DNA of 33,672 nt from contig JABIFY010000110.1 of NCBI GenBank assembly GCA_018650465.1, forward strand, positions 1-33,672. Direction: 5' to 3'. A model generated the notes under the pieces. That model did no database searches, had not been told where the DNA came from, and worked only from the letters and a program-made list of their open reading frames with translations. Position 1 is the stretch's first letter. Each line of letters begins with the position of its first letter. The position numbers and the translations under genes are program-made. The DNA comes from Alphaproteobacteria bacterium (GTDB lineage Bacteria; Pseudomonadota; Alphaproteobacteria; UBA2966). Below, in pieces: positions 1-33,672 of the stretch.

Positions 1-2
1 AC

Positions 3-104
3 GCTTCCCAAAAATGGACGATGCCACTGCAAAACTGGAATTTGACATTGTCCCAACTCTCAATCTATTTTGAAGGCAGATTAGACGACGTGTTGGATAT
101 TTAA
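3..104 (+). CDS. IS256-family transposase, C-terminal fragment (runs off left edge)
   Basis: The open frame entering from the left edge ends at a TAA at 102-104. It reads KWTMPLQNWNLTLSQLSIYF then EGRLDDVLDI, which resembles the C-terminus of IS256/Mutator-type DDE transposases, where a W-x-x-x-x-x-NW stretch is followed by a Q-L-x-I-x-FEGR/FEDR ending. Only about 33 residues are visible, so the catalytic residues lie outside the window. The adjacent 22-bp repeats, which end about 56 bases after the stop codon, fit the right terminus of the same insertion sequence. Family assignment rests on a short C-terminal match read by eye; whether the rest of the transposase is intact cannot be seen. 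Confidence 0.6.
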   Translation, partial: ASQKWTMPLQNWNLTLSQLSIYFEGRLDDVLDI

Positions 105-116
105 ACTATGCCAGTG

Positions 117-160
117 ACACGGAATTCTGAACACCCTCACACGGAATTCTGAACACCCTC
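117..160. repeat. 22-bp tandem direct repeat, two perfect copies, at the IS end
   Basis: The 18-base unit GGAATTCTGAACACCCTC occurs at 121-138 and 143-160, each preceded by ACAC, giving two perfect 22-bp copies (117-138 and 139-160). A duplicated terminal repeat could provide two alternative IS ends or two transposase-binding sites. Confidence 0.85.
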
Positions 161-165
161 TCCGC

Positions 166-183
166 AAAACCTTCCGGAGGGTT
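166..183 (-). terminator. Possible weak terminator for the DUF2971 gene
   Basis: On the minus strand, downstream of the DUF2971 stop codon, AACCC-TCC-GGA-AGGTT can fold into a short interrupted hairpin that is followed by TTTT. The loop is tight and one pair is mismatched, so the call is tentative. Confidence 0.3.
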
Positions 184-219
184 ATTTGGTTTAACACAGC
201 CCTGCATAGCAATTTTGAT

Positions 220-1170
220 CTAGTTTTTCACAACGTATGGAGTGGTGGATTTTCTAACCACAGCTCGCATTTCCAACTCTGAAAGAAGATCTCTAACTTT
301 CTGTTCTTGTTCGTTTTGGTCGTGGTGCGGACCTATAATTATTCGCTTGACTGGCATCGGGATATTCGGGTCTCCCCGGATTGTCAAAAATGGTCTTTGT
401 GGATCAACAGTTTTCAAATATTCAACCTGTTTAAGTTTTGTCACCTGGTCGGGAACTTTTTCCAATGCTGCATCTAGTATTCGCTGAGATAGAGGAGCGG
501 CTACCAAACGCACTTCGCTCTCTTCTGCAAATCCTTGGTGCTTGTACCTGGTCACCGCACTGATAAATGGAGTGTATATATCCCCCGCTATCGATGTTTT
601 TCCAGCCAGTTCGTCTTCTATAAACTTACTAAACGCCTCCACAATGCCTTCAAATTCCGTGAACACCTCATCTTCCGTAGCATTATCATAAATGACCTGT
701 CCTAAGCCAAGTTGGCCATAATCGAATGTGACTTCTTCACCAGCTTCTATCCATTTCCAGTATTCCTTTGTATCAATCTCTAATGCAAAACCGCCGTCCG
801 GCCCATATCCACGCCACATGCTGAGAAGTCCATTTTCTTGAACATATTCGTCATCATCGGTGTGGGCGCAAAAGCTAACGATATATGGTTCGGAAAATGG
901 TTCACGTCCGTCTTCAGGAGATATCGCAGCCCGGTAAAATGAATCCACCATATTGTTGGCGTACTCCTGTGACGCTTGGTGGAGACCTCCCGCCTTTTTG
1001 ACCGTAACAGAATTGGCGTTACTTTCCTTCCTCCACTCGCGCAAACGATGATTAACTATCGAGAACGCTTTCCGGTTCAGTCGGTCTCGCATATGCTCCA
1101 CTTCGGTTAGATCGTTCAATGACTGATAGTGAAACGCTCTGAAAGATTGGCTTCGAAGAATACCCTCCAA
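220..1170 (-). CDS. DUF2971 family protein, probably frameshifted at its N-terminus
   Basis: This 316-residue protein matches the DUF2971 family, whose biochemical role is unknown and whose members are frequent in genomic islands. The family core is visible: FRAFHYQSLNDLTEVEH near the start, then SFCAHTDDDEY...LLSMWRGYGPDGGFALEI in the middle, and an RYKHQGFAEESEVRL segment, with IIIGP near the end. The frame opens at a TTG (1170), but the in-frame sequence just upstream encodes ILHYTGWNGLEGIL, the usual DUF2971 N-terminus, without any start codon. An ATG at 1225 with a GAAGG-like ribosome site reads M-T-N-I-W-E-D-H-K and would join this frame if the T5 run at 1197-1201 had four bases. The gene is therefore either a one-base pseudogene, a slippage-controlled gene, or affected by a sequencing error. 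It lies inside the putative island. Confidence 0.8.
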   Translation of the reverse strand: MEGILRSQSFRAFHYQSLNDLTEVEHMRDRLNRKAFSIVNHRLREWRKESNANSVTVKKAGGLHQASQEYANNMVDSFYRAAISPEDGREPFSEPYIVSFCAHTDDDEYVQENGLLSMWRGYGPDGGFALEIDTKEYWKWIEAGEEVTFDYGQLGLGQVIYDNATEDEVFTEFEGIVEAFSKFIEDELAGKTSIAGDIYTPFISAVTRYKHQGFAEESEVRLVAAPLSQRILDAALEKVPDQVTKLKQVEYLKTVDPQRPFLTIRGDPNIPMPVKRIIIGPHHDQNEQEQKVRDLLSELEMRAVVRKSTTPYVVKN

Positions 1171-1331
1171 TCCATTCCAGCCGGTATAGTGAAGAATTTT
1201 TATGGTCTTCCCAAATATTTGTCATTCACAATGCGCCTTCATTGTCGTCAAATGAGTTGTTGATCAGCCAATGCCACCGGGCGGGTGTGGGCCCCCCCCG
1301 TCCCGCACGCGTTAACCCGACAGGCCTTCTG

Positions 1332-1535
1332 CTACCGGTGCTGTTCAACGTATTCTTCTTGTTTGCGCCGGGTTTGGTTCTGCTGTTCCACAATTGCGGC
1401 ATCCGGTTTGTCAGTGGGTTTGGTGATTCTTTCTATCTCCGCAGGCACTGTGACCAGCCCGATAACTAGAACCATCGCTGCGCTCAACACTCCCACAGCC
1501 AGATTTGCTCCTTCGACAATCGCTTCTGCGTCCAT
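1332..1535 (-). CDS. Small single-pass membrane protein, 67 aa, unknown function
   Basis: I do not recognise a family. The protein has one clear hydrophobic segment at about residues 11-32 (rich in L, V, A, G), preceded by an acidic N-terminus (M-D-A-E-A-I-V-E) and followed by a charged, glutamine-rich tail containing QQNQTRRKQEEY. This suggests a membrane-anchored protein with a short coiled or disordered cytoplasmic tail. The start is well supported: a perfect AAGGAGG ribosome site sits about ten bases upstream of the ATG. The ATG lies one base after the TGA of the preceding 83-aa gene, so the two are almost certainly cotranscribed and translationally coupled. Downstream, a C8 tract (1292-1299) lies between this gene and the DUF2971 gene. 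Confidence 0.65.
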   Translation of the reverse strand: MDAEAIVEGANLAVGVLSAAMVLVIGLVTVPAEIERITKPTDKPDAAIVEQQNQTRRKQEEYVEQHR

Positions 1536-1536
1536 A

Positions 1537-1788
1537 TCAGAATGCCTCCTTGGCTAATCCAAAGTGTGTTTGCTTAATGGCTGCGCCTGTATCGTTTAGT
1601 CTGTATTGTTCTACGCCACCGTCCGTATTGAGTGTATCTACCCAAATTGTACGCTCGTTCAAGTTTTGTAGTGTACTCTCTGTAATTGAATCTGTCACAG
1701 ATAATTTCTCGGCCACCTCTCGGCAGATCATCCTTTCGTCTGGCTTCAGCGCGCTCATGGTGTTCGCCTTGACTTCGCCTTCATGCAT
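1537..1788 (-). CDS. Small hypothetical protein, 83 aa, start uncertain
   Basis: Family not recognised. The middle, MICREVAEKLSVTDSITEST followed by LQNLNERTIWV and a predicted strand region ending QYRLNDTGAAIKQ, has the helix-helix-wing look of a small winged-helix protein, but this is inference. It ends one base before the membrane protein gene at 1535, forming a two-gene unit. The chosen ATG at 1788 has no clear ribosome site. Coding-like sequence (TLSKNGHDFTRRYMHE) continues upstream in frame to about 1836 with only a CTG (1824) as a possible start. A well-placed ATG at 1840 (after AAGAAGGATCT) is in a different frame. The real N-terminus may thus be longer, or lost through a small indel. 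Confidence 0.5.
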   Translation of the reverse strand: MHEGEVKANTMSALKPDERMICREVAEKLSVTDSITESTLQNLNERTIWVDTLNTDGGVEQYRLNDTGAAIKQTHFGLAKEAF

Positions 1789-1991
1789 GTAGCGCCTGGT
1801 GAAATCGTGGCCGTTTTTGGACAGCGTAAATATACGTCATAGATCCTTCTTACTCAGTTCCCATTCCAAAGATTAGTATTTGGCATGGCTTTGGAATAGA
1901 GATCGAACATGTTGATAGGCCCGGTATCGGGCCCTTCAATTAGGATTTAGCCAATACCTCATTTCCAATCCGAGGAGTGAATACCGTTCAA

Positions 1992-2026
1992 CGCTGTCGA
2001 ACAGCGGATTCCATATCCGCTGTTCG
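1992..2026. promoter_or_regulatory. Perfect 12-bp hairpin with a competing overlapping hairpin
   Basis: CGAACAGCGGAT (1998-2009) pairs perfectly with ATCCGCTGTTCG (2015-2026) across a TCCAT loop. The left arm can alternatively pair upstream: CGCTGT (1992-1997) with ACAGCG (2001-2006) around CGA. No T-run follows, so it is not a classical terminator. It may be an operator, a recombinase or relaxase site, or an RNA switch; the sequence alone does not decide. Confidence 0.5.
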
Positions 2027-2130
2027 GAACTAAGGAAATAGAGCTACGGATACTGCATCCGCTGCTCTGCTTATCTCCATTCAGAAATCAGATTTTCAAA
2101 ATATGATCGTAAAGGAATTTTTCGGCAAAT

Positions 2131-2204
2131 CGGCCAAATCGGCCATGGCGGCCACCCTCCGTTAAACCTTCCGCAAAATATGGCCGCTATGGCCGCTATG
2201 GCCG
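2131..2204. repeat. Two inverted arrays of three 9-bp repeats (CGGCCA core) beside attR
   Basis: CGGCCA occurs at 2131-2136, 2140-2145 and 2149-2154, exactly 9 bp apart. Its complement TGGCCG occurs at 2181-2186, 2190-2195 and 2199-2204, also exactly 9 bp apart. The two arrays face each other over a 26-bp gap and end about 68 bp left of the tRNA fragment. The regular phase and opposite orientation suggest protein-binding sites, such as arm-type sites of an integrase or its directionality factor. Direct folding into a long interrupted hairpin is also possible. Confidence 0.8.
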
Positions 2205-2271
2205 GTTTGTTCTTGGAGTATTCTATCAAGAATGGCGGTTTTCTGCGGTTTACAGGCGGATTTGCGCAGGA

Positions 2272-2316
2272 TTTCTAATCCGGTTGTCGCAGGTTCAAGT
2301 CCTGCCGGGGTCACCA
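2272..2316 (+). other. attR: 3' half of a tRNA-Arg(UCU) gene
   Basis: The sequence contains, in order, a TTTCTAA anticodon loop (anticodon TCT), the 3' anticodon stem TCCGG and variable bases TTGTC. The T arm GCAGG-TTCAAGT-CCTGC, a seven-base acceptor strand CGGGGTC, the discriminator A and an encoded CCA follow. The 5' half is absent: the bases to the left do not supply a matching anticodon stem (CAGGA instead of CCGGA), D arm or GACCCCG acceptor strand. An isolated tRNA 3' half with CCA is the classic footprint of site-specific integration into a tRNA gene. Because the original downstream flank lies to the right, the integrated element lies to the left. Confidence 0.8.
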
Positions 2317-2482
2317 ATCTCCCATCGTTTCTCATCTTCTTCCTGATTTTATTGGCCGATGGTCGGTGGGGCGGAACCACCAGGTTCTACACCTCCAATC
2401 CTGCTACGTCACGCTCCAGCGGAATGAACTCAAGAACTTACTCAAACGGCCAATAGTCAGTTTTGTAGCACATATAAATCGA

Positions 2483-2511
2483 TTGGTTTTTAGGTGAAAA
2501 TTTGCTATCAT
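2483..2511 (+). promoter_or_regulatory. Candidate sigma-70 promoter for the 65-aa gene
   Basis: TTGGTT (2483-2488) and TATCAT (2506-2511) are separated by 17 bp and lie about 55 bp before the start codon at 2565. The -10 box matches five of six consensus bases but the -35 box only three, so this is a reasonable but unproven promoter. Confidence 0.35.
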
Positions 2512-2564
2512 GAGATGAAATACAGCATTTCTGTGTGCTTTATTTTTCATGAAAGGAGTTTCAC

Positions 2565-2762
2565 ATGCCTGTTGAATCAGCTGCTGCGTCAGCAAAGGAC
2601 AGTTATATTAAAAAAGTGGATACTTCCGACCAGAGACGCCAATCTGCAAAGAATTCTGATATTGCTGCACGTGAAGATGTAAGCAATGGCGAGAGAGCCG
2701 ACCGCCGTCAACGGGAGCAAGTCGCTGCTGAACGCCGCGGCGGCGTCGACGTCGACGCCTGA
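2565..2762 (+). CDS. Small charged hypothetical protein, 65 aa
   Basis: No family is recognised with confidence. The protein has no hydrophobic segment and is rich in Asp, Glu, Arg, Gln and Ala. A predicted helical, disordered-leaning middle (SDQRRQSAKNSDIAAREDV) leads into a basic stretch (RADRRQREQVAAERR) and a GGVDVDA tail. The start is well supported by an AAGGAG ribosome site eight bases before the ATG, and a possible promoter precedes it. It is the first gene to the right of the attachment site, so it is likely native chromosome. A flagellar or envelope role is imaginable from similar small proteins, but nothing here proves it. Confidence 0.65.
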   Translation: MPVESAAASAKDSYIKKVDTSDQRRQSAKNSDIAAREDVSNGERADRRQREQVAAERRGGVDVDA

Positions 2763-2764
2763 AC

Positions 2765-2811
2765 GGATCAATTGTATCGATTTATTTCCTGGAATTTGAG
2801 ATTGATCCAGG
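2765..2811 (+). repeat. Overlapping inverted repeats between convergent genes
   Basis: GGATCAAT (2765-2772) pairs with ATTGATCC (2801-2808) over a long loop, and CCTGGA (2788-2793) pairs with TCCAGG (2806-2811). The two pairings compete. They lie directly after the 65-aa gene and could help end transcription, but no clean T-run follows. Confidence 0.4.
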
Positions 2812-2961
2812 TTGACAAAATTTCTTTGCCGCACTTTTAGTAGTGCTGTTCCGCACCAACATCAGATGAACGAGCCGCAAGGCCTGAATCCTGTTTTCCA
2901 GTCACTATTTACGATGCCTAGGGTGCTGTAAGGCTGGCGAGTAATGGATTCATTAGCCTCG

Positions 2962-3129
2962 TCAGTGGAAAGTCGGATCTACTTCCTCGTCATGGTCATC
3001 ATGCTCAACTTCAGCACAGCACATTGCCTGCGCAACCAGGGCGGCTCTTTCACGCAGGGCATTTTGCCCTTCGGCCAAAGTTTTTTCGATAACCTGCACC
3101 AGTCTTTTCGCAAGTTCGGTTTTCATCAT
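2962..3129 (-). CDS. Small protein with Cys-Cys and His/Asp-rich tail, 55 aa
   Basis: This is an unrecognised 55-residue protein. The first two-thirds should form amphipathic helix (KTELAKRLVQVIEKTLAEGQ). The end has adjacent cysteines followed by an acidic, histidine-containing tail (CCAEVEHDDHDEEVDP, then TFH), which could bind a metal ion; that is inference. I chose the ATG pair at 3129/3126 rather than the longer upstream frame because a strong AGGAGGG ribosome site lies immediately before it. The second ATG has the better spacing of five bases. The gene is convergent with the 65-aa gene. Confidence 0.6.
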   Translation of the reverse strand: MMKTELAKRLVQVIEKTLAEGQNALRERAALVAQAMCCAEVEHDDHDEEVDPTFH

Positions 3130-3412
3130 ACCCTCCTCAAACCAAAGACACTTTCTTGAGGTTTGGATATGGGGATCGAAACTGCAAGACGAAATGTGAC
3201 AGTTCGCCACAGCTGAATTCACGAAGAAAAGCCCTTATCCTCTGCGACATCTGGGCGCATTCCAAAGCACTCATGAGATAATTAACTTTCCACTGTAGGG
3301 ATCATGCGCATCTTCTCCCTGGGATCGCACGCCAAACCCTGTACATCCGGCGAGGTGCCGAATTATAGCACCTCGCCTTTTTTTGCCAGGCACCACAATG
3401 AAGGAAGTAAAA
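3130..3412. other. Intergenic region with possible leader or small RNA
   Basis: No gene is supported here. The region holds the divergent control sequences of the 55-aa gene and the AhpD-like gene, plus the strong terminator. A short frame from the ATG at 3304 runs through the terminator, but it has no recognisable product. Confidence 0.4.
3349..3384 (+). terminator. Strong rho-independent terminator just upstream of the AhpD-like gene
   Basis: A perfect 10-bp stem (GGCGAGGTGC 3349-3358 with GCACCTCGCC 3368-3377) and a nine-base loop are followed by seven T. It is only 28 bases upstream of the start codon at 3413, and no plus-strand gene ends between 2762 and here. It may act as an attenuator in the leader of the next gene or as the 3' end of an unannotated small RNA. 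Confidence 0.85.
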
Positions 3413-3772
3413 ATGACCACGAATTATCCTGAGTTGGCGAACGACCTCAGCGCCTCAATTGCTCGTCTTAGAAAAGGCATCCCCGACACAATGAAGGGGT
3501 TCTCGATGATGGCTGCCGCGGCAACTGCCGATGGCACATTAGACCCTAAAATGAAGGAGTTGATTGCCACAGCGATAGGTGTTGCCGTTCGCTGCGACGG
3601 GTGTGTCGCATTCCACGCAAAGGCAGCGGAGAAGAATGGTGCAAGTCGTGAAGAAGTATTGGAAACCCTTGGCATGGCTGTCTATATGGGCGGTGGCCCT
3701 TCAATGGTCTATGCCGCGCAAGCCCTGGATGCATATGACCAGTTTGCGGACGGATCGAACGTCCAAAATTGA
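3413..3772 (+). CDS. AhpD-like carboxymuconolactone decarboxylase family protein, 119 aa
   Basis: This is a single-domain member of the carboxymuconolactone decarboxylase / AhpD superfamily. The hallmark is seen at residues 61-68: C-D-G-C-V-A-F-H, a CxxC pair with a following histidine, preceded by a helix (KMKELIATAIGVAVR) and followed by A-A-E-K-N-G-A-S-R-E-E-V. Members with this motif act as thiol-dependent peroxidases or disulfide reductases, typically cytoplasmic oligomers. The substrate cannot be told. The ATG at 3413 is preferred over ATG 3398 because an AAGGAAG ribosome site sits just before it and the family begins at this point. The strong terminator upstream suggests conditional expression. 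Confidence 0.88.
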   Translation: MTTNYPELANDLSASIARLRKGIPDTMKGFSMMAAAATADGTLDPKMKELIATAIGVAVRCDGCVAFHAKAAEKNGASREEVLETLGMAVYMGGGPSMVYAAQALDAYDQFADGSNVQN

Positions 3773-3854
3773 TCCGCGACCATGGTCGTTTTTCCCAACC
3801 GGGCAAAGAAAACCAAACCGGCACGTGCCGGGGTACCTGTAATCACAATGGAAC

Positions 3855-4106
3855 TTATTGGCCTTCCGGTGGGAGTATTTCAACAACGCAAATATCATCG
3901 ATCAATTGCTCACGACGAATGTCTCTCAAGTGGGCTCGCTTTTCATCGTTGGTGAGATTTGCGCCAATACCCTGTGTCATGGTCAGCACAACGGATTTAT
4001 CGGGTAGATCCATCCAGTAGCTGCGACGGACCAGTTTGCCGTTTTCGTCCCTGGCAAATGGATTATCGGGATTACGCCCAAGGTCCGGTTCAAAAAATCC
4101 TGGCAT
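3855..4106 (-). CDS. Small hypothetical protein, 83 aa
   Basis: No family is recognised. The product is soluble, starts with M-P-G-F-F-E-P-D-L-G and has an ENGKLVRRSYWMDLPDKSVV segment that could form strands. A charged helix (NDEKRAHLRDIRREQLIDD) follows, and the tail is hydrophobic (ICVVEILPPEGQ). An AAGG ribosome site lies about eight bases before the ATG. The gene is divergent from the rhodanese gene, and the roughly 110 bases between them should contain both promoters. Codon use looks like the neighbouring native genes. Confidence 0.6.
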   Translation of the reverse strand: MPGFFEPDLGRNPDNPFARDENGKLVRRSYWMDLPDKSVVLTMTQGIGANLTNDEKRAHLRDIRREQLIDDICVVEILPPEGQ

Positions 4107-4214
4107 ATTCTAACCTTTGTAGTTTGTTCTATCGATCGACCTGAAGGCTATAGACGGGATGCGTCTTCAGCACTATCGTCTGGTCCGATTAATTCACAGG
4201 AGCCATGCAGCAAT

Positions 4215-4583
4215 ATGACTGAACGCGGATTCAAACAAATGATGGCAGAGGCCAACGCCGTCATAGATACTATCTCTGTAGTTGATGCAATGAAACTGAT
4301 TGATGACAAGACCGTTAGTTTCATCGATGTTCGAGAGAAGCATGAAAGAGAAGCAGCACACATCCCGGGTTCGTATCACGCAGCTCGTGGTTTCCTTGAA
4401 CTGATTGCCGCCAAGGATGGGCCTATGCATCAAGAAGTATTTGCCAGCGGAAACCATCTTATCCTTTACTGTGGAACCGGTGGGCGTTCGGCGTTGTCTG
4501 CAAAAACTCTTCTCGACATGGGAATAAGAAACGTCTCCAGCATGGCAGGTGGTTTTGCTGCCTGGAAGGAACTAAACGAATAG
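4215..4583 (+). CDS. Single-domain rhodanese-like sulfurtransferase, 122 aa
   Basis: This is a rhodanese domain of normal single-domain length. It shows the N-terminal VSFIDVREKHEREAAHIPGS motif, the active-site loop C-G-T-G-G-R-S-A with the catalytic cysteine, and the C-terminal GGFAAWKE signature. Enzymes of this type move sulfane sulfur from thiosulfate or persulfide donors to acceptors such as cyanide or thiols. There is no signal peptide, so it should be cytoplasmic. The start codon is moderately supported by an AGGAG element about twelve bases upstream; the internal methionines at residues 9-10 are alternatives. It stands alone, transcribed away from the 83-aa gene. Confidence 0.88.
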   Translation: MTERGFKQMMAEANAVIDTISVVDAMKLIDDKTVSFIDVREKHEREAAHIPGSYHAARGFLELIAAKDGPMHQEVFASGNHLILYCGTGGRSALSAKTLLDMGIRNVSSMAGGFAAWKELNE

Positions 4584-4765
4584 CATTTCCAAAACGGCAG
4601 TATCAGACCTGTCATCTCTCCACGAAGTAGGTGCTGTTGTCCACGGACTGCGCGGTTCTCGGCATTGGACTTTGATTTGATCAGGATCAATGTCTTTACT
4701 CTCGCTTTGACAGGAAAATGCATGATGCCTTCCATTTTCCAGGTATTGAAACCCCGGTACGATAA

Positions 4766-5155
4766 ATGATTGACCGACAAACGCGGCCACGATGGGCTAT
4801 TTTCCTTGGAATATTCGTTGGGATATTTGGCCTCTTGACGCTCAAGTCAGGAGGGGAGGTTTTGTTCCTTGATGGAGCCGCGCGAGAAGCTGCAGGAGAT
4901 TTCGTACCATTTGTTGTTTGGTTCAATTTTCTTGCCGGGTTTGTTTATATCCTTGTCGCTATTGGTCTGGTTCTCTGGCGGCCCTGGCTCTTTCCTTGGT
5001 CTGTCTGTGTTGTCGCCTTGACAGTTGTGGTTTCGATAGCCTTCGGTGTCCATATCGTGGCAGGAGGGGCGTATGAAGTCCGCACTGTTGGCGCAATGAT
5101 CTTCAGGAGCCTCGTTTGGTTTGGTGTTGCGTTAGCTGTGCGCCAGAGCCGCTAA
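4766..5155 (+). CDS. Four-helix integral membrane protein, 129 aa, unknown function
   Basis: Family not recognised. Hydrophobic segments lie at about residues 10-27, 47-71, 75-99 and 109-125, predicting four membrane helices. Short basic ends (N-terminal R-Q-T-R-P-R, C-terminal R-Q-S-R) are consistent with both termini in the cytoplasm. The first loop carries an acidic stretch (FLDGAAREAAGDF) that would face the periplasm. It resembles the many small uncharacterised inner-membrane proteins of about this size. The ATG has no strong ribosome site, so the start could shift slightly. It stands between the rhodanese and PilZ genes without obvious functional links. Confidence 0.65.
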   Translation: MIDRQTRPRWAIFLGIFVGIFGLLTLKSGGEVLFLDGAAREAAGDFVPFVVWFNFLAGFVYILVAIGLVLWRPWLFPWSVCVVALTVVVSIAFGVHIVAGGAYEVRTVGAMIFRSLVWFGVALAVRQSR

Positions 5156-5244
5156 CCAGGTCAGTCACATTCTTTCCACGCAGGTAGTTTGCAAACCGGT
5201 CAAAGCCACCGCAATATGCAGCGGCATCGTTTGCCGACAATTCT

Positions 5245-5269
5245 GCGTTTCCGTGAACCCCGGAAACGC
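5245..5269. repeat. Hairpin in the PilZ leader; stem shared with 6749-6773
   Basis: GCGTTTCCG (5245-5253) pairs perfectly with CGGAAACGC (5261-5269) across a seven-base loop, about twenty bases upstream of the PilZ start. The same GCGTTTCC / GGAAACGC stem with the same 9-base separation occurs at 6749-6773, suggesting a small extragenic palindromic repeat family. Confidence 0.55.
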
Positions 5270-5289
5270 TCTAATATCCAGGGAGCGTA

Positions 5290-5613
5290 GTGGACAATAT
5301 GCCGAAAAATAGAAGCAGGGCCGGGCGTTATATTGTTCCCGAAATCAAAGTTCTGATTGATGACTGGGAGTGCGATGTTGTTAACGTGTCGGCCAGTGGG
5401 TTATTGCTTTTTTCCGAGTATTTGCAGTTTGAAGATGGCGATGACTTGCAGTTTACGATCAAATTTCCGACCAGTGTGCGGCCAGCCAATATCGTCATGA
5501 ACGGGGTCGTCGTCCGGGGGGGCAAAGACGAGTTTGCCATAGAAAGCATTTCCCCGGCTATTACCTGGAAAAGGTTGCTGGCAAAACATGTTCGTGAAAG
5601 GGACAGTTTTTGA
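5290..5613 (+). CDS. PilZ-domain protein (probable cyclic-di-GMP receptor), 107 aa
   Basis: This is a single PilZ domain of typical length. The second signature is clear: CDVVNVSASGLLL, corresponding to the (D/N)xSxxG motif, followed by strands ending in NGVVVRGGKDEFAIES. The first signature, normally RxxxR, is degenerate: the N-terminus reads R-S-R-A-G-R-Y, with arginines at wrong spacing. Binding of c-di-GMP is likely but may be altered. PilZ proteins regulate motility, exopolysaccharide or other surface functions. The GTG at 5290 follows an AGGGAG site by four bases; ATG 5299 is an alternative start. It is convergent with the response regulator gene; a hairpin sits in its leader. Confidence 0.8.
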   Translation: MDNMPKNRSRAGRYIVPEIKVLIDDWECDVVNVSASGLLLFSEYLQFEDGDDLQFTIKFPTSVRPANIVMNGVVVRGGKDEFAIESISPAITWKRLLAKHVRERDSF

Positions 5614-5695
5614 TCGCGCGATTCCGGTCTAAATGAATTTGCGGCTGCATCACCGTCAATGTCGGAGATGCTCATGCACTATAATGACGCTTTGA

Positions 5696-6211
5696 TCAGG
5701 TGCTTTCATCGCCACGTCTGTCTGGCCCTTCATAATGACCGTAAACACGCTGTGGCAGTCGCCTCCGACAGGGACCGATATAGGTCTCGGTTTTGATTTT
5801 TTGTGGTGGCTTTAACAACATGTTCTTGATGCTGACTCCCAGATCTTTTTGTGTCACCGGCTTGACCATATAGTGGTCAACACCCTGTTTGATGGCATAG
5901 GTCACGACCTCAAGTGATCGTTCCGTACTCATCATAATGATGGGAATATGAGCCGACGGGGTCGAGGCTGGATTTCTTAACTTGCGAACAAAATCCAGAC
6001 CGTCGCCGCCATCCAGTTTGCTGTCCAGAATAACCATATCGACAGATGAGTTTTCAATTTCGTAATAACCATCGTCGCCGTTTTTAGCCATGGGTGTACT
6101 GCCAACGCCAAGATCGCGAAGCAGTCCGGTTATCAAATGTCGGAATTCCTGATCATTGTTGATGCACATGATCCGCAGGGCATGCCAGTCGAATTCTTCA
6201 GCGTCAGTCAT
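5696..6211 (-). CDS. CheY-like response regulator with C-terminal RRR-rich tail, 171 aa
   Basis: A receiver domain occupies about residues 12-132. The acidic pair is near N19-D20, the phospho-acceptor is D63 (VDMVILDSKLDGGDGLDFV), the conserved hydroxyl residue is S95/T96 (IIMMST) and the lysine is K117 (MVKPV). There is no output domain. The tail (YIGPCRRRLPQRVYGHYEGP then DRR) follows a pattern recurring after receiver domains in alphaproteobacterial regulators: YxGPxRRR and a later GPxRR. Such proteins act by contacting partner proteins. No kinase is adjacent; the histidine kinase at 28923 is far away. It is convergent with the PilZ gene. Confidence 0.88.
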   Translation of the reverse strand: MTDAEEFDWHALRIMCINNDQEFRHLITGLLRDLGVGSTPMAKNGDDGYYEIENSSVDMVILDSKLDGGDGLDFVRKLRNPASTPSAHIPIIMMSTERSLEVVTYAIKQGVDHYMVKPVTQKDLGVSIKNMLLKPPQKIKTETYIGPCRRRLPQRVYGHYEGPDRRGDEST

Positions 6212-6389
6212 AAAAATAAACTGCTATCAAAGTCCATGCGCCGCAATTGGGCAACAAAGGTGAAAATCAATATCGCGCACGATATTTCGAAGAAAAGAGA
6301 TTAAATGTCAGCTGTGAAAGGAAATACAACTCTGCCTATGCGTATTATCGTGCACATTCAAGTGTGACTGCAAGGCCGTCAGTTCAAGT

Positions 6390-6644
6390 TTATTCAGCGT
6401 CAGATTTTCTGTCGGTGACAACAATAGGGTTTTCTGCGACGCCTTGGGGGACGGCGATCTCGTCTCTGGTCAGAGGTTCATAAAAAAAGGCGGGGATCAG
6501 GGCTGCGATACCAGCAAAGACAATAACAGCTTTCCAGTCGAGATCGGCTAACCGGAATCGCCGATGCAGCCGCGAGCCGCGACCCAGAACCAGCCCGCCA
6601 AAAACCACGACAAATGTGCCCAACCAGACAAGAAAACTTTCCAT
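6390..6644 (-). CDS. Small two-helix membrane protein, 84 aa
   Basis: No family is recognised. There are two hydrophobic segments, about residues 4-22 (LVWLGTFVVVFGGLVLG) and 38-55 (AVIVFAGIAALIPAFFY), joined by a very basic loop (RGSRLHRRFRL) that should be cytoplasmic. A hydrophilic C-terminal tail follows. The ATG at 6644 is chosen instead of the upstream TTG because AGGAG and AGAGG elements lie before it. The gene is read in the same direction as the methyltransferase at 6879, but more than 230 bases with hairpins separate them, so they are probably not one transcript. Confidence 0.55.
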   Translation of the reverse strand: MESFLVWLGTFVVVFGGLVLGRGSRLHRRFRLADLDWKAVIVFAGIAALIPAFFYEPLTRDEIAVPQGVAENPIVVTDRKSDAE

Positions 6645-6748
6645 ATGACCTCTGCTCCTGGATGTCAAACGAGCTAGAGCTATTCCGGTTTAGACGCAAT
6701 AGCTTCTGTTCTTGTTATCGTTGCCCACAGTGAGTTTGCGGGAGCGCA

Positions 6749-6806
6749 GCGTTTCCTCCTTCGTCGGAAACGCGCTGAAATATTAGACCGTTTCGAACCG
6801 AAACGG
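6749..6806. repeat. Two adjacent hairpins, REP-like
   Basis: GCGTTTCC (6749-6756) pairs with GGAAACGC (6766-6773) over nine bases. CCGTTTCG (6788-6795) pairs with CGAAACGG (6799-6806) over three bases. Both stems share a CGTTTC core, and the first is identical to the stem at 5245-5269. They lie between two minus-strand genes and may stabilise mRNA ends or reflect a dispersed palindromic repeat. Confidence 0.6.
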
Positions 6807-6878
6807 AAACATAATATGGAATTTATCTCAGGAAGATGAACTGTAGAAGAACAAGGTCTTTTCGCGTCTGGACCTGTA

Positions 6879-7511
6879 TTATATCCGTCTGAAAATAACG
6901 GAATAATTGTTAGCTGGCATGTCGATTATTTCTTCGAATTCGAGACTGCATTCCAATGCTGCTGCGATAACATCTTCGAGGTTTCTAACACCCCATGAAT
7001 TGTCCTGCGATTTTAACCAGTCATCGAATTGCACATTGCTTTGCGCGGTGTGTTCACCACCCCGTCGATAGGGACCATAAAGAAACAGTGGTGCACCGGA
7101 AGGCAGAACAGATTGGGCCAGGGCCAACAGATTTTTCCCGGCTTGCCAGGGTGAAATATGAATCATGTTGGCATTGACCATGGCCGAAACATCTTCCATC
7201 GCTGGCACCGATTGCTGCGAAAATTGCAAAAGATCAATTTCCACGGCGGGCAACAGGTTGGCGGTGCTGCTATGTAGCCGCCAGGCTTCGATACTCTTGA
7301 GGGCTTTTGGGTCTTTGTCGCTGGGTTGCCATTTAAGGTGTGGCAAGCGCGGCGCATAGATCGCGCCATGCTCACCAGACCCACTGGCAACTTCCAGCAC
7401 AGTGCCGGACGTCGGCAACAAGTCTTGCAGAACAGCAAAAATTGGTTCTGCATTGCGTGACGTTGAGTCAGCCTGGAACCTGTCTTCAGGTGTAATTTCA
7501 ATATTTGTCAT
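6879..7511 (-). CDS. DUF938 family SAM-dependent methyltransferase, 210 aa
   Basis: This is a complete match to the DUF938 family, predicted class I S-adenosylmethionine-dependent methyltransferases of unknown substrate. The hallmarks are RNAEPI near residue 20, the SAM-binding GTVLEVASGSGEHG loop, then WQPSDKD, ANMIHISPW, FLYGPYRRGGEHT and a WGVRNLEDV segment. The C-terminal signature MPANNYSVIFRR is also present. Length is normal for the family and the product should be cytoplasmic. The ATG start overlaps no neighbour; the upstream protease gene ends 48 bases away in the same direction, so cotranscription is possible. The substrate remains unknown. Confidence 0.92.
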   Translation of the reverse strand: MTNIEITPEDRFQADSTSRNAEPIFAVLQDLLPTSGTVLEVASGSGEHGAIYAPRLPHLKWQPSDKDPKALKSIEAWRLHSSTANLLPAVEIDLLQFSQQSVPAMEDVSAMVNANMIHISPWQAGKNLLALAQSVLPSGAPLFLYGPYRRGGEHTAQSNVQFDDWLKSQDNSWGVRNLEDVIAAALECSLEFEEIIDMPANNYSVIFRRI

Positions 7512-7535
7512 GGATCAGAGCTTTGCGCTGTTACA

Positions 7536-7574
7536 GGTCACTGAAGAAAGTCAGACTGGTCACTGAAGAAAGTC
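7536..7574. repeat. 17-bp direct repeat (22-bp period) spanning the protease stop codon
   Basis: GGTCACTGAAGAAAGTC is present at 7536-7552 and again at 7558-7574. The second copy encodes the last codons and stop of the protease gene on the minus strand; the first lies just beyond it. This looks like a recent small tandem duplication of the gene's 3' end. Confidence 0.85.
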
Positions 7575-8489
7575 GATAAATTCACTGGCCGGGACAGCGA
7601 CACCATATTTTTCACGACGTTGGCCCTTAATGGCCTTGAGATGGGCTGTGCCGACATGTAATCCGACAATCGACATTTGACCGTCTGATATCTGAAGAAT
7701 TGGTGAACCAGAGTCACCTTCAACAGCGTCGCAATTATGGGCCAAAAGGTACCGCGTTTTGTTCAAACCAATTATGCGGCAGTCCGGGTTCAACGACAGT
7801 CGTTGGGCCATATCGTGACTGTATCCAGCTTGCAGGACAATTTGGGGATGTTCCGGAATTGCTGATATCTGGGCCGAAGTCAGGCTGACAACAGGAATAA
7901 TGCCAAGAGATTCTTCAGCTGGGCGACGAAGATTGAGGATCGCCCAGTCATTATTGATATGTTTGGGGCCTGCACCACCTTTGGCCGGATATTTCGGGGC
8001 GAGAGTGTAGGAGACAATCGCGAAGCTTGAGACAGCGTCGCCGCGATAATATCCCGCCATAAAATGCAGCCAATTCGCTGGAATCCATTTGCTGTTTTTG
8101 GCATTCCAAAGACAATGAGCTGCGGTCAAGACACGCGTCGGGCTAATCAAAGTGCCGGTACAATGGGTACCATTGATAATGTTGACCCGACCAACAGCAG
8201 TCCAAGGTGCTTTACGCGAGTCAATCTTGACTCGATCGTCGCTGCCCATGATGCCGCCGGACGAGTTTGCCAGGGCGGGGGCTGAAGACAAAGACATCGT
8301 GAAAAGTGAGGCTGCGCCAAAAATCAGTGCAGCACAGACCAGCTTGGCGTGTGAAGCTGAATTGCCTTTATAGGGCGACAAGCGGTTTTGTGTGTTTCTG
8401 GTCAAAAGTCCTGTTCCCGAAGCTTGACTGGCATCTTGGGCACAACATACTGTACTGCGTTCAAGACGATAAGCTATATTTGCCAACAA
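7560..8489 (-). CDS. Exported trypsin-like serine protease (S1 family)
   Basis: A chymotrypsin-fold serine protease. In numbering from the TTG at 8489, the catalytic triad is H125 (TAAHC), D181 (NNDWAIL) and S260 (EGDSGSP); C110 and C126 bracket the histidine as a likely disulfide. A signal peptide core (LVCAALIFGAASLF) ending at ALA-NSS places the mature enzyme in the periplasm or outside. The overall pattern, with a short N-terminal extension and a GTLISPTRVLTAAHCLW motif, resembles V8-like/glutamyl endopeptidase-type S1 proteases. No ATG lies at a suitable place; the frame opens at TTG 8489, and TTG 8405 or 8381 would give a more ordinary signal peptide. It follows the DUF2927 gene by about 20 bases, so the two probably share a transcript. 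Confidence 0.85.
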   Translation of the reverse strand: MLANIAYRLERSTVCCAQDASQASGTGLLTRNTQNRLSPYKGNSASHAKLVCAALIFGAASLFTMSLSSAPALANSSGGIMGSDDRVKIDSRKAPWTAVGRVNIINGTHCTGTLISPTRVLTAAHCLWNAKNSKWIPANWLHFMAGYYRGDAVSSFAIVSYTLAPKYPAKGGAGPKHINNDWAILNLRRPAEESLGIIPVVSLTSAQISAIPEHPQIVLQAGYSHDMAQRLSLNPDCRIIGLNKTRYLLAHNCDAVEGDSGSPILQISDGQMSIVGLHVGTAHLKAIKGQRREKYGVAVPASEFIDFLQ

Positions 8490-8510
8490 TCATTAAATCT
8501 CTCTTAATTT

Positions 8511-9254
8511 CTAATCGTTGGCTGCTTTTCCCATCAGCCGTGAAATTACCCGATGCGCCATTTTCAGGGCGGCTTCTCTGGGCATGCCAGCTTTCATGCG
8601 TTTGTCATATAAAGTACGCACCAGAACCTTGTCAATTTGCGAAAGCTCCTGGCGCTGTTCGCGGTCGTTAAACAACGAAGGGCTGACATAGGGACTGTCA
8701 TTTGGCAGGCCGAGCGTTTGGGCCATTTCTTCCAGTAAGCAGTGACGAATATTGAAGTCTGGTAACTCAGCGTTCACCACAATCATTGCCTTCACCAGTT
8801 TTCCGTCCGGCATGTGGTAACTCAGGAAATAACATCTTCCTTTGGCCATATCTCGCAGCACAGATTCGTCTTTCTCCAGAAGGCGACCAGCTTTTAGCAT
8901 ACTGTCGGTTCGGACAAACATGAAAATAATATCTTCGCCCGGTACCTGGCCACCAATCTCGACAAATTTTGGGGCACCATATCGGGAAAGTGCCTTGCTA
9001 TGACGGGCAATGACTTTTCGATATTTTTCTGCAGGTTTTTTCAGGCCGCCGATTTTGAACTTGATGACGGGGCCGGGCCATTTACGCAGGATGTACGATG
9101 CCCGGGTGGAAGCATATTCACTGCGAAAGACAATCTGGTCGAAATATTTTACATATTTTTCGACAGTTAGCGGGTCTCGGGCATGAGCTGGCAGTGGCGA
9201 TATACTCAAGCCCAGGATCGCAATGACGACGGTGAGTTTCCCCACAAAATTCAT
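8511..9254 (-). CDS. DUF2927 family exported protein, 247 aa
   Basis: A signal peptide (KLTVVIAILGLSISPLPAHA, cleavage after AHA) leads a globular domain matching DUF2927. The family signature is the C-terminal HCLLEEMAQTLGLPND segment (R-x-C-x-x-E-E-x-x-Q-x-LGL-x-ND), in which the glutamates and nearby histidine look like a degenerate metallopeptidase-style helix; function is unknown. I chose ATG 9254, preceded by a GGGAGAC ribosome site, rather than an upstream alternative start, because the signal peptide begins there. The trypsin-like protease is immediately downstream, suggesting a secreted pair. Confidence 0.88.
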   Translation of the reverse strand: MNFVGKLTVVIAILGLSISPLPAHARDPLTVEKYVKYFDQIVFRSEYASTRASYILRKWPGPVIKFKIGGLKKPAEKYRKVIARHSKALSRYGAPKFVEIGGQVPGEDIIFMFVRTDSMLKAGRLLEKDESVLRDMAKGRCYFLSYHMPDGKLVKAMIVVNAELPDFNIRHCLLEEMAQTLGLPNDSPYVSPSLFNDREQRQELSQIDKVLVRTLYDKRMKAGMPREAALKMAHRVISRLMGKAAND

Positions 9255-9300
9255 GATGTCTCCCTTTGTCGGACGGCGGGTGAGATCGCTCACAATTACA

Positions 9301-10413
9301 TTATTGACCCAGACTGTGCCTGTCGATGGCTACGGCCTTGATCAAGGCATGCACGATCAACCCTGGTTCCAGATTAAGATCCGCAGCGGAACGTCGTGTA
9401 ATACGGGCCCACAGAGGGCAGGGATCAGCGCTGCCGGATGCTGCGATATCAATCAGTACATCCATCTGGGCCGTACCGGTTTCAGCCATCTCGAGGATGC
9501 GCCCTGGAAACACGTTCAGAATGCTGATGCCGTGGGGTGGGGTCAGGGCAATGGAAACATCACGGGCCCGCACCCGCACCCGTAAATCATGTCCGGCTGG
9601 CGCCTCAACTTGCGGGACCAACAGGGTTCCACCACTGAAATTCAAACTGCTAAGGCTATCGTCGTTGTCGTGATTGCCGACACGCACATTCAATACAGCA
9701 CCGGCTTCATAGCGCCCCGTCAGGGGGCGCAAATCAAGCCGGCTCATGACTTCTTCCAATGGACCTGAAGCAACGGTCTTGCCGTCGGCAATCATCACAA
9801 CGGTATCGGCGAGGCGAATGACCTCTTCTGTCGCGTGACTGACATAAATGACAGGAATACCAGTTGCATCACGCAGCTTTTCAATGAAGGGTAAAATTTC
9901 GCCGCGTCGTTCCAGATCAAGATTTACCAGCGGTTCGTCCATCAACACGACTTCCGGACCGGACAGCAAGGCCCGACCGATAGCCACTCGTTGTTTTTCG
10001 CCCCCCGAAAGATGGTGGGGCTGGCGGTCCAATAAAGAAGCGACCCCAAGCATCTCAACAACATCGTCAAAGTTCAGAATTGAATCTGAGGTCGTCGCGC
10101 GGGTGGCGCCATATAATAGATTACGCCGTACCGTCATGTGTGGGAACAGGCGGTCTTCCTGAAATACATAGCCGACACGGCGCGACTGCGGCGGCAGATC
10201 GATGCCTTTTGTCGAATCAAATAGCACATGTTCGCCAAGCGCAATTCGGCCTTTATCCGGTTTCGCCAGTCCGGCGATCATATTAACAATACTGGTTTTG
10301 CCCGAACCTGATCGACCATGCAGTGCCGTTATGCCACCCACATCACTTTCGAACCGGGCTTCGATTTGCATGTCACCCAATTGCTTCTGAATGTCGACGA
10401 CCAGGCGGCTCAT
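9301..10413 (-). CDS. modC: Molybdate ABC transporter ATP-binding protein ModC
   Basis: This is the ATPase that powers molybdate import. Walker A is at residues 33-40 (GRSGSGKT), the Q-loop region is YVFQEDRLFPHMTV, the ABC signature LSGGE is at 135-139, Walker B is VVLMDEP (E160) and the switch histidine is in YVSHATEE. The C-terminal third (after about residue 285) carries the molybdate-binding TOBE domain typical of ModC. At 370 residues the length fits the family. Its ATG overlaps the modB stop (10410-10413, ATGA), so translation is coupled. It is the last gene of modABC. Confidence 0.95.
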   Translation of the reverse strand: MSRLVVDIQKQLGDMQIEARFESDVGGITALHGRSGSGKTSIVNMIAGLAKPDKGRIALGEHVLFDSTKGIDLPPQSRRVGYVFQEDRLFPHMTVRRNLLYGATRATTSDSILNFDDVVEMLGVASLLDRQPHHLSGGEKQRVAIGRALLSGPEVVLMDEPLVNLDLERRGEILPFIEKLRDATGIPVIYVSHATEEVIRLADTVVMIADGKTVASGPLEEVMSRLDLRPLTGRYEAGAVLNVRVGNHDNDDSLSSLNFSGGTLLVPQVEAPAGHDLRVRVRARDVSIALTPPHGISILNVFPGRILEMAETGTAQMDVLIDIAASGSADPCPLWARITRRSAADLNLEPGLIVHALIKAVAIDRHSLGQ

Positions 10414-11105
10414 GGTGCCTCCCCGGTCAGACGACGGGCGACACGACGGGCCAACAGTTCCGAAATCAACAAAGCCAGCAAGGCAAGGGCAATGGAAATA
10501 ACAACTATGCGAAGGGCCGCATCTTCACTGCCAGGAGCTTGCAGCAAGGAATAAAGTGCGATGGGTAATGTACGTGTTTCACCGGCAATGTTGGAGACAA
10601 AAGTTATGGTGGCGCCAAATTCCCCCAGCGCCCGCGCAAAGGCCAGAACGGCTCCGGTTAATATGCCGGGCGTGATCAGGGGCAAGGTAATGGTCAGGAA
10701 GACGCGTAAGGGCGATGCGCCCAGGGTGCGTGCTGCGGCTTCGATCCGCTGGTCGACACTGTCCAGCGACAAACGCATGGCCCGAACCATCAAGGGAAAT
10801 GCCATGACCGCAGCTGCCAGTGCCGCCCCTTGCCAGGTGAAAACCAAAGTCAGCCCAAATACATCGTAGAGCCAACCACCCAGCAATCCCTGTCTGCCCA
10901 AAACCAGCAGCAGGATGTAGCCAACAGCAACAGGCGGAATGACAAGAGGTAAATGAACAATGCCATCCAACAAGAATCTGCCAGGAAACCGTCGGCGGGA
11001 CAGTAAAAATGCCATGCCGATCCCGAAGGGCAAGCTGGTGAGCACGGCCCAGGTAGCAATTTTCAGGGAGAGGCGCAGAACCTCAATTTCGATATCGCTG
11101 ATCAT
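10410..11105 (-). CDS. modB: Molybdate ABC transporter permease ModB
   Basis: Inner-membrane permease of the molybdate transporter, 231 residues after choosing ATG 11105. Several hydrophobic helices are evident, and the cytoplasmic EAA motif is visible as IEAAARTLGASPLRVFLTIT followed by LPLITPGI, the ModC docking loop. LARALGEFGATI-like sequence (FARALGEFGATITFVSNI) is typical of ModB and CysT permeases. The ATG lies four bases after the modA stop, whereas the longer upstream frame would overlap modA, so the short form is preferred. modB forms a tight operon with modA and modC. Confidence 0.94.
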   Translation of the reverse strand: MISDIEIEVLRLSLKIATWAVLTSLPFGIGMAFLLSRRRFPGRFLLDGIVHLPLVIPPVAVGYILLLVLGRQGLLGGWLYDVFGLTLVFTWQGAALAAAVMAFPLMVRAMRLSLDSVDQRIEAAARTLGASPLRVFLTITLPLITPGILTGAVLAFARALGEFGATITFVSNIAGETRTLPIALYSLLQAPGSEDAALRIVVISIALALLALLISELLARRVARRLTGEAP

Positions 11106-11109
11106 CAGT

Positions 11110-11898
11110 TCAAGGCGAGACCGGAGGTGAGAAACCGGCAGCCACGAATACTGGAAGGCGTTCTTGATCGCCAAGGTATTTCATCAACAGACCAGCCGTC
11201 TGGTTAGTGCTGTTGGTGATGGTCGCAATTTGATAACGGATTTTTGGGTATAGGTTTTGAGGGAAAACAGTGTGAACAGAAACTTTATCCGACAGCTGAG
11301 CATCTGTTTGATATGAGATCGCGGCACTGACTTCACCACGGGACAGCAGAGCGACGGCCGCAGGTGCACTGGCACTGCGGGCGAGGGCAGGGGATACCTC
11401 TGACCATAGTCCCAAGGCAGTTAACGCGGCTTTGCCATAAATGCCGGCGGGGACATGATCCGGGTCGGCCATGGCTATTCGACCAGATTTCAACGCGGCG
11501 TTCAGTGCCGGGACCATGTTGTTCGGCAGGCTTGTATTGGCGTGGCGCAGCAGCGCCAGCCGATTTCCGATCAGATCACGGCGACTTTTATTGTCGATCA
11601 AATTTCTGTCTTCGAGCCACTGCATCCAGGCAGGGTTGGCGAGCACGATGATATCCGCTGGTGCGCCCGAGGCGATTTGACGTGCCAGAACGGAAGAGGC
11701 CGCAGCTGAAATTCTGATGGTACGTCCCGTTTTCTCGGAAAATGTCGCGGCGAGTTTCTGGATAACCGGGGCCAGGCTGGCCGCGACAAACAAGGTTGTA
11801 TTGTCCTTGGCCTGGGCGACAAATGTCCCTGCAATGACACTTATTGCCAGTAAAAAACTGCCAATTTGGCACAGCTTTTTTTGATACTTTTTTGTCAT
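11110..11898 (-). CDS. modA: Molybdate-binding periplasmic protein ModA
   Basis: Solute-binding protein that captures molybdate for ModBC. A signal peptide (KKLCQIGSFLLAISVIAGTF, then VAQA) precedes the mature start LFVAASLAPVIQKLAATFSE. The family motifs are SAAASSVLARQIASGAPADI and IAMADPDHVPAGIYGKAAL, with a DAQ-like site near the C-terminus (ISYQTDAQLSDKV). The ATG at 11898 is chosen because it starts the signal peptide; an upstream ATG at 11970 falls inside the ModE-type operator and would add an implausible tail. modA is first in the operon, so molybdate should repress it through the upstream palindrome. Confidence 0.94.
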   Translation of the reverse strand: MTKKYQKKLCQIGSFLLAISVIAGTFVAQAKDNTTLFVAASLAPVIQKLAATFSEKTGRTIRISAAASSVLARQIASGAPADIIVLANPAWMQWLEDRNLIDNKSRRDLIGNRLALLRHANTSLPNNMVPALNAALKSGRIAMADPDHVPAGIYGKAALTALGLWSEVSPALARSASAPAAVALLSRGEVSAAISYQTDAQLSDKVSVHTVFPQNLYPKIRYQIATITNSTNQTAGLLMKYLGDQERLPVFVAAGFSPPVSP

Positions 11899-11955
11899 CC
11901 AGTGATGCTCAATCAATTGATTGGCCCTATTGTGACGGCTCAGTTCTGTCCGAGG

Positions 11956-11977
11956 GTTATATACGACCATATATAAC
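11956..11977. promoter_or_regulatory. ModE-type operator (perfect palindrome)
   Basis: GTTATATA (11956-11963) and TATATAAC (11970-11977) form perfect inverted arms around the six-base spacer CGACCA. This matches the known ModE recognition pattern of TATATA half-sites in inverted orientation. It lies 58 bp upstream of modA and 83 bp upstream of the divergent reductase gene. No modE gene is seen in the window. Confidence 0.85.
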
Positions 11978-12059
11978 GGGTCGAGTACAGAACCTGCAGA
12001 CTGTCTCCTGGGCGATCAGGCGACAGGGCCATTTGTAAATTTGTTTTGTGGAGTAAATC

Positions 12060-13076
12060 GTGTCTGATATCCGCTATGGCGGCCAGGTCTACCAGGCCTC
12101 GCTGGGAGAAAATGTGTTGGATGTGTTGATACGGAACAAGGTCAACGTTCCTTATTCGTGCCGCAAGGGCGTTTGCATGAGTTGCATATCGCGTCTGGAC
12201 GAAGGTCGACCCAGCCCCCAGTCACAGGACAATCTCAAAACAACACTTATTGAGCAAAATTATTTCCTTGCTTGCAAGGCAACGGTTACCGGCAATATGA
12301 CAATTGCGGCACCGGATGACGCGACGCTTTATTCAAGGGCACGGGTCAAGTCCATAGAAAAGCTCTCAGGTGAAGTGACCCGTCTGGTCCTGCAGCCAGC
12401 TACTCCGCTTTATTATCATGCCGGGCAATATGTCACCCTGCGACGACCTGACGGTTTGGCAAGAAGTTATTCCCTGGCCAGCGTGCCATTTCTCGATACG
12501 GCCCTTGAGTTTCACATCCGTCACATGCCGGACGGGTTGATGAGCAACTGGATCGCAAAAGACCTGAAAGAGGGGGACACCCTTGATTTTCAGGGGCCGA
12601 CCGGTAATTGCTTTTATGTTTCGGATGACCCGCATAAACCGATTTTGTTGATAGGGACAGGAACCGGGCTGGCTCCGCTTTTTGGCATTTTGCGCGATGC
12701 CCTGTTTAGTGGCCACAAAGGCGATATTCGGCTTTACCATGGCAGCCGTCTGGATGTTGGGCTCTATCTGAAGAAACGCTTGTTTGAAATTGCGGACCAG
12801 TATCGAAATTTCTGGTATCAGCCCTGTGTCTCATCTGGCGTCGCACCATCAGAATGTAAATCGGGACGAGCGGCAGACCTTGCCCTTGAAGACCTGGAGG
12901 ACCTGTCTGGCTGGAGTGTTTATTTGTGTGGTGATCCGGGCATGGTCAAAGACACGCAGCGCAAGGCCTATCTCGCAGGTGCTGCGACCCGTGACATTCA
13001 TTCGGATGCCTTCGAATACCGAAATATGCGGGAAAATAAATCCGATCCATACCCAAATGACCGGCGCAAGCGCTAA
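12060..13076 (+). CDS. 2Fe-2S ferredoxin / FAD-NAD(P)H oxidoreductase, 338 aa
   Basis: This is a reductase component with an N-terminal plant-type 2Fe-2S ferredoxin domain (ligands C34, C39, C42, C72). A flavodoxin-reductase-like FAD domain (GQYVTLRRP, then RSYSLAS) and a nucleotide-binding domain (LIGTGTGLAPLFGIL, and YLCGDPGMV near the end) follow. The layout matches reductases that pass electrons from NAD(P)H through FAD and the cluster to an oxygenase or dehydratase, such as phenol-hydroxylase or CDP-6-deoxy-glucoseen reductase types; the partner is not nearby. The GTG start has a TGGAG ribosome site seven bases upstream. It is divergent from modABC and shares its control region, which raises the question of molybdenum control. 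Confidence 0.9.
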   Translation: MSDIRYGGQVYQASLGENVLDVLIRNKVNVPYSCRKGVCMSCISRLDEGRPSPQSQDNLKTTLIEQNYFLACKATVTGNMTIAAPDDATLYSRARVKSIEKLSGEVTRLVLQPATPLYYHAGQYVTLRRPDGLARSYSLASVPFLDTALEFHIRHMPDGLMSNWIAKDLKEGDTLDFQGPTGNCFYVSDDPHKPILLIGTGTGLAPLFGILRDALFSGHKGDIRLYHGSRLDVGLYLKKRLFEIADQYRNFWYQPCVSSGVAPSECKSGRAADLALEDLEDLSGWSVYLCGDPGMVKDTQRKAYLAGAATRDIHSDAFEYRNMRENKSDPYPNDRRKR

Positions 13077-13085
13077 ATTGATGCT

Positions 13086-13478
13086 TCAGGTATAGAGTTT
13101 GTCCGGGTCTATCAGGACCTCAGCAATTGTCTGCAATTCGTTGTCACGCCAGGCACGATAGAAACAGTCGCGGCGGCCGGTGTGACAGGCAACACCTTCT
13201 TGATCAACCTTTAACAATATCGTATCGCCATCACAATCGATCCGAAAATCGACCAGTTTCTGTATCTGATTTGAACTCTCTCCCTTGCGCCACAACTTGC
13301 CGCGAGAGCGCGAAAAATAGCATACGCGTCCGGTGGAGACCGTTTCCGTTACGGCCTCCTTGTTCATCCAGGCCATCATCAGGACCTCACCTGTGTCGTG
13401 CTGTTGGGCAATGGCAGCAACCAGGCCATCATCATTGAATTTGATCGCGTCGAGAAGGTCTGTTGTCTGGTCAGTCAT
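13086..13478 (-). CDS. hisI: Phosphoribosyl-AMP cyclohydrolase HisI
   Basis: This enzyme opens the adenine ring of phosphoribosyl-AMP in histidine biosynthesis. The characteristic metal-site segment is present: DFRIDCDGDTILLKVDQEGV, then ACHTGRRDCFYR, providing the Asp-x-Asp-x-Asp cluster and cysteine zinc ligands. VLMMAWMNKEA and a GRVCYFSRSRGKLWRKGESS stretch complete the active site. It is a monofunctional 130-residue form without the HisE domain, as usual in alphaproteobacteria. ATG 13478 follows a GGGAG site by seven bases; the longer upstream frame has no support. It is convergent with the reductase gene, with only nine bases between the stop codons, and sits away from other his genes. 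Confidence 0.95.
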   Translation of the reverse strand: MTDQTTDLLDAIKFNDDGLVAAIAQQHDTGEVLMMAWMNKEAVTETVSTGRVCYFSRSRGKLWRKGESSNQIQKLVDFRIDCDGDTILLKVDQEGVACHTGRRDCFYRAWRDNELQTIAEVLIDPDKLYT

Positions 13479-13864
13479 GGTCGGGCTCCCGGTATGGACG
13501 CCATATTTTAGCGCAAGCGCAATCGAGTGGCGAGAGCCGTGCTGATGTGGCAAGCCATCTTCGGACAGACATCATGAGAGAAAGCCAATATCCAGCCTTG
13601 GGAAATTCATATAAAAGGCTGAAAACAAGGGCGAAATGTAATCTTGTGTAATTGTTGTCCGCTTGGACAAACTCTGTTACGGTCCGTTCCCTAACTGACG
13701 AAACGTCGTCAGTTAAGACAGTTTCTGTGAAGCTGAAAACAAGACTAACAGCGTGTATTGTCCCGTTTGTAATGTGATGAAAACAGTCGGACCTTCGCTT
13801 GTCCCCTGCTTGAACATATTCAAATTGGTATACGAAGCGCCAAAAAATACAGGGAAGGCTTAAA
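13479..13864. other. Divergent control region of hisI and aapJ
   Basis: No gene is seen in these 386 bases. They contain an inverted repeat TTGTCC-GCTT-GGACAA (13655-13670) and a 9-bp hairpin (13692-13715). The AGGGAAGG ribosome site of aapJ is at the right end. A leader of the aap operon probably occupies the right half. Confidence 0.5.
13692..13715. promoter_or_regulatory. 9-bp inverted repeat upstream of aapJ
   Basis: TAACTGACG (13692-13700) and CGTCAGTTA (13707-13715) are perfect inverted arms around AAACGT, about 150 bp before aapJ. This may be an operator or leader hairpin; no T-run follows. Confidence 0.5.
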
Positions 13865-14878
13865 ATGAAAGCTCTCAAACTACTTGCTGCAACAGCTGCT
13901 CTGGCAGTTGTTTCTACTGCTGCTTCGGCAGCAACTCTCGATGACGTCAAGAAAAAAGGCTTTATCCAGTGTGGTGTTACCACTGGTCTGGTCGGCTTTG
14001 CCTCACCTGATGACAAAGGTGTCTGGAAAGGCTTTGACGTAGATTTTTGCCGCGCCATGTCTGCGGCGATCTTCGGTGACCCAATGAAAGTCAAATTCAC
14101 CCCAACCACTGGTAAAACCCGTTTTACCGCTTTGGCATCAGGTGAAATTGACGTTCTTGCCCGTAACACAACCTGGACCATGAGCCGTGATACTGATCTC
14201 GGTTTTGAGTTCATTGGTGTGAACTACTACGATGGTCAGGGCTTCATGATCCGCAAGTCTCTGGGTGTCAAATCAGCAACCGAGCTGAACGGCGCCAGCG
14301 TCTGCATCCAGACCGGTACAACCACCGAGCTGAACCTTGCTGACTATTTCCGCACCAACAAAATGAGCTTCACACCTGTTGTTGTTGAAGATGCAGCAGA
14401 AGCCCGTCAGAACTATGACAAAGGCGCATGTGACGTTTACACAACTGACCGTTCCGGTCTGGCTGCCCAGCGTTCTGTTCTGTCCGAGCCGGATGCACAC
14501 ATGGTTTTGCCTGAAATCATTTCCAAAGAGCCACTTGGCCCATTGGTTCGTCATGGCGACAACGCCTGGGGCGATCTTGCTCGCTGGACTTTGAACGTTC
14601 TGATTTCTGCTGAAGAGCTTGGTGTTACCATGGGCAACGCAGACAGCATGAAAACAGCCAACAATCCTGAAATCAAGCGTATGCTTGGTACAGAAGGTGA
14701 TCTTGGTGCCATGCTGGGTCTGGGCAAAGACTGGGGTTACAACATCCTTAAGGCTGTTGGTAACTACAGTGAAGTCTATGAGCGTAACATTGGTACGAAA
14801 ACAGCAGTTAACCTGGCCCGGGGCGTGAACGCGCTTTGGAACCAGGGCGGTATCCTTTATTCCGCACCGCTGCGTTAA
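13865..14878 (+). CDS. aapJ: General L-amino-acid ABC transporter substrate-binding protein AapJ
   Basis: Periplasmic binding protein of the broad-range L-amino-acid transporter. A signal peptide (KLLAATAALAVVSTAASA, cleavage before ATL) is followed by the AapJ-type start LDDVKKKGFIQCGVTTGLVG and the core VDFCRAMSAAIFGDPMKVKF, typical of polar amino-acid binding proteins. At 337 residues the length is normal for AapJ and longer than the usual single amino-acid binder. A GGGAAGG ribosome site precedes the ATG. It is the first gene of aapJQMP, and a terminator directly after it should give more binding protein than membrane components. Codon choice is noticeably more biased than in neighbours, as expected for a highly expressed gene. 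Confidence 0.96.
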   Translation: MKALKLLAATAALAVVSTAASAATLDDVKKKGFIQCGVTTGLVGFASPDDKGVWKGFDVDFCRAMSAAIFGDPMKVKFTPTTGKTRFTALASGEIDVLARNTTWTMSRDTDLGFEFIGVNYYDGQGFMIRKSLGVKSATELNGASVCIQTGTTTELNLADYFRTNKMSFTPVVVEDAAEARQNYDKGACDVYTTDRSGLAAQRSVLSEPDAHMVLPEIISKEPLGPLVRHGDNAWGDLARWTLNVLISAEELGVTMGNADSMKTANNPEIKRMLGTEGDLGAMLGLGKDWGYNILKAVGNYSEVYERNIGTKTAVNLARGVNALWNQGGILYSAPLR

Positions 14879-14892
14879 ATAAAACTGGAAGG

Positions 14893-14921
14893 GGCCGGGG
14901 GCAAAAATCCCCGGCCTTTTT
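14893..14921 (+). terminator. Terminator/attenuator between aapJ and aapQ
   Basis: GGCCGGGG (14893-14900) pairs with CCCCGGCC (14909-14916) across eight bases and is followed by five T. Partial readthrough would leave aapQMP expressed at a lower level than aapJ, a common arrangement for binding-protein operons. Confidence 0.9.
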
Positions 14922-15051
14922 CGCTTTAGGGTGCGAATGAATAATCGGCCCAATTAAAGGCCGGGGGGTGTCAGCCCTAAAAAATTGACAATCAATAATA
15001 TTCGCACTCATTTGTATCGTATTGAATCGAAACAAACGGGGGGGGCGTCTC

Positions 15052-16248
15052 ATGACAATTGAGACCGTCGATACCCAGCCAAAGCCAAATCTGTTGAATG
15101 ACCCCAAATTCAGGGCCATCGCTGCGCAGATTGTCGTTGTTGTGCTGTTCGTATCATTTGTTGCCTACATCATCAGTAATACAGCCGTGAATCTGGAAAA
15201 ACTTGGCATCAAAGCCGGTTTTGAATTTCTCGGTTTGCAGGCTGGTTTCATGCCAACCAGTCCAAACTTCAACCTGACAGACTTCGACGTCAACAAAGAC
15301 ACCCATATGGATGTTTTTTGGCTCGGGCTGGTCAATACGCTTTTGATTGCAGTGTTAGGTATTATTGCTGCAACCATTGTCGGTTTCGTGTTTGGTGTAT
15401 TGCGGTTGTCCAAAAACCCATTAGTGAATTTCGTCGCTGCAGCTTATATCGAAGGCGTTCGTAATATTCCTTTGCTGTTGCAAATCCTTGTCTGGTATTT
15501 CGGAGTTCTATTGGCATTACCCATCGTCAAGCAATCGATTAATATGGGCGATCTGGTCTTCCTGAACAACCGTTATCTGGTCGCTCCGGCCCCGATATTC
15601 GAAGATGGATTTGGCTTTGTCACTATTGCCTTCATTATCGGCATCGTCGCCACTTTCTTTTTGGCTAGATGGGCGCACAAGAGGCAAGATACAACAGGTC
15701 AACAATTCCCGATCTTCTATTCCGCTCTGGGTTTAATTATCGGATTTCCGATTTTGGTGTTGCTGGCAATGGGTGTACCGTTGAACTGGAATATTCCAGA
15801 ACTCAAAGGGTTCAACTTTGTTGGTGGTGTACAGATAACCTCGCAGTTGACGGCGCTTTTCCTTGCCCTGACATTTTACACAGGCTCATTCATCGCCGAG
15901 AATGTCCGTGCCGGTATTTTGGCTGTCAGTCATGGTCAAACAGAGGCTGCATATGCCCTTGGTCTACGTCCGAACCGAACGATGTCACTGATTGTAATAC
16001 CGCAGGCCATGCGGGTTGTGGTGCCGCCGGTCACCAGTCAGTATCTGAACCTCACCAAGAACTCTTCTCTGGCAATTGCCATTGGCTATCCGGACATCGT
16101 GAACGTTTTTATGGGGATATCCCTGAACCAAACCGGCAAGGCCATTGAAATCATCGGCATGACGATGGGCGTGTATCTGACAATCTCGCTGCTCATTTCC
16201 ATGTTCATGAACTGGTACAACAAGCGCGTCGCGCTGGTGGAGCGTTAA
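15052..16248 (+). CDS. aapQ: General L-amino-acid ABC transporter permease AapQ
   Basis: This is one of the two inner-membrane permeases. It is 398 residues long from ATG 15052, with an N-terminal membrane helix (VVVVLFVSFVAYIISNTAV), a long periplasmic-loop insertion characteristic of AapQ, and the C-terminal transport domain with its EAA loop (HGQTEAAYALGLRPNRTMS, then LIVIPQAMRVVVPP). AapQ pairs with AapM and AapP. The upstream TTG frame adds ten residues without support. A G-rich run lies before the ATG, so ribosome binding looks weak, consistent with lower expression than aapJ. aapM begins four bases after its stop. Confidence 0.95.
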   Translation: MTIETVDTQPKPNLLNDPKFRAIAAQIVVVVLFVSFVAYIISNTAVNLEKLGIKAGFEFLGLQAGFMPTSPNFNLTDFDVNKDTHMDVFWLGLVNTLLIAVLGIIAATIVGFVFGVLRLSKNPLVNFVAAAYIEGVRNIPLLLQILVWYFGVLLALPIVKQSINMGDLVFLNNRYLVAPAPIFEDGFGFVTIAFIIGIVATFFLARWAHKRQDTTGQQFPIFYSALGLIIGFPILVLLAMGVPLNWNIPELKGFNFVGGVQITSQLTALFLALTFYTGSFIAENVRAGILAVSHGQTEAAYALGLRPNRTMSLIVIPQAMRVVVPPVTSQYLNLTKNSSLAIAIGYPDIVNVFMGISLNQTGKAIEIIGMTMGVYLTISLLISMFMNWYNKRVALVER

Positions 16249-16251
16249 GTC

Positions 16252-17538
16252 ATGAGCAAAGCATTTGTAAGGACTGAATTTCATCCTGACCTGCCACCTC
16301 CGGCGTCCGAACGGGGCGTTGTTGGCTGGCTTCGCCACAATCTGTTCAGCACCTGGTATAATTCGCTTGCGACGCTGGTCATTTTTTATCTGGCGTACCT
16401 GGCAATACCTCCAATCATTGACTGGACACTGATTTCAGCCGTCTGGGAAGCCAACGATTATAAGGAGTGCAAGGCCGCAGGTTCCGGAGCCTGTTGGGGC
16501 ATGATTGACAAGCGTTTCAATCTCTTCATGTACGGCTTTTACAAGGCCGAACATTTCTGGCGTCCGAACCTCACTTTGATCATCTTTATCGTCGCCATGT
16601 TGCCGGTTCTGTTCGACAAGCTACCGGGCAAAAACATCTGTGCGCCTTTCCTGATATTAGGGTATCCGGCTGTCGCCCTTGCCTTGATCAGGGGCCCGAT
16701 TGAAATGAGTTCTTTTCAATCTCCAATCGGGATTGCTGTCTGGGTAGCCTTGTTTGCCGGGTCTGTTTTCATGGGCCATAGAGGTGCCAAGACGGCGAAT
16801 GCCGTGATGTCAGGCATCGGATATACCGCCGCCTACTTTATTCTGTTTATCGTCTTCGCGTCCTGGGGACTGGGGCTTGAGCCAACGGAAACAGATACAT
16901 ATGGCGGCTTGTTGCTTACCCTGATCCTTGCGGGTGTGGGTATCGCAGTGGCGTTACCGCTGGGTATTCTTTTGGCGTTGGGCCGTCGTGCCAGCAGCAT
17001 GCCGATTATCCAGATGCTGTGTATTGGTTTCATTGAAATCATCCGCTCTGTGCCTCTGATTTCAGTGTTGTTCATGGCGCAGTTCATGTTGCCACTGTTC
17101 ATGCCGGAGGGCATGAAGTTTGACAATGTCATGCGGGCGCTTGTTGGTTTCTCACTGTTTGCAGCGGCCTATATGGCAGAAGTTGTACGCGGTGGATTAC
17201 AGGCCATTCCCAAGGGGCAGTTTGAAGCAGCCGACAGTCTTGGTCTCAATTTCTATCTGAACATGCGGCTTATTGTTTTGCCGCAAGCTCTGAAGATTGT
17301 GATTCCCGGTATCGTCAGCACCTTCATCGGTTTGTTCAAGGATACGTCACTTGTCAGCATCATCGGTCTTGCCGATCTGCTGTTGGTGGCAAAGCAGTCT
17401 TATACAGACGCGAACTGGCTGGGACTTGAGCATACGGCGTATGTCTATATCGCCGTTATCTACTTCTGCATTTGCTTCAGTATGTCGCGGTATTCGATGT
17501 ACCTCGAACGGAAGCTTCATACTGGACACAAACGCTAA
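16252..17538 (+). CDS. aapM: General L-amino-acid ABC transporter permease AapM
   Basis: Second permease, 428 residues. The N-terminal region carries hydrophobic helices and a long loop with conserved tryptophans (WEANDYKECKAAGSGACWGM). The C-terminal third is the transport domain with its own EAA-type loop (KGQFEAADSLGLNFYLNMRL followed by IVLPQALKIVIPG). Length and order match AapM. Spacing of three bases after aapQ indicates a single transcript and coupled translation. The pair AapQ/AapM should form the channel energised by AapP for uptake of many L-amino acids from the periplasm. Confidence 0.95.
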   Translation: MSKAFVRTEFHPDLPPPASERGVVGWLRHNLFSTWYNSLATLVIFYLAYLAIPPIIDWTLISAVWEANDYKECKAAGSGACWGMIDKRFNLFMYGFYKAEHFWRPNLTLIIFIVAMLPVLFDKLPGKNICAPFLILGYPAVALALIRGPIEMSSFQSPIGIAVWVALFAGSVFMGHRGAKTANAVMSGIGYTAAYFILFIVFASWGLGLEPTETDTYGGLLLTLILAGVGIAVALPLGILLALGRRASSMPIIQMLCIGFIEIIRSVPLISVLFMAQFMLPLFMPEGMKFDNVMRALVGFSLFAAAYMAEVVRGGLQAIPKGQFEAADSLGLNFYLNMRLIVLPQALKIVIPGIVSTFIGLFKDTSLVSIIGLADLLLVAKQSYTDANWLGLEHTAYVYIAVIYFCICFSMSRYSMYLERKLHTGHKR

Positions 17539-17553
17539 AGAGGGGCATGGAAA

Positions 17554-18327
17554 ATGTCTGACACAAACACAGCAGCAGCCGACAATAGTGGACCTGCAAT
17601 TACGATTAGCGCCATGCACAAGTGGTATGGTGACTTTCATGTCCTGAAGGATATCAACCTGACGGTGGAGCGCGGCGAACGTATCGTTGTTTGCGGTCCT
17701 TCCGGGTCCGGTAAATCAACAATGATCAGGTGTATTAACCGTCTGGAGGAGCACCAGAAGGGTAGTATCAATGTCAGTGGCATTGAACTGACGAACGATC
17801 TCAAGAACATTGATACGATCCGACGTGAAGTCGGCATGGTGTTCCAGCATTTCAATCTGTTCCCGCATTTAACGGTGTTGCAGAATTGCACGTTAGCCCC
17901 GATCTGGGTGCGCAAGATGCCCAAGGCCGAAGCCGAAGAAATAGCCATGAAATATCTTGAGCGGGTGAAAATTCCTGAACAGGCCCAGAAGTTTCCTGGA
18001 CAATTATCAGGTGGTCAGCAACAGCGTGTGGCTATCGCTCGTAGCCTCTGTATGAATCCGGAGATCATGCTGTTTGACGAACCAACTTCAGCCCTTGATC
18101 CGGAGATGATCAAGGAAGTGCTGGACGTGATGGTTGATCTGGCCAAGGAGGGCATGACCATGCTGGTTGTCACCCACGAAATGGGTTTTGCCAAGCAGGT
18201 CGCTGATCGAGTGATCTTTATGGACGGCGGAGAGATCATTGAGCAGAATGAGCCCAATGAATTTTTCGACAACCCGCAAAGTGACCGAACCAAACTGTTC
18301 CTGAGCCAGATTTTGGGCCACAGTTAA
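17554..18327 (+). CDS. aapP: General L-amino-acid ABC transporter ATPase AapP
   Basis: ATP-binding protein of the Aap importer, 257 residues. Walker A is at residues 48-56 (GPSGSGKST), the Q-loop lies in [15 protein letters not shown], the signature is [15 protein letters not shown], Walker B is [13 protein letters not shown] and the switch histidine is in [11 protein letters not shown]. These match the polar amino-acid importer ATPases (GlnQ/AapP group). Fifteen bases separate it from aapM, containing a GAGGGG-like ribosome site. The operon ends here at a strong terminator. Confidence 0.96.
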
Positions 18328-18349
18328 CAGGGCTGTCTTCGCAAAAATA

Positions 18350-18383
18350 ATGCCCGGTGGAGAAATTCACCGGGCATTTTTTT
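18350..18383. terminator. Strong bidirectional terminator
   Basis: ATGCCCGGTG (18350-18359) pairs perfectly with CACCGGGCAT (18368-18377) over eight bases. On the plus strand seven T follow; on the minus strand ATTATTTTT follows. It ends the aap operon and, from the other side, the cysK-alaX-sseA-GNAT run. Confidence 0.92.
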
Positions 18384-18400
18384 CGGTCGCTATACTTAAT

Positions 18401-19345
18401 CTACAATAAAAACTCGGTTTCGATCTTTTGATCATAAACGTCGAACCCGGCCTTTTGATACATAGGCAGAGCTCGCGGGTGATCCAGATCGCAGGTGTGA
18501 AGCCACACACGATCAGGGCCAAGGGACCAGGCATGACGGATGGTCCAATCAAGCAACCAGGGCCCCAGTTTGCGGCCAATGAAATGTGGCATGATGCCGA
18601 AATACAAAAGTTCGATGTCGTTGTCGGTGCGTCGGTCCAGTTGGGCGAGGCCAGCCGGTTCTCCATCCACATACAAGACAAACACATCGACTTTTTCATC
18701 TTGCAGAATGGCAGCAAGATCTTCGTCGCTCATCAAACGAACGTCGGTCCAGTTATAGTCTTCGCCAATGGTGTTAAAAAGGTAGCGGTAAAAGGCAACG
18801 CTGGTTTTGTCTGATCGCAACACTGCATGTTTGTCGGTGGGCGAGGGCAGGCGCGCGCGCTCCAAAGCCTGGGTCATCTGCAAATAAGTTACCGTCGACT
18901 CTACGGACCTTTTCACCGCGATATGCTCGCGACCATCCAGACGACGCGAGAGAACCTGAACCGGTTCCTGCACATAACCGAGCTTCTCATAGAACGCCTT
19001 GGCCACCATGTTGATGTCCCGCACGAGGAGTTCGACCTTCGGTAAATTGCGAACCGTCAACCAATCCTCTGCTGCCGTGACGATCTGGCGACCCAACCCC
19101 TGGCGTTGGTGATTGGGGGAGGTGGCCAGATAATAATACCAGCCCCGATGACCATCGTGCCCGACCATAACTGTAGCGACAAGGTTTCCACCCAGTTCGC
19201 CGACCAAAACGGTGCCATGTCCTGACTCCAGGCAAAGGGAAATATCCTGCGCCGGGTCGTTCAGCGGATTAACATCAAGGCCACATTCAGTCCAAAGTGC
19301 GATGACCTTTTCCAGATCATCGTTTTCAAAGGGCCGTATGTCCAT
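18401..19345 (-). CDS. Tandem GNAT acetyltransferase (YpeA-like + second GNAT domain), 314 aa
   Basis: This protein carries two acetyl-CoA-dependent N-acetyltransferase domains. The N-terminal half (about residues 1-140) resembles YpeA-type acetyltransferases: WTECGLDVNPLNDP, then GHDGHRGWYYYLATSPNHQR ahead of the Q-R-Q-G-L-G acetyl-CoA loop, and FYEKLGYVQE. The C-terminal half has a second, looser fold with LYFGIMPHFIGRKLGPWLLD and ALPMYQKAGFDVYD. Such fusions are less common than single domains; the substrate is unknown. ATG 19345 overlaps the sseA stop by one base (TGATG), so translation is coupled to the sulfurtransferase. It is the last gene of the minus-strand run. Confidence 0.85.
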   Translation of the reverse strand: MDIRPFENDDLEKVIALWTECGLDVNPLNDPAQDISLCLESGHGTVLVGELGGNLVATVMVGHDGHRGWYYYLATSPNHQRQGLGRQIVTAAEDWLTVRNLPKVELLVRDINMVAKAFYEKLGYVQEPVQVLSRRLDGREHIAVKRSVESTVTYLQMTQALERARLPSPTDKHAVLRSDKTSVAFYRYLFNTIGEDYNWTDVRLMSDEDLAAILQDEKVDVFVLYVDGEPAGLAQLDRRTDNDIELLYFGIMPHFIGRKLGPWLLDWTIRHAWSLGPDRVWLHTCDLDHPRALPMYQKAGFDVYDQKIETEFLL

Positions 19346-20193
19346 CAAGGTTCTATCGGAAGATCGTCCCGGCCACCCCATTCGGACCACGAACCGTCAT
19401 AAACGGCATTTTGGCGTTGACCAACAAGATGCAGGGCAAATACCAGCAACGATGCCGACACACCTGAGCCACAAGTGGCCACGATGGGCTTTTTCATATC
19501 CAGTCCAGCGGAAGCAAATGCCTGCTTGATGTCTGTGGCAGGCAGCATGGTTTTGTCGTCGTCGATGACTTCAATGTAGGGCACGCAGACGCTGCCGGGA
19601 ATGTGACCACTGCGCATACCTTCACGGGGTTCCGGGGCAACGCCATCGAACCTGGCTTGTGCCCTGGCATCGACAACCTGTTCTTTTTTACTGTCGATGT
19701 TGGCTAGCATCTGATCCACATAGCGGATCATGGTGCTGTTCAGGCGGGCTGTGAAATGGCGCTCGCGCGGTGTCGGTGGCAAGTCCTCCAGGGCACGGCC
19801 TTCGGCTTTCCACTTGTTGAAACCGCCATCCAGAATGGCAACATCGTCATGGCCAAAGGTGCGCAACATCCACCAGGCGCGAGCGGCGGCCAACATGCTG
19901 CCGCCATCATAAACAACAACACGATTACCATCACCGATGCCCAGCTTTCGCATGCGGCTGGAAAATTTTTCCGGGCTTGGCATCATATGTGGCAGGTCAC
20001 TGTCTGTATCGGAGATGTCGTTGATATCGAAACGCACAGCACCCGGAATATGCGCTTCGTCATATTCAGTGGCGGGATCGCGATTCTCGGCCGGCAGGTA
20101 CCATGAGGCATCAACGACACGGACATCGGGCGCCGAAATGTGATTAGCGAGCCAGTCGGTCGTTACCAGGGATTGGGGATTTGCGTAGTCCAT
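19345..20193 (-). CDS. sseA: 3-mercaptopyruvate sulfurtransferase SseA
   Basis: Two-domain rhodanese-family enzyme that transfers sulfur from 3-mercaptopyruvate, a cysteine-derived donor, to thiols or cyanide. The inactive N-terminal domain reads VRVVDASWYLP, HIPGAVRFDI and VVVYDGGSMLAAARAWWMLR. The C-terminal domain holds the catalytic loop C-G-S-G-V-S-A at about residue 241, which points to mercaptopyruvate rather than thiosulfate sulfurtransferase, followed by VYDGSWSEWG. Of the two possible starts, ATG 20193 fits the family N-terminus. The neighbours are cysK and alaX upstream and the coupled acetyltransferase downstream, a sulfur-amino-acid setting. Confidence 0.93.
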   Translation of the reverse strand: MDYANPQSLVTTDWLANHISAPDVRVVDASWYLPAENRDPATEYDEAHIPGAVRFDINDISDTDSDLPHMMPSPEKFSSRMRKLGIGDGNRVVVYDGGSMLAAARAWWMLRTFGHDDVAILDGGFNKWKAEGRALEDLPPTPRERHFTARLNSTMIRYVDQMLANIDSKKEQVVDARAQARFDGVAPEPREGMRSGHIPGSVCVPYIEVIDDDKTMLPATDIKQAFASAGLDMKKPIVATCGSGVSASLLVFALHLVGQRQNAVYDGSWSEWGGRDDLPIEP

Positions 20194-20227
20194 AAGTGGG
20201 TCCGTTGAAAAGTTATGATTTGTTATG

Positions 20228-20935
20228 TCAGTCGGCAAAGGCTACGGAAACACGACGGTTTTGGCGACCCTTTTTCTTGATTTTTGTGATCTCAACCCGG
20301 CCTATTTCACCGATGTTCGCAACATGTGTACCGCCGCAAGGCTGTAGATCCAGATCATTGATGCGGATCAGGCGAACGTGCCCGAACCCGGTGGGGGGCT
20401 GCACACTCATGGTCTTGACCAGTTCCGGTTTGGCCGCCAGTTCTTCGTCCGTGATCCATTCGATGGTCAAAGGCTGGTTTGTCGCAATCAACCGGTTCAG
20501 CTCTATCGTTAATTCTGTTTTGTCCAGCACGGCTTCCGGCAAGTCGAAATCCAGCCGCCCCTTACCATCGTTGATCTGACCACCTGTCACAGGGTAGGGC
20601 AATACTGCCGACAGAACATGCAGACAAGTGTGCATACGCATCAACCGATGCCGCCGGTCCCAATCCAGTTCAGCTGAAACCTTGTCGCCGACAATCAGGG
20701 TGGGGCCGTTGTCTGCAGCGATATGGATGACGCTGTCTGGGGCATCTCCCTTACGAGCGTCGACAATGCCAACTTCGCGTCCGTCACTGGTTTTCAACAA
20801 ACCGGTATCCCCTGGCTGACCACCGCCGGCCGGGTAAAAAACGGTGCGATCAAGTGTGATGGCGTTGCCATCAACTGCTGTAACAGTCGCGTCACAGGAT
20901 TTGGCGTAGGTGTCGTCTCGGTAGAGAGCTTCCAT
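20228..20935 (-). CDS. Alanyl-tRNA editing protein AlaX (AlaX-M type)
   Basis: Free-standing editing domain that hydrolyses Ser-tRNA-Ala (or Gly-tRNA-Ala). The GGGQPGDTG motif near residue 39 supports the medium AlaX-M form. Zinc ligands are H102 and H106 (MHTCLHVL) and C200 with H204 (PCGGTHVAN). At 235 residues it is normal length for AlaX-M. ATG 20935 has a weak GGAAC site; a TTG six bases upstream is an alternative. It follows cysK by 28 bases and precedes sseA by 34, so all are likely one transcript. Serine misactivation relates to the cysteine branch, because serine is the precursor of O-acetylserine. Confidence 0.93.
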   Translation of the reverse strand: MEALYRDDTYAKSCDATVTAVDGNAITLDRTVFYPAGGGQPGDTGLLKTSDGREVGIVDARKGDAPDSVIHIAADNGPTLIVGDKVSAELDWDRRHRLMRMHTCLHVLSAVLPYPVTGGQINDGKGRLDFDLPEAVLDKTELTIELNRLIATNQPLTIEWITDEELAAKPELVKTMSVQPPTGFGHVRLIRINDLDLQPCGGTHVANIGEIGRVEITKIKKKGRQNRRVSVAFAD

Positions 20936-20963
20936 AATCAATCAGTTCCAAAGAGGGGGATGG

Positions 20964-21965
20964 CTATTCAAGCCAGGGGGCGACGGGCAAGCCCTTTTCG
21001 CGCAGAAAGTCAGGGTTAAACAGGCGACTGGCATAGCGGTCACCGGAATCGCAAAGCAATGTGACAATGGTATGACCAGGACCCAGTTCGCGGGCGATAC
21101 GGACAGCGCCGGCAATGTTGATACCAGACGAGCCACCCAGTACCAGGCCTTCATGCTGGATCAGGTCAAAGACGGTTTGCACGACTTCTGTATCCGGAAT
21201 CTGGTAAGGCATATCCACTTCCAGTTCGGTCAGGTTGGCCGTGATGCGGCCCTGGCCAATGCCTTCGGTAATGGATGATCCTTCGGATTTTAACTCGCCA
21301 CTTTTGTAGTAATTGTAGAGCGCCGCACCATTTGGATCAGCGAGGCCAATTTTCACATCCGGGTTCTTTTCCTTCAGGGCCTTGGCAACACCGCCGAGAG
21401 AGCCACCGGAACCTACAGCACAGATGAAGGCATCGACCTTGCCATCGGTTTGGTTCCAGATTTCCGGGCCTGTGGTTTGATAGTGAATGTCGCGGTTGGC
21501 AACATTGTCAAACTGGTTGGCCCATATGGCACCAAATTCTTCCTGTTCGTTGATCTCGGCGGCAAGACGTCCGGAAAACTTCACATAATTGTTCGGATCT
21601 TTGTAGGGCAGCGCAGGCACCTGGCGTAATTCGGCCCCGCACATGCGGATCATGGCTTTTTTCTCTTCTGACTGGGTTTCCGGGATGACAATGATAGAGC
21701 GATACCCCAAGGCATCGCCAACAAGAGCAAGACCAATGCCGGTATTCCCTGCGGTCCCCTCGACAATGACACCACCAGGCTTTAGCGAGCCGTCAGCCTC
21801 TGCTGCCCGGATCATGCCCAAAGCTGCCCGGTCCTTGACCGATCCTCCAGGGTTCAGGAACTCCGCCTTGCCCAGTATTTCACAACCGGTTTCATCCGAG
21901 ACCTTGCGAAGTCTGATCAGGGGAGTGTTACCTATGGTTTCAATCAATCCATTGCGGATATTCAT
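20964..21965 (-). CDS. cysK: Cysteine synthase A (O-acetylserine sulfhydrylase)
   Basis: PLP-dependent enzyme that makes cysteine from O-acetylserine and sulfide. The PLP lysine is K44 in PGGSVKDRAA. The substrate loop EGTAGNTGIGLALV, the phosphate-binding GSGGSLGG and the CDSGDRYASRLF end segment are all present. It is 333 residues long, a normal length. The AGN rather than SGN in the asparagine loop is a known variant of this family. It is the first gene of the minus-strand run cysK-alaX-sseA-GNAT. The roughly 97 bases between it and the CigR-like gene should hold the promoter. A cystathionine beta-synthase-like reaction is a less likely alternative. Confidence 0.92.
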   Translation of the reverse strand: MNIRNGLIETIGNTPLIRLRKVSDETGCEILGKAEFLNPGGSVKDRAALGMIRAAEADGSLKPGGVIVEGTAGNTGIGLALVGDALGYRSIIVIPETQSEEKKAMIRMCGAELRQVPALPYKDPNNYVKFSGRLAAEINEQEEFGAIWANQFDNVANRDIHYQTTGPEIWNQTDGKVDAFICAVGSGGSLGGVAKALKEKNPDVKIGLADPNGAALYNYYKSGELKSEGSSITEGIGQGRITANLTELEVDMPYQIPDTEVVQTVFDLIQHEGLVLGGSSGINIAGAVRIARELGPGHTIVTLLCDSGDRYASRLFNPDFLREKGLPVAPWLE

Positions 21966-22062
21966 ATCTACGTGCCTGTCTTTTTATTGCGCCCTATGAG
22001 AAATCTAATCATCCCGGTTCGAACCTTCAAGTTACGCGGGTGTGATCAATCGAGCCAAACTT

Positions 22063-22572
22063 CTAGTTTTTACCGCGGATGGACTTTTCAATGATATCGA
22101 GCACAATATTTGTACCTTCCTCGACCAATAAAACTGCAGCGTCTTCGACAATAATACGCGCTGTTCCTGGTCGTGGTGGTGGCAGACTTTGTTCCAGTTC
22201 CGGCGGCAGATTTCGTTTCGCCAAACCGTGTGGTAGTGACTTGCGTTTGGCCAACCCTGGCGGTAGCTTTTTACGTTTTGCGAGACCTTTAGGCATCATT
22301 TTTGGCTTACCCTTGGCCTTTTTGTTTTTGCCTTTGGCACCTCGGCCCTTTTTCCCTTTTTTATCCTCTTTATCGCTAGCGCCAGCGTCATCATCGTCTT
22401 CATACCGTTTGGTAGATTGGGTTTCTCTAATCCAGTTTCGGATGAGGCGTTTTTCAATTTGAGAAAATATTACGCCTTCCAGTTGACTGGATGTTTGTGC
22501 TTTTGCCTCTTGTGTAAGAGAGGCAAAAGCCAATCCCAATAACAGAGATAAAAAAATGAAAAATTTGCGCAT
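22063..22572 (-). CDS. CigR/RcnB-like exported protein with GLAKR repeats, 169 aa
   Basis: A signal peptide (FFIFLSLLLGLAFASLTQEA, cleavage near AKA) is followed by a lysine-rich, probably disordered region with a DDDDAGASDKEDKKGKKG stretch. Then come four near-tandem repeats of about ten residues: MPKGLAKRKK, LPPGLAKRKS, LPHGLAKRN and LPPELEQS. A short folded C-terminus (ARIIVEDAAVLLVEEGTNIV, then LDII) ends the protein. This repeat-plus-strand layout is typical of the RcnB/CigR family of periplasmic proteins; the role here is unknown. ATG 22572 follows AAGGA by ten bases. The gene lies between cysK and the Nudix gene in the same direction but may have its own promoter. Confidence 0.75.
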   Translation of the reverse strand: MRKFFIFLSLLLGLAFASLTQEAKAQTSSQLEGVIFSQIEKRLIRNWIRETQSTKRYEDDDDAGASDKEDKKGKKGRGAKGKNKKAKGKPKMMPKGLAKRKKLPPGLAKRKSLPHGLAKRNLPPELEQSLPPPRPGTARIIVEDAAVLLVEEGTNIVLDIIEKSIRGKN

Positions 22573-22607
22573 TGTGATCATCCTTTATTTGTACCAGAAA
22601 ACTAAAT

Positions 22608-23219
22608 TTATTTGACCCAGCTGCGTGTTACACGATCAATATTCAGTGCCAGCCATTGAAGGGCAATCACACTGAAGCCGGCCTGAATTCGGCCGTCTTC
22701 CATTGCTGCCATCACCTCGGACCGGTCCATGACGATAACACGAATATCCTCGCCTTCGTCATCTTTTCCGAAGATACCACCAGCTTGAGAGGCGTCCACC
22801 CGGCCACAAAATAACCAGAAAAATTCAGAACATCCGCCTGTCGTGGAATAGATGCCAGGGATTTCGATCAGATCGCTGATCACCAGATTGGCTTCTTCTT
22901 CAGCTTCTCGTCGCACCAGAGCATTGACGTCCTCGCCAGGCTCAACGATCCCGGCAACGATTTCCAGAGTCCACGGTTTTTGATCACCGGCGGCATAAAC
23001 CCCCGGTCTGAACTGTTCGACCAACACAATTTGATCCAGGTCGGGGTCAAACAGAACCACAGCGGCAGCATTGCCCCGTTCAAAAACATCGCGTGTAATC
23101 TCCGGCGACCAATCGCCATTGAACAGCCGATGGCGGAGCGTGTAGCGATCAAGCTGAAAATAACTTTTTGCAACCATTTCATGCTTGATCAATTGCACAT
23201 CTTCACGGGATTTTTTCAT
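22608..23219 (-). CDS. nudF: Nudix hydrolase, ADP-ribose pyrophosphatase type, 203 aa
   Basis: This hydrolyses nucleoside diphosphate-X compounds, most likely ADP-ribose. An N-terminal strand domain (FQLDRYTLRHRLFNGDWSPE) typical of NudF dimers precedes the Nudix box, which reads GIVEPGEDVNALVRREAEEE followed by ANL, keeping the metal-binding REAEEE. The usual glycine near the box end is replaced by asparagine. A VVLFDPDLDQIVLVEQFRPG segment and GIYSTTGGCSEFFWLFCGRV downstream fit ADP-ribose pyrophosphatases. ATG 23219 has a weak ribosome site. It is transcribed with the antiporter gene on the minus strand, fifteen bases downstream of it. Confidence 0.85.
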   Translation of the reverse strand: MKKSREDVQLIKHEMVAKSYFQLDRYTLRHRLFNGDWSPEITRDVFERGNAAAVVLFDPDLDQIVLVEQFRPGVYAAGDQKPWTLEIVAGIVEPGEDVNALVRREAEEEANLVISDLIEIPGIYSTTGGCSEFFWLFCGRVDASQAGGIFGKDDEGEDIRVIVMDRSEVMAAMEDGRIQAGFSVIALQWLALNIDRVTRSWVK

Positions 23220-23234
23220 AAGTTCTTACAAAAT

Positions 23235-24494
23235 TCAGGAGGATGGATCATCTGGCAACAGGCGTTTTATCAAGGGGCTGATCGTCAGGCCCTGGACGAT
23301 GATTGAAAAGACAACGATCACATAACAGACCGTCATTAGCGTTTCTTTCCACGGCGTATCGGGCAGGGACAATACAAGGGCGACGGAAATGCCACCACGC
23401 AATCCACCCCAGGTCAGAATAGGAATGGCACCCTTGGTGAAGCTGCGCCGGAGCCCCAAAAGGGAGATCGGCAGGGCGACTGATACCAGACGGGCCGCCA
23501 GGGTCAGGGGAATGGCCAGAGCAGCAGCCAGCAACGTTGGCAGGGAGAAAGTCAAAGCCAGGACTTCAAGGCCGATTAACAAAAACAGGACGGCGTTAAG
23601 AACCTCATCAATCAATTCCCAGAACTTGTTCAAGTGGTCATGGGTGATTTCGCTCATGGCGTGACGGGTGCCGTAATTGCCGATCAGCAATCCAGCTATA
23701 ACAACAGCAATGGGGCCAGAGGTGTGCAGGGAAATGGCAACACTATAGGTGATGGTGACCAAGGCCAGGGAAATCAGAACTTCCAACACATATTCGTCAA
23801 TACTGCGCATGGCCAGAAAGGCGATACCACCTGTGATCAGGCCTAAAATCACGCCACCCACCGCTTCCTGTGCAAACAATATGGCAATATCTACGGCGGA
23901 TGTGGCATGACCGCTGCCACTCGCCATGGACAGCAGGATGACGAAGACGACGACGGCGACACCATCATTGAACAGGCTTTCTCCGGCAATCTTGGCTTTC
24001 AGTGTCGTGGGCACTGAAACAGTTTTGAGAATGCCAAGCACGGCAATGGGGTCGGTAGGTGAAATTAATGAACCAAAAAGCAGGCAATAGATAAAGGGCA
24101 CGTCCAGACCTGTAGCCTGGAAAATCAACCAGCTACCGCCACCAATCAAGGCAGTGGACAACAACAGGCCACCTGTCGCCATCGTTCCAATGGCAAATCG
24201 GCGGGCCTTGAGATCAGCAAGATTGACATGCATGGCCCCGGCGAACAGCAGAAAGCTCAGCATGCCAGTCATCAAGGTGTCGTGAAAATCAATCTGATCC
24301 AGTGTAGATCTCACTTTGATTGACACGCCGAGACCGGGGATGAGCACTTCAACTGCCAAAAGGACCAAAGAGGCAACAAGGGCCATAATGACAAGGCCAA
24401 TTGTAGGTGGTAATTTGAGGAACCGATGGTTGAGGTAGCCAAACACAGCTGAGAGGCCGAGCAGGGCAGCGACTATATCAAGGAGACTTTGCAT
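23235..24494 (-). CDS. CPA1-family Na+/H+ antiporter (NhaP-type), 419 aa
   Basis: Cation/proton antiporter of the CPA1 family. The diagnostic motifs are SPTDPIAVLGILK in the middle and GESLFNDGVAVVVFVILLS with the transport aspartate. IAVVIAGLLIGNYGTRHAMS and a GGLRGGISVALVLSLP segment also occur. About twelve hydrophobic helices are apparent, as usual, and there is no long C-terminal regulatory tail. ATG 24494 follows an AAAGAGAC element; the upstream TTG adds ten residues without support. It exchanges sodium (or potassium) for protons at the inner membrane. The gene is divergent from the RND adaptor gene, with about 110 bases holding both promoters. Confidence 0.9.
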   Translation of the reverse strand: MQSLLDIVAALLGLSAVFGYLNHRFLKLPPTIGLVIMALVASLVLLAVEVLIPGLGVSIKVRSTLDQIDFHDTLMTGMLSFLLFAGAMHVNLADLKARRFAIGTMATGGLLLSTALIGGGSWLIFQATGLDVPFIYCLLFGSLISPTDPIAVLGILKTVSVPTTLKAKIAGESLFNDGVAVVVFVILLSMASGSGHATSAVDIAILFAQEAVGGVILGLITGGIAFLAMRSIDEYVLEVLISLALVTITYSVAISLHTSGPIAVVIAGLLIGNYGTRHAMSEITHDHLNKFWELIDEVLNAVLFLLIGLEVLALTFSLPTLLAAALAIPLTLAARLVSVALPISLLGLRRSFTKGAIPILTWGGLRGGISVALVLSLPDTPWKETLMTVCYVIVVFSIIVQGLTISPLIKRLLPDDPSS

Positions 24495-24603
24495 AGTTAT
24501 TTGTGTCTCTTTGGTGCCGAACAATCAAGAGGGCTTGAAAAGCCGGTGACGACACATTAGATAATGCTAATATATAATGATAGCAGTTGGATCAGGTTGA
24601 AAA

Positions 24604-25602
24604 ATGATGGCAAACAGACTTAAGAGACTCGGGGCAGCAGCTGTGTTGGCGGGCGCATCGACATTCCTGTTATTAATGATTTCGGCTGCAACTGCAGCTG
24701 AGTTTGCCGTCAAAATCAGTCAGGTAACCGACTTGAAAGCCGTGTTTGCCCGGGTTGAACCTGTGGATGTGGCTCTGGCCCGCTCGCGAATTGGCGGAAC
24801 GATCGCAAAATTGTCAGTTGATGAAGGCAGCCAGGTTCGCAAAGGTCAGCGGCTGGCAGTTGTCGCTGACGCCAAGTTAAGCCTTGGAATTAAGGCGATG
24901 GACGCCCGTATTAAATCTCTGGAGGCGAGGCTGAAACTCGCCCGCGCAGATCTGAAGCGATCACGGCAGTTACGCAAATCCGGATCTCTCAGCCAGGCGC
25001 GGCTCGATCAGGCCATAAGCAATCATGAAGTTGTTGTTTCGGAGATTGCAGCGGCCGGGGCTGAACGGGCAGTTCTCGTGCAGAACCAGGCAGAGGGCGT
25101 TATCCTGGCTCCGTCTGCTGGTCGTGTGCTCAAGGTGAATGTGACAACAGGGATGGTGGTAATGCCAGGTGAAGCCATTGCACGGATTGCCGCTGAAAGT
25201 TTCATTTTGCGTTTGCGTTTGCCAGAACGTCACGCGCGTTTTCTGCGCCAGGGAGACAGCGCTATCGTCGGTGGCAGGGGCTTGGCTATTTCTGATAGCG
25301 GGGTGCGCAAGGGACGCGTACGACAGGTCTATCCCCAGCTTGAGCAGGGCCTGGTTGTGGCCGATGTCTCAGTTGACGGACTAGGCGATTTTTTTGTTGG
25401 TGAGCGCATCCGGGTCTGGGTACCAGCCGGAAAGCGCCCGGCGATGATTATCCCGAAATCATATTTGTATAAACGGTTTGGGGTCAGCTTTGTTCGTTTG
25501 CAAGACGGTACAGAAGTGGCCGTTCAGGAAGGGGCTGAAACCCCTGAAGGTGTCGAAATACTGGCGGGTCTTCAGGCGAATGATCTACTGGTGACACCAT
25601 GA
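24604..25602 (+). CDS. RND efflux periplasmic adaptor (membrane fusion protein), 332 aa
   Basis: HlyD/AcrA-type membrane fusion protein. It has an N-terminal membrane or signal segment (LAGASTFLLLMISAATAAEF), a split lipoyl-like domain (VDEGSQVRKGQRLAVVADAK and GRVLKVNVTTGMVVMPGEAI), and an alpha-hairpin between them (SLEARLKLARADLKRSRQLR and following). A beta-barrel domain follows. No lipobox is visible, so it is probably membrane-anchored rather than lipidated. Adaptors of this type link the inner-membrane pump to an outer-membrane channel. Its stop overlaps the pump start by four bases (25599-25602, ATGA), so the pair is coupled. The ribosome site AGGTTGA is close to the ATG pair. Confidence 0.92.
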   Translation: MMANRLKRLGAAAVLAGASTFLLLMISAATAAEFAVKISQVTDLKAVFARVEPVDVALARSRIGGTIAKLSVDEGSQVRKGQRLAVVADAKLSLGIKAMDARIKSLEARLKLARADLKRSRQLRKSGSLSQARLDQAISNHEVVVSEIAAAGAERAVLVQNQAEGVILAPSAGRVLKVNVTTGMVVMPGEAIARIAAESFILRLRLPERHARFLRQGDSAIVGGRGLAISDSGVRKGRVRQVYPQLEQGLVVADVSVDGLGDFFVGERIRVWVPAGKRPAMIIPKSYLYKRFGVSFVRLQDGTEVAVQEGAETPEGVEILAGLQANDLLVTP

Positions 25603-28600
25603 AGCCGGGTATCTCTGGTTGGCTGACCAAAACTTTCATTCAGTCACCCCTGACGCCATTGCTTTTATTGGCATCCATTGCCGTTGGTGCTTTGGCGCTG
25701 GCCGTCTTGCCGCGCGAAGAAGAGCCACAGATCAGTGTGCCTATGGTTGACGTCGTGGTGCAAACTGATGGATTGAGCGCCGCCGATGGTGCAGAACTTG
25801 TAACCAAACCCCTGGAAGACATCGTGCGCGGCATCGACAATGTCGAGCATGTTTATTCCGTGACTGAAGATGACATGGTGATCGTAACCGTGCGCTTTGA
25901 TGTCGGGCATGATCCGGACCGGGCGATCCTGCGGGTGCATGAACAAATCCGCGCCAACATGCATCGCATTCCGATCGGTATCCCCGAGCCGCTGATTGTC
26001 GGCAAAGGCATTAACGATGTGCCGATCATGGTACTGACATTGTCACCAGTAAATGGGGGTAAAGGGCGTTGGGACGATAACAAACTTTTTGAAGTTGCAG
26101 AGGAATTGCAACACGAGTTGCGCAAGGTAAATGACGTCGGCCGCTCTTTCATCGCCGGTGGTCGCGCTACTCAAATTCGGATTGAACCAGACCCGGAACG
26201 TTTGTCATTATATGGGATTGCCTTGAATCAGCTTGTCGACAAAGTCAGGAATGCGAACCGGGCTTTTGCCGTCGGTGGTTTGCGCCAGAGCGGTCGGCAC
26301 TTGCCAGTGGTTGCGGGACAAACGCTCAAAGGTGGTGCGGATGTTTCATTGCTGCTGATTACCTCCCACGATGGTCGACCCGTTTATCTGAAAGACGTTG
26401 CAGATGTTGTCTACGGTTCAGCCGAAAGCGAGCACAGAACCTGGCATCTGACGCCTGACGGCGATGGCAATCTGATCAAGCGACCCGCCGTCAGTTTGGC
26501 TCTGGCCAAACGCCAGGGCAGTAATGCTGTGACCATTGCCAATGATCTTCTGGCTCAACTGGAACGCATAAAAGGACGTCTGATCCCGGACGGGGTCGAG
26601 GTTATTGTAACCCGAAACTACGGTGAAACAGCGGCTGAAAAGGCGGACGAGTTATTGTTTCACCTTGTTCTGGCCTCGGTGTCCATTGTGGCCTTGCTGA
26701 CCTTGTTCCTGGGTTGGCGCGAAGGTGTCGTGGTGCTGGTCGTCATCCCGACAACAATCTTGCTGACATTTTTCGCTGCCTGGTTAATGGATTACACCAT
26801 CAACCGGGTCAGCATGTTTGCCTTGATATTCTCCATCGGCATTCTGGTTGATGACGCCATTGTCGTGGTTGAAAATATTGATCGCCATTGGAAAAAGCAG
26901 GGGCCAAAGGATGCCTTGCAGACTGCTATCAATGCGGTGGCAGAAGTTGGTAACCCGACAATCATCGCAACCTTCACCATTATCGCGGCCTTGCTGCCCA
27001 TGCTGTTTGTGTCGGGTCTGATGGGCCCTTATATGAGTCCAATTCCGGTCAATGCTTCGGCGGCAATGTTGTTCTCGTTATTCGTTGCCATGGTGATTAC
27101 GCCTTGGTTGATGTTCAAATTACGGCATAAACCAAAGCCGGGGTCCGAGGGCGAAGCCGTCGGGCAGGACCACGATGAAATCGGTTTCCTGGGTCGGATA
27201 TATCTTTCGATTGCCCGACCGTTACTGGTAGGTCGGGTGCGATCGAAGGTGTTTTTGGCCGTTGTCACGGTCATGACCCTGGCCAGCCTGATACTTTTTT
27301 ATACGCAGGACGTTGTGGTCAAACTTTTGCCCTTTGATAACAAATCGGAACTTTCCCTGGTTCTGGACATGCCACGGGGAACGACGCTGGAAGGCACAGA
27401 ACGGGCGTTAATGTCAGCCGTAAAACGTCTGGAGGGTTTGCCCGAGCTGGTTGATGTTCAGGCCTATATCGGGACAGCAGCGCCGTTCAACTTTAATGGT
27501 CTGGTCCGGCATTACTATTTTCGCGCCCGACCTGATCAGGCTGAACTGCAAATGAACTTGCTGCCCAAACACGACCGGGACCGAGCCAGTCACGATATCG
27601 CCCTCGATGTTCGGGCACGGCTTGGCGGGCTGGAATTGCCTCCTGGTGCTTCATTGAAGGTAGTTGAGGTGCCGCCAGGGCCGCCTGTTTTGGCGACATT
27701 GTTGGCGGAAGTTTATGGCCCGGACCCACAATCTCGACGGGCGACAGCCATGAAACTCAAAGAAGCCTTCGAAGCGGTGGACTTCATCGTTGATGTTGAT
27801 GACAGCTGGGGCGAAACCAGTCCACGCATGCGTTTCTCAATTGATCAAGAGAGTCTGGAGTTCCACAGGGTCGAGGAAGAGGCTGTTTATGACACTCTCA
27901 GGGCGTTGCTGGGCGGCGTTGCGGTTGGCTATTCCCATCAGGGCGGGGGTGCCAATCCGACCGGGATTGTTGTGGCTTTGCCCCGACGGGATTTGACACC
28001 TTCGGAGTATCTGTTGGCAACGCCGGTTCCGACGCTTGGTGGCGGGCATGTAGAACTGGGCGATGTTGTGTCGATGTCAGAAGAAGCGGCTTCATATCCC
28101 CTGTTCAGACGGGATGGGCGGTTTGCCGAGATGGTCATGGCGGAAATGGCTGGCAGTTTCGAGGCACCCATCTACGGCATGCTGGCGGTTCAGGAAAAGA
28201 TTGATAGTTTGACATGGCCAAACGGCAGGCCGGAAGTATTCCTGCACGGACAACCGGTTGATGAAAGCAAGGTTTCCATCCTCTGGGACGGGGAATGGGA
28301 AATTACCTGGGTAACCTTCCGTGATATGGGCGGGGCCTTCATTGTTGCCATTCTTGGCATCTATCTTCTTGTCGTGGCCCAGTTCGGCAGCTTCAAGGTC
28401 CCATTGGTCGTTTTGGTGCCAGTTCCTTTAACGCTGATCGGCATAATGGCCGGGCATTGGTTGTTCTCAGCAGCCTTCACAGCGACGTCTATGATCGGTT
28501 TTATCGCCCTTGCCGGAATTGTTGTGCGAAACTCAATTCTGCTGATCGATTTTATCAAGGCCCGTCAGGATGACACGACGCCATTGAGGCAAGTTTTATT

Positions 28601-28805
28601 GGAAGCCGGGGCAATCCGGTTTAAACCCATTTTCCTGACTGCTCTGGCTGCCATGCTTGGGGCAGCTGTCATTCTTGCTGATCCGATTTTCCAGGGATTG
28701 GCCATTTCGATGCTATTTGGTCTCGCCTCGTCCACAGCACTAACTTTGTTGGTTATTCCGGCTATTTACGTCTGGCTCAGAGATGATGGGCGGCCCGCTG
28801 CCTGA
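25599..28805 (+). CDS. RND family efflux pump permease, 1068 aa
   Basis: Proton-driven inner-membrane efflux transporter. The N-terminal helix and porter start (PREEEPQISVPMVDVVVQTD) are typical of this RND group. In helix four the proton-relay aspartates are D418-D419 (GILVDDAIVVVENIDRHW), the hallmark of exporters. The second half repeats the layout, with IVAILGIYLLVVAQFGSF and FIALAGIVVRNSILLIDFIK helices. The length is normal for an AcrB-like or metal-type (HME) pump; the PREE motif and sequence style fit a multidrug-type subgroup, but the substrate is not evident. It is overlapped by its adaptor. No outer-membrane channel gene follows, so a TolC-like protein elsewhere is likely needed. 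Confidence 0.93.
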   Translation: MKPGISGWLTKTFIQSPLTPLLLLASIAVGALALAVLPREEEPQISVPMVDVVVQTDGLSAADGAELVTKPLEDIVRGIDNVEHVYSVTEDDMVIVTVRFDVGHDPDRAILRVHEQIRANMHRIPIGIPEPLIVGKGINDVPIMVLTLSPVNGGKGRWDDNKLFEVAEELQHELRKVNDVGRSFIAGGRATQIRIEPDPERLSLYGIALNQLVDKVRNANRAFAVGGLRQSGRHLPVVAGQTLKGGADVSLLLITSHDGRPVYLKDVADVVYGSAESEHRTWHLTPDGDGNLIKRPAVSLALAKRQGSNAVTIANDLLAQLERIKGRLIPDGVEVIVTRNYGETAAEKADELLFHLVLASVSIVALLTLFLGWREGVVVLVVIPTTILLTFFAAWLMDYTINRVSMFALIFSIGILVDDAIVVVENIDRHWKKQGPKDALQTAINAVAEVGNPTIIATFTIIAALLPMLFVSGLMGPYMSPIPVNASAAMLFSLFVAMVITPWLMFKLRHKPKPGSEGEAVGQDHDEIGFLGRIYLSIARPLLVGRVRSKVFLAVVTVMTLASLILFYTQDVVVKLLPFDNKSELSLVLDMPRGTTLEGTERALMSAVKRLEGLPELVDVQAYIGTAAPFNFNGLVRHYYFRARPDQAELQMNLLPKHDRDRASHDIALDVRARLGGLELPPGASLKVVEVPPGPPVLATLLAEVYGPDPQSRRATAMKLKEAFEAVDFIVDVDDSWGETSPRMRFSIDQESLEFHRVEEEAVYDTLRALLGGVAVGYSHQGGGANPTGIVVALPRRDLTPSEYLLATPVPTLGGGHVELGDVVSMSEEAASYPLFRRDGRFAEMVMAEMAGSFEAPIYGMLAVQEKIDSLTWPNGRPEVFLHGQPVDESKVSILWDGEWEITWVTFRDMGGAFIVAILGIYLLVVAQFGSFKVPLVVLVPVPLTLIGIMAGHWLFSAAFTATSMIGFIALAGIVVRNSILLIDFIKARQDDTTPLRQVLLEAGAIRFKPIFLTALAAMLGAAVILADPIFQGLAISMLFGLASSTALTLLVIPAIYVWLRDDGRPAA

Positions 28806-28922
28806 GTATTTGCAGATCTGTTTCGTACCCACATAGCTTGATATTCTTTACGCTAAAGCTAATAATCCGTGTAAAGATTTAGGTGGAACGGTGGGTGAAT
28901 TGAGCAAACAGCCAGAAACGGG

Positions 28923-31811
28923 GTGCGGGCAGATAACGCGCACCCCTCCAATTGCCTTCAGTCGCCGGGCGATGATGATGCCGATTGGCGAGCGAAAAAA
29001 ATGTTAGTTGGTTCGCTTGCTGTGATCGCGGCATTACTGGCAACCGGAATAGTCTTCTTGATTACGCGGTCAATGATTGTCCTTCGCAGAGAGAATGAAG
29101 GCGCAGTCAGAGCGCTGGAAGCAAGCGAGCAGCGTTTACGGGACTTTACCGAAAATTCTTCCGATTGGCTGTGGGAAATGGGAGCTGATCTTCGATTCAG
29201 TTTCTTTTCGGTAGAATATCTCTATTCAGGAACCGTTTTATCTTCTTCCCTGATCGGACTCACCCGGGAAGAATTGGTGAATAAAAATTCTCCAGATATC
29301 GAGAGTATTGAGGCTCATCTTCAGGATTTACGAGATCGAAAGCCCTTTCGAAATTTCGCCTATAATCTGACTACTTCAAATGGTGATTTTATCCGCATGG
29401 TTACCAGTGGTGTTCCATCGTTTGACCGGGATGGAAAGTTTTCTGGTTATCGCGGAACGGCGACGGACAAGACGCAGGAATATCTGATAGAGCGTAAAGT
29501 TGCGGAGCTTCATGAACAACTCGTGCTTGCCATCAACGCCTTAACCGGTGGTTTTGTTGTCTACAGTCCGGATGGTAAATTACTGATTTGTAACGATAAA
29601 CTGAAAGATCTTTTTCCAGAATCAGCCGATCTACAAGTGCCTGGCGCGCGATATGAAGATCTTTGCCGTGTCGACATGGCAGTGCGCAACTCCACTGTAA
29701 TGAATCACAGCAAGGATATCTGGAATGATATCCGTGCGGAACTCACGGTCGGAATTCTTCGCTCAACAGAGTTAAAAATGAACGATGGTCGATGGATCCT
29801 TTATGCTGACCGACTAACTGAGTCTGGTCACATAGTCGGCATCAGGGAAGATATCACCGGTCGCAAAAAGGAATTCGATTTCCTCCAGGAGAATTTCGAA
29901 CATTTCCGATCTCTGATTGAAGACGGTGTGGACATGATTTCCGTCGTAAATGAATCTGGTGTTTCATTATATGAAAACCCGTCTGCCATCCGTTTCCTTG
30001 GTGCAAAGGCCATCGGTCAATCGACAATCCTTCGTGTCGCGGAGTGTGACAGGGAAAGAGTACGCAAATCCTTTCGAAAGGTATTATCGGATTCGACTGT
30101 CTCGGAGTTAGTCGATGCGAAGGTGCTCACAAAGGATGGCACGGTTAGAGATGTTGAATACAGCATGAGTAACCTGATGCACAATCCAGCTGTGAACGGC
30201 GTTGTTATAATCAGCCGTGACATTACGAAGCAAAAATCTGCTGATGCAGTGAACCGGTCCCTGCAAATGCGCCTGGCAACCATTCTGGACAGCGCACCGA
30301 TGATGATTTGGTCCGTTAATGAATATGGAAAGTTTACGATGGCGGAAGGAAGCGTCTTGTCCTCTTTGGGCACTGATACGACATCTCTGGTCGGCCAATC
30401 TGCCTATGATTTTTTCGGGGAATCACCCAGCGCGATTTTCGGTATTCGCGAAGCGCTGAAGGCTCAGCCGTCGACAACGTCTATGACGATAAAAGGAATT
30501 ACATTTGATACCTGGTATATGCCCCAATCAAATGATGAAGGCAGGATCAGCGAAGTGCTTGGGGTGTCCATTGACGTTTCTTCCCGACACCTGGCCGAAG
30601 TTGCCTTACGCCAGATTGCCGAAGGAACTTCGGGGAATACTGATCAAGACTTTTTCAGCACCATGATGGCATCCATCGCAGAAGCGACGATGGCTCACCA
30701 TGCCTTTATTGGTGAAATAACCAATGATGGCCGCTCAATCCGCACATTGGCGCGACATCTGGGCGGTGATTTGGCCGACAACATCAGTTATGACCTGTCG
30801 GGAACGCCCTGTGAATTGGTGGTCGGAAAGAATATGCAAATATTTGAATCCGGTTTGGCTGAACATTTTCCTGCGGACGAAGCCCTGGTTAATATGGGGC
30901 TGGATTCCTATATCGGCATGCCAATCATGACGTCAAAGGGGCGACCGCTCGGGTTAATTGCGGTTATGTACAAGGAGTCTCTGGAAGACACGGGGACTGC
31001 CGAGGCTTTGTTACCAATATATGCCTCAAGGGCTGCGGCCGAGATGGAGCGTCAGAACGCGCACGAAGCCATGTTACATGCAGTGGAGGAGGCCGAATTT
31101 GCCAGCCGGGCCAAATCAGAATTTCTGGCTAATATGAGCCACGAGTTACGCACGCCCCTGAACGCGATCATTGGTTTTTCAGATATGCTCAGGGCAGGGT
31201 ATTTAGGCAAACTGCAAGACAAACAACAATCCTATATTTTCGATATAAAGGAATCTGGAGAGCATTTGCTGAATCTGGTCAATGACATTCTGGACCTGTC
31301 AAAAATTGAGGCCGGTAAACAGCAATTGAGCGAAAGCCACTTTGAACTGGAAACAACTATTGCGGCCTCGGTCCGGACTATTGCGGAAATTGCACATGCA
31401 GGCGGGTTGGAAGTGCAAACCAATATTCCACTGGGTTTGCCACATCTGTATGCCGATGAGCGAAAGTTGCGGCAGATATTGATCAACCTGCTATCAAATG
31501 CAGTCAAGTTCACTGGCACTGGTGGTCGTATTGACCTGAAGGTAATAAGCGATTCAGAAAAGGGATTGAGTATATCTGTCACTGATACCGGAATTGGTAT
31601 GCGGGATGAAGATGTCAAAAAGGCGCTGGAGCCATTTGGTCAGGTTGAGAGTGTTTTCGAAGGGAAATATGCTGGCACTGGTCTTGGATTGACCTTGGTG
31701 AAGGCCCTTGCGGAAATGCACGACGCCAAATTCATTCTGGAGAGCGAGGTTGAAAAAGGGACGGTGGCGACAATTATATTTCCTGCCGAGAGACTACATA
31801 TCATCCAGTAA
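28923..31811 (+). CDS. Multi-PAS/GAF membrane sensor histidine kinase, 962 aa
   Basis: There is one membrane helix at about residues 28-50. About four PAS domains (near 68-190, 200-315, 325-440 and 450-560) and a GAF domain (about 575-710) follow, then HisKA with H740 (FLANMSHELRTPLNAIIGFS) and an ATPase with DTGIGM (888-893) and GTGLGL (918-923). No receiver domain follows. Only one membrane helix and no periplasmic sensor domain suggest sensing of cytosolic signals. The start is uncertain: GTG 28923 and ATG 29001 (after an A7 run) are in frame, while a GTG at 28891 with a better AGGTGGA site is in another frame that meets this one at the A7 tract. No response regulator is adjacent. Confidence 0.92.
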   Translation: MRADNAHPSNCLQSPGDDDADWRAKKMLVGSLAVIAALLATGIVFLITRSMIVLRRENEGAVRALEASEQRLRDFTENSSDWLWEMGADLRFSFFSVEYLYSGTVLSSSLIGLTREELVNKNSPDIESIEAHLQDLRDRKPFRNFAYNLTTSNGDFIRMVTSGVPSFDRDGKFSGYRGTATDKTQEYLIERKVAELHEQLVLAINALTGGFVVYSPDGKLLICNDKLKDLFPESADLQVPGARYEDLCRVDMAVRNSTVMNHSKDIWNDIRAELTVGILRSTELKMNDGRWILYADRLTESGHIVGIREDITGRKKEFDFLQENFEHFRSLIEDGVDMISVVNESGVSLYENPSAIRFLGAKAIGQSTILRVAECDRERVRKSFRKVLSDSTVSELVDAKVLTKDGTVRDVEYSMSNLMHNPAVNGVVIISRDITKQKSADAVNRSLQMRLATILDSAPMMIWSVNEYGKFTMAEGSVLSSLGTDTTSLVGQSAYDFFGESPSAIFGIREALKAQPSTTSMTIKGITFDTWYMPQSNDEGRISEVLGVSIDVSSRHLAEVALRQIAEGTSGNTDQDFFSTMMASIAEATMAHHAFIGEITNDGRSIRTLARHLGGDLADNISYDLSGTPCELVVGKNMQIFESGLAEHFPADEALVNMGLDSYIGMPIMTSKGRPLGLIAVMYKESLEDTGTAEALLPIYASRAAAEMERQNAHEAMLHAVEEAEFASRAKSEFLANMSHELRTPLNAIIGFSDMLRAGYLGKLQDKQQSYIFDIKESGEHLLNLVNDILDLSKIEAGKQQLSESHFELETTIAASVRTIAEIAHAGGLEVQTNIPLGLPHLYADERKLRQILINLLSNAVKFTGTGGRIDLKVISDSEKGLSISVTDTGIGMRDEDVKKALEPFGQVESVFEGKYAGTGLGLTLVKALAEMHDAKFILESEVEKGTVATIIFPAERLHIIQ

Positions 31812-31838
31812 CGCTTTCACGCCAGGATAAAAGCCACT

Positions 31839-32042
31839 TTATTCTACAGCCGCGTCGGTACTGATCCCCTTCAGATAATCAAGGGCAAGTTGGCGACGGG
31901 ATGGGTCTTTGATACGCGAGAACGTTCGCACAAGATCAAGCGTTTCAACCGCTGTCAGTTCACCATCTTCACTAACGGAGGTTGTCGCAAGGCTGTCACG
32001 ATTACGCCTGCTGAGGGCGAAGTCTACTATATTGCTGGCCAT
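31839..32042 (-). CDS. Small hypothetical protein, 67 aa
   Basis: A short soluble protein starting M-A-S-N-I-V-D-F-A-L-S. The C-terminal half (ETLDLVRTFSRIKDPSRRQL followed by ALDYLKGIS) resembles the helical tail that follows HTH domains in some alphaproteobacterial regulators (a V-R-x-F-x-R-I-x-D-P-x-x-R pattern), but here it stands alone. The function is unknown. ATG 32042 is chosen over an upstream alternative because the protein-like composition begins there; the ribosome site is not strong. It is convergent with the histidine kinase, whose stop codon is 27 bases away. Confidence 0.6.
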   Translation of the reverse strand: MASNIVDFALSRRNRDSLATTSVSEDGELTAVETLDLVRTFSRIKDPSRRQLALDYLKGISTDAAVE

Positions 32043-32182
32043 GATCGAATCATACACCTCATTAAATGTAGAACCTAAAGTCAGTAAAACTGTCAACTAC
32101 AAAAACAAATCAGATGATCAAAGTTCAAGTCTGATGCCAACTTCTGGTTGCTGGCATATTTGAATTTTTTCAGCCAATAGTC

Positions 32183-32200
32183 AATAGGAAATTTCCTATT
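32183..32200. promoter_or_regulatory. Perfect 18-bp palindrome, candidate operator
   Basis: AATAGGAAA (32183-32191) is directly followed by its exact reverse complement TTTCCTATT (32192-32200). It lies upstream of the 67-aa gene at 32042 and downstream of the two-HTH regulator, which could bind it; this is inference. Confidence 0.6.
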
Positions 32201-32248
32201 AACGCGTAAAAGGTGTGGGTCTGTTGTCGCAGTATCACGCTTGTCTGG

Positions 32249-32278
32249 CTGGTATGAGGCGAACTGGCATGAGGCAAA
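32249..32278. repeat. 15-bp tandem repeat, two near-identical copies
   Basis: CTGGTATGAGGCGAA (32249-32263) is followed by CTGGCATGAGGCAAA (32264-32278), differing at two positions. Confidence 0.7.
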
Positions 32279-32390
32279 AAGGACGGTTCCAGCTTAATTG
32301 AATGCGACTGGAAATTAGTCCCTGGCTCTTTCGTTAAAGCGACACTGCGTTTACGCCAAAACCTGCAATGAGCTCTTTGAATAGAAAACA

Positions 32391-32426
32391 ACGCATAATG
32401 TTGTTGAAACGCGTAATGTTGTTAAA
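32391..32426. repeat. 18-bp tandem repeat, two near-identical copies
   Basis: ACGCATAATGTTGTTGAA (32391-32408) is followed by ACGCGTAATGTTGTTAAA (32409-32426), differing at two positions, immediately downstream of the regulator's stop codon. Confidence 0.75.
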
Positions 32427-32435
32427 GAGAGTGGA

Positions 32436-32936
32436 TCAGCCTTTTACAAGCCAGTTCAGGGAGATTCCCGTGGTGGCAGAGATCGTATCCAGTTCCGCTA
32501 TTGTCGGGTCGTCATCACCTTTTTCAAGTACGATGTATCGCGAAACAGGTATTTCAGCCCGCAGCGCAAATTTTGCCTGGGAATAATAGCCGGCTTTTTG
32601 ACGGGCTGCTGACAGACGCTGGGCAAATCCCCTGAGGTCAATTCGACAGGAGGGGGTCAGCGAGGCTGTTTCATCATCTTCCTGAAAAGGGTCTGCAAGA
32701 TGGTTAACACCACCCAAGGCGGTCTCATTTATGCTGAGTAGTCGGGCAAGGCCATGTCTTATTTCTTCAGGCAAGACGCGTGGGCTGCCTCGCTTAACAA
32801 ACTGTTGTAAATAAGCCGGGTTTTTACCGAGCGAACTGGAAAGCCTCGCGAGGCTCGTGCCATTTTCTCGTGCTGCAGAAAGCAAGTTAGACCGAACGAC
32901 ATCCAGTTGATCAATATCTTTTTCGGTTGGTGCCAT
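32436..32936 (-). CDS. Two-HTH transcriptional regulator (S24-type N-HTH plus XRE domain), 166 aa
   Basis: The N-terminal half (about residues 10-70) has the SLARLSSSLGKNPAYLQQFV pattern followed by KRGSPRVLPEEIRHGLARLL, which normally precedes an S24 LexA-like peptidase in alphaproteobacteria. Here the peptidase is absent. After a linker (about residues 71-100) there is an XRE-type HTH (GFAQRLSAARQKAGY, then FALRAEIPVSRYIVLEKGDD and TGISLNWLVKG). It is a probable DNA-binding repressor or activator with two HTH units. No autoproteolytic switch exists, so control must be by another route. The start ATG 32936 has no clear ribosome site. It is next to the palindrome and tandem repeats of the intergenic region. 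Confidence 0.82.
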   Translation of the reverse strand: MAPTEKDIDQLDVVRSNLLSAARENGTSLARLSSSLGKNPAYLQQFVKRGSPRVLPEEIRHGLARLLSINETALGGVNHLADPFQEDDETASLTPSCRIDLRGFAQRLSAARQKAGYYSQAKFALRAEIPVSRYIVLEKGDDDPTIAELDTISATTGISLNWLVKG

Positions 32937-33555
32937 AAAGAATTCAAAATCCGGTAAATTACAGAAACAACAGCGTATTCAAATTATTCCGAATAGCCCC
33001 GTCTCATACTTCCATTACATTTCGATACTTGGTCGCCATCCTGTGTATTGGGACGAGACCGAAACACATTGGCAAAATAGCGTTTATATTCAGTATCATT
33101 TATATCACCCTAAGCTGTATTCTAGCAAGAACGAACAATTGTCAGATTATCGAAACTGCTTGGCATCGCGCGCCAAATTGCCATACCCGGTTTTGGCAAA
33201 AATGTAGCGCTGCGCGAACCAGGAAGCAGGTAACCGCATAAGTGCAGCAGGGGTTTCGTCAAAATTTAACCGTTTCGTCTCGCGCATATATTGTTTCAGA
33301 AATTTTACAGCAACCCAGGATCATGAGGTGAAGCTGGAGGGCTTCAAAAAATCAACTATAGGGTGTGTAGGTTTTTTTGATGATCAATGCAAATATACTT
33401 TTATGGCAAAAATTAGCCATGTTTTGAAGATTTGGTGGTTTTGCCCTGTTAACCTATGCGCTGGATACTTTACTGTTCTCTTATGGCAGTGGAGCAAGAA
33501 TTAATTTTCGCTTTTGAGTAATTCAGTGGGTAAGAGGCACAGTACCCGACTCTTT
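32937..33555. other. Non-coding, AT-rich region of about 620 bases
   Basis: No gene is supported on either strand; the plus-strand frame at 33029-33241 has neither a ribosome site nor a family-like sequence. A 6-bp hairpin (TTGCCA 33178-33183 with TGGCAA 33194-33199) and a short ATGGC/GCCAT pairing near 33400 are the only structures I see. The upstream regulatory sequence of the two-HTH regulator should lie in the first 100 bases. Confidence 0.5.
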
Positions 33556-33672
33556 TCATAACACCAACTCTATCAACGGTTTCCGAGGAATGTTTGGTTT
33601 GAATAAAGCCATCATATAGTCGCGGATTTCCAATTCAGACATTTTGACCATGGCTTTTCTGAAGGCATTGAG
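33556..33672 (-). CDS. C-terminal end of an unidentified gene running off the right edge
   Basis: On the minus strand an open frame enters from the right edge and ends at the TGA at 33556-33558. The 38 visible residues read as a helical, basic C-terminus (FRKAMVKMSELEIRDYMMAL followed by FKPNIPRKPLIELVL). The family is not recognised from this fragment. Its composition and uninterrupted frame to the edge make it likely to be a real gene. Confidence 0.5.
   Translation of the reverse strand, partial: LNAFRKAMVKMSELEIRDYMMALFKPNIPRKPLIELVL

Follow-up and report, generated by a model that had tools for sequence, protein, structure and literature searches.

Two facing arrays of three hexamers each, held at exact 9-bp spacing across a 26-bp centre, form a unique, inverted-symmetric site in non-coding DNA beside an attR-like tRNA-Arg(TCT) end in the window (the whole 33,672-nucleotide stretch of DNA that was analyzed, from a marine alphaproteobacterium). 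We infer that the arrays bind a protein and read them, at a probability of roughly 0.4, as a strip on which a small DNA-binding protein of the adjoining island docks, most likely a winged-helix directionality factor (Xis/Cox/BldC type). That they are an att-linked protein-binding strip is a reasonable though unproven reading that their position supports in part.

The original prediction described three CGGCCA hexamers facing three TGGCCG hexamers, and this layout was confirmed, base for base, as follows.

2126–2154, forward strand: left array, CAAAT followed by three CGGCCA hexamers (at 2131, 2140 and 2149; 9-bp spacing)
2155–2180, no strand: centre of 26 bp separating both arrays
2181–2209, reverse strand: right array, three TGGCCG hexamers (at 2181, 2190 and 2199; 9-bp spacing) followed by GTTTG, inverted relative to the left array

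Spelled out, positions 2126–2209 read CAAAT CGGCCA AAT CGGCCA TGG CGGCCA, then 26 nt, then TGGCCG CTA TGGCCG CTA TGGCCG GTTTG (CAAATCGGCCAAATCGGCCATGGCGGCCA, 26 bases and TGGCCGCTATGGCCGCTATGGCCGGTTTG in compact form), with the 9-mers CAAATCGGC, CAAATCGGC and CATGGCGGC on one side and CAAACCGGC, CATAGCGGC and CATAGCGGC on the other. Beside each array stands a fourth, degenerate unit (GCAAATCGG/ACAAACCGG), that of the left array being TCGGCAAA at 2122–2129. GGCC reads the same on both strands, so a unit's orientation is set by the outer C...A bases together with the flank (CAWR) of each 9-mer. The inverted symmetry reaches beyond the hexamers to 29-nt arms, complementary at 25 of 29 positions, since the outer flanks are alike in both arrays (CAAAT/CAAAC).

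This observation is accurate and lies far outside chance expectation. The threefold pattern has two matches in the window, one per strand, and none in 100 shuffles, and a scan of the 33.7-kb window for any hexamer repeated three times at a constant spacing of 7–13 bp returned the array site alone (a Markov null predicts 0.03 hexamer triplets per window and 0 facing pairs). In the 1.9 Mb of DNA examined, the only facing triplet pairs were copies of the array site.

The placement of the arrays beside an attR, also part of the original prediction, held. The neighboring features are these.

2248–2256, forward strand: GTTTACAGG, the sole match in the window to GTTTACANS, adjoining the core and resembling GTTTAC repeats that surround attP in Rhizobium phage RHph_N28_2
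about 2264–2316, forward strand: attR-like 3′ half of tRNA-Arg(TCT), ending in CACCA
2269–2281, forward strand: core, GGA (2269–2271), TTTCTAA (2272–2278) and TCC (2279–2281), centred on the anticodon loop

Positions 2264–2316 match the intact tRNA-Arg(TCT) or tRNA-Arg(CCT) genes of relatives at roughly 83–93%, and ARAGORN detected no intact tRNA in the window; what stands at this site is a 3′-terminal piece of tDNA and not a complete gene, as expected of an attR. Given this tRNA 3′ half and its anticodon-loop core, the island lies to the left and the chromosome to the right. The crossover at this end would fall in the anticodon loop, one of the main classes of tDNA attachment; in the Islander collection, an anticodon-centred attP was recorded in 2083 of 3919 islands and 3′ fragments in 3760, with an attP span of about 250 bp and tDNA islands made by tyrosine integrases (PMC4383910). 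The arrays are intergenic and lie 70–145 bp inside the attR-like crossover, with the right array 73–92 bp from the crossover centre and the array unit nearest the tRNA fragment ending 60–65 bp away from it. By these distances, the arrays lie within, or just beyond, a normal attP half. From its resemblance to the phage repeats, GTTTACAGG at 2248 is possibly, on weak grounds, a candidate integrase arm-type site.

On either side of the arrays, the flanking ORFs read outward, leftward from 1788 and rightward from 2565, with a region of 775 bp upstream of the leftward ORFs. Three features of the island side are listed below.

1537–1788, reverse strand: 83-aa ORF reading away from the arrays, the nearest possible island gene, with no family match
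2004–2020, no strand: palindrome GCGGATTCCATATCCGC, part of an inverted repeat with 12-bp arms (1998–2026)
2046–2062, no strand: palindrome ACGGATACTGCATCCGC, related to GCGGATTCCATATCCGC

The frame of the 83-aa ORF is open further upstream, as RIFTLSKNGHDFTRRY, to a TGA (1537–1836, reverse strand; 99 aa open), and the ORF may be a truncated gene. No relatives were detected in the 385 genomes of the class beyond G000 and G001 (the latter being the other genome of the genus) or in viral contigs, and its structure model was too poor for use (pLDDT of 52). The two palindromes have centres separated by 42 bp, at distances of 263 and 221 bp from the att core; each shares the GGA-N7-TCC form of the core and looks like a tRNA-Arg anticodon arm. 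They are possibly operators, remnants of old att sites, or core-type sites. Rfam at gathering thresholds returned no match.

We surveyed the distribution of the arrays by scanning 84,980 species genomes for a pattern of two facing pairs. Nearly all of the 41 matches fall within long open frames or belong to GC-rich hairpins. The intergenic layout of three facing three recurred only in a contig (L050) of an uncultured alphaproteobacterial MAG (SI054_bin61) that is 100% identical to positions 1293–8059 of the window. This appears to be the same contig as that of G001 and is therefore not independent evidence. With a looser pattern, the 385 genomes of the class gave the array site in G000 and G001 only, plus four unrelated matches, and the seven other sites in the genome with exact CGGCCANNNCGGCCA pairs all fall within long open frames of 217–1004 aa. 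A dispersed extragenic repeat (REP/BIME or MITE) was rejected, as the genome holds a single intergenic copy; the finding that was to count against the original prediction, a simple extragenic repeat spread widely between genes, thus did not materialize. Searches by DNA of plasmids, phages, the genus, and the family yielded no homologous island beyond the identical MAG, and no second, independent copy of the element that would show conservation of the arrays turned up in any collection searched; the arrays are known from one lineage only.

Two sites related by tRNA end are without the arrays. One is the attP of RHph_N28_2, discussed below, and the other is a contig of genome G364 (C3; L290), where a tRNA-Arg(TCT) is followed by its 3′ half twice more, with separations of ~3.4 and 8.7 kb. 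This arrangement suggests a tandem set of islands whose integrases have apparently been lost; no integrase was noticed in the ORF listing of these islands and they carry no phased arrays. In viral contigs, one-sided arrays occur at 80 or more loci, and most of the 80 listed lie in long open frames. Among the viral matches listed, two (L136, 2967–3270; L207, 4236–4440) have intergenic, 9-bp-phased GGCC arrays, partly facing, located 3′ of an apparently shared kind of gene; these showed no att link and are possibly replication iterons or an operator. A combination of array and TTCTAA core was also sought in viral contigs and discarded, with three matches and none at tRNA ends.

The assembly does not contain the opposite end of the island, which is a gap rather than a demonstrated absence. 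An intact tRNA-Arg(TCT) with the same 3′ end and an attL were found neither in the 163-contig assembly nor in G001. The contig starts in an IS end with copies at ten further contig edges; the remainder of the island, integrase included, can therefore not be placed, and neither an integrase nor a directionality factor could be tied to it. Within the first 160 bp of the window, a 22-bp unit (ACACGGAATTCTGAACACCCTC) is tandemly duplicated at 117–160, as though two IS ends abut. The genome has 12 Phage_integrase loci, none of them on the array contig, and no CGGCCA arrays were found within 1.5 kb around the twelve; nor did arrays of this kind occur near its three HTH_17 proteins. The integrase on contig C37, although 29% identical to that of RHph_N28_2, adjoins a radC-like gene (radC as judged by eye) and was set aside as no obvious candidate. 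Elsewhere in G000, the end of contig C109 (L040, ~17709) cuts a tRNA-Arg(CCT) 3′ half within its anticodon loop; the assembly may have broken there at a further attachment site. The case shows that an island boundary can be read even when the integrase is missing from the assembly.

Four other explanations of the arrays were weighed. The island's tyrosine integrase might itself bind them as arm-type sites, a tandem set of three plus an inverted set. The tandem triple can be likened to the P′1-P′2-P′3 arm cluster of phage lambda, the spacing is of the right order, and the distance of the right array from the crossover centre is plausible; however, an arm set with all six sites on the same side of the core and three of them inverted would be unusual and unlike any integrase arms known to us, and GTTTACAGG at 2248 is the better candidate, given the GTTTAC repeats in a phage with the same tRNA end. 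With no IHF consensus match (up to 2 mismatches) between the array and the core as well, we consider this explanation unlikely. A long hairpin, which at the island boundary could work in RNA as a terminator or stabilizing element, or else form a cruciform in DNA, would account for the pairing of the arms (86% over 2126–2154/2181–2209) and for RNA fold z-scores of −6.3 on the forward and −5.0 on the reverse strand, and GGCCA-rich hairpins with two or three units per arm exist in unrelated genomes (e.g., L044 and L073). We nevertheless regard it as rather unlikely, as the loop is 26 nt long and no proper U tract follows; moreover, all four mismatches of the arms fall outside the 18 hexamer positions, an argument that is partly circular, the hexamer having been chosen by its conservation. 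The loop length, the weak T tail, and the nearest ORFs, which read away on both sides, count against an intrinsic terminator in particular; a terminator scan flagged small sub-stems only.

Regulation of nearby genes offers a further account, in which the arrays would serve as operator of the leftward island genes starting near 1788 and have no connection with excision. The arrays do share the 775-bp upstream region of these genes with the two palindromes, but the nearest start codon is about 340–400 bp off and attR is closer than any gene, making such an operator improbable. Least probable of all, and very doubtful, is a functionless, minisatellite-like 9-bp repeat born of slippage and inversion. 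Tandem Repeats Finder does report two short arrays of ~2.8 copies, and the arrays come from a single lineage, yet the copy number and spacing of the two sets are matched, their inverted, facing geometry adjoins attR, and the genome has no other such array outside coding DNA.

Under the preferred reading, a directionality factor docked on the arrays, protomers would line up head to tail, one to a 9-bp repeat; either array would thereby nucleate a short cooperative filament, with both filaments converging on the 26-bp centre. Sited 70–145 bp inward of the attR crossover, such a complex would put a bend in the distal arm of attP/attR, aiding integrase assembly for excision, and the same complex could repress leftward transcription from the shared intergenic region. 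If the arrays are directionality-factor sites, they offer a motif that is strict and easy to read in a protein class whose sites tend to be loose, and their facing layout would permit a direct test of whether opposing filaments build the excision complex.

Known systems supply parallels to this reading. Directionality factors bind with high cooperativity, one protomer per tandem direct repeat, and the repeats in 186 Apl, lambda Xis, Gifsy-1 Xis, and Pukovnik Xis are about one turn apart in the cited sections (PMC7498355). RdfS is described at about one protomer per 10 bp (PMC11963761), and BldC, a related winged-helix regulator, at exactly one per 9-bp direct repeat, head to tail, on CAATTCGGACAATTCGGACA (PMC5859096). 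The sections of these sources that we cite describe no facing arrays for Xis, Apl, RdfS, or BldC.

Aligned in register with the crystallized BldC site CAATTCGGACAATTCGGACA, the left array (CAAATCGGCCAAATCGGCCA) agrees at 16 of 20 bases, better than any other place in the window; among random 9-mer arrays of comparable composition, 0.9% score this high, with the comparator picked after the repeats had been seen. The right array agrees more poorly (13/20). The likeness of the left array is suggestive. The BldC sites of Streptomyces (whiI and smeA-sffA) share the 9-bp direct repeats, with the left array at 16/20 to whiI-opt; however, in the account cited, BldC is a developmental regulator with repeats in one orientation (PMC5859096), whereas here the arrays face each other by attR, with no BldC-like protein tied to them.

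A directionality-factor site would be expected to have tandem repeats of about one helical turn near the att core, all in a single orientation. Like the sites of 186 Apl, P2 Cox, and lambda Xis, described in the cited sections as tandem direct repeats next to the attachment core to which the directionality factor binds cooperatively, the arrays have such repeats, at 9 bp somewhat under the 10–11 bp of Apl; unlike those sites, which run in one direction, they form two opposed sets of three (PMC7498355). ICEMlSymR7A with RdfS is likewise an alphaproteobacterial integrative element in which a winged-helix multimer extends along attP at about one protomer per 10 bp, but the cited text states that a consensus motif could not be identified for RdfS (PMC11963761), whereas the array motif is strict.

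Rhizobium phage RHph_N28_2 (MN988516), the only annotated phage found with the array-side tRNA end, has the same tRNA-Arg(TCT) 3′ end at its attP and an adjacent integrase gene. Neither CGGCCA arrays nor phased triplets of any other kind occur there; GTTTAC repeats surround the attP core instead: five of the six GTTTAC/GTAAAC motifs in 5 kb lie within ~250 bp around it (L250, 2367–2618), and these are likely arm-type or factor sites of the phage integrase. Taken against these systems, the arrays are likely a variant layout of a known type of site. A bolder reading, which we hold to be rather doubtful, is a tRNA-island attachment site of previously undescribed architecture, in which two opposed head-to-tail BldC/Xis-like filaments, each built of three to four protomers with one per 9 bp, would converge on the 26-bp centre by attR and switch the direction of recombination.
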